Origin: Haloglomus litoreum
GTDB lineage: Archaea > Halobacteriota > Halobacteria > Halobacteriales > Haloarculaceae
DNA: 64,000 bases
Direction: 5' to 3'
NCBI RefSeq assembly: GCF_029338515.1
Contig: NZ_CP119988.1
Coordinates: 868,001-932,000, forward strand
Notes under the pieces: model-generated
What the model was told of the DNA's origin: nothing
Seen by the model: only the letters and a program-made list of their open reading frames with translations
The model's database searches: none
In this document: positions 1 to 64,000 of the stretch, piece after piece
Position numbering within the stretch: the stretch's first letter is position 1
Layout: every line of letters begins with the position of its first letter
Position numbers and translations under genes: made by a program

Positions 1-1009
1 TCTCGTCCAGCCCGACGACCACGTCGCCGCCGGTCGGGACCTCGACGCCGTTGACGGTCGTCGAGCCGGTCGACCCCTGGAGCACCCCCTCGGAGGGGGC
101 GTCCTCGCGGACGGAGGCGACGTAGGCTCCGCTGACCGCGGGGAGGTCGTTGGCCTCCGCGAGCAGCGGCGTGACCCCGCGGAGCCCGACGCCCATGAAC
201 GAGTGGGTGTACTCGCCGGTCTCGACGAGCGCCGGCACCACCCGCGTCGAGAGCGCCGCGCTGACCGCGAACGCGATGTTGTCGCCGCCGCCGGAGTTGA
301 CCACGCCCACCACGTTCGCGTCCAGGTCGACCAGCGGCCCCCCGGAGTTGCCGGGGTTGGCGGCCGCGTCCGTCTGGACCGCGTCGGGGATGACGAAGTT
401 GTTCGCGGCCGGGAGCGACCGGTCGACGCCGCTGACGATGCCAGCCGAGGCCGACTGCCCCAGCCCGAACGGCGCGCCAACGGCCAGTACCTCGGTCCCG
501 ACGGGCGCCTCGCGCTCGACGAACGAGAGCGGTCGCGCGTAGTCGGGCAGCGACCCGACCTCGATGACCGCGAGGTCGGAGTAGACGTCCGCCCCGACCA
601 CGGACCCCTCGCGCCAGTCCTGCCGCGCGAAGCCGACCTCGAACGTGTCCGCCCCCTCGACGACGTGCTGGTTGGTGACGACGTGGCCGTCGTAGACGAA
701 GCCCGAGCCCTGGCCGGCGCGCCCGTCCGGCCCGTACGCCCGGACGACCGCGACGCTCGGGGTCGTCGCCCGGTACGCCTCGGTGTAGCGGTTCTCCCGG
801 GTCGCGGTCGGGTCCGGGTTCGTCGACCCGTCGCCATCGGCCGGTCCCTCGGCCGGGTCCTCGGGCTGGTCGGCGGTGCTGCCGACGAACCCGCTGGCGC
901 AGCCGGCCAGCGCCGCCGTCGTCCCCGCAGCACCCAGCAGGAACGCGCGCCGGGACTGCCGACCGCCTGCACCGGGCCGCTCTTCGTGCCCGTCGTTGCC
1001 GTCGTTCAC
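1..1009 (-). CDS. HtrA/DegP-like S1C serine protease, Tat lipoprotein (C-terminus cut by window edge)
   Basis: This is a surface-anchored trypsin-like serine protease, probably for protein quality control outside the membrane. Translation from a GTG at 1009 begins with a twin-arginine signal (SRRAFLLGAAG) that ends in a lipobox (LAGC). A Thr/Asp-rich linker follows. The catalytic triad is visible as TNQHVVEG (His), YSDLAVIEV (Asp) and GNSGGPLVD (Ser). At the window edge the chain reads TVNGVEVPTGGD, typical of the start of a C-terminal PDZ domain, so the last part lies outside. No in-frame ATG precedes the signal peptide, which supports the GTG start. Confidence 0.88.
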   Translation of the reverse strand, partial: MNDGNDGHEERPGAGGRQSRRAFLLGAAGTTAALAGCASGFVGSTADQPEDPAEGPADGDGSTNPDPTATRENRYTEAYRATTPSVAVVRAYGPDGRAGQGSGFVYDGHVVTNQHVVEGADTFEVGFARQDWREGSVVGADVYSDLAVIEVGSLPDYARPLSFVEREAPVGTEVLAVGAPFGLGQSASAGIVSGVDRSLPAANNFVIPDAVQTDAAANPGNSGGPLVDLDANVVGVVNSGGGDNIAFAVSAALSTRVVPALVETGEYTHSFMGVGLRGVTPLLAEANDLPAVSGAYVASVREDAPSEGVLQGSTGSTTVNGVEVPTGGDVVVGLDE

Positions 1010-1076
1010 ACGCTGGATTCGTGGGCCCCGGGCAAAGACCCTCCGCCCTCTGGTGTGCGTGCCGACGACCCGCCCG

Positions 1077-1733
1077 CTACTCCCCGACCGGCTGTGTCCG
1101 CAGGTCGTCGAGGGTGTCCTCCAGTTCGCCCAGCCGGGTCTCGAGGTCGTCCCGGCGGTCGAGCAGGTTACTCAGCTCCTCGGTGTTGACGGTGTCCTCG
1201 TGTTCGACGGCGTTCTCCAGCGTCTCGGCGGTGGCGCCGACGAGGAAGGCCGCGACCTGCAGGAGTTCGTCGGGGGACTCGCGCGATTCGAGGAGTTCGA
1301 CGCCGCCCGAGTAGAGCTGGTACCGGATGAGCGGCACCTGCTCGCGCTCCCGGTAGGCCCCCGAGAAGTTCACGCCGGTCACGGGGTTCTCCCGGCCCAT
1401 GTCGACCTCGTCGCGGACGATGCGGAAGGGGCGGGCGAGCTGGCCGTGGGCCTCGCCCAGCCGCCGGAGTCGGTCCGCCGTGTCGTCGTCGAACTGCTCG
1501 GCCACGTCCGCGAAGAACTGGTCGTTGCCGTTGCAGCAGAGACACAGCGTGAGGAAGGTGTCGTGGTCGGTCCGGGCCATCTCGCGCAGGCGCTCCCGGA
1601 CGTGCTCGGCCTCGCCCACCAGCAGGTCCGCCTCCAGTTCGTCCAGCACGTCGCGGGCGGCCCGCTCGCGGTCGAGGAACGGCTCCACGAACGTCCGCGG
1701 CGGCTCCGCCTCGGCATCGTCGTCCCCCGTCAT
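1077..1733 (-). CDS. conserved haloarchaeal hypothetical protein with C-terminal coiled coil
   Basis: I do not recognise a function. The protein is 218 residues, acidic and mostly helical. It has a Cys pair in LCLCCNGND near residue 70 and a C-terminal Leu/Asp/Glu/Arg heptad stretch that looks like a coiled coil. There is no signal peptide or membrane segment. I chose the ATG at 1733 (MTGDDDAEAEPP) because the upstream extension is basic, Thr/His-rich and unlike haloarchaeal coding sequence. It lies between the protease and the divergent XPD-type helicase and has its own start region, so it is probably a single-gene unit. Confidence 0.7.
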   Translation of the reverse strand: MTGDDDAEAEPPRTFVEPFLDRERAARDVLDELEADLLVGEAEHVRERLREMARTDHDTFLTLCLCCNGNDQFFADVAEQFDDDTADRLRRLGEAHGQLARPFRIVRDEVDMGRENPVTGVNFSGAYREREQVPLIRYQLYSGGVELLESRESPDELLQVAAFLVGATAETLENAVEHEDTVNTEELSNLLDRRDDLETRLGELEDTLDDLRTQPVGE

Positions 1734-1881
1734 GGCTCCCGTTTGCGGGTGGGGTGGTAACGCTCTTGTGGTGGTTCGGGTCGCGGTGGCGTGGGTCGGG
1801 GCCACGTGGTCGGGGGGTACCACGGACCACTTCCACCCCGCCGCACGAACCCTTTTGCCCGAGAGCGAACAACCGGGGGGC

Positions 1882-4071
1882 GTGGCGACGAGTGACGGGC
1901 CCGGGTACCTGCGCTTCTTCCCCTACGACCAGCCGTACGACCACCAGCACGACGCGATGGAGGCCATCCGCGAGGCGCTGGTCACGGAGCGGGACGTGCT
2001 GTTCGAGGGGGCCTGTGGGACCGGCAAGACGCTGGCGGCGCTGGCCCCGGCGCTGGAGTACGGCCGGGCCGCGAACAAGACCGTCGTCATCACGACCAAC
2101 GTCCACCAGCAGACCCGCCAGTTCATCGAGGAGGCCCGGGCCATCAACGCGGCCGAACCGCTCCGGGCGGTCGTCTTCCGCGGCAAGGGGTCGATGTGCC
2201 ACATCGACGTGGACTACCAGGAGTGCCAGGCGCTCCGCGACGCGACGAGGGAGGTGGTCGACCAGGCCGAGGACGTGGCCGCGCTGGAACAGCAGGCCGC
2301 CGAGCTGCGCGAGGCGGCGAACGGCGACGCCGGGGCGGCGAACGGCGCGAGCGACCTCGGGGAGGCCCGCACCGCGGTGCTGGACGAGCTGCAGGCCGCC
2401 GAGGACCAGCTCGAGAGCGTCGAGGCCGACGCCAACGTCTGCGAGCGCTACCAGCGCAACCTGACCGGCGACACGAGCGACTTCTACGACTGGCTGTACG
2501 CCGACGTGCGCACGCCCGACGAGATCTACGACGCGGCCCACGAGGCCGGTTTCTGCGGGTACGAGCTGCTGAAGGAGGGGATGGAGGGGGTCGATCTCGT
2601 CGTCTGCAACTACCACCACCTGCTCGACCCGACCATCCGCGAGCAGTTCTTCCGGTGGCTGGACCGCGACCCCGAGGACATCGTGGCGGTGTTCGACGAG
2701 GCCCACAACATCGAGGACTCGGCCCGCGACCACGCCACCCGCACCTGCAACGAGGTGACGCTGGCGAGCGCGCTGGACGAACTCGACGAGACCGACGACT
2801 TCCGGGTCGACCCCGCAGAGCGGGTCATCCGGGCGTTCCACGACGCGCTGGTCGACGTCTACGAGGCCGGGATGAGCTTCGGCGCCCGCGAGGCACTCGG
2901 CGAGGACTGGGAGGACGTTACCATCGACGCCGACACGGGCCGCGACGACCTCACGATGGCGTTCCTGGAGCGCTACGAGGGCCCCGGGTACAAGCAGGAC
3001 CTCGAACACGCGCTGAACCTCGGGAAGACGCTCGACCAGGCCTACCAGGAGGCGTACAAGGACGGCGAGACGACGACGCGCAAGGAGTGCCAGACCCTGG
3101 CGGCGGCGGGCTTCATCGGCGACTGGATGGACGGCTCCGCGGAGCCGGGCCAGTATCCCGTCGTCAGCGTCCGCCGCACCGAGGCCGGCGTCCGCGGCCG
3201 GGCGGAGCTGTACACCTGCATCCCGCGGCAGGTGACCGAGCCGCTGTTCGACGACCTGCACGCCTCCGTCCTGATGTCGGCCACCCTCCGCCCGTTCGAC
3301 GTCCAGCGTGACGTGCTGGGGCTCGAGGATCCGGTGACGATGGCGTACGGGCTCCAGTTCCCGCCCGAGCGCCGGCGCACCTTCGCGGTCACCTCGCCCG
3401 CGCTGTTCGCCAGCAAGCGCGATGACCCCGACGTGCAGGACACGGTCGCGGGCACCATCGAGGACGCCGTCCGGTTCACGCCGGGCAACACGCTCGTCTT
3501 CTGTCCCTCCTACGCCGAGGCCGAGCGCTACTACGACCGCGTCGGGACCGACGCGACGCCCTACCTCGACCGCCCGGGTGAGCGCGCCGAGGACCTCCGC
3601 GAGCGGTTCACCGCGGGCGACGACGGGGTGTTGTTCACCTCGCTGTGGGGCACGCTCGCCGAGGGCGTGAGCTACGACGGGGACGACGCCCGCACGGTGC
3701 TGGTCGTCGGGGTCCCGTACCCGCATCTCGACGACCGGATGGAGGCCGTCGAGGACGCCTTCGCGGGTGCGTTCGGTGGCGACGAGGAGCAGGGCTGGCG
3801 CTACGCCGTCGAGATCCCGACCGTCCGCAAGACGCGCCAGGCACTCGGGCGCGTCGTGCGTTCGCCGGAGGACTTCGGGGTCCGCGCGCTCGTCGACGAG
3901 CGCTACGCCCGCTCGCGGGCCGACGACCTCGGCCAGTACTCCGTCCACGACACCTTCCCCGAGGAGGAGCGCGAGGAGCTGCTGGACATCGCGCCCGAGA
4001 AACTGAAGTTCGCGATGCTGAACTTCTACCAGGAGATGGACGCCTACGACGGTGACCCGCCACGGCCGTGA
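1882..4071 (+). CDS. XPD/DinG-type iron-sulfur superfamily 2 DNA helicase
   Basis: This is an ATP-dependent 5'-3' DNA helicase of the XPD (ERCC2) class, likely acting in repair. The 729-residue protein starts at a GTG (VATSDGPGYL), 18 bases after a purine-rich stretch. Visible motifs are Walker A in EGACGTGKTLAAL near residue 45, the DEAH box in FDEAHNIED near residue 272, and motif VI in QALGRVVRSPEDFG. Four cysteines (C106, C115, C187, C225) fall where the 4Fe-4S domain sits. An Ala/Glu/Gln-rich helical insert separates C115 from C187. It is convergent with the membrane protein gene at 4084. Confidence 0.9.
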   Translation: MATSDGPGYLRFFPYDQPYDHQHDAMEAIREALVTERDVLFEGACGTGKTLAALAPALEYGRAANKTVVITTNVHQQTRQFIEEARAINAAEPLRAVVFRGKGSMCHIDVDYQECQALRDATREVVDQAEDVAALEQQAAELREAANGDAGAANGASDLGEARTAVLDELQAAEDQLESVEADANVCERYQRNLTGDTSDFYDWLYADVRTPDEIYDAAHEAGFCGYELLKEGMEGVDLVVCNYHHLLDPTIREQFFRWLDRDPEDIVAVFDEAHNIEDSARDHATRTCNEVTLASALDELDETDDFRVDPAERVIRAFHDALVDVYEAGMSFGAREALGEDWEDVTIDADTGRDDLTMAFLERYEGPGYKQDLEHALNLGKTLDQAYQEAYKDGETTTRKECQTLAAAGFIGDWMDGSAEPGQYPVVSVRRTEAGVRGRAELYTCIPRQVTEPLFDDLHASVLMSATLRPFDVQRDVLGLEDPVTMAYGLQFPPERRRTFAVTSPALFASKRDDPDVQDTVAGTIEDAVRFTPGNTLVFCPSYAEAERYYDRVGTDATPYLDRPGERAEDLRERFTAGDDGVLFTSLWGTLAEGVSYDGDDARTVLVVGVPYPHLDDRMEAVEDAFAGAFGGDEEQGWRYAVEIPTVRKTRQALGRVVRSPEDFGVRALVDERYARSRADDLGQYSVHDTFPEEEREELLDIAPEKLKFAMLNFYQEMDAYDGDPPRP

Positions 4072-4083
4072 CCGGCCCGGTCG

Positions 4084-4722
4084 TTACACGCCCGGTCCCG
4101 GCTCCCCCGTCCGGAGGGCGAACTGCAGGCCCATCTCGTGTTCGACGAACAGTGCGAGTGCGAGGAGGAGCAGTCCGACCGACGCCCCGAGGTCGCCCAC
4201 CATGGGTGCGGCGAACGGCACCGAGTCGACACCGGCCGCGGCGAGCAGGTCCGGCCGGAACACGAGCGCGAGCCACACCGTCCCGCCCAGTGCCTCGACG
4301 AACGTGAAGAGGGCCGTCCCCGGCGTCACGAGGCTGCTGAACAGTCCTCGACCCCTGAGTACGTTGTCCTCTATCGAGTGCTGCGGGAGCATGAGGACGA
4401 ACAGTACGACCCCGGCGATACCGACGCCGGTCAACCCACCGAGCCGTTCCGCGACGCCGAGCCAGAGTATCCATATCAGCGCCTCCGAGAGGCTGAACGT
4501 CGCGATCGCTCCCAGCCGAAAGGAGAAGCCGTTGACGACGACGGTGTTGATGAGGGCCTCGAGCACCAGTCCGGCGAGGAGAATCCCGGCGCCGACGAGG
4601 GCCAGCCTCGAGAGCGTCGGCGCGTCTCGTACGAGTGCCAACCAGATGCCGAGGGTGAGCGTCTCGACGATGGTGAACACTGCAACGCCGACCGTCCGCC
4701 CGAGTGACCGGATGATCGTCAT
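4084..4722 (-). CDS. polytopic membrane protein of unknown function
   Basis: This 212-residue protein has about six hydrophobic segments, beginning with VGVAVFTIVETLTLGIWLAL. A similar ETLTLGIWLALV/EALGGTVWLALVF motif recurs in its second half, suggesting an internal duplication. I do not recognise the family. The start at 4722 (MTIIRSLGRT) is supported by a TATA element about 30 bases upstream. Much longer readings of this frame run antisense through alaS and are artefacts. It is monocistronic and convergent with the XPD-type helicase gene. Confidence 0.65.
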   Translation of the reverse strand: MTIIRSLGRTVGVAVFTIVETLTLGIWLALVRDAPTLSRLALVGAGILLAGLVLEALINTVVVNGFSFRLGAIATFSLSEALIWILWLGVAERLGGLTGVGIAGVVLFVLMLPQHSIEDNVLRGRGLFSSLVTPGTALFTFVEALGGTVWLALVFRPDLLAAAGVDSVPFAAPMVGDLGASVGLLLLALALFVEHEMGLQFALRTGEPGPGV

Positions 4723-4749
4723 CTGGCTCTCGACTCGTTCACCATCGGA

Positions 4750-4756
4750 TATAGTT
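4750..4756 (-). promoter_or_regulatory. TATA box for the membrane protein gene at 4722
   Basis: The minus strand reads AACTATA, centred about 30 bases upstream of the ATG at 4722. This is the usual spacing for a haloarchaeal leaderless or short-leader transcript and supports that start. Confidence 0.5.
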
Positions 4757-4944
4757 AGGCGCCGTGTGAAGCCCCCCGTCCCCGGGGCGACCCCCGGCGG
4801 ATGCGACTCCAGGCCGCGACCCGCTTCGGGTACGACGGTGGGCCCGGTCGCGCCCGCATCGCCGACGCCGGCGCTGTACCGCCGCCACGACACCGACCCA
4901 CCCCTTCGGAACCCTTTTAGACGAACCCCGGCCACGTAGTGGTA

Positions 4945-7746
4945 ATGAGTGACCTCACGGAGGAGTACCAACTGGAGTACTTCCGGGAGGAGGGGTTCGT
5001 CCGGCGGGAGTGTCCGGAGTGCGGCGACCATTTCTGGACACGCGACGAGGACCGCGAGCTCTGCGGTGAACCCCCCTGCGAGGAGTACGGCTTCATCGAC
5101 GACCCCGGCTTCGACGAGGCGCACACGCTGACGGAGATGCGGGAGGCGTTCCTCTCGTACTTCGAGGACCACGACCACGAGCGCATCGAGCCGTACCCGG
5201 TCGCGGCCAACCGGTGGCGCGACGACGTGCTGCTGACGCAGGCCTCCATCTACGACTTCCAGCCGCTCGTCACGTCGGGCAAGACGCCGCCGCCGGCCAA
5301 CCCGCTGTGTATCTCCCAGCCCTGCATCCGGATGCAGGACATCGACAACGTGGGCAAGACCGGGCGCCACACGATGGCGTTCGAGATGATGGCCCACCAC
5401 GCGTTCAACGCCCGTACCGACATCGAGGATCCCGACCAGTACGCCTACCAGGGCGAGGTCTACTGGAAGGACCGCACCGTCGAACTCTGCGAGGGCCTGT
5501 TCGAGGAGCTGGGCGCGGACCTCGAGGAGATCACCTACATCGAGGACCCGTGGGTCGGCGGCGGCAACGCCGGGCCCGCCATCGAGGTCATCTACAAGGG
5601 CGCGGAGCTGGCGACGCTCGTCTTCATGTCGATGGAGCAGGACCCCGACGGGGAGTACGAGCTGAAGGACGGCAACCGCTACAGCCCGATGGACACGTAC
5701 ATCGTGGACACGGGCTACGGGCTGGAGCGCTGGACCTGGATGAGCCAGGGCACGCCCACCGTCTACGAGGCCGTCTACCCCGAGACCATCGACTTCCTGA
5801 AGGAGAACGCCGGCATCGAGCACACCGAGGCCCAGGAGGACCTCGTCCACCGGGCCGCCAAGCTGGCGGGCCGGATGGACATCGACGAGGCCGAGGACAT
5901 GGCGACGGCTCGGCGCGAGATCGCCGAGCGACTCGATGTCGACGTCGAGCGGCTGGAGACGCTGATGGAGCCGCTGGAGGAGATCTACGCCATCGCCGAC
6001 CACTGCCGCACGCTCGCGTACATGCTGGGCGACGGTATCGTCCCCTCGAACGCGGGGACGGGCTACCTGGCGCGGATGGTCCTCCGGCGGACCAAGCGAC
6101 TCGTCGACAGCGTCGGCGTGGACGCGCCGCTGGACGAACTCGTCGACATGCAGGCCGACCGACTGGGCTACCGGAACCGCGACACCGTCCGGGACATCGT
6201 CCGGACGGAGGTCGAGAAGTACCGCGAGACGCTCGAGCGGGGCGGCCGCCGCGTCGAGCAGCTGGCCGACGACTACGCCGAGCGCGACGAACCCATCCCG
6301 CTGGAGGAGGTCATCGAGCTGTACGACAGCCACGGCATCCAGCCGGACATGGTCGAGGAGATCGCCGCGGAACGCGGCGCCGCGGTCGAGGTCCCGGACG
6401 ACTTCTACTCGCTGGTGGCCTCGCGCCACGGCGGCGGCACCGCCTTCGACGACGGCTCGGAGGGCATCGACGAGCAGGTCGCCGACCTCCCGGAGACGGA
6501 GAAGCTGTTCTACGAGGACCAGGACCGCACGGAGTTCGAGGCCGTCGTACTGGACGTCATCGAGCGCCCGGACGAGGGCGACGGCGACGAGCCCGTCTAC
6601 GACGTGGCGCTCGACCAGACGATGTTCTACCCGGAGGGTGGCGGCCAGCCGGCCGACGTCGGGACGCTCTCGACCGACGACGTCACCGCCGAGGTCACCG
6701 ACGTCCAGGAGGTCGACGGCGTGGTGCTGCACCGGACCGACACCGACCCCGGGAAGGGTGAGTTCGTCCGTGGGCAGGTCGAGGGGACCCGCCGCCGCCG
6801 GCTGATGGCCCACCACACCGCGACCCACGTCATCGGCCACGCGGCGCGCGAGGTGCTGGGTGACCACATCCGGCAGGCCGGGGCCCAGAAGGGCACCGAC
6901 TCCTCGCGGCTCGACGTGACCCACTACGACCGCATCGACCGCGAGCAGGTCAGGGCCATCGAGCGGGTCGCGAACGACATCGTCCGCGAGAACCTCTCGG
7001 TCAAGCAGGAGTGGCTCGACCGGAACGACGCGCAGGCCAAGTACGGCTTCGACCTGTTCCAGGGCGGCATCCCCGCCGGCACGGAGGTCCGGGTCATCAC
7101 CGTCGGCGAGGACGTGCAGGCCTGTGCGGGCACGCACGTCGGCCGCACCGGGGAGATCGGCGCCATCAAGGTCCTCGGCACGGAGCGGGTCCAGGACGGC
7201 GTCGAGCGGCTCGTCTTCGCGGCCGGCGACGCCGCCATCGAGGCCACCCAGCGCACCGAGGACGCGCTCTACGCCGCCGCCGACACGCTCGACGTCGACC
7301 CGCAGGAGGTGCCGGACACCGCCGAGCGGTTCTTCGAGGAGTGGAAGGCCCGGGGCAAGCAGATCGAGGACCTGAAGGAACAGCTCGCGGAGGCCCGCGC
7401 GCAGGGTGGCGAATCGGGCGAGGAGGTCGACCTCGGCGAGACGACCGCCGTCGTCCAGCGCCTCGACGCCGACATGGACGAGCTCCGCGCGACCGCGAAC
7501 GCCCTCGTCGAGGAGGGGACGGTGGCCGTCATCGGTTCGGGCACCGACGGCGCCACGTTCGTCGTCGCCGTCCCGGACGGCGTCGGCATCAACGCGGGCG
7601 AGGTCGTCGCCGACCTCGCGGGTCGCGTCGGTGGTGGTGGCGGTGGCCCGCCGGACTTCGCGCAGGGTGGCGGTCCCGACGCCGACGCGCTGGACGACGC
7701 GCTCGCGGCGGCGCCGGACGTGCTCCGGCAGAAGCTGGAGGCCTGA
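4945..7746 (+). CDS. alaS: alanyl-tRNA synthetase, archaeal type
   Basis: This enzyme charges tRNA-Ala with alanine and edits mischarged Ser/Gly. The 933-residue protein has an archaeal N-terminal extension with a zinc-type CPECGDHFW...[10 protein letters not shown] motif. The class II catalytic core follows (residues about 60-430), including [20 protein letters not shown]. The editing domain carries [13 protein letters not shown] and [13 protein letters not shown] zinc ligands. The C-terminal DHHA1 domain ends in a glycine-rich [15 protein letters not shown] segment. I chose the ATG at 4945 rather than the GTG at 4939. A weak TATA-like CCTTTTAG at 4913 is correctly spaced. Confidence 0.97.
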
Positions 7747-7806
7747 GGCGGCCAGTCGGCGGCGACGGACGCCGGCTCGCGGTGGATCTCACGGCTGCGG
7801 GGCAAG

Positions 7807-7813
7807 TTATATA
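7807..7813 (+). promoter_or_regulatory. TATA box for the MscS channel gene
   Basis: TTATATA sits about 30 bases upstream of the ATG at 7842 in otherwise GC-rich DNA. The spacing fits a transcript with a leader of only a few bases. Confidence 0.6.
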
Positions 7814-7841
7814 GCACGGTCCTCGGTATCGTCGGCGATTC

Positions 7842-8723
7842 ATGCGTCCACTCCAGCTCGGTTTCCAGCTCGACCCGCAGCAGTACGTCCCGGCGGTCGT
7901 CAGTGCGCTCACGACGCTCGTGATCTTCGTCGTCGTGTTCGTGCTGGTCTACACTGTCGGTAAGGCAGTCGTCACCAGAACGGTCGAGGGCAGCCTCGAG
8001 CGTCGCGAGTTCGACCCGACCATCGTCAGCCTCGCCGTGAGTACGACCGTCGTCGTCGTGGCGGTCCTGTCGGTCGCCATCGCCGCGACCGTCGCCGGGT
8101 TCGGCGTCGTCCTGGCGGCGTTCGCCACCCTGGCCGGTGCGCTGGCGCTCGCCGTCGGCTTCGCCGCCCAGGACCTCATCGCGAACTTCGTCGCCGGCAT
8201 CTTCATCATCCAGGACGAGCCGTTCGAGGTCGGCGACTGGATCGAGTGGAACGGGAACAGCGGCGTGGTCCGGGAGATCCAGCTCCGGGTGACGAAGCTG
8301 GATACCTTCGACAACGAGATGGTCACGGTCCCGAACAGCGACCTCGCCGGCGCGGCCGTCGTGAACAACGTCGCGAACGACCAGCGCCGGGTCTCGGTCG
8401 GCTTCGGCATCGGCTACGAGGACGACATCGAGCAGGCCCGCGAGGCGATCATCGACGAGGGAGTGGCCATCGACGGGGTCCTCGACGAGCCCGAGCCCTC
8501 GGCGCCGGTCACGTCGCTCGGTGACTCCGCGGTCGTCCTCTCGGGTCGCGTCTGGATCGACCCCGAGGAGCACAGCTACGGTGCGGTCCGCGCGCAGTTC
8601 CTCGAGGCGGTCAAGGAGCGGTTCGACGCCGAGGGGATCGATATGCCGTACCCCAACACGGAGCTCTCGGGCACCGTCGAGGTGTCCGGCGCGGACGAAC
8701 CGGCGGCCGTCAGCGGCGACTGA
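7842..8723 (+). CDS. MscS-family small-conductance mechanosensitive channel
   Basis: This membrane channel opens on hypo-osmotic shock and releases solutes, a relevant role for a halophile. The 293-residue protein has three transmembrane helices in its first 120 residues. The pore-lining third helix is Ala/Gly-rich (LAGALALAVGFAAQD). The MscS beta-domain signature FIIQDEPFEVGDWIEW follows, then a cytoplasmic alpha/beta vestibule. The acidic C-terminus ends in VSGADEPAAVSGD. The length is typical of the minimal MscS form. It has its own TATA box, so it is probably transcribed independently of alaS. Confidence 0.93.
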   Translation: MRPLQLGFQLDPQQYVPAVVSALTTLVIFVVVFVLVYTVGKAVVTRTVEGSLERREFDPTIVSLAVSTTVVVVAVLSVAIAATVAGFGVVLAAFATLAGALALAVGFAAQDLIANFVAGIFIIQDEPFEVGDWIEWNGNSGVVREIQLRVTKLDTFDNEMVTVPNSDLAGAAVVNNVANDQRRVSVGFGIGYEDDIEQAREAIIDEGVAIDGVLDEPEPSAPVTSLGDSAVVLSGRVWIDPEEHSYGAVRAQFLEAVKERFDAEGIDMPYPNTELSGTVEVSGADEPAAVSGD

Positions 8724-8782
8724 GCGCGTTCCCCTGTCGCGCCGACCGCCGTGTCGACCGTCCCGGGGCCCCGCCGTGCCAA

Positions 8783-8790
8783 TCTATAAC
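8783..8790 (+). promoter_or_regulatory. TATA box for the thiolase/DUF35 operon
   Basis: TCTATAAC lies about 32 bases upstream of the thiolase ATG at 8819, the spacing expected for a near-leaderless haloarchaeal promoter. Confidence 0.55.
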
Positions 8791-8818
8791 ACCGACCGGT
8801 TCGTCAGTTTCCGCACTC

Positions 8819-10021
8819 ATGCCACAACCGGTCATCGCGGCGGTCGGTAGCTCGCCCATCGGGCGGACGGACCTGCCCGGTCGGGACCTGTTCTCGCTGG
8901 CGCTCGCGGAGGCCTTCGACGGGCTCCCGGCGCCGGCGGAGCTGGTCGGGGCGCTGTACGCCGGCAACCAGTCCGAGCGCTACGAGAACCAGATCATGCA
9001 CGGCACCCTGCTCGCGGAGTGGGCGGGGCTCCGACACGTCCCCGCCGAGCGGGTCGAGGGCTGCGCGGCGGCCGGCGCGCTCGCGCTCCGCCACGCCGTG
9101 AAGGACGTCCGCAACGGCGAGCACGACGCGGTCCTCGCGTGCGGCGTCGAGAAGATGACCGCCGGCGGGACCGCCGGCGCGACGGAGTCGCTGGCGGCGG
9201 CGTTCGACCGCGCCATCGAGCAGCGCTCCGGCGTCACCGCGCCCAGCCAGTACGCCCTGCTCGCCCAGCGCTACCTCCACGAGACCGACGCGACCGAGCG
9301 CGACCTCGCGCGCATCGCGGTGAAGAACCACCGCAACGGCGCCCGGAACCCCCGTGCGCAGTTCGGCGAGGAGATCGACGTCGACACCGTCCTCGAGTCC
9401 CAGCCGGTCGCGCCGCCGCTGAAGCTGTTCGACTGCGCGCCCGTCGGCGACGGCGCGGCCGTCGTCCTCGTCACCAGCGCCGAGACCGCCGCCGACCTCG
9501 GGGTGCCGGCCGTCGAGCTCGCGGGGACCGGCGCCGCGGCGAACAACATCGCCGTCGCCGAGCGCGACATGACCCACATCGAGGGGGCACGCATCGCGGC
9601 CGAGCGGGCCTACGCCGAGGCCGGTATCGAGGCCGCGGACGTCGACATCGCGGAGGTCCACGACGCCTTCACCGTCTCCGAGGCGCTGCTCTCGGAGGCG
9701 GTCGGCTTCGCGCCCGAGGGGCGGGGGTACCAGAGCCACCTGCCGCCCGCCGAGCGCGACGACGGCTGGACCGACGTCGCCCTCAGCACGAGCGGCGGGC
9801 TGAAGGCCCGGGGCCACCCCATCGGCGCGACCGGCCTGCTGCAGGCCGTCGAGGCGTACGAGCAGTTGACGGGCGTGGCGGCCGACCGGCCGGGCGGTGC
9901 GGGTGGCCCGGACGGGGGCCCCGACGCTCCCGAGACGGCGTTCCTGCTGAACGAGGGCGGCGTCGCCGACGCGGTGACCGTCGCGCACGTCCTGACCGCG
10001 GGGCCGGAGGTGGGCCGATGA
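8819..10021 (+). CDS. thiolase-family protein (acetyl-CoA C-acyltransferase type)
   Basis: This 400-residue protein has the thiolase fold and would condense or cleave acyl-CoAs. The nucleophilic Cys is C82 in VEGCAAAGALA. The catalytic His residues are in EVHDAFTVSE and ARGHPIGATG. It belongs to the archaeal thiolase group that pairs with a DUF35 protein. Its stop overlaps the next start (ATGA), so the two are translationally coupled. No HMG-CoA synthase is adjacent, so a mevalonate role is not shown. A beta-oxidation or degradative thiolase is equally possible. Confidence 0.9.
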   Translation: MPQPVIAAVGSSPIGRTDLPGRDLFSLALAEAFDGLPAPAELVGALYAGNQSERYENQIMHGTLLAEWAGLRHVPAERVEGCAAAGALALRHAVKDVRNGEHDAVLACGVEKMTAGGTAGATESLAAAFDRAIEQRSGVTAPSQYALLAQRYLHETDATERDLARIAVKNHRNGARNPRAQFGEEIDVDTVLESQPVAPPLKLFDCAPVGDGAAVVLVTSAETAADLGVPAVELAGTGAAANNIAVAERDMTHIEGARIAAERAYAEAGIEAADVDIAEVHDAFTVSEALLSEAVGFAPEGRGYQSHLPPAERDDGWTDVALSTSGGLKARGHPIGATGLLQAVEAYEQLTGVAADRPGGAGGPDGGPDAPETAFLLNEGGVADAVTVAHVLTAGPEVGR

Positions 10022-10452
10022 GCCACGACCGCCCGCTCGACGCCGAGAGCCCGCTGACGCTACCGGGTTTCTTCGACGCGCTCGCCGACGGCGACCTGCT
10101 CGGCGGGGTCTGTGAGGACTGTGGACAGGTCCTCCTGCCGCCGCGCCCGGTCTGCTACGCCTGCGGGAGCCGGGCCGTCGAGGTCGAGGCGCAGCCCCGC
10201 GAGGGCCAGATATACACCTACACCGCCGTCCACACCCCGCCGCCGGCGCTCGCGGACGAGGCGCCCTACACGGTCGCCGTGGTCGAACTCGGCGGCGGCG
10301 GCCGACTGCTCGGCCGCGTCGACGCCGACCACGCGGACGTGGCCATCGGCGACCCGGTCGAACTCCGGGTCCGCGAGCCGACGCCGGCCGAGCGCGAGGC
10401 CGCACTCGATTACGAGGAGGCGTGGCCGGTCCACGTCTTCGAGCCGCGCTGA
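10018..10452 (+). CDS. DUF35 Zn-ribbon/OB-fold protein, thiolase partner
   Basis: This 144-residue protein has an N-terminal rubredoxin-like zinc ribbon (CEDCGQ...CYACGS) and a C-terminal OB fold (residues about 60-130). In archaea such DUF35 proteins bridge acetoacetyl-CoA thiolase and HMG-CoA synthase and shuttle the CoA intermediate between them. Here it follows the thiolase with an ATGA overlap, so it is the dedicated partner of that enzyme. It ends 15 bases before the stop of the convergent membrane protein gene. Confidence 0.9.
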   Translation: MSHDRPLDAESPLTLPGFFDALADGDLLGGVCEDCGQVLLPPRPVCYACGSRAVEVEAQPREGQIYTYTAVHTPPPALADEAPYTVAVVELGGGGRLLGRVDADHADVAIGDPVELRVREPTPAEREAALDYEEAWPVHVFEPR

Positions 10453-10467
10453 GTCGCTCGGCGGACG

Positions 10468-10950
10468 CTACAGCCCGTCGACCGCGGGGAACACGGCCCC
10501 GACGACGGCCCCGTAGACGACGTGCCAGAGGAGGCTCCCGGGCACGAGGTTCGGGAACGGCAGGCTCACGGGCGAGCCGACGACCGAGAGCCAGACCGGC
10601 ATCACCAGCGCCGCGAGGCCGACCCAGGTGACGACACCCCAGGCGACGCCCGCGGCGACCGTCTGCACCCGGTCGCCGGTGTCGATGCGGCCCGTGCGGC
10701 CGAGCAGCGCCGCGAAGGCGACACCGAGGACCGCCCCGTGCGAGAGGTGGAGCGCCACCCCGGCGGCCGGACTCGGGGGCGTCAACCCGTACATGCTCGG
10801 GATGGCGCCCACGAGCGGTGCCGGGTTCATCACGGCCATCAGGACGGCCATCACGGCAGCGCCGGCCAGTCCCGCGACGACGCCACCTTTCCACGACGGT
10901 TCCTCGATACGGCTCGTTCCGGTCCGTGTCTCGGTTGCTGTCTGCGTCAT
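10468..10950 (-). CDS. four-helix membrane protein, haloarchaeal
   Basis: This 160-residue integral membrane protein has about four hydrophobic helices, starting with GGVVAGLAGAAVMAVLMAVM and ending with SLLWHVVYGAVVGAVFPAV. A HLSHGAVLG motif sits in the second helix. It may belong to the DUF6789-like group, but I recognise this only weakly. I chose the ATG at 10950 (MTQTATETRTG), because the upstream extension is Arg/Cys-rich and not haloarchaeal in character. It is divergent from the winged-helix regulator at 11163, which could control it. Confidence 0.65.
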   Translation of the reverse strand: MTQTATETRTGTSRIEEPSWKGGVVAGLAGAAVMAVLMAVMNPAPLVGAIPSMYGLTPPSPAAGVALHLSHGAVLGVAFAALLGRTGRIDTGDRVQTVAAGVAWGVVTWVGLAALVMPVWLSVVGSPVSLPFPNLVPGSLLWHVVYGAVVGAVFPAVDGL

Positions 10951-11162
10951 CGGTCCCCTCTTCCGAGCCGGGTGGATTAGTCCCGGGGCGGAAGTGCGGA
11001 CGCCACGGACGTGCACACGGGCGCACAGGCGCCCGCTGGCGCGCTCGGCGCATTTGCGCGCCTCGCGCACGAACCAGTATCTGGGTGCCTGTCCACCTGA
11101 GACGGCGGTGAGTCCAGGGTAACGAGGGGATTTATCGGCGTCACGAGCGTTGAACCAGCCAC

Positions 11163-11570
11163 ATGGACACCTCCGCGTCTGACCCCGACCCGGGTCGGTT
11201 CCGCGAACTGATGATCGACGACGAGCCGGGATTCACGGACGTGATGGCCTGCGTCTTCGGCGTCCAGCGTCACGAGGCACGGACCTACCTCACGCTGCTG
11301 GAGAACCCCGGCAGCACGGTCGCCGAGCTCGCGGAGACGCTGGACCGGGACCGCTCGAACGTGAACCGCTCCCTGACGACCCTCCGCGAGAAGAGCCTCG
11401 CCACCCGCCAGCGCCGCCTGCTCGACTCGGGCGGCCACGTCTACCAGTACACCGCGACCCCGCTGGACGAGGCCCGCGAACTGATGCACGAGACGCTCGA
11501 CGAGTGGGCCGCCTACGTCCACGAGCGTATCGACGAGTTCGGCCCCGGCGCCGGGGACATCGAGCGGTAA
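11163..11570 (+). CDS. TrmB-like winged-helix transcriptional regulator
   Basis: This 135-residue DNA-binding protein consists of a single winged-helix domain. VFGVQRHEARTYLTLLENPG is the TrmB-type N-terminal part. The recognition region is VAELAETLDRDRSNVNRSLT, and the wing is RQRRLLDSGGHVYQYT. The C-terminal helix probably mediates dimerisation. There is no separate sugar-binding domain, so it is the short TrmB form. It is divergent from the membrane protein gene at 10950, the obvious candidate target besides itself. Confidence 0.8.
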   Translation: MDTSASDPDPGRFRELMIDDEPGFTDVMACVFGVQRHEARTYLTLLENPGSTVAELAETLDRDRSNVNRSLTTLREKSLATRQRRLLDSGGHVYQYTATPLDEARELMHETLDEWAAYVHERIDEFGPGAGDIER

Positions 11571-11850
11571 CACGGGCTATCCGACGGGGCCGACTGCGCG
11601 ACGTGACGCTCGCGTGTGGCGGGGGGTCCCGTTCCCCGGACGGTGTGGGAATCTCTCAACGTAATCGGATAATCTGGAAAATTCCCTATTTAGAGTTTTA
11701 CTGGGGTGTTTCTGTTCCTGCGTCGCATCTTCCGCTCGTCTCCACTCGCGGCTCCGGGGATGGGCGGAGCGGTCAGCGAACCGCGAGCGGGCGTGGTTCG
11801 GGACCGGCATCGTCCGGGCCAGCCACACGCCGTCGGACGCCCGGCGCGGG
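11571..11850. other. intergenic stretch with an AT-rich patch
   Basis: These 280 bases lie between convergent genes. I see no convincing gene. An unusually AT-rich patch at about 11658-11705 (ataatctggaaaattccc, then a T-rich run) interrupts the GC-rich background. The rest is ordinary GC-rich sequence with only short, poorly coding-like reading frames. The AT patch may hold transcription stops for one or both convergent genes. Confidence 0.4.
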
Positions 11851-13182
11851 TCACGCGCCGGGACTGGGGACGGTCGCGCCGAGGCGGTCGAGGTAGCGGT
11901 CGGTGAACCGGCGAGCGGCGCCGCGGTCGAACTGCTGCTGGCTGTAGCGCGTGACCAGCCGCACGTCGCCGTCCAGCGTCGCGACGCCGAAGCCGACGCC
12001 GAGCGGCATCATCGACGGCGGGGAGAAGTGGCAGTCCGCCTCGTCGTCCTGCCCGCCCAGCGCCGGGAGGTCGGGGATGCGCCCGAGGTTCGAGAGCACC
12101 GCGCTGTCGACGAAGCGGTACCCGGTCGCCCCGAGCAGGCCCGGGACGAGGCGCTTGATGCCGACCGGGAGGTTCGCGGAGAGCGGCCCCAGCGCGTCCG
12201 TGACCCAGCCGGCGCCGTCGTGGCGCTTGTGGCGGCTGGTCTGCTCGACGACGCGCTCGACGGCCGCGCCCGGACTCGTCCGGTGGCGCGGCTTCGTGTC
12301 CACGCTGACGAACGGGGCGTACATCCCGACCGTCTCGTAGAACCACTCCGGCGGGCGGGCGTTGACGGGCATCATCAGGCTGATGCGGTCGCTCTCGGCG
12401 CCGTGGTCGGCGTTCCAGTCGTCGATGGCGAGGTGGAGCGCCGCGAGGAAACAGTCGTTGACCGAGACGCCGTCGGGCCTGCCGCCCACGACCGCCGAGA
12501 CGAGGGCGTCGTCGAGTTCGCGGTGGACGAACCCCCAGCCCGACTCGTCGGTGCCGCCGTCGACGGCCACCCGGGTCGGTTCGTCCAGCGCGTCGGGGAG
12601 CCGTCCCAGCCCCTCGGCGAGCCGGGTGCCGGCCTCGCCGAGCGAACTGGGCCCGTCCTCCACCAGTACGGCACGCGACTCGGCCAGTCCGACGGGGTCC
12701 TCGTCCACTGGGTCGCCGCGGTAGGCCTGACAGACCGAGCGTGCGAGGCGGAGCGTCCCGACGCCGTCCATGGCGACGTGGCTCCCACAGACCATGAGCC
12801 GGTCGCCGCCGTCGATACCGCCACCGCGGGCCAGCGCGACCCGGAACGGCGGCGACTCGCGCAACTCGACGCGCGGGCTGTAGAACCGCGTCCGCAGGTC
12901 CGCCAGCGCCTCGGCGTCGCCCGCGTCGGCACGCTTCAGGGGCACCGTGTCCGGGTCGTCCGGGATCTCCCAGACGTACTCGTCGTCGAGCGCGCCGTAG
13001 TCGCGCAGGCGCGCCCGGGCCAGCGGGTGGGCGGCCGCGGCCGTCTCGACGGCGTCGTACAGCCGCTCGGCGTCGAGACTCGCCGCCGACCCGACCTCGA
13101 TCTGGACGTTCCAGGGCTCCAGTTCCTCCTCCAGATGAAGGACTGCCTCGTCCAGCGGCGTGAACGGAACGGTTCGCGTCAT
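11851..13182 (-). CDS. condensation-domain-fold acyltransferase (CoA-dependent acyltransferase superfamily)
   Basis: This 443-residue soluble protein has the fold of NRPS condensation domains, wax-ester synthases and alcohol acyltransferases. The catalytic HxxxDG motif is SHVAMDGVGT (H135, D139). The N-terminus MTRTVPFTPLDEAVLHL and the later LMMPVNARPPEWF fit this family. No adenylation or carrier domain is present here or in a neighbour, so it is a stand-alone acyltransferase and not part of a visible peptide synthetase. The natural substrate cannot be read from the sequence. It is transcribed alone. Confidence 0.7.
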   Translation of the reverse strand: MTRTVPFTPLDEAVLHLEEELEPWNVQIEVGSAASLDAERLYDAVETAAAAHPLARARLRDYGALDDEYVWEIPDDPDTVPLKRADAGDAEALADLRTRFYSPRVELRESPPFRVALARGGGIDGGDRLMVCGSHVAMDGVGTLRLARSVCQAYRGDPVDEDPVGLAESRAVLVEDGPSSLGEAGTRLAEGLGRLPDALDEPTRVAVDGGTDESGWGFVHRELDDALVSAVVGGRPDGVSVNDCFLAALHLAIDDWNADHGAESDRISLMMPVNARPPEWFYETVGMYAPFVSVDTKPRHRTSPGAAVERVVEQTSRHKRHDGAGWVTDALGPLSANLPVGIKRLVPGLLGATGYRFVDSAVLSNLGRIPDLPALGGQDDEADCHFSPPSMMPLGVGFGVATLDGDVRLVTRYSQQQFDRGAARRFTDRYLDRLGATVPSPGA

Positions 13183-13422
13183 CGACCCGCCCTCCCACCG
13201 TCATCATCTGCTGGTTCTCGCTTCCGTGGAGTACCGCTCGCTGCCGTTCCAGGACGAACCGTGAGTCGGTTCATGACTGTTTCTCGTCGGCTTCCCCGGT
13301 AGGTACTTCCCCGCAGTTGTGAGGTGGGGTATTACACCGAGGGGTCGAGCGACCTGTGGCGGTGTGGCTCGCAGCCGGGGAGCAACGGGTACGAGCTCCG
13401 GGAGCAACAGCGGCCCGTGATG
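13183..13422. other. intergenic stretch, no gene seen
   Basis: These 240 bases separate the acyltransferase start from the arsC stop. I see no convincing gene, tRNA or repeat. The GTATTAC near 13331 is the only AT-rich element, and no gene lies suitably downstream of it. Confidence 0.4.
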
Positions 13423-13851
13423 CTACTGCTCGGCCGCGAGGTCGGCCTCGACCTCGTCGAACAGGTCGACGACGAGGCCCTCGATCTCGTCGCGGATCTC
13501 CCGGACGCGCTCGACGTCCTGACCGTGGGGGTCCGCGAGCGCCCAGTCGCGGACCTCGGTGTCGGCCGAGAGCGACAGCGTCGAGCAGCCCATCGTCGCC
13601 ACGATGTCGCATCGGTCCAGTTCCTCGTCGCTCACGGCGCGTGGGGTCCGGTCCGAGAGGTCGATATCGAGTTCGCCCATGACCTCGACGACCTCCGGGT
13701 GGACCGCGTCGGCGGGGTCGGTCCCGCCGGTGACGATGTCGACCGCGTCGGCCAGCCCACGGCGCTCGCGTTCGCGCTCGGCGAAGGCGGTCGACATCTG
13801 TGAGCGGCCGGCGTTCTGCACGCAGACGAAGCCCAGCGTCCGTCGGCTCAT
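13423..13851 (-). CDS. arsC: thioredoxin-coupled arsenate reductase (low-MW phosphatase family)
   Basis: This 142-residue enzyme would reduce arsenate to arsenite. The phosphatase P-loop CVQNAGRS contains nucleophile C10 in the CX5R arrangement. Two further cysteines at positions 81 and 89 (DRCDIVATMGCS) match the C10/C82/C89 relay of Bacillus-type thioredoxin-linked ArsC. It is therefore more likely a true arsenate reductase than a protein-tyrosine phosphatase. Its start overlaps the end of arsR by 4 bases. No arsenite pump gene is adjacent. Confidence 0.85.
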   Translation of the reverse strand: MSRRTLGFVCVQNAGRSQMSTAFAERERERRGLADAVDIVTGGTDPADAVHPEVVEVMGELDIDLSDRTPRAVSDEELDRCDIVATMGCSTLSLSADTEVRDWALADPHGQDVERVREIRDEIEGLVVDLFDEVEADLAAEQ

Positions 13852-14255
13852 GCCGGCACCTCCCGGGTCGTGTCCAGCGCGTTCAACAGCGCGGTCGTGC
13901 GGTCGGTCGCACGGTAGTAGCGCCAGCGGCCCGCCTTCCGGCGCTCGACCAGTCCGGCGTCGGCCAGCGAGGAGAGCGCGTGGCTCACCGCCGACTCCGA
14001 GACGTCCACGAGCGGGGCGAGCTCGCAGACACAGCGCTCGCCCCCCGCGGCGAGCAGGCGGGCGAGGCGGTAGCGCGTCTCGCCCCCCAGCGCCCGGAGC
14101 GCGGTCAGGTCGTCCCCGGGCGCGGCGGTCTCACGATCCAGCGCCCGGAGTTCGGTCACCCGGGCGTCGACATCGCTGTCACAGCACTCCTCCAGCTGGT
14201 CGCCCAGCAACCGCCGGAGGCGGTCGGTGTCGACCTCAAGTTCGGCGTCGGACAT
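13848..14255 (-). CDS. arsR: ArsR-family metal-sensing repressor
   Basis: This 135-residue winged-helix regulator has the ArsR metal site motif ERCVCELAPLVDVS at the start of the DNA-binding helix pair. The recognition helix is VSESAVSHALSSL and the wing is ERRKAGRWRYYRA. An extra N-terminal Cys pair (LEECCDSD) could add metal ligands. It forms a two-gene operon with arsC (4-base overlap) and probably represses it until arsenite or a similar metal binds. A TATA-like GAGTATAT lies just upstream of the start, next to a CAATTG palindrome. Confidence 0.85.
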   Translation of the reverse strand: MSDAELEVDTDRLRRLLGDQLEECCDSDVDARVTELRALDRETAAPGDDLTALRALGGETRYRLARLLAAGGERCVCELAPLVDVSESAVSHALSSLADAGLVERRKAGRWRYYRATDRTTALLNALDTTREVPA

Positions 14256-14316
14256 ATACTCAATTGCACAGGTCTTCAGATAACAGTTCCGACCGTCCCG
14301 ACAGGCCGGCCGCGGC

Positions 14317-15039
14317 TCAGCCGTTCGGGTTCTCCGGGCGAGCGTCGTGGCGCGCGTCCGCGACCGCCGCCGCGAGGTCCCCGCGCTTCCAGTAGCCCAG
14401 CACGGTGAACACCACGCCGGCCGCCAGGAGCAGACCCACCGTGGCGAGGTTCGCCGTCGCGACCGCGTCGCCCAGGAACGCCGCCGCGACGAACGTCGGC
14501 GTCCGGCCCACCGCGACGAGCACGAGCAGGCGCCACGTCGGGATGTCGGTCAGGCCCGCGACGAAGCAGAGCGCGTCGTCCGGGAAGACGGGGAGGAGGA
14601 AGGCGACGAACAGCCCGGCCTCGCCCGTCTCGTCGACGACCGCGTCGAACTCCGCGAGGGTGTCGTCGGCCACGACGGACTCGGCGTACGGCCGGCCGTA
14701 CCGGCGGGTGAGGCCGATAGCGACGGCGCTCCCCAGCAGGACGCCGACGACGCTGAACGTCGCCCCCAGCAGCGGCGCGAACAGGTAGCCCCCGGCGACC
14801 GCGAGTAGCTGGCCGGGGATGGGCGCGACGACGACCTGTGTCGACTGGACGGCGAGGAAGACGACCGGGGCGAGCGAGCCGAACCCGGCGACCCAGGCGC
14901 GCGTCGCATCGGGGTCCAGCAGGAACGGGGCCGCACGGAGGACGAGCGCCGAGACGAGGCCGACGGCCCCGACGAGTCCAGCCAGCCGCAGGAGCGCCGC
15001 GCGGCGGTCCGCGGCCGACTCGAAGACGTCCCGGTCCAT
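14317..15039 (-). CDS. TVP38/TMEM64 (DedA-superfamily) membrane protein
   Basis: This 240-residue protein has about six hydrophobic segments and the SNARE-associated/DedA core motif: PIPGQLLAVAGGYLFAPLLG, then GSAVAIGLTRRYGRPY and VAFLLPVFPDDALCFVAGL. The acidic FPDDA motif is the DedA signature position. DedA/TVP38 proteins have recently been linked to lipid transport across membranes. Its start codon shares a base with the stop of the upstream PHP gene (TGATG), so it is the third gene of a coupled unit with a phosphatidyltransferase and a phosphoesterase. Confidence 0.85.
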   Translation of the reverse strand: MDRDVFESAADRRAALLRLAGLVGAVGLVSALVLRAAPFLLDPDATRAWVAGFGSLAPVVFLAVQSTQVVVAPIPGQLLAVAGGYLFAPLLGATFSVVGVLLGSAVAIGLTRRYGRPYAESVVADDTLAEFDAVVDETGEAGLFVAFLLPVFPDDALCFVAGLTDIPTWRLLVLVAVGRTPTFVAAAFLGDAVATANLATVGLLLAAGVVFTVLGYWKRGDLAAAVADARHDARPENPNG

Positions 15040-15773
15040 CAGCGGGGGAGGAGCTGCCGGACCTGGGCCAGGCCGCCGCCGGTCCGGAGGGTGGCGTTGT
15101 GGACGAGCTGTCCCACGTAGCGGGTCGCCGGGGTCCGTCGGCCCCGTGCGGTCGTCCGGCCGGCGCGGATGGCTGCGAGGGCTTGCCCGGCATCGACACC
15201 CGGTGGGTCCGGAGCCGTGAGATCGGTCGCCTCGCTCCCGCCGGGAGGCCGCACCTCGGTGTACGCCCGCCCGACCATCTCGGGTCGATGGGCGTCGCTC
15301 CCACCGACGGCGGGGTAGTCGGCACGGTCGGCGAACCGCCGAGCGCGGCGGTTCTGCAGGCCCGTCATCTGGTGGGCGTTGAACGTCTCCACGGCGTCGG
15401 GTGCCGCCCGGCGGATGGTCCGGCCGCTGGCACCGTGGCGGCTCACCTGGAAGGGATGCGCGGCGACCGCCACCCCGCCCCGGTCGCGGACCGTCCCGAC
15501 GGTCTCGGCCATCGGCCGGCCGGGCACGGGGGCGGCCTCGACCCCGAGTGCGAGCAGATGCCCCTCCGCCGTCGAGACCTCCACCCCGGGGATGACGAAC
15601 AGGCCGTATTCGGACGCGAGCCGTGCGGCCCGACGGGCCCCCCAGACGGTGTCGTGGTCGGTGATGGCCAGGCCGTCGAGCCCGGCGTCACGGGCCGCTG
15701 CCAGCACCGCGCGGACGGAGCCAGCGGCGTCGTGGGAGAACCGGGTGTGGACGTGCGTGTCGAGGCGTATCAT
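15039..15773 (-). CDS. PHP-domain metal-dependent phosphoesterase
   Basis: This 244-residue protein has the complete PHP metal-site set: DTHVHTRFSHDA (H7, H9), AITDHDTVWGA, PGVEVSTAEGH, VAAHPFQVSR and VGGSDAHRPE. Such enzymes hydrolyse phosphate esters with two or three metal ions. The gene overlaps the upstream phosphatidyltransferase by 4 bases (ATGA) and touches the downstream TVP38 gene by one. This context suggests a phospholipid head-group or lipid-phosphate substrate, but that is inference. Nuclease or histidinol-phosphatase-like activity is an alternative. Confidence 0.85.
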   Translation of the reverse strand: MIRLDTHVHTRFSHDAAGSVRAVLAAARDAGLDGLAITDHDTVWGARRAARLASEYGLFVIPGVEVSTAEGHLLALGVEAAPVPGRPMAETVGTVRDRGGVAVAAHPFQVSRHGASGRTIRRAAPDAVETFNAHQMTGLQNRRARRFADRADYPAVGGSDAHRPEMVGRAYTEVRPPGGSEATDLTAPDPPGVDAGQALAAIRAGRTTARGRRTPATRYVGQLVHNATLRTGGGLAQVRQLLPR

Positions 15774-16459
15774 CGGACTCCGAAGATGAGAATCAGGCAG
15801 AGCCCCGCTGCGACGGTCGCGAGGACGCCGACCAGCAGGTGGCTATCGTCGGTCTTGTAGCTCCGGTAGTTGGCGGTCATCGCCGGTCCCATCGGGAGGA
15901 TGGTGGCAGCGGCGAGCCAGCCGTTCCACGCCGGAACGAAGCTGACGAGGAAGTAGTTCGCCACGACCACGGCGTTCGCGTGGACCACGGTGAGGCCCCG
16001 GTAGAAGGCCACGCCGTCGTCCACGCCGAACCCCTCCGTCGAGTGGCGGATGAGTCGCAGGCCGCCGAACGCCAGGACGACGAACCCGACCACGAGGCCC
16101 GCGTACACGTTCGGCGCCATCGTCAGGTGGTAGAGGAGGGCCGCGGGGACCAGGTAGGCGAAGATATCGATGTAGGAGTCGACCTGCAGGCCGAGGTCGC
16201 TGGTGACATCCAGGGCGCGAGCGACCGCGCCGTCGAGCTTGTCGAAGGCAAACGCACCCAGCATCGCGAGCAGGCCCCAGTTGGGCTGTCCGGAGGCCAT
16301 GAGCAGCGCGGCCGCCCAGCCGAACAGGAGCGCCACGAGGCTCACGCAGTCCGCGACCGACAACTCCCGGAGGAAGCTCCGCCGGTCGGCCTCCCAGCCG
16401 TGTTCGGCCGCCCTGTCACGGACCCAGTCTACGATGCCTTCCGAGGCGGCTCCGGACAT
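15770..16459 (-). CDS. CDP-alcohol phosphatidyltransferase family protein
   Basis: This membrane enzyme would transfer a phospho-archaeol group from CDP-archaeol to an alcohol acceptor such as glycerol phosphate, serine or inositol phosphate. The 229-residue protein carries the family motif in LDGAVARALDVTSDLGLQVD followed by SYID, that is DG-x2-AR-x8-G-x3-D-x3-D. It has about six transmembrane helices. The head-group acceptor cannot be read from the motif. It is the first gene of a three-gene overlapping unit and has a clear TATA box about 30 bases upstream. Confidence 0.88.
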   Translation of the reverse strand: MSGAASEGIVDWVRDRAAEHGWEADRRSFLRELSVADCVSLVALLFGWAAALLMASGQPNWGLLAMLGAFAFDKLDGAVARALDVTSDLGLQVDSYIDIFAYLVPAALLYHLTMAPNVYAGLVVGFVVLAFGGLRLIRHSTEGFGVDDGVAFYRGLTVVHANAVVVANYFLVSFVPAWNGWLAAATILPMGPAMTANYRSYKTDDSHLLVGVLATVAAGLCLILIFGVR

Positions 16460-16486
16460 CCTTGCCCGGGACTGGGCACCATGGGA

Positions 16487-16493
16487 CTATAAA
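16487..16493 (-). promoter_or_regulatory. TATA box of the phosphatidyltransferase-PHP-TVP38 unit
   Basis: The minus strand reads TTTATAG about 28-34 bases upstream of the ATG at 16459. It lies at the edge of a 45-base AT-rich block (16491-16535) that stands out from the GC-rich background. Confidence 0.6.
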
Positions 16494-16578
16494 TTTTCAC
16501 AATAATAAATACTTTAGATAAGAGTATATAGGTACGTTACGCCCAGTTAGTGAACGGTTCTCACGGGGCCTGCCCGGG

Positions 16579-17169
16579 TCACACGCGCGTCCGGTTGCGG
16601 CGCCGGAGCGGCCCCAGCCGGACGTAGTCCAGACGCTCCTCCGGTCCGAACCCGCAGGCCTCGAACGTCCACCGCGACGGCCGGTTGTCGGGGGCGATGA
16701 GCGCCCACGAGCGCGCCCGGTCCCACTCTCGCGCGACGCGGACGGCCGCCGCCACGAGCGCCCTCGCCAGTCCCTCGCCCCGGTGGTCGGGCGCGACGAA
16801 CAACCGGTGGACGTACCCGCCCGGCTCGTCCAGCACCGTCTCCAGCACCTCGACCTCGACGGGACGGTCGGTCACGACGACGTGGCCCGCGTACGCGCCG
16901 TCCACGCGCGCGATGAGCCCACGGTCGAACGAGCCCAGCCCCGAGAGCGCCTCGCGGGGCGAGGCGGCGGCGTCGGCACCGAGGTTCGCAGGGAGGCCGG
17001 CTGGGTCACCGGCGAACGGCTCGATGCTCGCCCCGGCTGGCGGCTCGCGCTCTGGGACGGCCCCCTCGTGGGCGTACAGGAGCATCGTCGAGACGCGGAC
17101 GCCACGCGCCGCCAGCCAGTCGTACGCCCGGCGCGCGGTCGCGGTCCGCGAGAGCCGCCAGAGTTCCAT
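16579..17169 (-). CDS. GNAT-family N-acetyltransferase
   Basis: This 196-residue acetyl-CoA-dependent acyltransferase has the GNAT acetyl-CoA loop HRLFVAPDHRGEGLARALV (Q/R-x2-G-x-G/A form), followed by the C-terminal strand RWTFEACGFGPEERLDYV. The N-terminal half is poorly conserved and contains the acceptor side. The substrate is unknown. The start at 17169 (MELWRLSRTA) follows a GCATATCC element. It lies downstream of rpl15e on the same strand but is separated from it by a structured 300-base region with termination-like T-runs. Confidence 0.8.
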   Translation of the reverse strand: MELWRLSRTATARRAYDWLAARGVRVSTMLLYAHEGAVPEREPPAGASIEPFAGDPAGLPANLGADAAASPREALSGLGSFDRGLIARVDGAYAGHVVVTDRPVEVEVLETVLDEPGGYVHRLFVAPDHRGEGLARALVAAAVRVAREWDRARSWALIAPDNRPSRWTFEACGFGPEERLDYVRLGPLRRRNRTRV

Positions 17170-17280
17170 GTCGGGGGTGTCGGCGCTCGGGGCTTGAGTC
17201 GGTCGGAAGGATATGCATCCGTACTTGCTTCGTTCGCACGGTTCGAAGCTACCGTATACCGCGCCGCAGGCGCGGTTTCA

Positions 17281-17346
17281 CTCGCCCGAGACGAGCGTCC
17301 TGTTGGCCGGGAGGCCGACAGGTCCGAGTCGAGGGCGAGCTTTTTT
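17281..17346 (+). ncRNA. candidate small structured RNA ending in a T6 run
   Basis: The stretch forms one extended hairpin. The outer stem pairs CTCGCCC (17281-17287) with GGGCGAG (17333-17339). The inner stem pairs CCTGTTGGCC (17299-17308) with GGCCGACAGG (17313-17322), with one G-U pair on the plus strand. The loop is GGGA, a GNRA tetraloop in that orientation. Six T residues follow at 17341-17346. A TATA-like ACCGTATACC at 17251-17260 is about 26 bases upstream. No known RNA family is recognised. It could instead be part of an untranslated region on the minus strand. Confidence 0.3.
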
Positions 17347-17472
17347 CTGAACGTTTTTTGCGCAAGCGGATTGCGGCCGCAATCTATTATCTGGCGGCGT
17401 AGCCGCCAGCCGGTGACCGCAGGGCGCCGGCGAAGCCGGCGCACAAGGTCACCCGCAGCGGAAAAAAGCTCG
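17336..17472. repeat. inverted-repeat-bounded block of palindromes
   Basis: A perfect 12-base inverted repeat, CGAGCTTTTTTC (17336-17347) and GAAAAAAGCTCG (17461-17472), bounds a block with several internal palindromes. These are ATTGCGGCCGCAAT (17370-17383), a hairpin 17391-17398/17402-17409, a hairpin 17424-17431/17435-17442, and an enclosing pair GGTGACC (17412-17418)/GGTCACC (17447-17453). The right arm starts one base beyond the rpl15e stop codon, so on the minus strand its T-run is the likely rpl15e terminator. Confidence 0.6.
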
Positions 17473-17473
17473 T

Positions 17474-18064
17474 TTACTTCCCGCGCCGTCGGTCCGCGCC
17501 GAGGCTCGGCTTCGTGTGCTCGGTACCCTTGCCACGGCCCTGCTGGCCGCGACCCTTCTGGCCCGCGGAGGTGCGCCCGCGGTAGGTGCGCCCGCGCTGG
17601 GAGTCGTCGCAGATCCAGTTCAGGTCGTCGTCGTTCTCGATGGCGGGGTGCTCGGGGTCCACGAGGATGACCTCGTGCCACTTCTTCGAGCCGTCCTCCC
17701 CGACCCAGTAGGAGTTCAGGACGCGGAGGTTGCGGAACTTCCGGCCCGCGCGCTCCTCGGCGATGCGCTGGATGGACTTCCGGCGGGTGATCTTGTTGAC
17801 ACCCTGGCGCTTCGAGCGCCGGCCGGCCTTGAACCGCTGCTTTCGCGCCCCGCCCTTCCGGACGGCGACGCGGGCCACGACGATGCCCTGCTTTGCCTTG
17901 TAGCCCAGCGAGCGCGCGCGGTCCAGCCGCGTCGGACGGTCGATGCGCTCGATGGCGCCCTGGTCGCGCCACTCCTGCTGGCGCTGCCACTGCAGTTCCG
18001 CGAGCTTGCCCTCCTTCGGGGAGTTCCAGGCCTCCCGGATGTGCGAGTAGAAGCTTCGTGTCAT
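17474..18064 (-). CDS. rpl15e: 50S ribosomal protein L15e
   Basis: This large-subunit ribosomal protein is found in archaea and eukaryotes. It is 196 residues and opens with [19 protein letters not shown]. It contains the basic RNA-binding core [20 protein letters not shown], then [16 protein letters not shown], and a Gly/Arg-rich tail. It is basic, in contrast to the acidic proteome around it. It is transcribed alone on the minus strand. A T-run directly after the stop codon probably ends the transcript, and GC-rich hairpins lie upstream in the divergent region. Confidence 0.97.
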
Positions 18065-18291
18065 ATTGTGTCACCGCGGGCGTTGCGTGGTTCAGCCCAT
18101 CGGCGGCTGCGCCGCCTCTCCGGGGGCCCTGCCCCCGCTGGCCACATTCCATCCTGCCGTAGCAGGTGCCCGCCGGTGCCCGCGACCGACGAGTTACGCG
18201 TCTCTTCTCGGTTCGGGCTTCTAAGGGCTTCGGAACGCGGGCGTCCCGGGCAACGACACACCTTTTCCCCCGCCACACCAGTAGACGACCC

Positions 18292-19041
18292 ATGACAGAG
18301 GTCGAGGTACCGGAGAGCCACCCCCGGTACGAGTCGCTGCTGACCCGCCACCGCATCGAGGCAGGCGTCGAGAAGGGCATCACCTCCCGGCAGGGGCTCA
18401 TCGCCCAGGGCCGCGGCGAGGCGTACGACTACCTGCTCGGCGAGCGGACCATCCCGTCGGCGGACGAGGCCGAGCGGGCGGCGGCCGCGCAGTTCCTCCT
18501 CGCCGACCAGGCCGTCGTCTCCGTCAACGGGAACGTCGCGGCGCTGTGCCCGGGCGAGGTCGTCGTCCTCGCGGAGGTCACGGGTGCCGACATCGAGGTG
18601 AACCTGTTCAACCGGACCGAGGAGCGGATGGAGCGCATCGCCGACCACCTCCGCGAGCACGGCGCGCGCGACGTGCTCGGACTCGCGGCCGACGGCCGCA
18701 TCCCCGGCCTCGACCACGAGCGCGCGAAGGTCGACGCCGACGGCATCGGGAGTGCCGACACCGTCCTCGTCCCGCTGGAGGACGGCGACCGTGCGGAGGC
18801 CCTGGCCGAGATGGGCAAGACCGAGATCGTCGTCGATCTCAACCCGATGTCGCGCTCGGCACAGTCCGCGAGCATCCCCATCGTGGACAACGTGATGCGT
18901 GCGGTGCCGAACATGACCGAGCACGCCCGCTCGCTGGAGGACGCATCCGAGCAGGAACTGCGCGACATCGTCGCCGCGTTCGACCGCGAGGCGGCGCTGG
19001 CGGCTGCCGAGGACGCCATCCGGAGCGGCGATCTGGGCTGA
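18292..19041 (+). CDS. 4-phosphopantoate--beta-alanine ligase (archaeal phosphopantothenate synthetase)
   Basis: This enzyme joins 4-phosphopantoate and beta-alanine to make phosphopantothenate in the archaeal CoA pathway. The 249-residue protein opens with VPESHPRYESLLTRHRIEAG and has NGNVAALCPGEVV and VDLNPMSRSAQSASIPIVDN, characteristic of the former DUF137 family. I chose the ATG at 18292 (MTEVEVPESH), since the upstream extension is basic and non-coding in character. It is divergent from rpl15e. A second archaeal CoA gene, the dephospho-CoA kinase, lies at 45 kb. Confidence 0.92.
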   Translation: MTEVEVPESHPRYESLLTRHRIEAGVEKGITSRQGLIAQGRGEAYDYLLGERTIPSADEAERAAAAQFLLADQAVVSVNGNVAALCPGEVVVLAEVTGADIEVNLFNRTEERMERIADHLREHGARDVLGLAADGRIPGLDHERAKVDADGIGSADTVLVPLEDGDRAEALAEMGKTEIVVDLNPMSRSAQSASIPIVDNVMRAVPNMTEHARSLEDASEQELRDIVAAFDREAALAAAEDAIRSGDLG

Positions 19042-19099
19042 TTCTCGGGGTTTGGGGTTCAGCGACACGGATATCCCCGGAACGAGCGTACTGGTGTCC

Positions 19100-19375
19100 A
19101 TGGAGAAGAACGTCGGCGGATACGACCGTATCGCTCGTCTGGTTGTCGGCCCCATCCTCGCCATCGTCGGGACGGCGGCCCTGCTCGGCTACGTGACCAT
19201 CGCGGCCGGGACACTGGGACTGGCCCTCGCGGCCATCGCCCTGCTGGTCGGCCTCGTGTTCGTCGTGACCGGGCTCACCCAGAAGTGCCCCCTCAACAGC
19301 CTGCTCGGGCTGGACACCTACCGGAAGTCCTCCGAGGCCGAGGAGGCCGAGGTCGGCCCGGGCCGGACGGCCTGA
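19100..19375 (+). CDS. DUF2892 (YgaP-type) two-helix membrane protein
   Basis: This 91-residue protein opens with MEKNVGGYDRIARLVVGPIL, the DUF2892 signature, followed by two transmembrane helices. A short motif, TQKCPLNSLLGLDTYR, contains the conserved Cys-Pro. In bacteria the domain occurs at the C-terminus of YgaP rhodaneses, but here it stands alone. The function is unknown. I chose the ATG at 19100, which begins directly with the family motif. A short gap separates it from the CoA ligase gene. Confidence 0.85.
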   Translation: MEKNVGGYDRIARLVVGPILAIVGTAALLGYVTIAAGTLGLALAAIALLVGLVFVVTGLTQKCPLNSLLGLDTYRKSSEAEEAEVGPGRTA

Positions 19376-19521
19376 ACCGACCCGCTGTGGCTGTCGGCTC
19401 CTTTTCACGCGCTACGGACCGATAGCGGTGCGGCTCGACCGGAACGGAACACCTCCCCACGGGAGGAGGGGCGGAACCCGCTCTGACCCGGTGTCCCACG
19501 TTCTCGACCGCTACCGCCGGC

Positions 19522-20229
19522 CTACCCGACCCAGCCGGACAGCACGCCGACGAACCCCAGCCCTGCTTCCTCGTAGCGCCGGTCGCGTGCCCGTGCCGTG
19601 AGCGCCCGCCGTGACGCCCGCACGCGCTCCGAGAGCGGCGCGTCGAGGTCGCTCCCCGGCACGAGCGCACGCGCCACGTCCGCCGGTGTCGAGGAGGGCG
19701 CCCCGGCGGCGACGAACGCCCGGAACGCCGGGTTCAGGAGCCGACCGACCGGGTGGTCGCTCGCCGTCGCGTCGACGAGCGCGACCCGGCCGCCCGGTCG
19801 GTCGGTGTCCGCGCCGTCCCCGCCGGCCGCCACGAGGTCACACCACTCCCCGACCGTGGCCCCGGGCTCCTCCAGCAGCCCGACGACGAACGTCGCCAGG
19901 AGCGCGTCCGGGTCGGCGACGGGGGTCGTCGTCGCGTCCCCCTGCACGACGTGGACGTTCTCCCAGCCCTCGCGTGCGATGCGCTCGCGGGCCCGCGAGA
20001 GTAGCGGGCCCGTCAGGTCCACCCCGACCACCCGTCCGCGCGGCCCGACCGCCCGCCGCAGGTAGGGGAGGTTCGCGCCGGTGCCACACCCCATCTCGAC
20101 GACGGTGTCGCCGGGCGAGAGGTCCAGCGCGGCGACCGCGCGGGCGCGCCACCGGCCGACGGGCGGGAGCGTCGCGATGCGGTCGTACAGGGCGGCGTTG
20201 TCGCCGTAGAACTCCGCGACGGTGCTCAT
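19522..20229 (-). CDS. class I SAM-dependent methyltransferase
   Basis: This 235-residue methyltransferase has motif I VVEMGCGTGANLPYL, the acidic strand VVGVDLTGPLL, and a post-motif DATTTPV. It resembles the UbiE/COQ5-like small-molecule methyltransferases. The target is unknown. Its start overlaps the stop of the upstream ThiR-type gene by 4 bases, so it is translated in tandem with that regulator. A link to thiamine status is possible, but nothing in the sequence of the enzyme itself shows it. Confidence 0.85.
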   Translation of the reverse strand: MSTVAEFYGDNAALYDRIATLPPVGRWRARAVAALDLSPGDTVVEMGCGTGANLPYLRRAVGPRGRVVGVDLTGPLLSRARERIAREGWENVHVVQGDATTTPVADPDALLATFVVGLLEEPGATVGEWCDLVAAGGDGADTDRPGGRVALVDATASDHPVGRLLNPAFRAFVAAGAPSSTPADVARALVPGSDLDAPLSERVRASRRALTARARDRRYEEAGLGFVGVLSGWVG

Positions 20230-21176
20230 CGGACGGTCTCGGCCAGCTCCCGGACCCGCTCAGCGACGGTCGCCGCGTCCGGGCCGAGGACGTAGACGAT
20301 GGGCTCGACGCCGAATCCGCCGGTCTGGTAGAGGGCGTCCGCGTCCGGCCGGTCCGCGAGCGCCTCGGCGACGGCGGCGTCGAGATCCCCGCCGTCGGCC
20401 GCCTCGTCCGCGCCCGTCCGTGCGGCCTCCCCGACGGCGTCGAACTCGACGGCGTCGTAGCCAAGGTCGGCGAGCGCGTCGACGACGGCCGGCGTGTAGT
20501 GGACGTTGCACGCGGCGCGCGCACCGTGTCCGGCGCGTCGGGCCGCCAGCAGGACGCTCGCGACGTAGACGGAGACGCCGAACTCCGGCTCGGCCGGCAC
20601 CGTCGCGCGGCCCTTCACGTCGAGGATGCGCCCCGGGACCGCCGCGACGTCCTCGACACGGGTCGCCTCCGGGAGCACCTCGACCAGGTTCGAGCCGACG
20701 GCCGGCACGAGCGCGGCGAAGGCCGGGGACTCCTCCAGCGTCCGCAGTCCGCCACGGACCGACGAGAGCACGCGCTCGCTCGCCCGGAGCCCGGACTCGG
20801 GGTCGTGGACGTCGAAGTCCCCCTCGTAGTCGGCCAGCGGCGGGAACGCCTCCTCGTGGAGTCGCGCGAGCAGGTCGCCCTGCTCCAGCCGGCGGACGAG
20901 GACCTCCGCCTCCGCGAGCGCGCCGGCGGGCGACAGCTCGCCCGACGCGAGCCCCGCACCGACCCGGTCGACGAGGTCCCTGACGCGTTCGTCCTCGGCG
21001 ACGCGGTCGTTCACCGCGACGGCCCCGGTGGCGTACTTCGAGACGGCGCTCTGGCTGATGCCCAGCAGGTCGGCCACCTCGCTCTGTGTGAGTCCCTGTT
21101 CGCGGAGTTCGGCGGCCAGTAGCGACCGGTAGGTCGGGAGGAACTCCTCGACCACGATCTCCTCGACGAACTTCAT
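20226..21176 (-). CDS. ThiR-type regulator: HTH plus ThiN-like ligand domain
   Basis: This 316-residue protein combines an N-terminal HTH (LTQSEVADLLGISQSAVSKY, residues about 29-48) with a C-terminal ThiN domain from about residue 140, beginning AALVPAVGSNLVEVLPEA and including EDVAAVPGRI. In ThiDN enzymes the ThiN domain makes thiamine phosphate using a conserved His and Arg. Here the matching segment reads EFGVSVYVASV and lacks both, as expected for the regulatory form that senses thiamine phosphates. It probably represses thiamine synthesis or uptake genes. None of those is in this window. Confidence 0.82.
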   Translation of the reverse strand: MKFVEEIVVEEFLPTYRSLLAAELREQGLTQSEVADLLGISQSAVSKYATGAVAVNDRVAEDERVRDLVDRVGAGLASGELSPAGALAEAEVLVRRLEQGDLLARLHEEAFPPLADYEGDFDVHDPESGLRASERVLSSVRGGLRTLEESPAFAALVPAVGSNLVEVLPEATRVEDVAAVPGRILDVKGRATVPAEPEFGVSVYVASVLLAARRAGHGARAACNVHYTPAVVDALADLGYDAVEFDAVGEAARTGADEAADGGDLDAAVAEALADRPDADALYQTGGFGVEPIVYVLGPDAATVAERVRELAETVR

Positions 21177-21241
21177 CGGCTACCGGTCACCACCGAACGC
21201 TCCCGTCCGTTGCCGAGACTCGGCCACGACACGGTCGGGCC

Positions 21242-21829
21242 TCATTGGTCACCACCGAACTCCGCATCCGAGCCGACGCGGGACGCCTGCGGTCCGGCCT
21301 GGTCCTGGTACTTCGAGCCGCGCTCGCTCCCGTAGGGGCGCTCTGCGGGCGAACTCAGCTCCGTGAACAGGACCTGCGAGATGCGCATCCCCGGGGTGAG
21401 CGCGACGGGCGCGGTCCCGAGGTTGGACAGTTCGAGCGTGATCTGCCCGCGGTAACCGGGGTCGATGATGCCGGCGGTCGCGTGGATGACGACCGCGAGC
21501 CGTCCCAGCGAGGAGCGACCCTGGACGTGTGCGATGAGGTCGGCCGGCACCTCCACGCGCTCCTTCGTCGTCCCGAGCACGAAGTCGCCCGGGTGGAGGA
21601 TGAACTCGCCGTCCTCGGGGACGACGGTTTCGTCGACGTACTCGTCGGTCTCGGCCTCGCTGCCCGGATGGATGCAGGGGATGTTCGTCCGCTGGAACTC
21701 CAGGAACTCCCGCCCCAGCCGGAGGTCGACGCTGGCGGGCTGGACCTGCAGGTCGATGTCCTCCAGGGGCTCGATGGCGAGGTCGCCCCCTTCGAGCCGC
21801 CGGAGGATGTCCGCGTCCGAGAGTATCAT
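21242..21829 (-). CDS. dcd: dCTP deaminase
   Basis: This enzyme deaminates dCTP to dUTP, supplying dTMP synthesis. The 195-residue protein opens with [17 protein letters not shown] and has the core [20 protein letters not shown]. The active-site region is [10 protein letters not shown], with [20 protein letters not shown] containing the catalytic Glu. Two in-frame ATGs lie close by (21835 and 21856). I chose 21829 because MILSDADI is the usual family N-terminus. It is on the same strand as the ThiR-type gene, 65 bases upstream of it. Confidence 0.95.
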
Positions 21830-22015
21830 GGCCATGGGCGGGCGCGACGAGGGCAAAAGAGTCCCGGTCCTCGCGATTCCCCGACGGCGGGCTCGGTCGT
21901 ACCCCGCTCACCGGCGCGCCACCGAGGGACGGCGACAGCGGTCTGTCTCCATCTGGTGTCAGATATGGTTGGTTGCTCTATTCAGATGGTGAAAAGAGTC
22001 CGTTCGAGAACAACA

Positions 22016-22021
22016 TTTATA
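22016..22021 (+). promoter_or_regulatory. TATA box for the pilB-pilC operon
   Basis: TTTATA lies about 24 bases upstream of the ATG at 22042. It follows an AT-rich stretch in a 210-base intergenic region shared with the divergent dcd gene. The spacing implies a leaderless transcript starting at or near 22042. Confidence 0.6.
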
Positions 22022-22041
22022 CCTGACCTTCCAATCAATTC

Positions 22042-24162
22042 ATGCAAGCGATGGGGGGTAATGATAGCAGTTCACAGGGGAACGACCAGCGGCGTGAGCG
22101 GCAGGGAGGGCCGTTCCGGTCGGTCGCCGACATGGTCGCGGGAACGATCGTCGGTGTCCGGTCAGGGCTGACGGGCCTGTTACGTGAGGGGAACGGCTCC
22201 GCCGCCGGGATGGATGTCGAGGCCCTCGGGGGGGTGCCACCGGTTCCGGACGCGGTTCGGGACCACCCGACCCGGTCGGCCGTGCTCGCCGACGTCTTCG
22301 ACTACTTCAGGGGGAACGAGGAGGACGATCAGTTCCCGGCACCCGGCGAGGACGCGATCGACCGCCGTCTGTTCGACTTCTCCTACCTGGCACACCACGA
22401 CGAGATCGAGCGGTACTGGGTCAACGAACCGTTCGCGTACGTCTCCATCCTCGAGGAGCACGGGACCAACGAGCGGCGCTACCGGGTCACGGAGCCGATG
22501 CTCGACGAGTACGAGGCGTTCGTCCTCGACGAGCTGTCGAAGGTCCTCCGGGACAGCCTGATGTACCAGGACATCGACGAGGAGGGGGCGCTCGAGCGGA
22601 CGTTCACCCGCCGGGCGGGGGAACTGATGGACCAGCACACGGCGGCGCTGGACCCCATCTCGCTCCACAAGCTCCGCTACTACCTCAAGCGGGACTTCGT
22701 CGACTACGAGCGTATCGACCCGATCATGCGCGACGAGGCCGTCGAGGACATCTCCTGCGACGGGGCCGACGTGCCCGTCTTCGTCTACCACCGCGAGTAC
22801 CGCGACCTCGACACGAACGTCCAGTTCGACCGCGACGGGCTGCTGTCGTTCGTCACGCGGATGGCCCAGCGCGCGGGCAAGCACCTCTCGGTCTCGAACC
22901 CGCTGGTCGACGCCTCGCTCCCGGACGGCTCCCGGGTGCAGCTCACGTTCGGCGGCGATGTCGCGACCCGCGGCCCGAACTTCACCATCCGGCAGTTCTC
23001 CTCGGTGCCGGACACGCCGGTCGACCTCATCAACTGGGGCACCTTCAGCGTCGAGCAGATGGCGTACTTCTGGCTCGCCATCGAGAACAACCGCTCGCTC
23101 GTCTTCGCCGGCGGCACCGGCTCCGGGAAGACGACCTCGCTGAACGCGGTCTCCTTCTTCATCCCGAAGAAGTCGAAGGTCGTCTCCATCGAGGACACCC
23201 GCGAGATCTCGCTCCCACACGAGAACTGGATCCAGTCGCTCACCCGGGAGTCCGTCACCGAGGAGGGCCGCGGCGAGGTGACGATGTACGAGCAGCTCCA
23301 GACCGCGCTCCGCCAGCGCCCCGAGTACATCCTCGTCGGCGAGATCCGGACCGAGGCCAACGTCGCGCTCACCTTCTTCCAGGCGATGGCGACCGGCCAC
23401 ACCGCCTACACGACCATCCACTCCGAGTCCGTCACGGGCGTCATCAACCGGCTGGAGAACGACCCGCTCGGCGTGCCCACCCAGATGGTGAAGGAGCTGG
23501 ACATCGTCTCCATCCAGCGGCAGGTGATGCTCGACGGCGAGCGGGTCCGCCGGAACGCCCGCGTCACCGAACTCCTCTCGCGGGGCGAGGTCGACGACGT
23601 CTCCGTCCACGACGTGTTCGAGTGGGACGCCGCCAACGACTCCTACAACGAGATGTTCGACTCGCGGGTGCTGGACGACATCGCCGACGACCGGGGCTGG
23701 GATCACAAGCGGCTCAACCAGGAACTCGACCGCCGCGTCGAGGTACTGGAGTACCTCGTCGACCAGGACATCACCTGGTACGAGGACGTCGCCCGGGTCA
23801 TCCACACGTTCATGCACGACCAGGAGCGCGTGCTGGAGGCCATCCGCTCGGACGAGGACGGCCTGGGTTCGCTCGAGGCCGACCCGAGCCCCCGGCAGGG
23901 GGTGACCACCAGTGCCGCCAGCAGCGCCGTCGCCGGGGAGACGGCCACCGCCCGCCCCGCCGGCGCGCCGGACCCCTGGGAGGAGGTCGACCCCGACACC
24001 GATCTGTCGGACCTGGACGCCGTCACCCGCACGGACGGCGACGGCACGGCCGACGCGGCCGAGGACCAGGACCCGACCGGCGCGACGGACGACCCGGCAG
24101 CCGACCCGGACCCGGACGCCGAGGGCGACGAGCACACCGCAGAGCGGGGTGAGGGGCCGTGA
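22042..24162 (+). CDS. type IV pilus/secretion assembly ATPase (PilB/GspE/VirB11 family)
   Basis: This 706-residue cytoplasmic motor ATPase would drive pilin polymerisation. It has an N-terminal substrate/platform-binding region, Walker A VFAGGTGSGKTTSLNAVSF near residue 352, an Asp box SIEDTREISLPHEN, Walker B EYILVGEIRTEAN, and the His box ATGHTAYTTIHSES. The C-terminal 110 residues are a low-complexity Asp/Glu/Ala/Thr tail. Translation probably starts at 22042, with 22051 (MGGNDSSSQG) as an alternative. The stop overlaps the next GTG start, so it is coupled to the PilC-like membrane gene. Confidence 0.92.
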   Translation: MQAMGGNDSSSQGNDQRRERQGGPFRSVADMVAGTIVGVRSGLTGLLREGNGSAAGMDVEALGGVPPVPDAVRDHPTRSAVLADVFDYFRGNEEDDQFPAPGEDAIDRRLFDFSYLAHHDEIERYWVNEPFAYVSILEEHGTNERRYRVTEPMLDEYEAFVLDELSKVLRDSLMYQDIDEEGALERTFTRRAGELMDQHTAALDPISLHKLRYYLKRDFVDYERIDPIMRDEAVEDISCDGADVPVFVYHREYRDLDTNVQFDRDGLLSFVTRMAQRAGKHLSVSNPLVDASLPDGSRVQLTFGGDVATRGPNFTIRQFSSVPDTPVDLINWGTFSVEQMAYFWLAIENNRSLVFAGGTGSGKTTSLNAVSFFIPKKSKVVSIEDTREISLPHENWIQSLTRESVTEEGRGEVTMYEQLQTALRQRPEYILVGEIRTEANVALTFFQAMATGHTAYTTIHSESVTGVINRLENDPLGVPTQMVKELDIVSIQRQVMLDGERVRRNARVTELLSRGEVDDVSVHDVFEWDAANDSYNEMFDSRVLDDIADDRGWDHKRLNQELDRRVEVLEYLVDQDITWYEDVARVIHTFMHDQERVLEAIRSDEDGLGSLEADPSPRQGVTTSAASSAVAGETATARPAGAPDPWEEVDPDTDLSDLDAVTRTDGDGTADAAEDQDPTGATDDPAADPDPDAEGDEHTAERGEGP

Positions 24163-26249
24163 CCGACCGGGCCGAGGGGCCCGCCGGTGACACGTCGACC
24201 GCCGCGCCGGACCCCCTCGAACCGGACGGCGGGACGGCAGAGCACCCGCCGGTCCCCGAGTACGAGACCGACCAGTACGTCCCCGGCACGGAGCGCGATG
24301 TCGAACAGGAGTTCCGCGAACGGATCCTGAGCGAGAAGTTCGGTCCGGTCCGGGCCTACTTCAAGACGCGACCGGACCGGCACTGGAAGCTGCAGGAGCG
24401 GCTCAACCAGGGCCGCTTCGGGACCACCTACGACCTCTTCCTCACGCGAGCCGCGACGTACGCCGCGGCGGCCGGCATCATCGGTGCGCTGGTGGGGTTC
24501 GCCCTGGCCGTGATGCTGGCACAGACCGGCGCGCTGGCGGGGCTCTCGGCGCCCCCGTTCGTCCCCGGCTGGCTTGCCCGGGCGGTCGGCGCGAATCGGG
24601 TCGTCATCGCCGGGGTCGCGTCGGTGACCTCGCTCGGCCTCCTGACGGGCGGGATGACGTGGCTCGCCATCTACTACGCCCCCTCCGCGGTCGTCGAGGT
24701 GCGGCGTCGGAGCATCGACGTGACGCTGCCACACGCCATCGTCTACATGTACGCGCTCTCGTTCGGGGGGATGGAGATGACGGCCGTCCTCCGGCAGATG
24801 GCGGCCGCGGACGACACGTACGGCGAGGTCGCCCACGAGTTCGACATGATCGTCCGGGACGTGGACGTCTTCGGCAACGACCTGTTCACCGCGGTCCGGA
24901 ACGCGCGCAACATCACCCCCAGCGACAACCTGGAGCAGTTCCTCGACGACCTGCTCTCCGTGCTCGACTCGGGCGGGGAGTTGACGGTGTTCCTCGAGGA
25001 CGAGAGCGAGAAGTACATGCAGCGCGCCCGCGACGAGCAGCAGTCGTTCCTCGACGCACTCGCGACGCTCTCGGAGGTGTTCGTCGTCGCGTTCGTCGCC
25101 GCCCCGCTGTTCGTCGTGGTGACGCTGATGATGCTGAGCCTGCTGGGCAACGTCGGGACGCTCCCGCTGGCCATCATCGTCTACGTCGCGGTCCCCCTCG
25201 GGATGGCCGCCTTCCTCGTCACCATCTCCGTCCTCTCGGAGCCGTACAAGCAGCCCAGTCACGAGCTCCAGCTTGACGACCGGTCACCTGGCGACCCCGA
25301 CGAGCGGCTCCGGGCCCACCCGCACTTCGAGACGTTCCAGCGCATCCGGCGCAAGGCGTGGCTCCGGGAGCGACTCTCTGACCCCGCCGCGGTGTTCCGG
25401 AACGACCCGCGGACGACGCTGCTCGTCTCCGTCCCGATCGCGCTCGCCGTACTCGGTGGCGTCGTGGCGACCGGGCTGGCAGCCCCGACGCCGGCTGCCT
25501 TCATCGACCGACCGGTCTCGACGACGGCGCTGCTGGTCATCGCGCCGTTCCTCATCGTCGCCGTGCCGCTGTCGATCTTCCACGAGATCGCCCGTCGGCG
25601 CAAGGACGCCGTCGCGAAGCGGCTCCCGGACGCGCTGGACATCCTCGCCAGTGCCAACCAGATGGGCGTCGGCCTCACCGAGGGCCTCGATCTCGTGGCC
25701 CGGAACCTCACTGGCCGGCTGGCTGTCGAACTCCAGCGGGTCAGCAACGACATCCGCTGGAACAACGATATCCGGCGGGCACTGCTGGGGCTGGCCGACC
25801 GGCTCCAGGTCTCCCAGCTCACCCGGACCTGCAAGATCCTCGCCGAGGGGTCGCGCTCGACGGGTGACCTCCACCGGGTCCTCGATATCGCCGCCGAGGA
25901 CACCCGCCACCGCTACCGGCTCGCCCGCGACCGTCAGCAGACCCTCTCGTCGTACACGGCCGTCGTCATCATCGGGTTCCTGGTCTACCTGGCGGTCATC
26001 GTCATCATCAACGAGAGCTTCCTCGGCCCCATCACGGGGAGCGGCCTCACCAGCGGCGGGGCCGGGCCGGTCACCATCTCGCAGGGCGCCGTCGACGCCT
26101 ACCGGACCCTGTTCTTCCACTCCGCCATCATCCAGGCCGTCGGGACCGGCCTCATCACGGGCAAGCTCTCGGACAACCGGACGCTCACCGGGCTGAAGTA
26201 CAGCATCGCACTGGTGCTGATCGCCTTCGGCGTCTTCCTGCTCATCTGA
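24159..26249 (+). CDS. type IV pilus platform membrane protein (PilC/TadC, two T2SSF domains)
   Basis: This 696-residue inner-membrane platform protein works with the ATPase encoded just upstream. Two T2SSF domains are visible. The first is near residues 190-300 (LPHAIVYMYALSFGGMEMTA) and the second near residues 485-600 (LPDALDILASANQMGVGLTE). They are separated and flanked by about eight transmembrane helices. Translation begins at a GTG overlapping the ATPase stop (GTGA). No pilin or prepilin peptidase gene is adjacent, so the substrates must be encoded elsewhere. Confidence 0.92.
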   Translation: MTDRAEGPAGDTSTAAPDPLEPDGGTAEHPPVPEYETDQYVPGTERDVEQEFRERILSEKFGPVRAYFKTRPDRHWKLQERLNQGRFGTTYDLFLTRAATYAAAAGIIGALVGFALAVMLAQTGALAGLSAPPFVPGWLARAVGANRVVIAGVASVTSLGLLTGGMTWLAIYYAPSAVVEVRRRSIDVTLPHAIVYMYALSFGGMEMTAVLRQMAAADDTYGEVAHEFDMIVRDVDVFGNDLFTAVRNARNITPSDNLEQFLDDLLSVLDSGGELTVFLEDESEKYMQRARDEQQSFLDALATLSEVFVVAFVAAPLFVVVTLMMLSLLGNVGTLPLAIIVYVAVPLGMAAFLVTISVLSEPYKQPSHELQLDDRSPGDPDERLRAHPHFETFQRIRRKAWLRERLSDPAAVFRNDPRTTLLVSVPIALAVLGGVVATGLAAPTPAAFIDRPVSTTALLVIAPFLIVAVPLSIFHEIARRRKDAVAKRLPDALDILASANQMGVGLTEGLDLVARNLTGRLAVELQRVSNDIRWNNDIRRALLGLADRLQVSQLTRTCKILAEGSRSTGDLHRVLDIAAEDTRHRYRLARDRQQTLSSYTAVVIIGFLVYLAVIVIINESFLGPITGSGLTSGGAGPVTISQGAVDAYRTLFFHSAIIQAVGTGLITGKLSDNRTLTGLKYSIALVLIAFGVFLLI

Positions 26250-26325
26250 GTCGGGGCCCCCTGTCCCGGCTCCGCCTCGCGCGCCGAGCCGTCGCCCCTA
26301 AGCCGGTCGCCCCCGCAGCCCCGGT

Positions 26326-26664
26326 ATGAAGCAGGCCATCGTCGCGCGGACCGACATCGGGATGGGACAGGGGAAACTCGCCGCGCAGGTCGCCCACGCC
26401 TCGCTCCAGGCCTACGAGGACGCCGACGCGAAGAGCCAGCGCGAGTGGAAGGGTGGTGGGCAGAAGAAGATCGTCCTGAAGGGGGACTCGGAGTCGGCGC
26501 TCCAGGAACTGGCCGACCTCGCCCGCCGCGAGGGACTGCCGTACGCGCTGGTCCGGGACGCCGGCCACACGCAGCTCGAACCGGGGACCGTCACCGCGCT
26601 CGCCGTCGGGCCCGGGCCGGAGAACATCGTCGACAAGGTGACCGGTGACCTCTCGCTGTTCTGA
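26326..26664 (+). CDS. pth2: peptidyl-tRNA hydrolase, Pth2 type
   Basis: This enzyme releases peptides from prematurely dissociated peptidyl-tRNA. The 112-residue protein opens with [20 protein letters not shown], followed by [10 protein letters not shown], the Pth2 catalytic region, and then [38 protein letters not shown] and [10 protein letters not shown]. The length is exactly that of archaeal Pth2. It is transcribed alone, 76 bases after the pilC-like gene. Confidence 0.97.
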
Positions 26665-26675
26665 GTGTTCCTGAG

Positions 26676-26804
26676 CTAGGTCGGGTAATTCCGGAATTCG
26701 GCGTAAAAGTCGTCGATTATCGAACTGTTATCTGTGTAATGCAGAAATTCGCCGAACAGCGGAATCGAATCCTTCAGACCGTCACCTCTCGCACCTGGTG
26801 TCAT
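26676..26804 (-). CDS. small AT-rich reading frame, possibly a gene remnant
   Basis: This 42-residue frame runs from an ATG at 26804 and ends in FYAEFRNYPT. Its sequence (DSIPLFGEFLHYTDNSSI) looks like soluble coding sequence. Unlike all neighbours it uses A/T-ending codons freely (att, gaa, aat, tta). That could mean a relic of transferred DNA or a truncated gene. I know of no matching family. The open frame also continues upstream of the ATG without similarity to anything I recognise. Confidence 0.25.
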   Translation of the reverse strand: MTPGARGDGLKDSIPLFGEFLHYTDNSSIIDDFYAEFRNYPT

Positions 26805-27015
26805 GGTACGTGATGGCATCCCTGTGGTCGACGCTGGATGCAGCATCCGGTCGGCGAGTTCATGATCCAGCCGTGGCTCGAGTCGCTGAAGCAGTGGGGG
26901 GCCGGCGACGTGGAGGAGATCCCGCTGGAGTGGATCCGAGGCCGCCTTCGGCGTGGACCTCGTCTGACCGTCCCGTCGCGGGGGTCCGACCACCTCCCTC
27001 GGTGCGACCGCTCGA
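26805..27015. other. intergenic stretch with a possible coding remnant
   Basis: I see no intact gene here. On the plus strand from 26838 a short frame reads MQHPVGEFMIQPWLESLKQW and then continues into Arg/Pro-rich nonsense over the oxidoreductase gene. This could be the end of a decayed gene whose start and remaining body are missing. The evidence is weak. Confidence 0.25.
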
Positions 27016-28062
27016 CTACTCCCCGATGCGACCCTCGACCGCCAGCTCCGCGCCGCCGTCCGGCCCGACGGCGGCCTGCCGGGCGAACCCCATCGCGCGG
27101 CGCCCGGCGTCCAGTCCGGTCTCCAGCGGCGCGACCGTCCGCGTCGTGCCGGCGACCCAGCCGCCCGCGAGGTGGAGCCCCTCGTCGGCGGCGGCCCGGA
27201 CGAGCCCGGGATCGGCGTGGTGGTGGGGGTCGGCGTAGCGGTAGCGCTCGTGGTCCGTCCACGCCGGGGCCGCGAGCCGGTCGTCCTCCAGCCGGTCGGC
27301 GACCGCCCGGCGGGCACGGTCGGTCGCGGTGTCGGTCCCGTCGGTCGCTGTCCAGTCGTCGCCCAGCCGCACCACGAGCGCCTCCCGTCCGTCGGGGACG
27401 TGCCCCGGCTTCGCGGACTCGCGGACGACCCGGCGGACGAGTCCCGCGCCGTCCGCACCCGGCTCCAGCATGTCCCAGTCGCCCTCGACGGCGTGGTCGT
27501 AGCCCAGCACGACGCTGTCGAGCGTCCGGCGCTCCAGTCGCGCCGCCGCGGCGTCGAGGTCGTCGGCCAGCGGCCCGTCGGGCAGCAGGTCGGCCGTCCG
27601 CGCCGGCCCGGCGGTCGTCACGACGCGCTCGACGGTCACGAGGCCGTCGTCGGTGTGGGCGCGCCACGCGTCGGCGGCCGGCTCCAGCCGGCGCACGGTC
27701 GTCCCGGTCCGGAGGTCGCAGTGGGCGGCCGAGAGCATCCGACGCGGCAGCTCACCGAGGCCGTGCCGACCCGTCAGGTGGTTGCGGGTCGGGCGAGCGC
27801 CCCCGTCGGGACGGGCTGCCGCCGGCGCCACGCGGGCCTCGAACGACCTGCAGTCCTCCCCGAGCACCTCCCGGGCGACCGTCGAGCGTTCGTCCCCGGT
27901 GTCCGGCAGGCAGGTCGTGCCGATATCGTACACCATGTCGCCGCGTTCGCGGCTCTCCATCCGCCCCCCGACGGCCTCGTCAGCCTCGCAGACCACCGCG
28001 TCCAGACAGACGTGTGCCGCCGCGGCCCCCGCGGCCCCGGCGCCGATGACGAGCGTCGTCAT
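27016..28062 (-). CDS. FAD-dependent amine oxidase/renalase-like oxidoreductase
   Basis: This 348-residue flavoprotein has the N-terminal Rossmann dinucleotide motif LVIGAGAAGAAAAHVC, with the second conserved block VGGRMESRERGDMVYDIG. A C-terminal FAD contact GLHLAGGWVAG is followed by RTVAPLETGLDAGRRAM. The arrangement fits the NAD(P)/FAD-dependent renalase-like group. The substrate is unknown. I chose the ATG at 28062 (MTTLVIGAGA) because it places the Rossmann motif at the extreme N-terminus. The Old-Yellow-Enzyme gene upstream is on the same strand, 114 bases away. Confidence 0.82.
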   Translation of the reverse strand: MTTLVIGAGAAGAAAAHVCLDAVVCEADEAVGGRMESRERGDMVYDIGTTCLPDTGDERSTVAREVLGEDCRSFEARVAPAAARPDGGARPTRNHLTGRHGLGELPRRMLSAAHCDLRTGTTVRRLEPAADAWRAHTDDGLVTVERVVTTAGPARTADLLPDGPLADDLDAAAARLERRTLDSVVLGYDHAVEGDWDMLEPGADGAGLVRRVVRESAKPGHVPDGREALVVRLGDDWTATDGTDTATDRARRAVADRLEDDRLAAPAWTDHERYRYADPHHHADPGLVRAAADEGLHLAGGWVAGTTRTVAPLETGLDAGRRAMGFARQAAVGPDGGAELAVEGRIGE

Positions 28063-28176
28063 GGATACACGGTCGGACGCCACCTCCCTCGCAGCGTCGG
28101 CGAATAGTACGCCCCTTTATGTACTGGAACCGGCCCGGGCACGACGCTCGACCAGCCAGCAACTCCGGGCGAGCGG

Positions 28177-29298
28177 CTACTGTGGAAACCCGCGGTAGTA
28201 CTGCCGGGGCACGTCCACACGGTCGAGCGCGTCGAGCTCCTGCGCGGCGGTGAGCGTGAAGTACGGGTCGCGGATGTGCTCGCGGGCCATGATGGCGAGG
28301 TCGGCGCGGTCGTTGCGGACGAGTTCGTCGGCGCCCTCCGGGGTCGTGATGCCACCGACGGCCCCGACGGCGCAGTCCGCGCCGGCCTCGCGGAGCGACT
28401 CGCGCACCCGCTCGGCGTACGGCACCTGGTAGTGTGGCCCGAGGTCCGGCACGTCCTGCGAGGGGTCGATGGCGCCCGCGCTCACGTCGATGAGGTCGGC
28501 GCCGTCCTCGGCGAGCAGGGGCGCGAGGCGGGCCGTGTCGTCGACCGTCCACGCGTCCTCGCCCAGCCAGTCGGTCGCCGAGAGCCGTACGAACACGGGC
28601 CGGTCGTCGGGCCACACGTCGCGCACCGCGCGCGTGACCTCGCGGACGAGTCGCGTCCGGCCGGTGAAGCCGCCGCCGTAGTCGTCGTCACGGTCGTTGG
28701 TCACCGGCGAGCAGAACTCGTGGAGCAGGTAGCCGTGGGCGCCGTGGACCTCGGCGACCTGGAAGCCGGCGTCGAGCGCGCGCTCGGCCGCCGCCCGGAA
28801 GTCGTCGACGACCCCCTGGATGCCCTCGACGTCGAGGCGCTCCGTCGGGAGCGGCCCCCCGTCGTCCTCGTCGTGGGGCCACGGCTCCGTGCTCGGCGCG
28901 ACGGTCGTCCAGCCGCGCTCGTCGTGGACTGGGCCACCGCCGTCGGCCGGGCGCTCGGTGGAGGCTTTCCGCCCGGCGTGGGCGAGCTGGATGCCCGCGA
29001 GCGCGCCGTGTGCTTTCACGAACGCCGCGGTGTCGGCGAGCGCCTCCCCGTGGGCGTCCGACCAGATGCCGAGGTCGTGTGGCGTGATGCGCCCCTCCGG
29101 CGAGACGGCGGTGGCCTCGGCCATCACGACCCCCGCGCCGCCGACCGCCCGGGAGCCGAGGTGGACGTGGTGCCACTCGGTCGCGAGGCCGTCGCCGTCG
29201 CAGGAGTACTGGCACATCGGCGACACCATCACGCGGTTGCGCGCGGTGGTGTCGCGGAGTTCGAGCGGCGTGAACAGGTCCGCCGTGTCGTCGGGCAT
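28177..29298 (-). CDS. Old Yellow Enzyme family NADH:flavin oxidoreductase (YqjM-like)
   Basis: This 373-residue FMN enzyme would reduce activated C=C bonds with NAD(P)H. It has an N-terminal LFTPLELRDTTARNRVMVSP followed by MCQYS, with the Cys of the YqjM class. QLAHAGRKAS and EVHGAHGYLLHEFCSP supply the substrate-binding His pair, and GGGFTGRTRLVREV and VGAVGGITTPE bind FMN phosphate. The start at 29298 (MPDDTADLF) gives the family's usual length. The repeat-rich island begins immediately upstream. Confidence 0.92.
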   Translation of the reverse strand: MPDDTADLFTPLELRDTTARNRVMVSPMCQYSCDGDGLATEWHHVHLGSRAVGGAGVVMAEATAVSPEGRITPHDLGIWSDAHGEALADTAAFVKAHGALAGIQLAHAGRKASTERPADGGGPVHDERGWTTVAPSTEPWPHDEDDGGPLPTERLDVEGIQGVVDDFRAAAERALDAGFQVAEVHGAHGYLLHEFCSPVTNDRDDDYGGGFTGRTRLVREVTRAVRDVWPDDRPVFVRLSATDWLGEDAWTVDDTARLAPLLAEDGADLIDVSAGAIDPSQDVPDLGPHYQVPYAERVRESLREAGADCAVGAVGGITTPEGADELVRNDRADLAIMAREHIRDPYFTLTAAQELDALDRVDVPRQYYRGFPQ

Positions 29299-29406
29299 GG
29301 ACCGCGTTCGGGGCTGGACGGGAAAGGGTGGCCGGAAGCGGCAGCCCCGACCGGCGACTAGGATGGTGGTGATTACGACTTCCCATACTTCCTCCGAGCG
29401 ACCAGG

Positions 29407-29552
29407 GTGACGGCGACTGCGACGACGGAGACTTCTACGAAGCCCTCGCGCTCTCTCACGACGACCGCGACGACAGAACCATCTACGAAGCCCTCGCGCT
29501 CTCTCACGACGACCGCGACGACAGAACCATCTACGAAGCCCTCGCGCTCTCG
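29407..29552. repeat. 48-bp tandem repeat, three copies
   Basis: Units at 29407-29454, 29455-29502 and 29503-29550 share a 48-base period. The second and third units are identical and the first is diverged in its first half. The conserved core is TCTACGAAGCCCTCGCGCTC. Because 48 is a multiple of three, every frame repeats a 16-residue peptide, but no frame has a credible start and context. Confidence 0.9.
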
Positions 29553-29632
29553 ACCATCCGGGGCTCGCTGCGGTCCTCGGCCTCACTACGTTCGGCCTGC
29601 GGTCCTTGCGTCGCCCGGGATGGTCGAGAGCG
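29545..29632. repeat. inverted repeat flanking a GC-rich loop
   Basis: CGCTCTCGACCATCCGG (29545-29561) and CCGGGATGGTCGAGAGCG (29615-29632) are inverted copies differing by one inserted base. They enclose 53 bases that contain further self-complementary segments. The left arm overlaps the end of the 48-bp array. Confidence 0.8.
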
Positions 29633-29977
29633 CTCGCCCTTCGAGTCCACCAGGGGCGCGGAAGGTGGCACGGGCGCTGTGGCCCTGCCCTTCCCCGGGT
29701 CGCGCGGGCTTGCGCGTTCGCGCTGCGCCACGCGCTCCCGGCCGGAGAACGGTTGCTCGGCCGGCCGGTTCCGAGACCAGGAAGCGCGCGGGCGCCCTCT
29801 CTGTGGAGGCCGCGAGCGGAGCGAGCGTGCCGGAACACCCCGGCGCCCGCGCGGGGAGGTGTGGGGCCACCCTGCTCGGCCGGAACCACCACGCACATCG
29901 CTCGGTGCAACCAGCAACAGGGCGGGACTGAAAGGGGCCGCCCGCCTCGACCCGTCCCGGACGAGGCAAGCACCGCA

Positions 29978-29994
29978 GGCGGCCGAAGGCCGCC
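29978..29994. repeat. perfect GC hairpin GGCGGCC-GAA-GGCCGCC
   Basis: A 7-bp perfect stem with a GAA loop lies 27 bases before the first copy of the 60-bp array, between two direct copies of GTCCCGGACG (near 29954 and 30009). Confidence 0.7.
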
Positions 29995-30021
29995 GAGGAG
30001 CGCAGCGAGTCCCGGACGGTC

Positions 30022-30231
30022 GAGCGGGCGGGGGCTTTCAACAGCGTTCCGTCGTCTCGTTGGTCACAATCATCGCAGCAAGAGCGGGCGGGGGCTTTCA
30101 ACAGCGTTCCGTCGTCTCGTTGGTCACAATCATCGCAGCAAGAGCGGGCGGGGGCTTTCAACAGCGTTCCGTCGTCTCGTTGGTCACAATCATCGCAGCA
30201 AGAGCGGGCGGGGGCTTTCAACAGCGCTCCG
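30022..30231. repeat. 60-bp tandem repeat, three identical copies plus a half copy
   Basis: Copies at 30022-30081, 30082-30141 and 30142-30201 are identical. A partial fourth copy follows at 30202-30231 with one mismatch at 30227. Each unit begins GAGCGGGCGGGGGCTTTCAA and includes TTGGTCACAATCATCGCAGC. The identity of whole units, with no variable spacer, distinguishes it from a CRISPR array. Perfect copies imply recent expansion or ongoing homogenisation. The array ends about 110 bases before the aroB start. Confidence 0.95.
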
Positions 30232-30338
30232 ACAATCTCACCCTATCGACCACGTAGCAGACAGGAGTCAGACGCAACGACCCTGTACTGCACCTTCCGC
30301 CACGGTTAAACGGGCCCCAGCCGACCCCGCGAACACGT

Positions 30339-31517
30339 ATGTCACGCGCCGTCTGGCTGAAGGCCGACGACACGGTCGGCGACTGGGAGACACGGAAACG
30401 CCGCATCACCGCCGGCCTCGAGGCCGGCGTCGACTGGGTCCTCGTCGACCGCGAGGACGTGGCGAAGGTCCGCGAGCTGGGCCGGGTCAACGTCGCGGCC
30501 TTCGCCGGCGACGACGTCCACGTCATCGACGACGCCGAACCGGGCGAGGAGGCCGAGCCGGACGCCGTCGTCGTGGGCAAGTACGGCGAGGGCGACGGCA
30601 CCGTCGACCTGCCCTCGGACTTCTCGGGGAGCGCCGACCTCACCACCCTCCGCCGGACCGAGGGGACCAGCGGCGCGTACGTCCGGGTGCTGGGCCCGGG
30701 CTACGAGGAACTCGCACAGGAGGCCGCCCGCGACGCCGACTACACCATCGTCGTCGGCGAGGACTGGAACATCATCCCGCTGGAGAACCTCATCGCCCGC
30801 ATCGGCGAGGAGACCGACCTCGTCGCGGGCGTCCAGACGGCCGAGGAGGCCCGGACGGCGTTCGAGACGCTCGAACTCGGTGCCGACGCCGTCCTGCTGG
30901 ATACGGACGACCCCGACGAGATCCGCGCGACCGTCGACGCCCGCGACGCCACCGACCGGGAGTCGCTGGAGCTGACCCACGCGACCGTCACGGCCGTCGA
31001 GGAGGTCGGCAGCGCCGACCGCGTCTGCGTCGACACCGGGAGCCTGATGGAGCACGACGAGGGGATGCTCGTCGGCTCGATGAGCCGCGGCCTGTTCTTC
31101 GTCCACGCCGAGACCGCTGACTCGCCGTACGTCGCCAGCCGCCCGTTCCGCGTGAACGCGGGCGCCGTCCACGCCTACGTGCGCACCCCCGGCGGCGAGA
31201 CGAAGTACCTCTCCGAGGTCCGTAGCGGCGACGAGGTCCAGATTGTCGACACGAACGGCAACACCCGCGAGACCATCGTCGGCCGCTCGAAGATAGAGAA
31301 GCGCCCCATGTTCCGGGTGCAGGCCGAGGTGAGCCACGACGGGGAGACGGACGTCATCGAGACGCTGCTCCAGAACGCCGAGACCATCAAGGTCGCCACG
31401 GCCGAGGGCCGCAAGGCGGTGACGGACCTGGAGGAGGGTGACGAGGTGCTGGTGTACTACGAACCGGTAGCGCGACACTTCGGCGAGGCGGTCGAGGAAT
31501 CGATCATCGAGCAGTAG
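30339..31517 (+). CDS. aroB: 3-dehydroquinate synthase, archaeal type II
   Basis: This enzyme makes 3-dehydroquinate by oxidative deamination in the archaeal entry to the shikimate pathway, which starts from an aminodideoxyheptulosonate instead of DAHP. The 392-residue protein opens with MSRAVWLKADDTVGDWETRK. It contains DTGSLMEHDEGMLVGSMSRG, then FFVHAETADSPYVASRPFRV and NAGAVHAY, hallmarks of the family. The partner aroD lies about 1.3 kb downstream on the opposite strand, separated by a GNAT and a membrane zinc-ribbon gene. Confidence 0.95.
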   Translation: MSRAVWLKADDTVGDWETRKRRITAGLEAGVDWVLVDREDVAKVRELGRVNVAAFAGDDVHVIDDAEPGEEAEPDAVVVGKYGEGDGTVDLPSDFSGSADLTTLRRTEGTSGAYVRVLGPGYEELAQEAARDADYTIVVGEDWNIIPLENLIARIGEETDLVAGVQTAEEARTAFETLELGADAVLLDTDDPDEIRATVDARDATDRESLELTHATVTAVEEVGSADRVCVDTGSLMEHDEGMLVGSMSRGLFFVHAETADSPYVASRPFRVNAGAVHAYVRTPGGETKYLSEVRSGDEVQIVDTNGNTRETIVGRSKIEKRPMFRVQAEVSHDGETDVIETLLQNAETIKVATAEGRKAVTDLEEGDEVLVYYEPVARHFGEAVEESIIEQ

Positions 31518-31677
31518 CGGCCTCACTCGTCGGGGTCGCGGGTGCCCTCCGCGACTACTCCTCGCAAGCGCGCTCGGAACAACGCTACCGCCCTGCGTTC
31601 GCTCCGGGCGCCGAAATGCGCTCGCTTCTCTCCCCGCTGGGAAACCCTCATGGTATCAGCAGTTCCCTCTGGAGCCG

Positions 31678-32202
31678 ATGGAACGGGACGTCACGATCAG
31701 AGCCGCGAGGCCAGCGGATGTGGATGGCATCTTCCAGGTGATGCGTCAGAGCCGACGGAACGCATTTGCCGGGCTACTCCCACCGGACGCTCTCGACTGG
31801 GATCCGGAGGTGTCCGATGGATTCCGCCAGTTCGTCCACGAGACGCTGTCAGCCGATGCGAAGGCGCTGTTGATCGCCCTCGACGAGGACCATGTTCTGG
31901 GGCTCGTAGAACTCGTCTGGGCCCCCGAGGAGACGCAGGATTTCGTCGAAGAGGGGGAGGCCGAGTTGTCGGCGATCCACGTCCGACCCGACAGCTGGAA
32001 CCAGGGTATCGGTACCCGACTCCTCGACGAGACGCTGCTACGACTTCCGTCACAGCTCTCCGGTGTCGCACTCTGCGTCCTCTCGGAGAACGAGCGCGCC
32101 CGTGCGTTCTACGACCGACGGGGGTTCGACCGGACCGGAACGACGGTCAACACCTACGCGGGAGAAGAGCGTCTGGAGGTTGTCTATCACCGAACACTCT
32201 GA
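31678..32202 (+). CDS. GNAT-family N-acetyltransferase
   Basis: This 174-residue acetyltransferase has the acetyl-CoA loop in SAIHVRPDSWNQGIGTRLLD (Q-x-x-G-x-G/A form). The C-terminal substrate region LSENERARAFYDRRGFDRTG is typical of RimI-like GNATs. The start at 31678 (MERDVTIRAARPADVDGIF) matches the usual GNAT N-terminus. The acceptor is unknown. Codon use is slightly less GC-rich than in its neighbours. Confidence 0.88.
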   Translation: MERDVTIRAARPADVDGIFQVMRQSRRNAFAGLLPPDALDWDPEVSDGFRQFVHETLSADAKALLIALDEDHVLGLVELVWAPEETQDFVEEGEAELSAIHVRPDSWNQGIGTRLLDETLLRLPSQLSGVALCVLSENERARAFYDRRGFDRTGTTVNTYAGEERLEVVYHRTL

Positions 32203-32295
32203 TGGTCTGCTCCCCCTTTCTGTATCGAACGAGCCATCGGGCTCGAAAGCGACCATTCGAACTGTTCGAAGACAGCTTCCGTCCCGGTCCTGATC

Positions 32296-32757
32296 TCACG
32301 GCGCCTCGCCGGCCCCGGCGCCGCTGGCCCGCGGGCCGTCCGTGGAGTCCTCGTCCGGCCTCTCGAACTCCGTCGTGCACCAGTGGCAGAACTCCAGGTT
32401 CGGGTCCGTCTCGCGGCCGCAGGCCGGACACTGGAACGCGTCGGCGAACTGGTCGGGGCGGGCGGCGTTCCGTGCCCCGAGCCAGTAGGCGTCGAGGACG
32501 GAGAAGGCGGTGACGGAGACGAGCGCCAGCGTCGCCTCGAACTCCAGGCCCTGCATCCCGGTGGCGAGGCCCCGGAGGAACGCGACGGGCTCGGTCGCCG
32601 GGGCGCTCGGGGCCGGGACGACGACCATGACGGTCACCGCCCAGAGGCCGAACCAGAGGACGGCCCGGATCCACGACCGCAGGTAGGCGTGGCCCAGCCC
32701 GGGCTGCAGCGCGAGCATCGCCGCCAGCCACGGCCGCTTTCGGTCGTTGGGCGCCAC
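32296..32757 (-). CDS. membrane protein with C-terminal zinc ribbon
   Basis: This 153-residue protein has three or four hydrophobic segments (LAAMLALQPGLGHAYLRSWI, then AVLWFGLWAVTVMVVV and FEATLALVSVTAFSVLDAYW). A cytoplasmic zinc ribbon follows (FQCPACGRETDPNLEFCHWC), then an acidic tail. The N-terminal LQPGLGHAYLR motif is common in small haloarchaeal zinc-ribbon membrane proteins. The function is unknown. The start at 32757 is the only ATG that includes the first hydrophobic segment. Confidence 0.75.
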   Translation of the reverse strand: MAPNDRKRPWLAAMLALQPGLGHAYLRSWIRAVLWFGLWAVTVMVVVPAPSAPATEPVAFLRGLATGMQGLEFEATLALVSVTAFSVLDAYWLGARNAARPDQFADAFQCPACGRETDPNLEFCHWCTTEFERPDEDSTDGPRASGAGAGEAP

Positions 32758-32856
32758 TTCCGTCGCCGTAGCCCCTCCTGGGTAATAAACCCCCGGCAGT
32801 GTGTCGGACGGTAGGATTGCGCTACGCGGGCGCGAGCGGGCTCCTGTCGCTGGATA

Positions 32857-33561
32857 TCACCGCAGGCCGTCGACCAGCGTCCGGAGCGTCGCGAGGTCGT
32901 ACTGGCCGGGGGCGGTCGCCCGGGCCGGGTCGACCGGCGCGTAGCCGATGCACGACCCGTACACCGGCGCGACGGCGCGGGTGTGGCTACCGGCCGCGCC
33001 CATCGCCATCGTGGCGACCGTCAGGCCGTCGCTGGCGGCCGCCCGGGTCGCACCCAGCACGCGGAGCGCGTCGTCGAGGTCGGTCGCGGTCACCGCCAGC
33101 TTCGCCACGTCGCCGTGCTCGCTCGCCGCCCGGAGGAGCCGCTCCAGCTCCTTTCGCGGCGGCGTCGCCTCGAAATCGTGCATGGAGACGACGACCTGGG
33201 CGTCGTGCTCGTGGGCGTGCCGGACCGCGGCCGGGCCGTCCTCGGGGTCGACGGCGTCGGCGGGCGCGCCCTCGCCGGTGATGGCCGCCAGCTCCACGTC
33301 GATGGCCGCGACGGCGTCGTCCTCGGCGGCCGCGCGGAGTGTGCGCAGCCGGCCCTCCTCGGGGGCCTCGCCACCCTCCCAGGCGGCGCGGTTGGTGGCG
33401 ATGACCGGGAGGTCGCCGTCGTACCGGTCCAGCGCGTCGAGCGGCGCGTCGGCCATGTCCATCCGGAACTCGACGGCGTCGGCGTGCTCGCGGGCGGCCG
33501 GCTCTTCGTCGAGGTCGGCGGTCGCGGCCGCCAGCACGAACTCGTCGAACGAGAGGTCCAT
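32857..33561 (-). CDS. aroD: type I 3-dehydroquinate dehydratase
   Basis: This enzyme dehydrates 3-dehydroquinate to 3-dehydroshikimate through a Schiff base. The 234-residue protein has the catalytic His in VVSMHDFEATPPRKEL and the Schiff-base Lys in GDVAKLAVTATDLDDAL. The C-terminal GAAGSHTRAVAPVYGSCIGY is the phosphate/substrate loop. I chose the ATG at 33561 (MDLSFDEFVLAAA), which is the family start. Together with aroB it gives two consecutive shikimate steps at this locus. Confidence 0.93.
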   Translation of the reverse strand: MDLSFDEFVLAAATADLDEEPAAREHADAVEFRMDMADAPLDALDRYDGDLPVIATNRAAWEGGEAPEEGRLRTLRAAAEDDAVAAIDVELAAITGEGAPADAVDPEDGPAAVRHAHEHDAQVVVSMHDFEATPPRKELERLLRAASEHGDVAKLAVTATDLDDALRVLGATRAAASDGLTVATMAMGAAGSHTRAVAPVYGSCIGYAPVDPARATAPGQYDLATLRTLVDGLR

Positions 33562-33624
33562 GCGGCACGCTGCCACGGGCGGCGGCGTATAGCCACCGGT
33601 TCGGACGGTCCCCCGGGTCCGGGC

Positions 33625-34674
33625 TCAGACGGGGTCGTGGCTGGCCACGTACCGTCGCCGGTCCGCCGACGCGTCCTCGCGAGTCACGGCCGTCGTCTCG
33701 TACAGCCGGAGGCGTCGCTCCTGCTTCGTGACGACGGGGAAGTCGTAGTGCTCGGCGTCGTACGAGGGCTCGTCGCCGTCCGCGCGGCGCTCGGCGACGA
33801 ACTCGCGGTGGCGGTCGAGCCGTTCCTGTGCGAGGTCCGTCGACAGCGCGGGCGCGTCGGCCACGCGCTCGTCGAACGCCCGGACGAGGTCGGGGTCGCG
33901 CTCGATCCCGACCGACGACCGCCCCGAGACCAGTGCCGCGAGGCTCGTCGTGCCGGTCCCCCAGAACGGGTCGAGAACGGTGTCCCCGTAGACCGAGAAC
34001 ATCCGGACGAGCCGGAGCGGCAGGTCCAGCGGGAACGCGCCCGAGCGCTCGCGGGCGGCGGCGTCGCCGTCGAGGGCCTGGCGCTCGCCGGCGAACTCCC
34101 AGAGGTCCGAGAACCACTCGTTGCGCTCCTCCCAGAAGTAGGCCGACTCGTACCGGCGGTCGTCGCCCGGCGGGAACGAGCGCGTGCCGCCGTTGCGGAA
34201 GACGAGCAGGTGCTCGTGCTCCAGCGTGGGGTAGGCGTTGGTCGGGAGCATCCCGCTGCCCATGAACTTCGCGGCGCTGTTGGTCGGTTTGCGCCACAGC
34301 ACGCCCGGCAGCGACTGGAAGCCGTGGCCGCGCAGACGGCGCGTGATGGCCTCGTGGTTGGGGTACTGCTGGAACTCGCCGAGGGTGCGCGTCGCCGGGC
34401 CGACGTTCACCACGACGATGCCGCCCGGCCGGACCACCCGGGGAAGGTCGGCCCACACGTCGTCGAGCAGGTCGTGCATCAGCTCGAACGCACGCGACCC
34501 CGCCTCGGCGGCGAGCGCCTCGCCGATGGCGGGGTCCTGTGCGGTGAACGACTCGTCCCACATCTCCACCATCGGGTACGGCGGCGAGGTGACGACGAGA
34601 TCGACCGCATCGGTGGAGAGGGCCGCGACGGCCTCGCGCGCGTCGGCGACGTGGACGACGTGCTCGGTCTGCAC
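33625..34674 (-). CDS. zim: site-specific DNA methyltransferase, probably the CTAG methylase Zim
   Basis: This 349-residue solitary DNA amino-methyltransferase is likely N4-cytosine specific. Motif IV is VTSPPYPMVEMWD and the SAM-binding motif I comes later, DPFWGTGTTSLAAL, which is the beta order. It starts at a GTG (34674). No restriction endonuclease gene is adjacent. The conserved haloarchaeal CTAG methylase Zim lies, as I recall, near aroB in Haloferax, and the same context here supports that identity. CTAG is also strikingly rare in this window. The methylated base and site are inferred. Confidence 0.8.
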   Translation of the reverse strand: MQTEHVVHVADAREAVAALSTDAVDLVVTSPPYPMVEMWDESFTAQDPAIGEALAAEAGSRAFELMHDLLDDVWADLPRVVRPGGIVVVNVGPATRTLGEFQQYPNHEAITRRLRGHGFQSLPGVLWRKPTNSAAKFMGSGMLPTNAYPTLEHEHLLVFRNGGTRSFPPGDDRRYESAYFWEERNEWFSDLWEFAGERQALDGDAAARERSGAFPLDLPLRLVRMFSVYGDTVLDPFWGTGTTSLAALVSGRSSVGIERDPDLVRAFDERVADAPALSTDLAQERLDRHREFVAERRADGDEPSYDAEHYDFPVVTKQERRLRLYETTAVTREDASADRRRYVASHDPV

Positions 34675-34736
34675 GCCTCTGCGGTCGGCGGCGGGGGACT
34701 AGACGCTTTCCCAACCGGCCGGAACGTCGGCGCGTC

Positions 34737-35450
34737 TCAGGAGCGGCGCGGCGCGTCGTCGGGGAGGCCGGTCGCTCGCGTCGCGGTCGCCTTGAACGTC
34801 GCGACGACGGTGCGACCCGTCGCCAGTTCCAGGCGGTCGACGCTCTCCAGCGTGACCAGGGCGACCAGTGCCACCGGCCCGTCGTCGCCATCCACCGCCA
34901 CCCGGACGTGGGCGACCGACTCGCCGCGTTCGACCGCGGAGACGGTCCCGGCAAGCCGGTTGCGGGCGCTCGTCCCGCCGGCGGGCGGGGCCTCGTCCGG
35001 CGCGTGCAGCGTCACGGCGTCGGCCCGGAGCGACACCTGCACGCGGTCAGCCTCGCCGGGGGCGAGGGCACGCAGCTCGCCCACCGGCGTCTCGACGGTC
35101 GCGAGTTCGCCGTCCCGGTCGAGCACCCGTCCCTCCAGCACGGACTCCTCGGTGGCCGCCACGCCCGAGAGCGCCGTGCGGAGCCGGTCGAACCGGGCGA
35201 GCAGCCTGCGGGCGCCGGACGTGAGCTCCGTCCCGCCGCCGCCGGCGCCCCCGCGCGTGCGCTCGACCAGCGGGCCGAACGCCGCCTCGAGGTCGTCCAG
35301 CCGCCCCGTCGCGCGGGCCCGTGACCGCTCCAGCGCGCTCGCGGCGGCGCTCACCGAGCCGTGCTCGTCGATGGCCCGCAGGAGCGCCGCGTCGTCGTCG
35401 CCGAACGTCACCGCGCCGGCCCGCAGTTCCGGGGTCACGTCCGGGTCCAT
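34737..35450 (-). CDS. ModE-type regulator: winged HTH plus TOBE domain
   Basis: This 237-residue protein has an N-terminal LysR-like winged helix ([20 protein letters not shown]) of the ModE type. A C-terminal region (residues about 115-235) includes a TOBE domain, whose ligands in this family are molybdate or tungstate. It is divergent from tupA with 65 bases between starts, so it most probably regulates the tupABC operon. I chose the ATG at 35450 ([12 protein letters not shown]). The short proline-rich upstream extension would overlap the tupA promoter region. Confidence 0.82.
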
Positions 35451-35480
35451 ACCCCCGACTGTGGGGGTCGGTGGCAAAAC

Positions 35481-35487
35481 GGTTATG
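35481..35487 (+). promoter_or_regulatory. TATA-like element of the tupABC operon
   Basis: GGTTATG lies about 32 bases upstream of the tupA ATG, inside the 65-base region shared with the divergent ModE-type gene. A short inverted pair CCGAC/GTCGG at about 35455-35471 is a possible operator. Confidence 0.4.
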
Positions 35488-35515
35488 CCGGAGCCCCGAC
35501 ACGGTCGTTGTATCT

Positions 35516-36613
35516 ATGTCGGAACAACGGAGCGCGGGCGCGAGCGACGACGGACGGGGACGCGACTCGGACGGCGGCTGGGGCTCGACGACACGTCGGC
35601 GGGCGCTGCAGGCGGCCGGCGTCGGCGGCGCGCTCGCGCTCGCGGGCTGTACGATGGGGAACCAGGGGGACGGCGGCGACGGCGGCGACGGTGGCGACGG
35701 TGGCGATGGCGGTGACGGCGGTGGCGGCGGGTCCTCGGCCGTCGGCGACGGGAAACTGGTCCTCGCGACGACCACCTCGACCTACGACACGGGGCTGCTG
35801 GGCGAGCTGAACCCGATGTTCCAGTCGACGTTCGGCATCCAGGTCGAGACGCTGGTCCAGGGGACCGGCGCGGCCATCCGCACCGCGCGGGACGGGGACG
35901 CGGACATCATCCTCGTCCACGCGCGCGGTGCCGAGGACGAGTTCCTCCAGGACGGCTTCGGGGTCAACCGCCGGGACGTGATGTTCAACGACTTCGTCGT
36001 GGTCGGGCCGCCGGACGACCCCGCGGGCATCAACGGGATGGGGAGCGCGGCGGAGGCGTTCGCGGCCATCGCCGAGGCGGAGGCGATCTTCCTCTCGCGC
36101 GGTGACGACTCCGGGACGAACAAGAAGGAGCTCAACATCTGGGACACCTCCAGCGCCTCCCCGACTGGGTCGTGGTACCAGGAGACGGGCAAGGGGATGG
36201 GCGACACCCTCGTCCAGGCCAACCAGGTCGGCGGTTACACGCTCGCCGACCGTGGGACCTTCCTGGCCACGAAGTCAGAGATCGACCTCGTCATCCACGT
36301 CCAGGGGCCGCTCAAGGGTGGCCCGGCCATCCTGCGGAACCCGTACGGCGTCATCCCGGTCAACCCGGCCGTCCACGACAACGTCAACTACCAGGCGGCG
36401 ATGGCGTACACCGGCTTCCTCACCAGTCCGGCGGGCCAGGATGCCATCGGGAACTACACGGCGAACGGCTCGCAGCTGTTCTTCCCGAACGCGCTGGCCG
36501 AGGAGCCGCAGTTCGACCAGTACGTGCCCCAGAGCTACGGCGGCAGTACCGAGGAGCTACGGCGGCGCCGCTACCAGCACTGGGTCGACACCGTCGTTCC
36601 GAACGACTACTGA
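35516..36613 (+). CDS. tupA: tungstate/molybdate ABC transporter substrate-binding Tat lipoprotein
   Basis: This surface lipoprotein captures tungstate or molybdate. The 365-residue protein has a twin-arginine signal ([15 protein letters not shown]) and lipobox LALAGC. A flexible (GDG)n linker follows, then the TupA signature [16 protein letters not shown]. Anion-contact motifs such as [18 protein letters not shown] and [12 protein letters not shown] are visible further on. The TTTST motif favours TupA (tungstate) over ModA. It is the first gene of tupABC, followed by the permease after 52 bases. Confidence 0.92.
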
Positions 36614-36665
36614 CCGCCTCCCGGAACGACTACCACCCGCGCGGCCACAATCCTGGGACGACCGC

Positions 36666-37397
36666 ATGGCAGGACTGCTCTCCGAGTTCGGCACCCGCTA
36701 CCTCCTCAGCGTGGTGTTCGTCACGCTCCAGGTGAGCCTCACGGCCGTCGGCATCAGCACCGTCATCAGCCTCGGCATCTCGCTGACGATGGGCTTCGTC
36801 GACTTCCGGGGCAAGCGCGCCCTCGAGACGGTCATCAACACGGGGATGGGCTTTCCCAGCGTCGTGGTCGGGCTGTCGGTGCTGCTGCTCCTCTCGAACC
36901 AGGGGCCGGTCGGTGGCGGGTTCGCGGTCGGCCCGCTCCGGTTCGGCGGCGTCGAGTTGCTGTTCTCGAAGGAGGCGATGGTCATCTCCCAGTGCATCCT
37001 CGCGGTGCCGGTCATCACGAGCGTCTCGCTGTCGGCCATCGAGGACGTGGACCAGTCGGTCCGGGACGCCGCGTTCGCCGCCGGCGGCACCCGGCGCGAC
37101 GTGCAGCTCGCGACCATCAGGGAGGCCCGCTACGGCATCATCACCGCCGTCCTGGCGGGCTTCGGCCGGGCCGTCTCCGAGGTCGGATCCGTCCTCATCG
37201 TCGGCGGGAACATCGCCATCCGCAACCAGCAGGGCGAACTCGTCTCGCTCACCCGCACTCTGACGACGGCCATCACCATCGAGGCCCGCCGCGGCCAGTA
37301 CGAGGTCGGCATCGCCCTCGGGGTCGTCCTGCTCGTGCTCGCGCTCGGCGTCAACGCCGTCGGCAACGTGGTCCGGGCGCGGGGTGAGCGCTCGTGA
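36666..37397 (+). CDS. tupB: tungstate/molybdate ABC transporter permease
   Basis: This 243-residue transmembrane permease has about five or six helices, from YLLSVVFVTLQVSLTAVGIS onward. The ABC-permease EAA-like loop is AAFAAGGTRRDVQLATIREA, followed by VLAGFGRAVSEVGSVLIVGG, the TupB hallmark. It forms the channel between TupA and the TupC ATPase. I chose the ATG at 36666, at the start of the first helix. Its stop overlaps the tupC GTG start by 4 bases. Confidence 0.93.
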   Translation: MAGLLSEFGTRYLLSVVFVTLQVSLTAVGISTVISLGISLTMGFVDFRGKRALETVINTGMGFPSVVVGLSVLLLLSNQGPVGGGFAVGPLRFGGVELLFSKEAMVISQCILAVPVITSVSLSAIEDVDQSVRDAAFAAGGTRRDVQLATIREARYGIITAVLAGFGRAVSEVGSVLIVGGNIAIRNQQGELVSLTRTLTTAITIEARRGQYEVGIALGVVLLVLALGVNAVGNVVRARGERS

Positions 37398-38242
37398 CGG
37401 CGAGCGGCTCGAACGCGGAGCCGGTGGCGGCCGAGCGTCCCGGCCCCGAGTTCGACGGCGGCACCCGCGTCGCCGCGGAGTCGGTGACGTACGCCTATCG
37501 GGGTCGTGACGGCGGCGAGCGGGTCCTCGCGGACGCCAGCCTCACCGCCGAACCCGGCGAGGTGGTGGCGCTGGTCGGTCCCTCCGGAACCGGGAAGACG
37601 ACGCTGCTGCGGCTCCTCGCGCTGTTCGACCAGCCCGACGAGGGGCGGGTGACCATCGACGGCCGGGACGCCTGGTCGCTCTCGTCCGAGGCCCGGCTGG
37701 GCCTCCGCCGCCGCATCGCCTTCGTCTTCCAGGACCGCTCCCTGTTCAGCGGGAGCGTCGCCCGGAACGTCGCCTACGGGCTGACCGTCCGGCGCTCGTG
37801 GGTGGACCGCGCGACCCGCTGGCTCCGGGGCCTGGTCGGCCGGACCGACCCCCCCGACCGGGTTACGCGGGCGCTCGAGACGGTCGGTCTCGGTGGGATG
37901 GGCGACCGTGATGCGCGCTCGCTCTCCGCGGGGGAGGCCCAGCGTGTCGCCGTCGCCCGTGCGCTCGCGACGGACCCCGCCGTGATGCTGCTGGACGAGC
38001 CCACATCCAACCTCGACCCCCGCAACACCGCCGCCATCGAGGACGCGGTCGAGGATGCCCGCGACCGCGGCATCGCCGTCGTCCTCGCCACCCACGACAT
38101 GGCCCAGGCCCGCCGGATCGCCGACCGTAGCGCCGTCATGCTCGACGGCACGGTCATCGAGCAGGGCCCCACCGAGCGGGTCTTCGACGACCCCGACGAC
38201 GACCGGGCGCGGGCGTTCGTCCGGGGCGAACTCGTCTACTGA
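37394..38242 (+). CDS. tupC: tungstate/molybdate ABC transporter ATP-binding protein
   Basis: This 282-residue ABC ATPase powers the transporter. It has Walker A LVGPSGTGKTTLLRLLALFD, the Q-loop in FVFQDRSLFSGSVARN, the signature RSLSAGEAQRVAVARALATD, Walker B VMLLDEPTSNLD, and the switch His in VLATHDMAQARRIA. Unlike ModC it has no C-terminal TOBE domain, consistent with regulation through the separate TOBE protein at 34737. It starts at a GTG overlapping the tupB stop. Confidence 0.94.
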   Translation: MTASGSNAEPVAAERPGPEFDGGTRVAAESVTYAYRGRDGGERVLADASLTAEPGEVVALVGPSGTGKTTLLRLLALFDQPDEGRVTIDGRDAWSLSSEARLGLRRRIAFVFQDRSLFSGSVARNVAYGLTVRRSWVDRATRWLRGLVGRTDPPDRVTRALETVGLGGMGDRDARSLSAGEAQRVAVARALATDPAVMLLDEPTSNLDPRNTAAIEDAVEDARDRGIAVVLATHDMAQARRIADRSAVMLDGTVIEQGPTERVFDDPDDDRARAFVRGELVY

Positions 38243-38335
38243 GCGTGTAACTGCCAGGGGTTTCGACACGTCCCGGACGAGACCGTGGCAGGTTTCTGAC
38301 AAGTACCATGTTGCTACCGCCGATACGGACATACG

Positions 38336-39463
38336 ATGGCCACAGCGGAGGTGCTCGGGCAGCAGATCCCGATCCGGTTCGACAGCGGAGAGGTCGCCGG
38401 CGCGCTGGGAGATTCGATTACGGTCCTCCCGCTCGTCGTGGCGCTGGGCGCCCTGACCGACGCCTCGCTCGGGCTGGTCCTCCTCGGATTCGCGGTCTTC
38501 CAGGCCGTCTGGGGCCTCCACTACGGGCTTCCGATGTCCGTCGAGCCGATGAAGGCGCTCGCCGGCCTCGCCATCGCCGGCACGCTCGGCTACGGCGAAC
38601 TCGTCGCGGCCGGTCTCCTGGCCGGTGGGGTCCTCCTCGTTGCGGGGACGACCGGCCTCGTCGGTCGGGTCGCTGCCCTCGTCGGTCGGCCCGTCGTCCG
38701 GGGCGTCCAGTTCGCCGTCGCACTCCTCCTGCTCGCGGCCGGCGTCGAACTCGCGGCCGGCGCGCCCGTCGTGGCGGCCGGCGGTGTCGTCGTGGCGGCC
38801 GGCGCCGCGCTCGTCGACCGCCGGGCGCCCGCGCCCGCGGTCCTGCTGGCGGGCACCCTCGCGGCGCTCTACGCGGTCGGCGGCGCGCCCACGGTCGCGC
38901 TGCCCACGTTCCCGGGCTCGCTCGCGGCGCTCCCCGAGCCCCACCTCACGCCCGGTGCGCTGACGGGGCTCGCCGGCCAGCTCGCCATGACCGTCGGCAA
39001 CGCCGCCGTCGCGACCGCGCTCCTCGTGGACGACCTCTACGCCCGCGACGTCTCGCCCGACGGCCTCGCCCGGAGCATGGGCGTGACGAACCTGGTGGCG
39101 GTCCCGCTCGGTGGCGTGCCGATGTGCCACGGGTCGGGCGGCCTCGCCGGGAAGCACGCCTTCGGCGCCCGGACCGCGGGCGCGAACCTCGTCCTCGCGG
39201 CCCTGTACGCGGGCGCGGCGCTGGTGGCCGGGCTCTGGAGCGGCTTCCCGATGGCCGCGCTCGGGGTGTTGCTCGTCCTCGTCGCCGTCCACCTCGGCCG
39301 GGTCGCGCTCGAATCGGTCGCGACACCCGCCGAGGGTGCCGTCGTCGTCGGGACGGGCGTCGTCGCCCTCGCCGCGAACGTCGGTGTCGCCTTCCTCCTG
39401 GCCGCGGTGGGCCACGCCGGCTACGAGCGGCTCCGTGCGCGTGGCGCGGCGGCCGAAGCTTGA
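38336..39463 (+). CDS. MOT1-like molybdate/sulfate permease
   Basis: This 375-residue transporter has ten or more transmembrane helices. The MOT1/SulP-related motifs are ALGDSITVLPLVVALGALTD, SVEPMKALAGLAI, and the repeated VPLGGVPMCHGSGGLAGKHA followed by FGARTAG. MOT1 proteins transport molybdate. It stands 93 bases downstream of tupC on the same strand, giving this locus two distinct oxyanion uptake systems, one ABC-type and one secondary. It may belong to the same regulon, but a separate promoter is possible. Confidence 0.88.
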   Translation: MATAEVLGQQIPIRFDSGEVAGALGDSITVLPLVVALGALTDASLGLVLLGFAVFQAVWGLHYGLPMSVEPMKALAGLAIAGTLGYGELVAAGLLAGGVLLVAGTTGLVGRVAALVGRPVVRGVQFAVALLLLAAGVELAAGAPVVAAGGVVVAAGAALVDRRAPAPAVLLAGTLAALYAVGGAPTVALPTFPGSLAALPEPHLTPGALTGLAGQLAMTVGNAAVATALLVDDLYARDVSPDGLARSMGVTNLVAVPLGGVPMCHGSGGLAGKHAFGARTAGANLVLAALYAGAALVAGLWSGFPMAALGVLLVLVAVHLGRVALESVATPAEGAVVVGTGVVALAANVGVAFLLAAVGHAGYERLRARGAAAEA

Positions 39464-39489
39464 TTGGGCGGACGGGCGATGCCACACCC

Positions 39490-40092
39490 ATGCCCGACCC
39501 CGAGGACGCCCCGGAGGACGCCCCCGAGGACGACATGTCCGTGAAGGCCGACGCGGATGCCGCGGACGGTGACGCGGCCGACGCACCGCCCGACGTACCG
39601 CCCGACGCGACGACCGATGACAGCGGTCCCGGCGTCGAGCACGATACGGGCATCTACGCCCGGGAATCGCCGTACCTCGACCGGTACGTCCAGCTCGGCG
39701 TCGCGGGCGAGAAGCTCATCAACGTCTCCTTCCCGGAGGACCCCAACGAGGGTGCCGAGGCGGAGTACCCGCTGCTGGACCGCGTCTTCGCCTACCTCGA
39801 GGGCAAGAAGGACGAGTTCACCGAGGTCGACGTCGCGCTGACGGTGCCGACCGACCAGCGGACGGTGCTGGAGGCGCTCCGGTCGGTTCCGTACGGCGAG
39901 GACGTCTCCGTCGAGCGGCTGGCCCGGATGGCCGGTCTCGACGACGACGACCAGGCGGACCTCCAGACGGTCCGCGTGGCGCTCGACACGAACCCGGTCC
40001 CCATCGTCGTCCCGGACCACCGCGTCCGGGACGGCCCGAGTTCGGCGCCGCCGAAGGTCGAGCAGAAACTGCGGTCGCTGGAGGGGCTGTAG
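39490..40092 (+). CDS. MGMT-like (alkyltransferase-fold) protein lacking the catalytic cysteine
   Basis: This 200-residue protein has an acidic N-terminal tail of about 50 residues and an Ada/Ogt-like DNA-binding domain at about residues 120-190 (RTVLEALRSVPYGEDVSVER). The active-site motif PCHRV of O6-alkylguanine-DNA alkyltransferase is here PDHRVRDG, with Asp176 in place of the acceptor Cys. It therefore cannot perform the usual methyl transfer and may act as an alkyltransferase-like damage-binding protein. It follows the permease gene by 26 bases. M16 is an alternative start. Confidence 0.8.
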   Translation: MPDPEDAPEDAPEDDMSVKADADAADGDAADAPPDVPPDATTDDSGPGVEHDTGIYARESPYLDRYVQLGVAGEKLINVSFPEDPNEGAEAEYPLLDRVFAYLEGKKDEFTEVDVALTVPTDQRTVLEALRSVPYGEDVSVERLARMAGLDDDDQADLQTVRVALDTNPVPIVVPDHRVRDGPSSAPPKVEQKLRSLEGL

Positions 40093-40099
40093 GCCGGCG

Positions 40100-40915
40100 T
40101 CAGGGCCCGAACGGCGGGTCCAGTCCGAGGCCCTCGTAGACGACGAACTCGACGGCGTTGACGAGGTAGTGCGCGACCACGACGACGAGGAGGCTCCCCG
40201 TCACGATGTAGCCGGCCGCGAGGACGAAGCCCAGCAGGCCCGTCACGACGATGCCGATGGGGCCCTGGGCGCCGTGGCCCAGCGCGAACGCGACCGAGGA
40301 GGCGAGCGCGAGGAGCCACGGCGACCAGCCGAACCCGGCGTGGAGGACCCCGATCAGCGCCCCCCGGAAGAGGAGTTCCTCGAACCCCGCGACGAGCGGC
40401 AGGACGACGCCCAGCAGGAGGACCCAGCCCGCCGCGGTGTCGGGGGCGAGCATCTCGCGGAGGTCCTCGCTGGGGTCGTGGCCGAGCGCGCTCGCGACGG
40501 CGCCCGCGAGCCCGTTGCCGACCGAGAGGACGAGCCCGAAGCCGACGCCGGCGGCGAGCGCCCCGAGGCCGACCGTTCCGGGGCCGACGCCGAACGCGCT
40601 CGCCGGGATGCCGGTGTACCACGCCCCAGCCAGCAGGAGGACGCCGAACAGGCCCTGGGAGAACGCGACGTTCACGAGCAGGACAGGAGCCGACAGGTCC
40701 CCGCCGGCCATCGAGGCCTCGAACGGGCTCGCGGGCGCGGGGTCGGGGGCCCCGCGGGCGTCGAGGTGGTCGGCGCCGTCCTCCAGCCGGTCGAGCCAGC
40801 GGACCTCACCGGGCGTGGCACGGGGCGTGCCGACGGCTCCCTGCGAGGCACGTGCCAGCAACAGCAGAAGGAGCGTGACCGCGACCGCGACGCCCGCGAA
40901 CGCGGCCCACTGCAC
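40100..40915 (-). CDS. CPBP-family intramembrane glutamic protease
   Basis: This 271-residue membrane protein has about seven hydrophobic segments and the CPBP/CAAX-protease (Abi) motifs: FEELLFRGALIGVL (catalytic EExxxR), ALGHGAQGPIG (second His motif) and VVAHYLVNAVEF (third motif). It would cleave prenyl-type or transmembrane substrates inside the bilayer. It lies only 3 bases downstream of lonB on the same strand, so the two membrane proteases are co-transcribed. Confidence 0.88.
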   Translation of the reverse strand: MQWAAFAGVAVAVTLLLLLLARASQGAVGTPRATPGEVRWLDRLEDGADHLDARGAPDPAPASPFEASMAGGDLSAPVLLVNVAFSQGLFGVLLLAGAWYTGIPASAFGVGPGTVGLGALAAGVGFGLVLSVGNGLAGAVASALGHDPSEDLREMLAPDTAAGWVLLLGVVLPLVAGFEELLFRGALIGVLHAGFGWSPWLLALASSVAFALGHGAQGPIGIVVTGLLGFVLAAGYIVTGSLLVVVVAHYLVNAVEFVVYEGLGLDPPFGP

Positions 40916-40918
40916 GCC

Positions 40919-43027
40919 TTACTGCGGCGAGGGGGAGCCGCTCGAGCGGCCGACCTGTCGGTCCAGCGCGGAGCCGGTGATGTTCTTGAGGCGGTCGACC
41001 AGCGAGTCCTTCTCGGGTTCGCCGGCCAGCGCGACCTCCAGCACCTCGCTGATGTGCGTGACCGGGATGATCTCGATCTGGTCCTTGAACTCCTCCTCGA
41101 TCATCACGTCCTGCTCGTTGGCTGCGGGGATGATGACTCGGTCGAGGCCGGTCTTCGCGGCGGCCTCGATCTTGTGGGTCACGCCCCCGACCGGGAGCAC
41201 GTCGCCGCGCACGGACAGCGAGCCGGTCATGGCGAGGTCCTGCTCGACGGGGATGTCCTCCAGGGCACTGATGACCGCCGTGGCCATCGTGATGGAGGCC
41301 GAGTCACCCTGGACGCCCTCGTAGGACATCACGTACTGGATGTGGATGTCCTTCTCCTTGATGTCCTCGTCGGAGAACTTCTTGATGATGGCCGAGACGT
41401 TCAGCACCGCCTCCTCGGCGATGTCCTGCAGGTTGCCGGTGGCGATGACCTCGCCGGGGCCCTGCGCGGGCGTGACCTCCGCCATGACGGGCATGACGAT
41501 CCCGGAGTCCTCGCCCATGACGGCGAGCCCGTTGACGCGCCCGACGACCTGGCCCTCCGAGACGGAGAGCTCGTAGTCCTTGCGGCGCTCGATGTAGTCG
41601 TCGGCGAGCTGCTGCTCGATGGAGCGGCTGCGGCGCTTGGCCTGCAGCACGTGCTCGCGCGTGGTGAACTCGGCGTTCTCGGCGCGGGCGATGTCGCCCG
41701 CGACGCGCACGAGGCCGCCGAGGTTGCGCAGCTCCAGCGTGAGGTGCTCCTTCCGGCCCGCGCGGCGCTGGGCCTCGAGGATGACCTCCTCCATCGCGCC
41801 CTCGTCGAACGCGGGGAGCCGGCCGTCCTTCTCGACCTCCTGGGCGATGAACCGGGCGTACTTCCGGCGCATCTCCGGGGTGTCCGAGATGGTGTCGTCC
41901 ATGTACACCTCGTAGCCGTACCCCTTGATGCGGCTCCGGAGCGCCGGGTGCATGTTCTCCATCGCGTCGAGGTTCCCCGCCGCGACCATGACGAAGTCAC
42001 AGGGGACGGCCTCGGTCTGGACCATCGCGCCCGAGGAGCGCTCGGACTGGCCCGTGATGGAGAACTCGCCCTCCTGGATGGCGGTCATCAGCTTCTGCTG
42101 GGACCGGATGTCGAGGGTGTTGATCTCGTCGACGAACAGCACGCCCTTGTTGGCCTTGTGGATGGCCCCCGCCTCGACGCGGTCGTGGCTGGGGGTCTCC
42201 ATCCCGCCGGACTGGAACGGGTCGTGCCGGACGTCGCCGAGCAGCGCGCCGGCGTGCGCGCCGGTCGCGTCCTCGAACGGTGCGGTCTGCTGGTCGGCGT
42301 TGTTGACCAGCAGGTTCGGGATCATCGCGTCGCTACCACGCGAGGAGTAGCGGAACGCGAGGTAGATGACACCCGCCGCCAGGATGCCGAGCAGGAGTTG
42401 CCCGGCGATCAGCAGCGAGTAGCCGAACACCACGGCGATGATGATCCACATCAGGAAGCTCCGCATCTGGTTGCGCTTGCGGGCCTCCTCCTTGTGCGCC
42501 TCGACGATCTGTTCGCCCTTCCCCGCGGGCACGGTCCGGACCTTCGGCTCGTTGCCGTCGTCCGGGTTGTGGTAGACGAGGATGTCCTGCAGGTCCTCCT
42601 TCGGGAGGAGCTGGGACATCGCCTTCGCGAGCATCGACTTCCCCGTCCCGGGGGAGCCGATCATCATGACGTGGCGGCGCTGCTTGGCCGCCTTCAGGAT
42701 GATGTCGCGGGCGTCGTCCTGCCCGATGACCTGGTCGACGAGGCGGTCGGGCACCTCGATGTCGTCGGTCGAGGAGATCTGGAGCCCGCCCAGCAGGCCG
42801 TCCTCCTCGGCCGGTTCGACCTCGGCGCCGGCCTCGACGGTCACGTCGCTCCCGAGGTCCGACCCGTCGGTCAGCTCGTCGGACTCGTCGGCGGGCGCCG
42901 GTGGCCCGCCCGGGGTCTCGTTCTCGTCCCGGTCCAGTGGGATGCCCGGGTCCGGGTGCTCCTCCTGGGGCACGCCGTCCTCGGACTCGCGACCGGGGTG
43001 CTCGTCCGTGTTGTTGTCGTCGCTCAT
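40919..43027 (-). CDS. lonB: ATP-dependent membrane protease LonB
   Basis: This membrane-anchored AAA+ protease is central to haloarchaeal protein turnover and membrane homeostasis. The 702-residue protein has Walker A MMIGSPGTGKSMLAKAMSQ and two transmembrane helices inserted in the AAA+ domain (SFLMWIIIAVVFGYSLLIAG). Walker B is KGVLFVDEINTLD. In the C-terminal proteolytic domain the Ser is in YEGVQGDSASITMA and the Lys in VTHKIEAAAKTGL. It has an acidic N-terminal tail. A minus-strand TATA box lies about 45 bases upstream. It is followed by the CPBP protease gene. Confidence 0.97.
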   Translation of the reverse strand: MSDDNNTDEHPGRESEDGVPQEEHPDPGIPLDRDENETPGGPPAPADESDELTDGSDLGSDVTVEAGAEVEPAEEDGLLGGLQISSTDDIEVPDRLVDQVIGQDDARDIILKAAKQRRHVMMIGSPGTGKSMLAKAMSQLLPKEDLQDILVYHNPDDGNEPKVRTVPAGKGEQIVEAHKEEARKRNQMRSFLMWIIIAVVFGYSLLIAGQLLLGILAAGVIYLAFRYSSRGSDAMIPNLLVNNADQQTAPFEDATGAHAGALLGDVRHDPFQSGGMETPSHDRVEAGAIHKANKGVLFVDEINTLDIRSQQKLMTAIQEGEFSITGQSERSSGAMVQTEAVPCDFVMVAAGNLDAMENMHPALRSRIKGYGYEVYMDDTISDTPEMRRKYARFIAQEVEKDGRLPAFDEGAMEEVILEAQRRAGRKEHLTLELRNLGGLVRVAGDIARAENAEFTTREHVLQAKRRSRSIEQQLADDYIERRKDYELSVSEGQVVGRVNGLAVMGEDSGIVMPVMAEVTPAQGPGEVIATGNLQDIAEEAVLNVSAIIKKFSDEDIKEKDIHIQYVMSYEGVQGDSASITMATAVISALEDIPVEQDLAMTGSLSVRGDVLPVGGVTHKIEAAAKTGLDRVIIPAANEQDVMIEEEFKDQIEIIPVTHISEVLEVALAGEPEKDSLVDRLKNITGSALDRQVGRSSGSPSPQ

Positions 43028-43067
43028 AGAACCGTTGCTATCACCGATAACGAGGGGCCTTCAACTG

Positions 43068-43075
43068 ATATACTT
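43068..43075 (-). promoter_or_regulatory. TATA-like element of the lonB operon
   Basis: The minus strand reads AAGTATAT about 41-48 bases upstream of the lonB ATG, which implies a leader of about 15-20 bases. Confidence 0.45.
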
Positions 43076-43166
43076 TCTCCCCACGGGTGCCGCCCGTACA
43101 CGCGTAAACCGCCCGCAGCGGCCGCCTCGTCCGTTCCTCCGGTACGTGCCAGCGCGACCCGCGAGG

Positions 43167-43174
43167 CTTATGAA
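43167..43174 (+). promoter_or_regulatory. TATA-like element of nadM
   Basis: CTTATGAA lies about 36-43 bases upstream of the nadM ATG, implying a leader of about 10 bases. It shares the 180-base divergent region with lonB. Confidence 0.45.
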
Positions 43175-43209
43175 CCGAGCCACACAACCCCGCGAGAGAG
43201 CCAGTCCAG

Positions 43210-43752
43210 ATGAGCGTCACCCGGGGGTTCTACATCGGCCGGTACCAGCCCTACCATGAGGGGCATCACGCCATGGTCGAGCGCATCGCTGAGGACGTCG
43301 ACGAGCTCGTCCTCGGCATCGGCAGCGCCGACCAGTCACACACGCCACACGACCCGTTCACCGCCGGCGAGCGCGTGATGATGATCACGAAGGCGACCCA
43401 GGAGATGGACCTCCTGACCTACGCGGTCCCCATCGAGGACCTCAACCGGAACGCGGTCTGGGTGAGCCACGTCCAGTCGATGTCCCCGAACTTCGACGTG
43501 GCCTACTCCAACAACCCGCTCGTCATCCGCCTGTTCGAGGAGGCCGGCATCGAGGTCCGCCAGTCCGAGATGTACCGCCGCGACGAGTTCCAGGGCACCG
43601 AGGTCCGCCAGCGCATCATCGACGGCGACGACTGGCAGGCGCTGGTCCCGAACCCCGTCGTCGACGTCATCGAAGAGTGCGACGGCGTGGCCCGGCTGCG
43701 GCAGGTGGCCGACACGGACGACCCCGACGACGACGGCAACGGCGTCGAGTAA
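43210..43752 (+). CDS. nadM: nicotinamide-nucleotide adenylyltransferase
   Basis: This enzyme makes NAD+ from NMN and ATP. The 180-residue protein has the nucleotidyltransferase motif RGFYIGRYQPYHEGHHAMVE (GRFQPxHxGH form) at its N-terminus, then LVLGIGSADQSHTPHDPFTA, GERVMMI and the C-terminal RRDEFQGTEVRQRIIDGDDW, as in archaeal NadM. It is divergent from lonB. The tail is acidic. Confidence 0.96.
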   Translation: MSVTRGFYIGRYQPYHEGHHAMVERIAEDVDELVLGIGSADQSHTPHDPFTAGERVMMITKATQEMDLLTYAVPIEDLNRNAVWVSHVQSMSPNFDVAYSNNPLVIRLFEEAGIEVRQSEMYRRDEFQGTEVRQRIIDGDDWQALVPNPVVDVIEECDGVARLRQVADTDDPDDDGNGVE

Positions 43753-43869
43753 GATCGGCTCCGCGCCGTGTCGATTATCGGCCGGAGTCTCGGATAAATC
43801 GGCAAATCGAGGTGTCTGGTTTCGGATCGGGCTGCAGGTCCTGATATGTCGGGGTTGCTTCGAAACTCT

Positions 43870-44217
43870 TCAGAGTTCGCGTCGGTCTCGTCGCGAGGAC
43901 CCGCTGTACTCCGTCGGCAGGTCCACGTCGTCGGGCGCGGGCATCCAGAAGTAGTCGAAGGCGATGCCGGTCGCCAGCGGCAGGACCACGGTCAGCCCCA
44001 TCACGGCGGCCGGGTTCCCGAGGTCCGGCCCCAGACCCGCGCCCCCGAGGACGATGGTGAGGACCGTCAGCGTCAGCGTGCCCAGCAGGACCGCGTACAG
44101 CGCCGCACCCCAGCGGGTGTTGAGCCGGACCCGGAAGAACCTGGTCAGCAGCGCCGCCGCCGCGGCGTTCACGCCCAGGATGACGAGCAGGCCGACCACG
44201 TCGACGATGGTGATCAT
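43870..44217 (-). CDS. small haloarchaeal membrane protein, unknown function
   Basis: This 115-residue protein has three hydrophobic helices: VGLLVILGVNAAAAALLTRF, GAALYAVLLGTLTLTVLTIV and AVMGLTVVLPLATGIAFDYF. A short soluble tail contains PAPDDVDLPTEYSGSSRR. I recognise no function. The start at 44217 (MITIVDVVGLL) begins directly in the first helix. It is convergent with nadM and divergent from the HalX response regulator. Confidence 0.65.
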   Translation of the reverse strand: MITIVDVVGLLVILGVNAAAAALLTRFFRVRLNTRWGAALYAVLLGTLTLTVLTIVLGGAGLGPDLGNPAAVMGLTVVLPLATGIAFDYFWMPAPDDVDLPTEYSGSSRRDRREL

Positions 44218-44302
44218 CCAGCGACAGTAGGGCGCCCGGGGCTATCAGTCCCTCGGCACGGCCGGGACCGACGTGCCGGTCGGGCCCCGTCACGAGTGAT
44301 AG

Positions 44303-44328
44303 TATATATCAAGATGACCGCTAAATTA
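44303..44328 (+). promoter_or_regulatory. tandem TATA-like elements of the HalX regulator gene
   Basis: TATATAT (44303-44309) and CTAAATTA (44321-44328) lie in an AT-rich patch upstream of the ATG at 44355. The second is spaced for a leaderless transcript. The first would give a leader of about 20 bases. Confidence 0.45.
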
Positions 44329-44354
44329 AGGTTGGGTGCCGACGTAACCGTCCC

Positions 44355-44948
44355 ATGACCGACGGACCCCGAGCGTCGACGACCGATACCGCCACCACAT
44401 CCCCGCCGCGAGCGACCGTGCTCGTCGTCGACGACGAGAAGCCGATGACCGAGATCCTCTCGACCTGGATCGGCGAGCACCACGACGTGCTCGTCGCACA
44501 CGACGGCGAGGAGGCGCTCGAGACCATCACCGAGGACGTCGACGTCGTCCTGCTGGACCGGCGGATGCCGCGGATGGACGGGGACGCGTTCCTCCACGCG
44601 ATGAGGGACGCTGGCTACGACGCCCGGGTCGTCATGCTGACGGCCATCGACCCCGGCCCGGACATCGTGAGCCTGCCCTTCGACGACTACGTCACCAAAC
44701 CCGTCACGAAGGACGTGGTGCTCAACGTCATCGACCGGATGCTCCGGCTCAGCCGGGCAGGGAAGGCCGTCCGCGAGTACCACTCCCTGGAGCGCCGGCG
44801 CGACGTGCTCCGCACGGCGAAGGCGACGACCGGGGTCTCGGACTCGGAGGCCTTCGAGCTGCTGACCCGGCGGCTCGAGGCGGCCGCGAAGGACGCCGGC
44901 GCCGGGCTGGCGTGGCTGAAAGAGGAGTACTACGAGACGGACGAGTGA
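44355..44948 (+). CDS. HalX-domain response regulator
   Basis: This 197-residue two-component output protein has a receiver domain (residues about 20-130). VLVVDDEKPMTEIL supplies the acidic pocket, VVLLDRRMPRMDGD the phospho-acceptor Asp, VVMLTAIDPG the Thr, and YVTKPVTKDV the Lys. A C-terminal HalX domain begins at DRMLRLSRAGKAVREYHSLE and forms a helical coiled coil. There is no DNA-binding domain. It has no cognate kinase next to it. The histidine kinase at 48 kb is 3 kb away on the other strand. Confidence 0.92.
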   Translation: MTDGPRASTTDTATTSPPRATVLVVDDEKPMTEILSTWIGEHHDVLVAHDGEEALETITEDVDVVLLDRRMPRMDGDAFLHAMRDAGYDARVVMLTAIDPGPDIVSLPFDDYVTKPVTKDVVLNVIDRMLRLSRAGKAVREYHSLERRRDVLRTAKATTGVSDSEAFELLTRRLEAAAKDAGAGLAWLKEEYYETDE

Positions 44949-45023
44949 CGTGCTCGTCGGCGGTCGTGGGTTCCACCGTCCGCCGACCCCCCGCAACCGT
45001 CGTGTCGATGACCGTCTCCGTTC

Positions 45024-45620
45024 TCAGGCGCCGAGCAGCTCCCGGGCCCGCTCGACGTCGCCGTCCATCCGCTCCATGAGGTCCCAGACCCCCTCTCGGG
45101 CCCCATCGTCGACCGTCGCGAGCACCATCCCCTCGTCGGGCTGGCCGTAGACGATGCCGGCCCCGTCGGGGGCGATGGCGAGTGCGGGGAGCGCGGCCAG
45201 GTCCTCCTCGCCCTCGGTCACCTCGATGACCGTCGACTGGCCCTCCCCCGCGGTCGCGCGGTCGAGCGCGGCGCGGAGTTCCTCGAGGAGCCCCGCCGTG
45301 AGCGTCGCAGCAGGGTTCCGGACGGTGACGTGGCGGTCGAACGCCCCCGTGTCGATGGCCTCGCGGACCTCGGCGGTGACGGCCTCGCGCTTGGTCTTCC
45401 CGTCGACCAGCGCGACCGCCGGCCGGGCCTGGCCGGTGAGAAGGTGGTACGTGACGATGTCGCCGACGGCGATCAGGGGCCGTCCGCTCTCGGCGAGCAG
45501 TTCGTCGGCCGCCGTGTAGACCGGGCCGAGCGGGTCCTTCAGCTCGTGGCGCATCGACTCCGGGAGCGAGAGCACGACGCGGGGGTCGCCGGGGTCCGGC
45601 GAGTCGCTGGCGTCGCTCAT
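45024..45620 (-). CDS. GTP-dependent dephospho-CoA kinase
   Basis: This enzyme catalyses the last step of archaeal CoA synthesis, phosphorylating dephospho-CoA with GTP. The 198-residue protein (former DUF359) has AVGDIVTYHLL, ALVDGKTKREAV, VRNPAATLTAGLLEELRAAL and VTEGEEDLAALPALAIAPDG, followed by GIVYGQPDEGMVLA. It is the last gene of the conserved informational run aIF2-gamma, PIN, rpoE1, spt4, and starts 7 bases after the spt4 stop. Confidence 0.93.
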   Translation of the reverse strand: MSDASDSPDPGDPRVVLSLPESMRHELKDPLGPVYTAADELLAESGRPLIAVGDIVTYHLLTGQARPAVALVDGKTKREAVTAEVREAIDTGAFDRHVTVRNPAATLTAGLLEELRAALDRATAGEGQSTVIEVTEGEEDLAALPALAIAPDGAGIVYGQPDEGMVLATVDDGAREGVWDLMERMDGDVERARELLGA

Positions 45621-45627
45621 GGCCGTC

Positions 45628-45825
45628 TCACCGGACCTTCAGCGCGTACTTCCCCGGCTCGGTCACTTCCATCTCGCTGGCGATCTGCGAGGTCTCGGGG
45701 TGCGCGATGATGACGTAGCCGGCCCAGTCCTCGGTCAGCGAGGTGGAGCCGCAGTTGGGACACTGCTCGCCGTCGGCGGCCTCGAGCACGCGGTGGCACT
45801 CGCGGCAGACGAGTCGGTCGGCCAT
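45628..45825 (-). CDS. spt4: transcription elongation factor Spt4 (RNA polymerase subunit E'')
   Basis: This 65-residue zinc protein pairs with Spt5 to clamp RNA polymerase during elongation. The zinc site is visible as LVCREC...EQCPNCGSTSLTEDWAG, followed by VIIAHPETSQIASEM and the C-terminal EPGKYALKVR. The length and order match archaeal Spt4. It starts directly at the stop of rpoE1, so the two are translationally linked. Confidence 0.96.
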   Translation of the reverse strand: MADRLVCRECHRVLEAADGEQCPNCGSTSLTEDWAGYVIIAHPETSQIASEMEVTEPGKYALKVR

Positions 45826-46401
45826 CTAATCACCCGCCTGGCCCTGCTGGGCCCGCCGGCGTCGGTCCTGTTCGAGCCACTCGTGCTTGCCCAGCCCCGG
45901 CTGCTTCGCGGTGAGGCCGATCTTCGAGTCCCGCGGGTTCCGCTCGTCGATGCTCTTCGTGACGATGCGGGCGCGGACGGAGTCGCCGACCGAGAGGACC
46001 CGGCTCGAGTCCCGGGAGGCGAGCTGCTGGTTCTCCTCGTCGTAGGCGAGGTACTCGTCGTCGATCTGGGAGACGTGGAGCAGCCCGTCGACGGGGCCGA
46101 TGCCGACGAAGGCGCCGAAGTTGACGACCTCGACGACCTCGCCGTCGACGACCTCCTGCATCTCGGGGTCGAAGGTCAGCGCATCGAACTCGGCCTCGTA
46201 GTAGACGCCGGGGCGGTTGGGCAGGACGGCGCCGGTGCCGATATCGTGGACGTCGATGACGCTGACGACGGAGCCGACCTCCTCGTCCATACGGCCCTCC
46301 AGCTTGTCCTGCAGGAGTCGTTTCACCAGGTCGGGGGAGACGTCGGCGAGGTACTCGGGCGGCACCTCGACGGTGTCCTTGAGACGAACGCGTTTGTACA
46401 T
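45826..46401 (-). CDS. rpoE1: DNA-directed RNA polymerase subunit E' (Rpo7)
   Basis: Rpo7 is part of the Rpo4/7 stalk, which helps open promoters and binds nascent RNA. The 191-residue protein opens with MYKRVRLKDTVEVPPEYLAD. It has the tip domain with GRMDEEVGSVVSVIDV and an S1 RNA-binding domain from about residue 80 (DGEVVEVVNFGAFVGIGPVD, then GLLHVSQI). The acidic/basic tail ends in RRRAQQGQAGD. It lies downstream of the PIN gene and directly upstream of spt4. Confidence 0.96.
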   Translation of the reverse strand: MYKRVRLKDTVEVPPEYLADVSPDLVKRLLQDKLEGRMDEEVGSVVSVIDVHDIGTGAVLPNRPGVYYEAEFDALTFDPEMQEVVDGEVVEVVNFGAFVGIGPVDGLLHVSQIDDEYLAYDEENQQLASRDSSRVLSVGDSVRARIVTKSIDERNPRDSKIGLTAKQPGLGKHEWLEQDRRRRAQQGQAGD

Positions 46402-46462
46402 GTATCGTGTGTGGTTTCGTGTCGGGGTAGTTTGTGTTCGGTAGCGTGTGAGAGACGCGGCG

Positions 46463-46858
46463 TTACGGTCGAGTGAGCGCGAGTTCGTTTCGCCCGCGTA
46501 AACCGATTACGGGTACGTCCCGGGCCAGCAGGCGGTCGCGCAGGTCCGCATCGTTCGTGGCGACGCAGTCGACGGTGGCCCCCTCGTCGGGGTCGCGTGT
46601 GGCGATCTCGACGACGGCGTCGTCGGCGTACTGCTCGCGGTGGGCGATCTGCTCGCACCGGTCGGCGAGGTCGCGGCCGACGCTCGCCGCGACGGCCTCC
46701 TCGCCCTGCCCGTCGCTGAGCTTCTCCAACTCGGCGACGCACGCGGCCGGGACGACCGGCTCCGGGTCGTCGAGGACGCGCTCCAGTTCGTCGAAGACGC
46801 GGACGTCGCACTCGACGGGCATCATGAGCGCGTTGGTGTCGAGCAGGACCGTCGTCAT
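46463..46858 (-). CDS. PIN-domain ribonuclease (Fcf1/Utp24-like, conserved beside aIF2-gamma)
   Basis: This 131-residue protein is a single PIN domain: VLLDTNALMMPVECDVRVFD carries the first active-site Asp, PAACVAELEKL a Glu, and VDCVATNDADLRDRLL the later Asp pair. This archaeal family sits beside aIF2-gamma in many genomes and resembles the rRNA-processing PIN proteins more than VapC toxins. No antitoxin gene is present. The start at 46858 (MTTVLLDTN) overlaps the aIF2-gamma stop. A role in rRNA maturation is inferred. Confidence 0.85.
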   Translation of the reverse strand: MTTVLLDTNALMMPVECDVRVFDELERVLDDPEPVVPAACVAELEKLSDGQGEEAVAASVGRDLADRCEQIAHREQYADDAVVEIATRDPDEGATVDCVATNDADLRDRLLARDVPVIGLRGRNELALTRP

Positions 46859-46859
46859 C

Positions 46860-48089
46860 CTACCGCAGCGTCCCCACGCCGATGAGTCGCCAGCGCGAGC
46901 CGACACGGCGGTTGATGGCGATCTTCGCGCCCTCCTGGGCGCAGACGGGCCGCTTGAGCGCGACCTCGCACTCCTCGTCGCGGGCGCTGGTGACGGAGCC
47001 GACCGTGGTGGCCGTGCCGACCGTCAGCATCAGCGGCTCGCCCGTCGAGATGGGCTCGATCTCCTCGGCGTCCTCGCCGACGACCCGCTCGAGCAGGTCC
47101 ACGTCCATCACGAACGAGTCCCGCGTCGGCGGGAGCGACCCCGGCGGGCCGGCGACCTGCCCGGCCAGGGCGTCGCCCTTCGTGTACGAGGGGTCCAGCC
47201 CCGTGCCGACACCGATGAGGCCGCCGGGCGTGGCCTCGTCGACGGACTCGCCGCCGGCCTGCAGCGATCGCACCGTCGTCTCGACGGGCTGGTACTCGGA
47301 CTGGCCGCCCTCCTCGACCTCGCGGCCGGGGCGGATCTCGATCTCGTCCTCGACGTGGAGGCGGCCCTGCGAGAGCGACCCGCCGACGACACCGCCCATC
47401 AGGCCCGCGGCGTCCGTGCCGGGGCGGTTGATGTCGAACGAGCGCGCGACCTGCAGCCGTGCGTCGGCGTCGGCGTCGCGCTCGGGCGTGGGGATCTCCT
47501 CCTCGATGGCGTCGATGAGCACGTCGATGTTGACGCCCTGCTGCGCGCTCACGGGGACGATGGGGGCGCCCTCGGCGACGGTCCCCTCGATGAACTCCTC
47601 GATCTGGCGCTTGTTGTCGAGGGCGGCCTCGCGGTCCCGCACGAGGTCGATCTTGTTCTGCGCGATGACGATGTTCTCGATGCCGATGATGTCCAGCGCC
47701 ATCAGGTGCTCCTCGGTCTGTGCCTGGGGCACCGGCTCGTTCGCGCCGATCACGAGGACGGCGCCGTCCATGATCGCCGCGCCCGAGAGCATCGTCGCCA
47801 TCAGCGTCTCGTGGCCGGGCGCGTCGACGAACGAGACCGTCCGCACCACGTCCGTCTCCTCGCCGTCGACCGCCTCCTCGACCGTGTAGCACTCGGGCGG
47901 GTCGGCGCCCGGGATCCGGCGGAAGGTGGCGTCAGCGTACCCGAGGCGGATGGAGATGCCGCGTTTCATCTCCTCGGAGTGCTGGTCGGTCCACTCCCCC
48001 GAGAGCGCCTGCACGAGGGTCGTCTTCCCGTGGTCGACGTGGCCGACCAGTCCGATGTTCACCTCCGGTTGTCGGTGTGTGTTCGACAT
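46860..48089 (-). CDS. eif2g: translation initiation factor aIF2, gamma subunit
   Basis: This GTPase subunit delivers Met-tRNAi to the small ribosomal subunit. The 409-residue protein has G1 [19 protein letters not shown], switch-1 region [14 protein letters not shown]3 [10 protein letters not shown], and G4 [10 protein letters not shown], followed by two beta-barrel domains ([20 protein letters not shown]). In the zinc-knuckle region only one Cys remains ([10 protein letters not shown]), so the four-Cys knuckle is absent. It heads the minus-strand run with the PIN gene, rpoE1, spt4 and dephospho-CoA kinase. Confidence 0.97.
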
Positions 48090-48152
48090 CAGTAATATAC
48101 CGGCTATCGTCCCCTGCGGCGTATAAGGCTACCGGACCTCCGTTCGGGCGTC

Positions 48153-50009
48153 TCAGGCCGCCTGCTCCGGTGACTCCTCCTCGTCCTCCGTCGCCCCTGG
48201 CTCGGCCGCCGGGAGCCACACCGTCAGCGTCCCGTCGGGGGTGTCGGTGACGAGCTCGCCACCGGCCTGCGTGACGGTCCACTCCAGACACCAGAGCGCC
48301 AGCCCCTCGGCGTGTTCGAGCGGCGTCTCCTCGCCCAGCCCTACGGCCTCGATATCGAGCGCGGGGAGCCCGTCGCCGTCGTCGTCGATGGTGAGCAGGA
48401 GCGACTCCCCGTCGTCGGCCTCGGCCACGGCGATGCTGACAGCGACGCCTCCGTCGTTGTGCGCGAGTATCTGGTCCACCACGTCCGCGATGGCGACGGG
48501 CAACGAAGCTGTCCCGTGGGCCAGCCGACCGGACTCGGACCGCTCGACAGTGATCGTCGCCTCCGGCCAGGAGGCCCGGATGTCCTCCAGAGGGGCCTCG
48601 AGACAGTCGGGGAACCGGAGCTGTTCGCGCTCGCCGGAGGCCTCGGAGAGGATGTTCTGGACGCGCCGGGTGCGGTCCGAGAGGGTCGCCAGCGAGAGCG
48701 CCTGCTGACGGATGTCCTCCAGTCCCTCGCGGACCGCCTCGTCCGTCACCTGCTCGGCGAGGACCGAGGCGCGCCCGGCGATGATGTTGATGTCGGTCCG
48801 GACGTTGTGCCGGAGGATACGGTTGAGGACGGACACCATCGTCGAGCGGGTCTCGAGCGCCACGTTCGAGGCCTCCAGGGCGCCTTTCGTCTCCTCGATC
48901 TCCTCGATACGCTTCCGGAGCGTGTCCCGTGTCCGGGCCATCGTCCGGTTGAGGTCGCCGAACTCGTCCGGACGGTCCGTGTCGAACGCCACGTCGTACT
49001 CGCCCTGCTCGATGCGCTCGGCGCGGTCGGCCAGCGTCGCCAGCGCGCCGGTCACGTCCGCCCCGATGACGCTGACGACCCCCAGCAGCCCGACCACGGC
49101 GATGGTGGAGATGAGACCGATCCAGAGGCCGGCCTCCCGGGTGATGGCGTACGCCTCGCTGGTCGGGGCGTGCTCGATGACGACCAGGTCCGTGCCGTCC
49201 ACGGGGGCGAACGCCGCGACGTACGTGCCGGGCGCCGACTGCTCGTACCGTGGGTCGGCGACGAACCCGGACTCCCCCTGGAGTCCGCGGCTCACCACGG
49301 GCGACCTGAGTGGTCCGGGCTGGTACTGGCGGAGCATCGCCGACCGGTTGTCCGCGAACACGACGGTCCCGTTCGAGTCGACGACGCGCGTGAATCCGCC
49401 GTCGACGGGATGCTCGAACCGCTCGAAGATGCTCGCGGTGTCGATGGTGACGACCAGCAGGTGTCCCGGAGCCCCGCGGATCGGTGTGACGTACCCGAGT
49501 ACCACGGTCTCCCCTCCGTCAGCCTCGTGCGGTTTGGTGGTCCGAACGTCGTCGAAGGCCCGGAAGGCGAACTGCTGTTGCCACGGCAGGTCCTCGACCG
49601 CCGTCCCCTCGAGGGACTGGAGGGCGCTCGTCTCGACGGTCTGGTTCCGCCGGTCGATGACGTACGCGTTGACGACGTGTGCTTCCCGGCGGTCGACCAG
49701 TTGCCGCTGGAGGTACCGGCGGACCGCAGTCCTGTCGTCCTCCTCGTAGACCGGATGTTCCGAGATGACCCTGGCGAGGAGCCGGTTCTGACGGCTCCAT
49801 TCGGTCAACTCGCCGGCCTCGGCGTTCGTGGCGGCCGTCATCGACTGTTCGACGTTGTCGTCCAGGAGCGCCCCGACCTGGAGGTACAGTCCCACTGCGG
49901 CGACGCCGCTGATGAGCAGGACCACCAGTAGCACGGCGGCCAGCTTCCGCCGATACGACACGCGCACGAAGCCGAGGACCGGGCCGGCGCCGGGAATCGA
50001 TGGCCGCAT
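48153..50009 (-). CDS. membrane sensor histidine kinase with extracellular Cache-type domain and HAMP
   Basis: This 618-residue sensor has a transmembrane helix at about 24-46 (LAAVLLVVLLISGVAAVGLY), an extracellular double-Cache-like domain at about 48-285, and a second helix at about 295-318 (IGLISTIAVVGLLGVVSVIG). HAMP and a coiled coil follow, then a haloarchaeal HisKA (LNRILRHNVRTDINIIAGRA) with the phospho-His, and an ATPase domain with TIDDDGDGLPA. No receiver domain is attached. It starts 83 bases after the stop of the binding lipoprotein on the same strand, suggesting a functional pair. Confidence 0.9.
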   Translation of the reverse strand: MRPSIPGAGPVLGFVRVSYRRKLAAVLLVVLLISGVAAVGLYLQVGALLDDNVEQSMTAATNAEAGELTEWSRQNRLLARVISEHPVYEEDDRTAVRRYLQRQLVDRREAHVVNAYVIDRRNQTVETSALQSLEGTAVEDLPWQQQFAFRAFDDVRTTKPHEADGGETVVLGYVTPIRGAPGHLLVVTIDTASIFERFEHPVDGGFTRVVDSNGTVVFADNRSAMLRQYQPGPLRSPVVSRGLQGESGFVADPRYEQSAPGTYVAAFAPVDGTDLVVIEHAPTSEAYAITREAGLWIGLISTIAVVGLLGVVSVIGADVTGALATLADRAERIEQGEYDVAFDTDRPDEFGDLNRTMARTRDTLRKRIEEIEETKGALEASNVALETRSTMVSVLNRILRHNVRTDINIIAGRASVLAEQVTDEAVREGLEDIRQQALSLATLSDRTRRVQNILSEASGEREQLRFPDCLEAPLEDIRASWPEATITVERSESGRLAHGTASLPVAIADVVDQILAHNDGGVAVSIAVAEADDGESLLLTIDDDGDGLPALDIEAVGLGEETPLEHAEGLALWCLEWTVTQAGGELVTDTPDGTLTVWLPAAEPGATEDEEESPEQAA

Positions 50010-50092
50010 CTACGCACCGCCCCCTCGCCGTCGCCGGGGGCGAACTCGCCCCGTCCCTGTCCGTGCTCCGGCGGCTGGTGATGGGAACCCGG

Positions 50093-51076
50093 TCACGTGG
50101 ACCCCTCCAGGTCCCGCAGGAAGGACCGTGCGACCGCACTCGGCTGTCGGTCCCGGACGAGTACCTGCCGGTTCAGTCGTCTGATGGTCCGCGCATCGAG
50201 GCCCGCGGCCACCGGCTCGAGTTCCTCCAGGATGGCCGGGTACGCATCGGCCGTCGCCGCGTTCGCCGTCGGCGCCGGCTGGTACGGGATGAAGTAGTCG
50301 CGGTCGTCCTCGAGCAGCACGAGCGACGGCCGGTCGAGCTGTGGGTCGGTATCGAACCCGCTCGCGACCTGGACTCGTCCGTCCCGCACCAGTTCGTACG
50401 TGAGGCCGATCGACGTGACGATGAACGCTCCCGACTCGATTTCGGTCAGGGCCGCCTCCTCGAGACCGTAGAAGTCGGCCATCCCGCCCCAGGCGTCCTG
50501 CCGGTGGTAGAAGTCCTCGCCGAGCGCGACGCCGAAGTCGGTGTTGCCGGCGTTCAGGTGGGCCACCAGGCCACTGATGGTGGTGACCCCCGTGCGCTCG
50601 CTCCAGCCCCGGTCCGCCAGCAGGACCCATTCGTTCGAGAACGGCGCCGGGGTGCTCATCTCGGCGCCGTGCTCCCGAGCGTCGGCCCTGACGCGCTCGT
50701 AGAGCCGCTGCGGGTCGGTGATCCGCTCCGTGTGCTTCGGCGGCAGTTCGGTCCACGCCGTCCCCGTGTACTCCCAGTAGAGGTCCTTCACCCCGGAGAC
50801 CACCGCGTTCCAGTTCTGGAGCGAGCCCCCGTACCCGATCTCGTCGACCACCTGGATCCCGTCGACGCGCTGGAGACGATGGTAGGCGAGGTATCCGAGG
50901 ATCTGCTGCTCCGCGAACGACTTCGAGCCGATGCGGACGTTGGGGTCCGAGCGACGGTCGGATCCCGTACCGGTACAGCCACAGAGGCCGCTCGCGACCC
51001 CGATGCCACCGACCCCCCCGATCCGGCGGAGGCAGTGCCGCCGCGTCGGCCCCATACGGGGGAGTAGTCGTATCAT
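50093..51076 (-). CDS. glycine betaine/choline-type (OpuAC/ProX) substrate-binding lipoprotein
   Basis: This 327-residue periplasmic-type binding protein has a Tat-like signal (TRRHCLRRIGGVGGIG) and a lipobox GLCGC. The OpuAC fold is shown by VRIGSKSFAEQQILGYLAYH, then VVDEIGYGGSLQNWNAV and KDLYWEYTGTAWTELP, characteristic of quaternary-amine binders. No ABC permease or ATPase is nearby. The following gene encodes a Cache/HAMP histidine kinase. The ATG at 51076 is chosen, with 51055 as an alternative. An ATTTTATGAA-like TATA is about 40 bases upstream. Confidence 0.9.
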   Translation of the reverse strand: MIRLLPRMGPTRRHCLRRIGGVGGIGVASGLCGCTGTGSDRRSDPNVRIGSKSFAEQQILGYLAYHRLQRVDGIQVVDEIGYGGSLQNWNAVVSGVKDLYWEYTGTAWTELPPKHTERITDPQRLYERVRADAREHGAEMSTPAPFSNEWVLLADRGWSERTGVTTISGLVAHLNAGNTDFGVALGEDFYHRQDAWGGMADFYGLEEAALTEIESGAFIVTSIGLTYELVRDGRVQVASGFDTDPQLDRPSLVLLEDDRDYFIPYQPAPTANAATADAYPAILEELEPVAAGLDARTIRRLNRQVLVRDRQPSAVARSFLRDLEGST

Positions 51077-51135
51077 CGTACATATTCCTTCGCCAACAAT
51101 GGTAAGATGACTTTCATAAAATCGCTTCAGCGAAC

Positions 51136-51142
51136 GTTTTAC
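51136..51142 (+). promoter_or_regulatory. TATA-like element of the zinc-ribbon regulator gene
   Basis: GTTTTAC lies 25-31 bases upstream of the ATG at 51167. This spacing decides between that ATG and the earlier in-frame ATG at 51107, which would lie upstream of the promoter. Confidence 0.5.
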
Positions 51143-51166
51143 TGGGTCGCTGACCTGCAACCGCCT

Positions 51167-52180
51167 ATGAGCAACGACGCCAGCCCGGGTGAGGGAGCCA
51201 CCCCCGGCGAGGACGACTCCATCCTCCAGTGTGAGGAGTGTCTCCCGCCGGCCGACGCGTTCGCCATCGTCGGCAACGAGACGCGCCTGCACATCCTGGA
51301 GGCGCTGTGGGCGGCCGACCGCCCGGCGGCGTTCTCGGAGCTGCGGCGGTCGGTGGGGATGCGCGATTCGGCACAGTTCAACTACCACCTGGACAAGCTC
51401 CGGGGGCAGTTCGTCCGCAAGACCGACGACGGCTACGAGTTCCGACAGGCGGGGAAGGCCATCGTCCGTGCGGTGCTGGCGGGCACGTACAACCAGGACC
51501 CGGAGCTGGAGCCGTTCCCCGTCGATGGCGAGTGCGTCGCCTGTGGCGGCGGCCTCCAGGCCTCGTACCGCGACGAGGCGTTCCTCATCACCTGCACGGA
51601 GTGCCAGCGCCCGCACGGCACCTACCCGTTCCCACCGGGTGGGCTGGAGGACCGCTCCCGCGAGGAGGTGCTGTCGGCGTTCAACCAGCGCGCTCGCCAC
51701 CTGGCCTGCCTCACCGCAGACGGCGTCTGCCCGGAGTGCAACGGACGGGTGCGGACCGACCTCCTCGAACCGGAGGACCTCCCGCCGGACAAGGTGAAAC
51801 CCATCGCCGAACAGGAACTGTTCGTCATCCACGAGTGCCAGCGGTGCAACAACCACATCGTCTCCTCGGTCGGGCTGACGCTGCTGGACGACGCCGAGAT
51901 CGTCTCCTTCTACCGGGACCACGGTATCGACCTGAATACCGTTCGCTTCTGGACGCTGGAGTGGTGCATCAGCGACCGCCATCTGGACATCCTCTCGCGT
52001 GACCCCTGGCGCCTGCGCGTGACGGTCCCACTGGGCGAGGAGGAGCTCCGCGTCACCGTCGACGGCGAGATGGCCGTCCAGCACACGGAGCGCCGGGCCC
52101 GGACGGGTGACGCCGCGACTGAGGGGACGACGCCGACGGGGGCCGACGAGGCCGACGAGGCGGTCGAGCAGGATGCGTGA
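51167..52180 (+). CDS. winged-helix regulator with multiple zinc ribbons
   Basis: This 337-residue protein has an ArsR-like winged helix near residues 20-90 (AFAIVGNETRLHILEALWAA, recognition part SAQFNYHLDKL). Cys pairs then form candidate zinc ribbons: CEEC at the very N-terminus, CVACGG...CTECQRPHG, and CPECNGRV...CQRCNNH. The C-terminal half has a conserved WCISDRHLDILSRDPWRL and an acidic tail. Haloarchaea have several such regulators. The ligand is unknown. It overlaps the next small gene by 8 bases and is divergent from the binding-protein/kinase pair. Confidence 0.85.
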   Translation: MSNDASPGEGATPGEDDSILQCEECLPPADAFAIVGNETRLHILEALWAADRPAAFSELRRSVGMRDSAQFNYHLDKLRGQFVRKTDDGYEFRQAGKAIVRAVLAGTYNQDPELEPFPVDGECVACGGGLQASYRDEAFLITCTECQRPHGTYPFPPGGLEDRSREEVLSAFNQRARHLACLTADGVCPECNGRVRTDLLEPEDLPPDKVKPIAEQELFVIHECQRCNNHIVSSVGLTLLDDAEIVSFYRDHGIDLNTVRFWTLEWCISDRHLDILSRDPWRLRVTVPLGEEELRVTVDGEMAVQHTERRARTGDAATEGTTPTGADEADEAVEQDA

Positions 52181-52484
52181 CGTGCCCCGGTGGCTCGCCA
52201 CCGCCACGCGGTCGCTGGCCGTAGACGTCGCCGGCCGCCAGCGTCGACGGGCGGCCCGCGACTGGCTCTGGATGCGGCTGGTGACCCTGCTGGCGGTCGG
52301 CTGTGGCGTGGTCGTCGCGGTCCTCGGCATGACCGTCGCCGCGGTCACGGTCGGCGTCATCCTCACCTACGGGGCGAGCCCGCTCGGGGTCGCGCTCGCC
52401 TGGTCGCTCGTGGTGTCGCTGGTGGCGTTCGCGCCACTGGCGGCGTTGCGGGCCGGCGCAGCCGTCCACGCCTGGCTCGTCTGA
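52173..52484 (+). CDS. small two-to-three-helix membrane protein
   Basis: This 103-residue protein has a basic N-terminus (MRDVPRWLATATRSL) and two or three hydrophobic helices: LVTLLAVGCGVVVAVLGMTV, AAVTVGVILTYGAS and VALAWSLVVSLVAFAPLAAL. The function is unknown. Its start lies 8 bases inside the upstream regulator gene, so the two are translationally coupled and the regulator may act with this protein at the membrane. Confidence 0.7.
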   Translation: MRDVPRWLATATRSLAVDVAGRQRRRAARDWLWMRLVTLLAVGCGVVVAVLGMTVAAVTVGVILTYGASPLGVALAWSLVVSLVAFAPLAALRAGAAVHAWLV

Positions 52485-52598
52485 GCCGTCGGTCGGCCCG
52501 CCGGTCGGCGACCCGGCCGCGTGAGGCCCGGCCAGCGTAGCCCCGTCGTCGACGCCGGAGACGCCACATAAGACCCCCGCGCGTATCCGGGGCACGAG

Positions 52599-52607
52599 AC
52601 TTATGAA
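52599..52607 (+). promoter_or_regulatory. TATA box of the cytochrome P450 gene
   Basis: ACTTATGAA lies 24-32 bases upstream of the P450 ATG at 52631, the expected spacing for a leaderless transcript. Confidence 0.55.
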
Positions 52608-52630
52608 CATACACCACGCAACCGGGCTCC

Positions 52631-54091
52631 ATGAGTTCAGACACCGGACCGACCGGCGGGAGCATCGACACCGTCGGGTCGGAGGGGCCCCACGACGGCG
52701 AGCAGGAGTCGGGGGGCGCCGGGGGCGACGATGAGGTATCGGACCTGCCGCTGGCGCCGTATCCGCCGAACCTCGGCAACCCGAAGTTGCACGCGCTCCG
52801 GCAGGTCCGTGACCCCATCGCGTTCAGCGACCGCGCCGCCGCCATCCGCGACGTCTACCGCATCTGGCTCCCCGGCATCGGCGACATCACGAACCTGGCC
52901 CACCCGGACCACATGAAGCGGGTCCTCCTCACCGAGCGCGGGAAGTTCCGCAAGTCCGAGGACTTCGGCATCGCGTTCGGTGACGGCCTCCTCACCGTCG
53001 AGGGCGAGGAGTGGGCCCAGCAGCGCAAGACATTGCAGCCGCTGTTCGTCCGCGAGAGCGTGATGGACCACGCCGACACGATGGTCGAGCAGGCCCAGCG
53101 CCGCGTCGGGCGCTGGGAGGGCGGCCAGCAGCTCGACCTGCAGGCCGAGATGACCGACCTCACCCTGGACGTGCTGTTCGCGGCCATCCTCGGGCGCGAA
53201 CTCGAACTGGACGGCGACGAGAAGATCCGCCGCTCGGCCGAGGCGCTCCACGACTGGTTCCTCCCCACCTCCTACCCGCTCCCGCGCTGGCTGCCCACGC
53301 CCGCCCGGCGACGGTTCAAACAGGGGAAGCAGACCCTGCAGGACGAGGCCGACCGGCTGCTGGAGGAGGCCGCCCGGGACCCGCCCTCGGACCCGACGGA
53401 GGCCGACGACCTCATCAACCTCCTCGTGGGGCTGCGCGCGGCCGGCGTGACGGACTCGGGGATGCTGACCGACGAGCGCCTCCGCGACCAGATGGTCTCC
53501 ATCATCTTCGCCGGTCACGATACGACGACCACCTCCCTGACGTTCGCGCTGTGGGCGCTCGCCGAACATCCGGACATCCGCGAGCGCTTCCACGCGGAGG
53601 TGGACGCGCTCGACGGCCCCCCGACCGCCGAGGACATCGAGGAAGGTCGGCTGGCGTTCACCGACAAGCTCGTCACGGAGACGCTCCGGCTGTTCCCGCC
53701 CGTCTACGCGCTTCCCCGCGTGGCCGACGAGGACGTCCAGTTCGACGGCTACCGCGTCCCCGAGGGCGAACGCGTCGGCGTCATCATCCGGCGCATCCAG
53801 CGGGACCCGCGCTTCTTCGACCGGCCCGACACGTTCGACCCCGACCGCTGGACGCCGGAGTTCCGACAGGAGCTGCACGACTTCGCGTACGCCCCGTTCG
53901 GCGGTGGCCCGCGCATCTGCATCGGCCGCCAGTTCGCCCTGCTGGAGGCCAAACTCTCGCTGGCCACCATCGGCCGGAACTACGAACTCTACTACCTCGG
54001 CGAGGAGGGCAAGCACGACGGCCCGCCGCTCTCCCCGCAGATGACGCTCCGGATGAAGGAGGGCCAGGAGTTCCTCGTCACCGAGCGCTGA
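52631..54091 (+). CDS. cytochrome P450 monooxygenase
   Basis: This 486-residue haem monooxygenase has an acidic Gly/Asp/Glu-rich leader of about 40 residues, the I-helix oxygen-binding motif FAGHDTTTTSLTFALWALAE, the K-helix ETLRLFPPVYALPR (ExxR), the meander DPDRWTPEF, and the haem loop FGGGPRICIGRQFALLEA with the axial Cys. It resembles the CYP102/CYP4-like soluble class. No ferredoxin or reductase gene is adjacent, so the electron donor must be encoded elsewhere. The substrate is unknown. It is monocistronic. Confidence 0.95.
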   Translation: MSSDTGPTGGSIDTVGSEGPHDGEQESGGAGGDDEVSDLPLAPYPPNLGNPKLHALRQVRDPIAFSDRAAAIRDVYRIWLPGIGDITNLAHPDHMKRVLLTERGKFRKSEDFGIAFGDGLLTVEGEEWAQQRKTLQPLFVRESVMDHADTMVEQAQRRVGRWEGGQQLDLQAEMTDLTLDVLFAAILGRELELDGDEKIRRSAEALHDWFLPTSYPLPRWLPTPARRRFKQGKQTLQDEADRLLEEAARDPPSDPTEADDLINLLVGLRAAGVTDSGMLTDERLRDQMVSIIFAGHDTTTTSLTFALWALAEHPDIRERFHAEVDALDGPPTAEDIEEGRLAFTDKLVTETLRLFPPVYALPRVADEDVQFDGYRVPEGERVGVIIRRIQRDPRFFDRPDTFDPDRWTPEFRQELHDFAYAPFGGGPRICIGRQFALLEAKLSLATIGRNYELYYLGEEGKHDGPPLSPQMTLRMKEGQEFLVTER

Positions 54092-54225
54092 GCAGGACCA
54101 CCTCACTTCCTGCTGTCGATTCGTATCAGTGAATTTACTGAAGAAGGGTCCGGTAACTCTCCCTACAGAAATGTAATTCAGATTACCCTTATCTGGCCGT
54201 GGGGCCTTGGTCCACGTGAATACAG

Positions 54226-54522
54226 ATGCGCACGAACTACCCCACACGCCCCCGGTCGCGGACAGCCGCCGACGGCCACGCCCGACGCCGCACCGTCCGC
54301 ACGGTCCTGAAGTTCGCCCTCGTGACGCCGCTGGCGCTGGTCACCGCGCTCGTCGTCGTCGGCGCCCTCGCGTCCGCGGGGTCGCTGACCTCGGTCGTCA
54401 CCGCGTTCGGCCTGCTGGCCGCGCCCGTCGTGGTCGGCGCCCTCGTCGACCGCGCTCGGGCCGACCTCCCCGACCGCGACGGCACCCGTCAGCCGCCCTA
54501 CGGCCCGCGACTCCGGCGGTAG
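54226..54522 (+). CDS. small membrane protein, unknown function
   Basis: This 98-residue protein has an Arg-rich N-terminus followed by two hydrophobic helices (LKFALVTPLALVTALVVVGA and SVVTAFGLLAAPVVVGALVD) and a short basic/proline tail. I recognise no family. The upstream 54100-54200 region is AT-rich and contains a CCCTTATCTGG TATA-like element about 35 bases before the ATG, which supports expression. It is transcribed alone. Confidence 0.6.
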   Translation: MRTNYPTRPRSRTAADGHARRRTVRTVLKFALVTPLALVTALVVVGALASAGSLTSVVTAFGLLAAPVVVGALVDRARADLPDRDGTRQPPYGPRLRR

Positions 54523-54703
54523 GCGGCGAGCGGTCGCTGCGCTCGCTAGCTGCCGCCCGTCGCCCCGTTCCAGGCGACAGGGCGAGTCGAAGGGGCAACA
54601 GGGTCGGAGTGGAGCGGACCGTCCAGGCCGCTCCGCCCGGCAGCCGAACGTTCCCCTCGAACTAGGCACCCCCCTTATCCGCCGCCGGGTCCACCGTTCG
54701 TCC

Positions 54704-55390
54704 ATGTCGTTCGCCCCCGACCGCGTGGAGACGCTCACCTTCGACTCGTACGGGACCCTCGTGGACGTGGCGGCCGTCGAGACCGCGCTCGCCGAGGTCC
54801 CTGGCGTCGAGAACCCGGAACCCATCTCGAACCACTGGCGCTCGCGCTCGCTGATGTACACGATGGTTGCCAACGCCATCGACGCCTACCAGCCGTTCTA
54901 CGAGTTGAACCGGGCCGCACTCACCCACGCGCTCGCCGCACACGGCGTCGAGACCACGCCGGCCGAGCGCGACGCCGTCCTCGAGACGTACCACGACCTC
55001 GACGTGTTCGATGACGTGGCCGACGGCATCGCCGCACTCGCGGCCGAGTACGACTGCTACGTCGTCTCCAACGGGAACCCGGAGATGCTGGCCTCGATGG
55101 TCGAGGCGGCCGACATCGGGGACGTCATCGAGGACACCATCAGCGCCGACGAGGTGGCGACGTTCAAGCCGGACGCCGAGATCTACCGCCACGCCGCCGC
55201 CCGGACCGGGACGCCCATCGACCGCATCGCGCACGTCTGCGGGCCGTTCTTCGACGTGTACGGGTCGATGAACGCGGGGATGCAGGGGGTGCGGGTCGCC
55301 CGCGGTGGCGAGCCGTGGGACGCGTTCGCCGGCGAGCCGGACCTGACGGTCGAGGACTTCCACGCGCTGGCCGACGAACTCGGCGTCTGA
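54704..55390 (+). CDS. HAD-superfamily hydrolase, L-2-haloacid dehalogenase type
   Basis: This 228-residue enzyme has motif I LTFDSYGTLVDV with the nucleophile Asp. A helical cap (residues about 20-95) follows, then motif II CYVVSNGNPEML, motif III FKPDAEIYRHAA and motif IV CGPFFDVYGSMNAG. The FDxYGTL form and the SNG motif are typical of type II haloacid dehalogenases, although many such proteins hydrolyse phosphates. It starts at 54704 and is followed after 39 bases by the SLC13 transporter on the same strand. Confidence 0.88.
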   Translation: MSFAPDRVETLTFDSYGTLVDVAAVETALAEVPGVENPEPISNHWRSRSLMYTMVANAIDAYQPFYELNRAALTHALAAHGVETTPAERDAVLETYHDLDVFDDVADGIAALAAEYDCYVVSNGNPEMLASMVEAADIGDVIEDTISADEVATFKPDAEIYRHAAARTGTPIDRIAHVCGPFFDVYGSMNAGMQGVRVARGGEPWDAFAGEPDLTVEDFHALADELGV

Positions 55391-55429
55391 GGCCGGGCCG
55401 AGGTCGCAACCTTTTCCTCGCCGCTACGA

Positions 55430-57274
55430 GTGCCGGACGGCGTGGCACTCCCGCCGGTCACGCCCGGGATGTTGGCCGTCTTCGCCATCATCGTCGTGGC
55501 GCTCGTGCTGTTCGCGACCGAGCCGGTCCCTATCGACATCACCGCTATCGGGGTGATGGTGTCCCTGATGGTACTGGGGACGGCTGGCCCGCTCGACCTG
55601 ACCGGCATCTCGCCGCAGGAGGGCATCTCGGGGTTCGCCTCGGGGGCGACGATCACGGTGCTGGCGATGTTCATCCTGAGCGCCGGCGTCCAGCGGACGG
55701 GCGTGGTCCAGATCCTCGGCCGCAAACTGGCGGCCCTGACCGGCGACAGCGAGGTCCGGCAACTGGGCGCCACCATCGGCGCCGTCGGGCCCATCTCCGG
55801 GTTCATCAACAACACCGCCGCCGTCGCCATCCTGCTGCCGATGGTGACCGACATCGCCCACGAGGGGAAGACCTCGCCGTCGAAACTGCTGCTCCCGCTC
55901 TCGTACGCCTCGATGTTCGGCGGCACCCTCACCCTCATCGGCACCTCGACCAACATCCTCGCCAGCGAGGTGGCCGCCGACCTGGGCGTGCCGAACGCGC
56001 CGTTCTCGATGTTCCAGTTCACCGCGCTCGGCATCGTCGTCAGTATCGCGGGCACCATCTACCTGTTCACGCTGGGGAACTACCTCACGCCCGAGCGCAT
56101 CAAGGCCCGCGAGGATCTGACCGAGGAGTTCGAGATGGGCGAGTACCTGACGGAGGTGACGGTGCGGGAGGACTCGCCCATCGTCGGCGACACCATCCGC
56201 GACGCGCTGGTGGAGACGGACTTCGACGTCGACATCGTCCAGCTCATCCGGGGCAACGAGGTGTTCCTCGAGCCGCTCGGGCCGAAGACCATCCAGGCCG
56301 GCGACATCTTCGCGTTGCGGACCGACCGGGACACCCTGGTCGAGATCATGGACGTCGACGGCCTGGACCTCGTCGCGCGCACCGTCGACGAGGCCGAACT
56401 GGAGGCCGCCGAGGAGGAGGCGAACAACCTCGTCGAGGTCGTGGTCGCGCCCGGCTCCTTCCTCGTCGGCGAGACGCTCGCGTCGACGAACTTCCGCCAG
56501 CGCTACGACGCGACGGTGCTGGCGTTCCGGCGCGGCCCCGAACTCATCCGACAGCGGATGGACCGCACCCGTCTCAAGGTGGGTGACACGCTGCTCATCC
56601 AGGCGACCGCCGACTCCATCGAGCGGCTCGCCGACCGTCGGGACTTCATCATCGCCCAGGAGGTCGAGCGCCCGGACTTCCGCCAGTCGCGCATCCCGGT
56701 CGCGGTGGGCATCGTCGGCGTCGTCGTCGGCGTCGCCGCGCTCGATATCCTCCCCATCGTCGTCTCGGCGCTCGCGGGCGCGCTCCTGATGGTCCTCACC
56801 GGCTGCCTGAAACCGACCGAGGTGTACGAGGACGTCCAGTGGGACGTCATCTTCCTGCTCGCGGGCGTCATCCCGCTCGGTCTGGCGATGGAGGAGACCG
56901 GCGGCGCCGACTTCATCGCCGAGGGCATCGTCATGTCGGCGGGCTCGCTCCCGCTCGTCGTCGTCCTCGGCCTGATGTACGTCGTCACCGCCACGCTCAC
57001 CAACATCATCTCCAACAACGCGGCCGTGGTGCTGATGATTCCGGTCGCGTTCGAGGCCGCCACGCAGATCGGTGCCTCGGCCTACGCGTTCGTCCTGGCC
57101 GTGACGTTCGCCGCCTCGACGGCCTTCATGACGCCGGTCGGCTACCAGACCAACCTCTTCGTCTACGGTCCCGGCGGCTACCGGTTCACCGACTACCTCA
57201 AGGTGGGGACGCCCCTGCAGGTGCTGCTCGCCGTGGTGACGACGGTCGGCATCACGGTGCTGGTCGGGGTGTAG
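55430..57274 (+). CDS. SLC13/DASS-family anion transporter with two TrkA-C domains
   Basis: This 614-residue sodium-coupled anion (dicarboxylate/sulfate-type) transporter has a membrane domain in two halves with the paired Asn signatures ISGFINNTAAVAILLPMVTD and TLIGTSTNILASEV, mirrored by NIISNNAAVVLMIPVAF and TPVGYQTNLFVYGPGGY. Two cytoplasmic TrkA-C (RCK_C) domains lie between them at about residues 225-310 and 330-415. The start is probably the GTG at 55430, with the GTG at 55442 as an alternative. It is followed by tRNA-Pro. Confidence 0.92.
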   Translation: MPDGVALPPVTPGMLAVFAIIVVALVLFATEPVPIDITAIGVMVSLMVLGTAGPLDLTGISPQEGISGFASGATITVLAMFILSAGVQRTGVVQILGRKLAALTGDSEVRQLGATIGAVGPISGFINNTAAVAILLPMVTDIAHEGKTSPSKLLLPLSYASMFGGTLTLIGTSTNILASEVAADLGVPNAPFSMFQFTALGIVVSIAGTIYLFTLGNYLTPERIKAREDLTEEFEMGEYLTEVTVREDSPIVGDTIRDALVETDFDVDIVQLIRGNEVFLEPLGPKTIQAGDIFALRTDRDTLVEIMDVDGLDLVARTVDEAELEAAEEEANNLVEVVVAPGSFLVGETLASTNFRQRYDATVLAFRRGPELIRQRMDRTRLKVGDTLLIQATADSIERLADRRDFIIAQEVERPDFRQSRIPVAVGIVGVVVGVAALDILPIVVSALAGALLMVLTGCLKPTEVYEDVQWDVIFLLAGVIPLGLAMEETGGADFIAEGIVMSAGSLPLVVVLGLMYVVTATLTNIISNNAAVVLMIPVAFEAATQIGASAYAFVLAVTFAASTAFMTPVGYQTNLFVYGPGGYRFTDYLKVGTPLQVLLAVVTTVGITVLVGV

Positions 57275-57327
57275 TGGCCCGCCGGGAGCGAAACGCTTTC
57301 CACCGCGCTCGCAGAAGCAGTAGCCGC

Positions 57328-57400
57328 GGGACCGTGGGTTAGCATGGTATACTTCGGGCCTTGGGTGCCCGTGACCCCAGTTCAAATCTGGGCGGTCCCA
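57328..57400 (+). tRNA. tRNA-Pro (anticodon UGG)
   Basis: I folded this 73-nt gene by hand. The acceptor stem GGGACCG pairs with CGGTCCC plus discriminator A. A short D arm GGTT-AGCATGGTA-TACT carries the invariant GG. The anticodon arm CGGGC-CTTGGGT-GCCCG has U33 and anticodon TGG. The variable loop is TGAC, and the T arm is CCCAG-TTCAAAT-CTGGG. There is no intron. The CCA end is not encoded (TCC follows). Confidence 0.95.
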
Positions 57401-57740
57401 TCCGTATTTATGCGTTTCAGCGTTTCTGCGCCACATATAGTGGTGAGTATACCCCTCGGAGAGATGCCAGTCCTGCCCGGCGAGGGCGTCGGGGCCGCCC
57501 TCGAGACGCGGGGATCTCGCCCGGTACCTGCCTCGCCGGCCGTCGCGGACTCGAAGGCGTCGGCCGCGGCGACGAGGGCCCGGCGGCGTCGTTCGGGCCG
57601 AGGCGTGTGCCTTCCGTCTCATCGATGTCCCACGCTCCGTGGCGATGGCCGGCGTGCCGGGATCGTCACGGACGCTGCCTGGGTCGGGGCTTCCCGGCCG
57701 TTCGCGGAGGGACCATCCGCCCCCGGACCCCGACCTGGTG
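57401..57740. other. gene-free stretch downstream of tRNA-Pro
   Basis: In these 340 bases I see no convincing gene. A slightly AT-rich start (TATTTATG and ACATATAGTG near 57406-57440) could end tRNA transcription or be a promoter. The open frame reading MPVLPGEGVGAALETRG soon becomes Arg/Ser-rich and antisense to the next gene. I see no repeat of the tRNA 3' end that would mark an integrated element. Confidence 0.4.
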
Positions 57741-58043
57741 TCACTCGTCGGAGGCGGTACCAGCCTCCCGCCCGTCGAGGTGGCAGAACGACCGGAGGAA
57801 GGCGTCGCGGTCGACCTCGCCGGCGCCGGCCTCGATCAGCGTCGTCTCGAGCCCGTCGCGTGGGAAGTGACACAGGTCGTCGTGGCACGGCTTGCAGAGG
57901 TACTCGAACCGCTTGTCCTCGCGGTTCCATCTGTCGCCGTGCCGGTCGTACTCGCGCGCGTCGGACCGGGCCACGGTCTCGCCACAGGCGATGCAGTCGA
58001 CCGTCGTGTGCGAGGTGGAGGGGAAGCGTCGCCAGCGGGACAT
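57741..58043 (-). CDS. small zinc-finger protein, haloarchaeal
   Basis: This 100-residue protein has two Cys pairs forming one treble-clef-like zinc site: VDCIACGETVARSDAREYD and FEYLCKPCHDDLCHFPRDG. A short helical C-terminus (DRDAFLRSFCHLDG) follows. I recognise no function. It starts 5 bases after the stop of the winged-helix gene upstream, so the two form an operon, and a regulatory or nucleic-acid-binding role is plausible. Confidence 0.7.
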   Translation of the reverse strand: MSRWRRFPSTSHTTVDCIACGETVARSDAREYDRHGDRWNREDKRFEYLCKPCHDDLCHFPRDGLETTLIEAGAGEVDRDAFLRSFCHLDGREAGTASDE

Positions 58044-58048
58044 GGCAG

Positions 58049-58513
58049 TCAGGGACGGTCGCGGAGTGCCGGGTCCGGACCACCCTCGGGGGCAGGGCCG
58101 GAACCGGCAGTGACGGGTGACTGGTCCTCGCCGGCGGTGGACTCGGCCGCCGCCTCCTCGACGACGGCCTCGCCGTCAAGCGGGCCGGCGACGATGACCA
58201 GCGGTTCGCTGCTCGGGCCGTACACGTCCATGTCGTTTCCACGCTTGGAGTACCACGTGCCGACCACCTCGACGACACCGGCGTCTTCGAGCCGTTCGAG
58301 GTGGTACTGTGCGTTCTGCAGGGAGGTGCCGACGTCGTCGGCGAGCTCGGAGGTCGTCCCCGGCTCGGTGTAGATGCGGTCTACCAGCTTCCGGGCGGTC
58401 TCGCTCGTGAGGGCGTTGACCACGTCGCCGGCGTCGTCCAGCGAGACGGCCTCTGACGAGACCTCCTCCCGTTCGACCGCCTCGCGGTGCGGGAAGGCGG
58501 ACTGGGGCGCCAT
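58049..58513 (-). CDS. ArsR-like winged-helix transcriptional regulator
   Basis: This 154-residue protein has a winged-helix domain at about residues 25-105: VVNALTSETARKLVDRIYTE, then ELADDVGTSLQNAQYHLERL as the recognition segment, and GTWYSKRGNDMDVYGP as the wing. The C-terminal third is disordered and acidic. It belongs to a common haloarchaeal single-domain class. I chose the ATG at 58513 (MAPQSAFPHREA). The zinc-finger gene follows 5 bases later. It is divergent from the large PAS sensor gene. Confidence 0.82.
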   Translation of the reverse strand: MAPQSAFPHREAVEREEVSSEAVSLDDAGDVVNALTSETARKLVDRIYTEPGTTSELADDVGTSLQNAQYHLERLEDAGVVEVVGTWYSKRGNDMDVYGPSSEPLVIVAGPLDGEAVVEEAAAESTAGEDQSPVTAGSGPAPEGGPDPALRDRP

Positions 58514-58765
58514 CGTCACGTGCACCCCGTCCGGGGCGTCGGCGGCAGATGGTGTGTCATCGTTACGGCTGTTTCATACCAGGGACGCACCAGAAGCCTG
58601 CTCGCTACACGCGTTTCCTCGGCAAGCGACGGGGGCTATACGTATTGACTCGCGGAACGGACGGCGTGACGGGCGGCACGGCATACTGACGCCGCCGCCC
58701 AATTTCTCCGTGTTCACGGCTATTTGAGGACAATCTTCAACACGGAGGGTCCGCACGGTTGGCCC
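58514..58765. other. divergent intergenic region between regulator and PAS sensor
   Basis: These 252 bases contain no gene. TATACGTATTG near 58639-58650 and the AATTTC and TATTTGAGGA patches near 58700-58728 are AT-rich promoter candidates for either direction. A TTG at 58724 is in frame with the PAS gene but is less likely than the ATG at 58766. Confidence 0.4.
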
Positions 58766-61700
58766 ATGGGAACGGAGGGTGCGGGGGAACTGGAGCTGCT
58801 TGTCGCAGCCGGGGAGCGGTCGTTCGGGCGGGCGGTAGCCGACGGACTCGAGGCCGCCCGGGCGGGGGTCACGGCGACACTCCTCGACCCCAGTGACGAC
58901 CCCGTCGACCAGGCCACGGCGAACGGGGCCGACGGGATCGTGGTCGGGAGCGGCATCGAGACTCCGGTCGCGGTCGTGCGCCAGGGCACCGAGCCGGAGC
59001 AGCCGGTCGTCCTGCTGGCAGAGGCCGACAGCGGCGGGACCGTCGACGACGCGCTCGAAGCCGGCGTCGCCGACGTCTTCCCGCGGACGGCGGTCGAGCG
59101 CCAGTGTGCGCGCATCGTCGACCGCATCGCAACGCTCGGTGAGGGTGACCCGGGCGTAACCGAAGGGGCGGACACGACCGAGAAGGCTGCCGTCGACCCA
59201 TCCGCGGCAGGCACGGTCACGGACGAGGAGCCGTACCGTGAGGTGTTCGAGAACGTCTCGGACGGGCTGGTCGTCCACGAGCCGGACACGGGCGAGATCG
59301 TCGATGTGAACGAGCGGTTCTGCGAGATGAACGGCTACGACCGGTCGGAGCTGGTCGGCGAGGACATCACCCTCGTGACGGCGCCCGGCGAGGCATACGA
59401 CGAGGCGGCGGCCCAGGCGAAGATCGAGCAGGCCCGTCGGGAGGGCATGCAGCTGTTCGAGTGGCGCAACCAGCGCCACGACGGCGAGACCTACCCCGTC
59501 GAGGTCCACCTCGCCGTCGTGGAGCTGGACGGCTACGAGCGGGTACTCGCGAGCGTCCGCGACATCACGGAGCGCAAGCAACGCGAACGCGAACTCGAGG
59601 AGCAGCGGCGGCTGTACGAGACGCTCGTCGAGCAGGGCCCCAACGGCGTGATGATCGTCCAGGACAGAGAGATCGCCTTCGTCAACCCCGGGATGGTGTC
59701 GCTGACGGGGGACGACGAGGCGGACCTGCTGGGCCAGCGGTTCTCCGAACTCATGACTCCGGAGTACCGCGACCTAGTCGAGGAGCGCTACGACCAGCGC
59801 GCCCACGGGGATGGCGAGGACCCGCCGGAGAACTACGAGATACGGATCGAGACGGCGGCCGGCGAGACCCGAACCATCGACCTGTACGTCTCACGCATCC
59901 GATATCGGGGCGCACCAGCGACACTGGCGACGTTCAACGACATCACCGAGCTCCGGCGCCGGGAGCGCGAGGCACGGGAGAGCGAGCGCCGCCTCCGGCT
60001 CATCGCCGAGCACATCGACGAGGTGATCTACCTGTCGACGGCGGACTTCTCGGAGATCCTCTACATCAACCCGGCCTACGAGGATATCTACGGCCAGCCG
60101 ATCGAGGAACTCTCCGAGAACCCACAGTCCTTTGTCGAGGCCGCCCACCCGGACGACCGGGAGCGCTACGAGGCCGACGTCGCCGAACTGGTCGCCGACA
60201 TCGAGGCCGGGGACACGCGGGCGGTCTACGAGGGCGAGTACCGGCTCGCGGTCGACGACGAGGCTCGGTGGATCCGGGTCGCCCGTTCTCCCGTCGCGAA
60301 CGACGAAGGGGTCGTCGACCGCATCGTCGGGCGGGTGCAGGACATCACCGAGCGCCGCCGTCGCGAGCGCGAGTACGAGCAGATCTTCAACGGCGTCACC
60401 GACGCCATCGCCATCCAGGACCCCGGGACGGCGGAACTGCTCGACGCCAACCGGACCTTCGTCGAGCGGCTGGGGTACGACGACATGGAGACGGTCCTCG
60501 AGAAGGGGAACGCCGGGCTCAGCGCCACCGACGCGGGCTACACCGCGGAGCGCGCCCGGGAGCTGTGTCAGCGGGTCATGGAGACCGGCGAGCCCGAGAC
60601 CGTCGAGTGGGCCCAGGAGACGAAGGGCGGCGACCGGCTCCTGATCGAGGCGACGGTGACGCCCGCGGTCATCGGTGGAGAGGACCGGATCGTCTCGATC
60701 CAGCGCGACATCACCGAGCACCGCCAGCTCGAGCGCCGGTTCCGGACCATCGCCGAGCGGGTCGACGAGATCATCTACCTCGCCAACACCGACCTGACCG
60801 AGGTCACGTACGTCAACTCGGCGTACGCCGACATCTACGGGCGCCCGGCCGAGGAGCTCCACGAGGACCCCCGGGCGTTCATCGAGGCGATGCATCCCGA
60901 GGACCGCGAGCCGTACGAGGCGGAGCTGGAGGCGATGCTGGCCGACATCGAGGCCGGGGACCCCGACGACCGCTACGAGTTCGACTTCCGCATCCAGCGC
61001 CCGGACGGCGAGGTGCGCTGGCTGGAGGCGGCCGGCTACCCTATCCTCGACGAGACCGACCGGCCGGACCAGTTCGTCGGCGTCGTCACGGACGTCACCG
61101 AGCGCCACGAGCGCGAACAGACACTGGAGACGTTCCACGAGGCGACCCGGCAGCTCACGGCCGCCGACTCTCAGGTGGCGGCCTGCCGACGGGCCGTCGA
61201 GGCGGCCGAGGAGGTGCTGGGCTTCCCGCTCGTGTCGGTGTATCGCTACGACGAGGAGCGCGGCGCGCTCGAGCCGACTGCACTCACGACGCGCCTGTCG
61301 GAGCTGGACGTCGACCCCCCATCGTTCGGCCCGGGCGATTCCGTTCCGTGGCAGGTGTTCGTCGAGGGGGAGGCGGTCACCCAGTCCGAGCCGACGACCT
61401 CGGTCTACGGCCCCGGCGTCTCCGACCCGGACATCGTGCTCCCGATGGGCTCGCACGGGGTGATGCTCGTCGGCGCCCCCGACGAGCAGTTCGACGCCGA
61501 GCACGTGGAGCTCGCCCAGATACTGGCTGCGACCCTGGAGGCGGCGCTGAATCACGTCGCGGGCGAACGCGAGCTGGCCGAGCGAGAGGCCGAGCTCCGC
61601 CGCCAGCAGGAGCGCGCCGACCGGCTCGAACGGCTCAACACCATCATCAGGGACATCGAGCAAGCGACGGTCGAGCAGTCCTCCCGCGCCGGCATCGAGG

Positions 61701-62839
61701 AGGCCGTCTGCGAGCGCCTCGTCGACGTGGCCGACCACGACTTCGTCTGGGTCGCCGAACCGACCGTCGGTGACGACGGGCTCGTCCCCCGGACCAGCGC
61801 CGGCGGCCCCGAGGGGTACGTCGACGGGCTGACGGGCGTCGTCGGCTCGACGGCCGAGGCGGGCGCCGGCGGCCACCCGGCCGTCGCGGCCTACCGGGCC
61901 GACGAGGCACGCGCCGTCGAGAACGTCGCCACCGACATCGCGACCGGTGCGTGGCGGAAACACGCCCTCGGACACGGCATCCAGTCGGTCGTGGCCGTCC
62001 CGATCCGCTACGAGACCACGACCCACGGCGTGCTGTCGGTGGCGTCGACCGCTCCCGACGCCTTCGACGAGGCGACCCGGGAGGTGCTGGCGGATCTCGG
62101 TCGCTCCATCGGGTACGCCATCACCGTCACCGAGCGCGAGCAGGCGCTCGAGTCCGACGGGACCACCGAGCTGGAGCTCGCCGTGGCCGACGAGGGGCTG
62201 TTCATGATCCGCGGGGCGACGACGGCGGACTGCCGCATCGACCTCGAACGGACCATCCGCCGGACGGGCGGGTCGTTCTCGATGTTCTACGCCGTCGAGG
62301 GGGCAGACCCCGCGACGGTCGTCGAGCTGGCCGACGCCGCGCCGAGCGTCGCGACGGCACAGGTCGTCAGCGCCGACGAGGCGGGGACCGGCGGCCTCGT
62401 AGAGGTGACCGCCCCCACCTGGTTCGGCTCCGTGTTCACCGAGCACGGCGCAGTCGTCCGGGAGGCGACCGCCGAACCCGGCGACGGGACGCTGGTTGTC
62501 GAGGCACCCCGCGGGACGGACGTGCGGGCGCTCGTCGAGGGGTTCCAGGAGCGCTATCCGGACGCCGAACTCGTGGCACAGCGCCAGCGCGAGCGGACCA
62601 TCCGGTCGCTGTTCGAACTGCAGGACGCCCTCGAGACGGAGCTGACCGACCGCCAGTGGGAGGCGCTGGAGACGGCGTACTCGGCGGGGTACTTCGGGTG
62701 GCCGCGCGAGACCAGCGGGCAGGAGGTGGCCGAACTGCTCGGCGTCTCCCAGCCCACGTTCAACAAGCACCTCCGCATCGCCGAGCAGTCGGCGTTCCGG
62801 ATGCTCCTCGAGCGCGAGTACCCCGACGCCGACGGGTAG
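58766..62839 (+). CDS. multi-PAS, GAF, bat-type HTH sensor-regulator
   Basis: This 1357-residue cytoplasmic protein has an N-terminal receiver-like region without a clear phospho-Asp pocket (about 1-115). About five PAS/PAC units follow (about 140-800; PAC ends such as LASVRDITERKQRERELEEQ, RVQDITERRRRE, VTDVTERHERE), then two GAF domains (about 800-945 and 975-1110). A bat-associated region ends in an HTH_10 domain, EVAELLGVSQPTFNKHLRIA. There is no kinase domain, so it probably senses redox, light or small ligands and regulates transcription directly. It is transcribed alone. Confidence 0.93.
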   Translation: MGTEGAGELELLVAAGERSFGRAVADGLEAARAGVTATLLDPSDDPVDQATANGADGIVVGSGIETPVAVVRQGTEPEQPVVLLAEADSGGTVDDALEAGVADVFPRTAVERQCARIVDRIATLGEGDPGVTEGADTTEKAAVDPSAAGTVTDEEPYREVFENVSDGLVVHEPDTGEIVDVNERFCEMNGYDRSELVGEDITLVTAPGEAYDEAAAQAKIEQARREGMQLFEWRNQRHDGETYPVEVHLAVVELDGYERVLASVRDITERKQRERELEEQRRLYETLVEQGPNGVMIVQDREIAFVNPGMVSLTGDDEADLLGQRFSELMTPEYRDLVEERYDQRAHGDGEDPPENYEIRIETAAGETRTIDLYVSRIRYRGAPATLATFNDITELRRREREARESERRLRLIAEHIDEVIYLSTADFSEILYINPAYEDIYGQPIEELSENPQSFVEAAHPDDRERYEADVAELVADIEAGDTRAVYEGEYRLAVDDEARWIRVARSPVANDEGVVDRIVGRVQDITERRRREREYEQIFNGVTDAIAIQDPGTAELLDANRTFVERLGYDDMETVLEKGNAGLSATDAGYTAERARELCQRVMETGEPETVEWAQETKGGDRLLIEATVTPAVIGGEDRIVSIQRDITEHRQLERRFRTIAERVDEIIYLANTDLTEVTYVNSAYADIYGRPAEELHEDPRAFIEAMHPEDREPYEAELEAMLADIEAGDPDDRYEFDFRIQRPDGEVRWLEAAGYPILDETDRPDQFVGVVTDVTERHEREQTLETFHEATRQLTAADSQVAACRRAVEAAEEVLGFPLVSVYRYDEERGALEPTALTTRLSELDVDPPSFGPGDSVPWQVFVEGEAVTQSEPTTSVYGPGVSDPDIVLPMGSHGVMLVGAPDEQFDAEHVELAQILAATLEAALNHVAGERELAEREAELRRQQERADRLERLNTIIRDIEQATVEQSSRAGIEEAVCERLVDVADHDFVWVAEPTVGDDGLVPRTSAGGPEGYVDGLTGVVGSTAEAGAGGHPAVAAYRADEARAVENVATDIATGAWRKHALGHGIQSVVAVPIRYETTTHGVLSVASTAPDAFDEATREVLADLGRSIGYAITVTEREQALESDGTTELELAVADEGLFMIRGATTADCRIDLERTIRRTGGSFSMFYAVEGADPATVVELADAAPSVATAQVVSADEAGTGGLVEVTAPTWFGSVFTEHGAVVREATAEPGDGTLVVEAPRGTDVRALVEGFQERYPDAELVAQRQRERTIRSLFELQDALETELTDRQWEALETAYSAGYFGWPRETSGQEVAELLGVSQPTFNKHLRIAEQSAFRMLLEREYPDADG

Positions 62840-62963
62840 CGGCCGAACGAGGGTGGCCGACGTCACACCGCCGGACACCACGCCGCTCGCCATCGCCGCT
62901 CTGCAGATGGCTCACGACCGTCCGTCGCTCCCCAGGCCTCGTTCCCGGCGCCCCGGCTGTGGC

Positions 62964-64000
62964 TCAACCGTCACCATCGCTCCAGAGCGCCCCATCCTCG
63001 AGTGCCGTACCGACCGGCAGTGTCGGCGGGTCGGGGCCGAACCCCGCGGCGAGACGGGCGCCGCGCGTCCGGGGTATCGTCGGATGGCGGTCGGCCAGTG
63101 CCGACTCGACGCCCGCGAGCGGCGAGTCGCTCCCGCCGTCGTCGCCCGGCCGCCCGAGCCGCGAGAGCCGCGCCCCTCGCTGGGCCGCGTAGTCGACGAG
63201 CCGCGCCGCCGGCGGGTCGTCACGACCGACCAGCTCCGACGCCAGGACCGCCGCGTCCTCCAGTGCGAGTGCCGGTCCCACGCCGGCGAGGCGGTGGCGG
63301 GCGTGAGCCGCGTCCCCGAGCAGGGCCACCCGACCGTCGGCCAGGCGGTCCGCGGGGACGCGGAAGTCGTCCATGCAGTGGTCGCCGGCCCTGGCGCGGC
63401 TGGCGGCCGGGAGGAGCCAGTCGATCTCGGGGCACAGCTCGGCGGGCGAGGTGGCCTTCCAGTCCTGCCCAGGCACGGTCGCGGGGACGGTGAGCCAGCC
63501 CGTCAGCCGGTCCTCAACCGGCAGGACCCTGAACACCGCACCGTCGGGGGCCCAGACCTCGCTCGCACCGTCGAACTCGACCCCGGGGTCGGTGTCGAGC
63601 GTGAGTGGGAGGCTCGTCGTCCCACAGAACACCGGCTCGCTGCCACCGAGTGCCGCCCGGGTGCGCGACCGGACGCCGTCGGCGCCGACGACGACGTCGA
63701 ACTGCTCCCGGACGCCGTTGGCGAACGTGACCGTCACCCCGCCCCGCCCCGGGTCGAGAGCCCGGAGCGCGGTTCCTGTGTGGACGGTGTCGTCGCTGAG
63801 GCGGTCGCGCAACGCCCGCCGCAGCCGCGTGTACTCGACGGCGAGGAGGCCGAACTCGTCGTCGGCGTCGAGCCGCGTCACGACCGTTCCGTCGGGGTGC
63901 CGACGCGTCCAGGTCGTCAGGACCCCTCCGGCGTCGTGGACGACCGCTTCGACGCCGAGATGGCCCAGCAGCCGGACGGCCCCGGGTGGGAGTTCGACCG
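62964..64000 (-). CDS. FAD-dependent aromatic-type monooxygenase (N-terminus cut by window edge)
   Basis: This flavoprotein monooxygenase of the PHBH/UbiH family has its Rossmann N-terminus outside the window. The visible part reads LPPGAVRLLGHLGVEAV near the edge, then VVVGADGVRSRTRAALGG (DG motif) and DGRVALLGDAAHARHRLAGV (GD motif) with the following GPALALEDAAVLA that contacts FAD. The substrate is unknown. It is convergent with the PAS sensor gene, 124 bases away. Confidence 0.88.
   Translation of the reverse strand, partial: VELPPGAVRLLGHLGVEAVVHDAGGVLTTWTRRHPDGTVVTRLDADDEFGLLAVEYTRLRRALRDRLSDDTVHTGTALRALDPGRGGVTVTFANGVREQFDVVVGADGVRSRTRAALGGSEPVFCGTTSLPLTLDTDPGVEFDGASEVWAPDGAVFRVLPVEDRLTGWLTVPATVPGQDWKATSPAELCPEIDWLLPAASRARAGDHCMDDFRVPADRLADGRVALLGDAAHARHRLAGVGPALALEDAAVLASELVGRDDPPAARLVDYAAQRGARLSRLGRPGDDGGSDSPLAGVESALADRHPTIPRTRGARLAAGFGPDPPTLPVGTALEDGALWSDGDG

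Follow-up and report, generated by a model that had tools for sequence, protein, structure and literature searches.

A gene set common to many unrelated haloarchaea probably makes an extra membrane lipid, by a chemistry other than the one first proposed for it. We analyzed a window of 64,000 nt from Haloglomus litoreum (GCF_029338515.1, contig NZ_CP119988.1, positions 868,001-932,000 of the forward strand), in which a gene for a GNAT-family acyl/acetyltransferase lies upstream of overlapping genes for a class I CDP-alcohol phosphotransferase (CDPT), a PHP metallohydrolase and a VTT-domain membrane protein (Table 1). Gene order, coupling, co-occurrence, family membership and the conservation of motifs and residues were computed, and every reaction and the order of steps discussed here are proposals drawn from these patterns. 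We consider it modestly probable that the genes form an accessory haloarchaeal phospholipid head-group module, consisting of GNAT and the CDPT-PHP pair with or without VTT, in which a phosphate-free acceptor would be used, GNAT would acylate and PHP would hydrolyze. The head group made by the module is possibly that of an N-acylated archaeal phospholipid. More tentatively, we propose that the haloarchaeal GNAT, a new CDPT subfamily and a CehA-type PHP are a dedicated pathway to a new N- or otherwise acylated archaetidyl lipid, which moves between families as a unit.

The initial annotation of this locus described three overlapping minus-strand genes as one operon behind a single TATA box, and assumed a phosphorylated acceptor whose lipid product would be dephosphorylated by the PHP protein. 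Its operon, its enzyme class for the first gene and its gene order stand, as do the place and strand of the three genes; the GNAT gene upstream had been missed, and neither the phosphorylated acceptor nor the lipid-phosphate phosphatase is upheld by the evidence below.

Table 1. Features of the locus in the Haloglomus litoreum window
Feature	Position	Strand	Length	Basis or remark
GNAT-family acyl/acetyltransferase	16579..17169	(-)	196 aa	PF00583, 54.8 bits vs cut-off 20.7
TATA box (TTTATA), CDPT-PHP-VTT transcript	16488..16493	(-)		ATG of CDPT about 30 bases downstream; sequence
CDPT, class I CDP-alcohol phosphotransferase, PSS-like subfamily	15770..16459	(-)	229 aa	PF01066, 37.2 vs 22
CDPT catalytic motif D73xxD76GxxAR(x8)G90xxxD94xxxD98	16166..16243	(-)		translation; residue 99 = I
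ATGA overlap, CDPT stop/PHP start	15770..15773	(-)	4 bases	sequence
PHP metallohydrolase, CehA/McbA family	15039..15773	(-)	244 aa	PF02811, 46.7 vs 26.4; PF13263 (PHP_C), 66.4 vs 21.3
VTT-domain (TVP38/DedA superfamily) membrane protein	14317..15039	(-)	240 aa	PF09335 (VTT_dom), 67.4 vs 33.9

Organization and distribution of the gene set

Within the window, CDPT, PHP and VTT all score above their Pfam cut-offs, and a gap of 119 bases separates the end of the GNAT gene from the start of CDPT, both being read from the same strand. The ATGA shared by CDPT and PHP points to translational coupling, PHP and VTT have a single base in common (TGATG, at 15039), and the spacing between the TATA box and the CDPT start codon suggests a nearly leaderless transcript. 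When 392 genomes of the order were searched with the CDPT family, 51 matches were obtained in 49 genomes (about 12%), spread over 20 of the 95 sampled genera and four families; the conservation of gene order, which the initial annotation had offered as a check, therefore extends far beyond close relatives, the limit at which its proposal would have been refuted. CDPT was not found in the searched genomes of the window's own genus (G001 to G003), which marks the module as accessory.

The neighborhoods compared comprise 51 loci, namely 49 that were fetched, the window and one additional locus (L025). GNAT is the most constant partner of CDPT, occurring upstream on the same strand at 49 of the 51 loci, at a distance of 1.3 kb in one of them. 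PHP lies directly downstream of CDPT at 42 loci, with one further locus ending at a contig end, and VTT is encoded at 24 only. Of the 42 loci where CDPT and PHP are both present, 33 show the four-base overlap (32 fetched loci and the window) and four more an overlap of one base. TATA-like boxes occur 20-45 bases before CDPT at 36 of 50 loci, compared with 5.9 in shuffled upstream sequences, and before PHP at none of 42. From the overlaps and the placement of these boxes, CDPT and PHP, with VTT where it is encoded, appear to be read as one transcript, in keeping with the operon originally described. The gap between GNAT and CDPT is about 60-180 bases in most loci, so GNAT may be transcribed separately. 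Used in a regulon search, the conserved promoter element matched essentially nothing but the module.

In a separate GNAT search, 48 genomes had both genes and 335 lacked both, while 1 genome had CDPT without GNAT and 8 had GNAT without CDPT; the Fisher p of 6e-52 for this co-occurrence is inflated by relatedness. Pairwise distances among CDPT, PHP and GNAT proteins are correlated across 21-27 representatives retained after thinning (r 0.51-0.76, Mantel p 0.001); these figures are inflated by relatedness as well. Taken together, the conserved CDPT/PHP overlap, the conserved TATA box and the gene-distance patterns argue that the set is a real unit.

The transferase subfamily and its acceptor pocket

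The DxxDGxxAR(x8)GxxxDxxxD motif is complete in CDPT (residues 73-98) and its residues are invariant in 39 relatives, which, with the Pfam match, bears out the original assignment of the first gene to the head-group transferases. Among NCBIfam models the serine-type ones rank first, both for the window protein and in 14 of 14 relatives, but their scores for the window protein (57.5, 47.2 and 43.2 bits) all fall short of the respective cut-offs of 240, 200 and 107. The archaetidylinositol phosphate synthase model scores 29.9 against a cut-off of 180 and the PIP synthase model 21.2 against 170, and the pgsA model gives no match to the window CDPT. An AlphaFold2 model of CDPT (pLDDT 90.1) has a helical membrane fold of the six-helix class I type, and in a Foldseek search its nearest solved structure is the phosphatidylserine synthase MjPSS of Methanocaldococcus jannaschii (7b1k, 7pow) at an E-value of 7.5e-7, with PIPS and PGPS at 1e-2 or worse. 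By profile, predicted fold and motif, CDPT thus resembles phosphatidylserine synthase (PSS), an enzyme whose acceptor is unphosphorylated.

The subfamily is nonetheless set apart from PSS and from the archaetidylserine synthases (ASS; TIGR04217, NF038087). Best matches outside the haloarchaea score at most 80 bits, compared with at least 280 within the haloarchaeal subfamily and 131 for one divergent plasmid copy, and those non-haloarchaeal matches that were inspected are ordinary serine-type synthases. In the tree a long branch (2.43, support 100/99) separates the CDPT subfamily from PSS/ASS, while the plasmid copy L110 takes an uncertain position between the two. Unlike MjPSS and the archaetidylserine synthases, CDPT is also nearly always found within a GNAT/PHP module.

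Comparison with MjPSS further reveals an altered acceptor pocket. In that enzyme serine is bound by D62, S63, D66 and F105, with R101 and R104 serving as conserved ligands of the anion (PMC8633023). The equivalent residues of CDPT are D94, S95, D98 and H139, with R135 and R138 in place of the two arginines; D94, D98, R135 and R138 are invariant across the 39 relatives and S95 is kept in 34. Position 139, however, is histidine in 33 of 39, so the full set of serine ligands is not retained. Positions 95 and 139 vary together among these relatives (S-H in 33, A-F in 4, A-Y in 1 and S-F in 1), and the TM5 segment GLPxTA of PSS/ASS is replaced by G-T-VVH-N. With its pocket changed in this way, CDPT probably takes an acceptor other than plain serine. 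It is rather unlikely, then, that CDPT is a second archaetidylserine synthase, using serine (or threonine) to supply archaetidylserine or archaetidylethanolamine, while GNAT and PHP would be no more than loosely connected helpers. Such a role would fit the serine-type enzymes at the head of its profile and fold matches and the retention of S95 and of the anion arginines, but the serine-type cut-offs are missed widely, the phenylalanine and the GLPxTA segment have been exchanged, and the same genome already encodes an archaetidylserine synthase (L002) that is above its cut-off (279.7 vs 200).

The enzymes that act on phosphorylated acceptors, archaetidylinositol phosphate synthase (AisA/AIPS), the PIP synthase PgsA1 and the PGP synthase PgsA, share the superfamily and the metal motif with CDPT and differ from it directly after the fourth Asp of that motif. 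This is the place of R94 in PgsA1 of M. tuberculosis, a residue conserved among users of inositol phosphate (PMC6506517). Arg likewise follows the fourth Asp (DR) in the AisA-type enzyme of the Haloglomus genome (L001), and Lys (DK) in the PgsA-type relative L011 and in 7drj, the sequence of a PgsA structure. CDPT has Ile or Val here (residue 99) in 39 of 39 relatives, a basic residue being absent, and the phosphorylated acceptor assumed in the initial annotation is accordingly not supported. In the region of R155 and R195 of MtPgsA1, where TM5 and TM6 are too divergent for a certain alignment, CDPT has no conserved Arg; H160, K/R/H at 199 and K202 are found instead.

Candidate roles of the hydrolase, the acyltransferase and the membrane protein

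PHP exceeds the cut-off of the CehA/McbA model NF038032 (98.7 bits vs 80), and the model is matched by 29 of 29 PHP relatives. The metal ligands H9, D15, H40, E65, H72, H106, D160 and H162 are invariant and H7 is nearly so. The closest fold match is TM0559 (2anu, E 2.1e-12), followed by RNase AM and an AMP phosphatase (2yb1, E 1.1e-8). PHP shares with the carbaryl hydrolases CehA and McbA and with TM0559 a PHP plus PHP_C architecture and the full conserved set of metal ligands, and differs from them in being a small, stand-alone form coupled to a lipid enzyme. Two near paralogs in the same genome stand away from lipid genes, so PHP proteins of this type are not lipid-specific as a class. A basic C-terminal helix was considered as a sign of membrane binding; it is present in 29 of 29 relatives and also in the other PHP paralogs of the genome, and is therefore not specific. 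A phosphatase role for PHP is possible, and a role as esterase or amidase equally so.

The founders of the CehA/McbA family, after which it is named, are carbamate esterases (PMC8292978), and this raises the question of an acylation and deacylation cycle, in which GNAT would acetylate an amino alcohol, CDPT would attach it to the lipid and PHP would cleave the acyl group from the precursor or the lipid. The retention of both GNAT and PHP at most loci, together with the family match, is consistent with such a cycle. We regard it as unlikely, however, as NF038032 is a broad domain model with few members of tested substrate, the fold neighbors of PHP are phosphoesterases and GNAT occurs without PHP at several loci. 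The GNAT protein itself has the acetyl-CoA loop RxxGxA/G, in which R130 and G133 do not vary across 15 relatives; its best models are weak and mixed (aminoglycoside and RimI types), so that specificity cannot be read from its sequence.

Less probable again is the pathway put forward in the initial annotation, by which CDPT would produce archaetidylglycerol-phosphate or archaetidylinositol-phosphate and PHP would remove the terminal phosphate. True phosphatases do occur among PHP enzymes (HisPP and the AMP phosphatase noted above), PHP appears translationally coupled to CDPT, and archaeal lipid phosphatases are poorly defined, a point on which the initial annotation agrees with the literature (PMC9385802). 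Against this stand the non-basic residue 99 and the PSS-like profile and fold of CDPT. Moreover, haloarchaea typically contain the archaetidylglycerol-type lipids PG and PGP-Me (PMC8305020), whereas the module is present in about 12% of genomes, so PHP cannot be their general phosphatase. The Haloglomus genome also has its own AisA-type enzyme, set in a hisC-adk operon arrangement, in addition to its archaetidylserine synthase, and with the patchy distribution of the module this argues for an extra function over a missing housekeeping phosphatase. A soluble phosphodiester product of the osmolyte type (cf. di-myo-inositol phosphate), exported by VTT or other proteins, is highly improbable: soluble donors are used by some class I enzymes, AF2299 and DIPP synthase (PMC4634129), but both profile and fold place CDPT nearest to lipid enzymes, the module lacks a cytidylyltransferase gene and the IPCT-DIPPS model scores 20.8 against 580.

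In the favored reading of a head-group module with a phosphate-free acceptor, CDPT would transfer the archaetidyl group from CDP-archaeol, the donor expected from the enzyme class and the organism, to an unphosphorylated alcohol, as in phosphatidylserine synthase. GNAT would acylate or acetylate an amino (or hydroxyl) group, either on the acceptor or on the finished lipid, and PHP, its translation presumably coupled to that of CDPT, would cleave a small bond of the ester, phosphate or amide kind in the precursor or lipid, so that either the acceptor is set free or a modification is taken off. VTT, where encoded, may help the lipid to spread across the membrane. It shares its domain with the DedA/TVP38/VTT superfamily, which includes UptA-type undecaprenyl-phosphate flippases, and movement of lipid by this DedA-type protein is possible, although VTT accompanies the module at about half of the loci only.

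Relation to known lipid enzymes and possible spread between lineages

An acylated lipid product would not be outlandish, since haloarchaea are known to contain acetylated forms of archaeol and of archaetidylglycerol, and YvoF, an acetylating enzyme unrelated to the module, has been described (PMC9179154). YvoF of Haloferax volcanii is similar to GNAT in its proposed role, being a haloarchaeal acetyl-CoA enzyme that acts on ether lipids. It is most closely related to the O-acetyltransferases for maltose and galactosides (PMC9179154), whereas the module enzyme matches GNAT models, with none of the YvoF kind among the matches listed. The module is built from established enzyme families; the literature searched yielded no account of the set of four genes, of the CDPT subfamily or of its altered pocket. 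HVO_1970 to HVO_1973 were found in a single paper, which gives no data on their neighborhood, and a 2021 review of haloarchaeal annotation lists HVO_1971 (pgsA4) of Haloferax, a member of the same enzyme class, as unclear (PMC8305020). Archaeal lipid head-group chemistry has been only partly assigned to genes, and a conserved set that joins a GNAT and a hydrolase to a new subfamily of transferases offers a target that can be deleted and whose product can be read by lipid mass spectrometry. The question at this locus thereby shifts from the search for a phosphatase to the search for a new head group.

The composition of the module varies, with PHP, VTT or both absent from some loci; in a Haloquadratum-like locus without PHP no remnant of the gene was detectable. 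Among the eight genomes with GNAT only, no common alternative partner was found, and in one of them a cut-down, decayed CDPT remnant adjoins the GNAT gene. Members of three families are intermingled in one clade of the CDPT tree, and the module may accordingly have passed from one lineage to another. A plasmid search for named copies returned one GNAT-CDPT pair and no other. This pair, on a plasmid of Haloterrigena sp. KLK7, stands without the rest of the module, its two genes one base apart.

Promoter element of the operon

Directly 5' of the TATA box, a conserved element, CTAAGTAAATA-n-TT, precedes the gene for the CDP-alcohol phosphotransferase (CDPT). In a search of 11 genomes with one mismatch allowed, this element was found almost only at the module operon, and its near-exclusive occurrence there suggests a dedicated regulator.

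Reduced and decaying forms of the module

The module also occurs in reduced form. In Haloterrigena sp. KLK7, a plasmid carries GNAT and CDPT as a minimal pair, and this pair adjoins genes for a single-stranded DNA-binding protein and for a metallophosphoesterase. The low-GC L096 locus (46%) retains GNAT, CDPT and VTT and lacks PHP, no remnant of which was detectable at the locus. At L129, GNAT is followed by a truncated CDPT fragment, and this is a decaying module.

Neighboring genes and PHP paralogs

At 21 loci, the neighborhood of the module includes a further gene, for a membrane protein with the histidine motif D-D-HRKTLHYP; in most of these it adjoins PHP or VTT, and in four it lies upstream. 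Its product matched no family in Pfam and is possibly a membrane metallohydrolase and an additional candidate for a lipid step. In the window, VTT is followed by two genes that overlap by 4 bases and fall outside the conserved module, and then by an acyltransferase gene. The H. litoreum genome also encodes two close PHP paralogs, both of which carry the same HPFQ-RHG motif as the module PHP and are located outside any lipid context.

Features associated with the module and its relatives
Feature	Location	Remarks
CTAAGTAAATA-n-TT	L063-L078, L092, L095, L096	Just upstream of TATA box
GNAT-CDPT pair	L164:7451-8612	NZ_CP149790.1
Locus without PHP	L096:5697-5977	
GNAT, CDPT fragment	L129:4848-5712	
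D-D-HRKTLHYP gene	L063:6522-7193; L072:7116-7793	19 more loci
ArsR-family regulator; low-molecular-weight phosphatase/arsenate-reductase-like gene	Window 13423-14255 (-)	Directly after VTT
Condensation-domain/wax-ester-synthase-like acyltransferase	Window 11851-13182 (-)	~1.1 kb downstream of VTT
PHP paralog L115	C1:1548638	H. litoreum contig
PHP paralog L116	C1:1067100	H. litoreum contig
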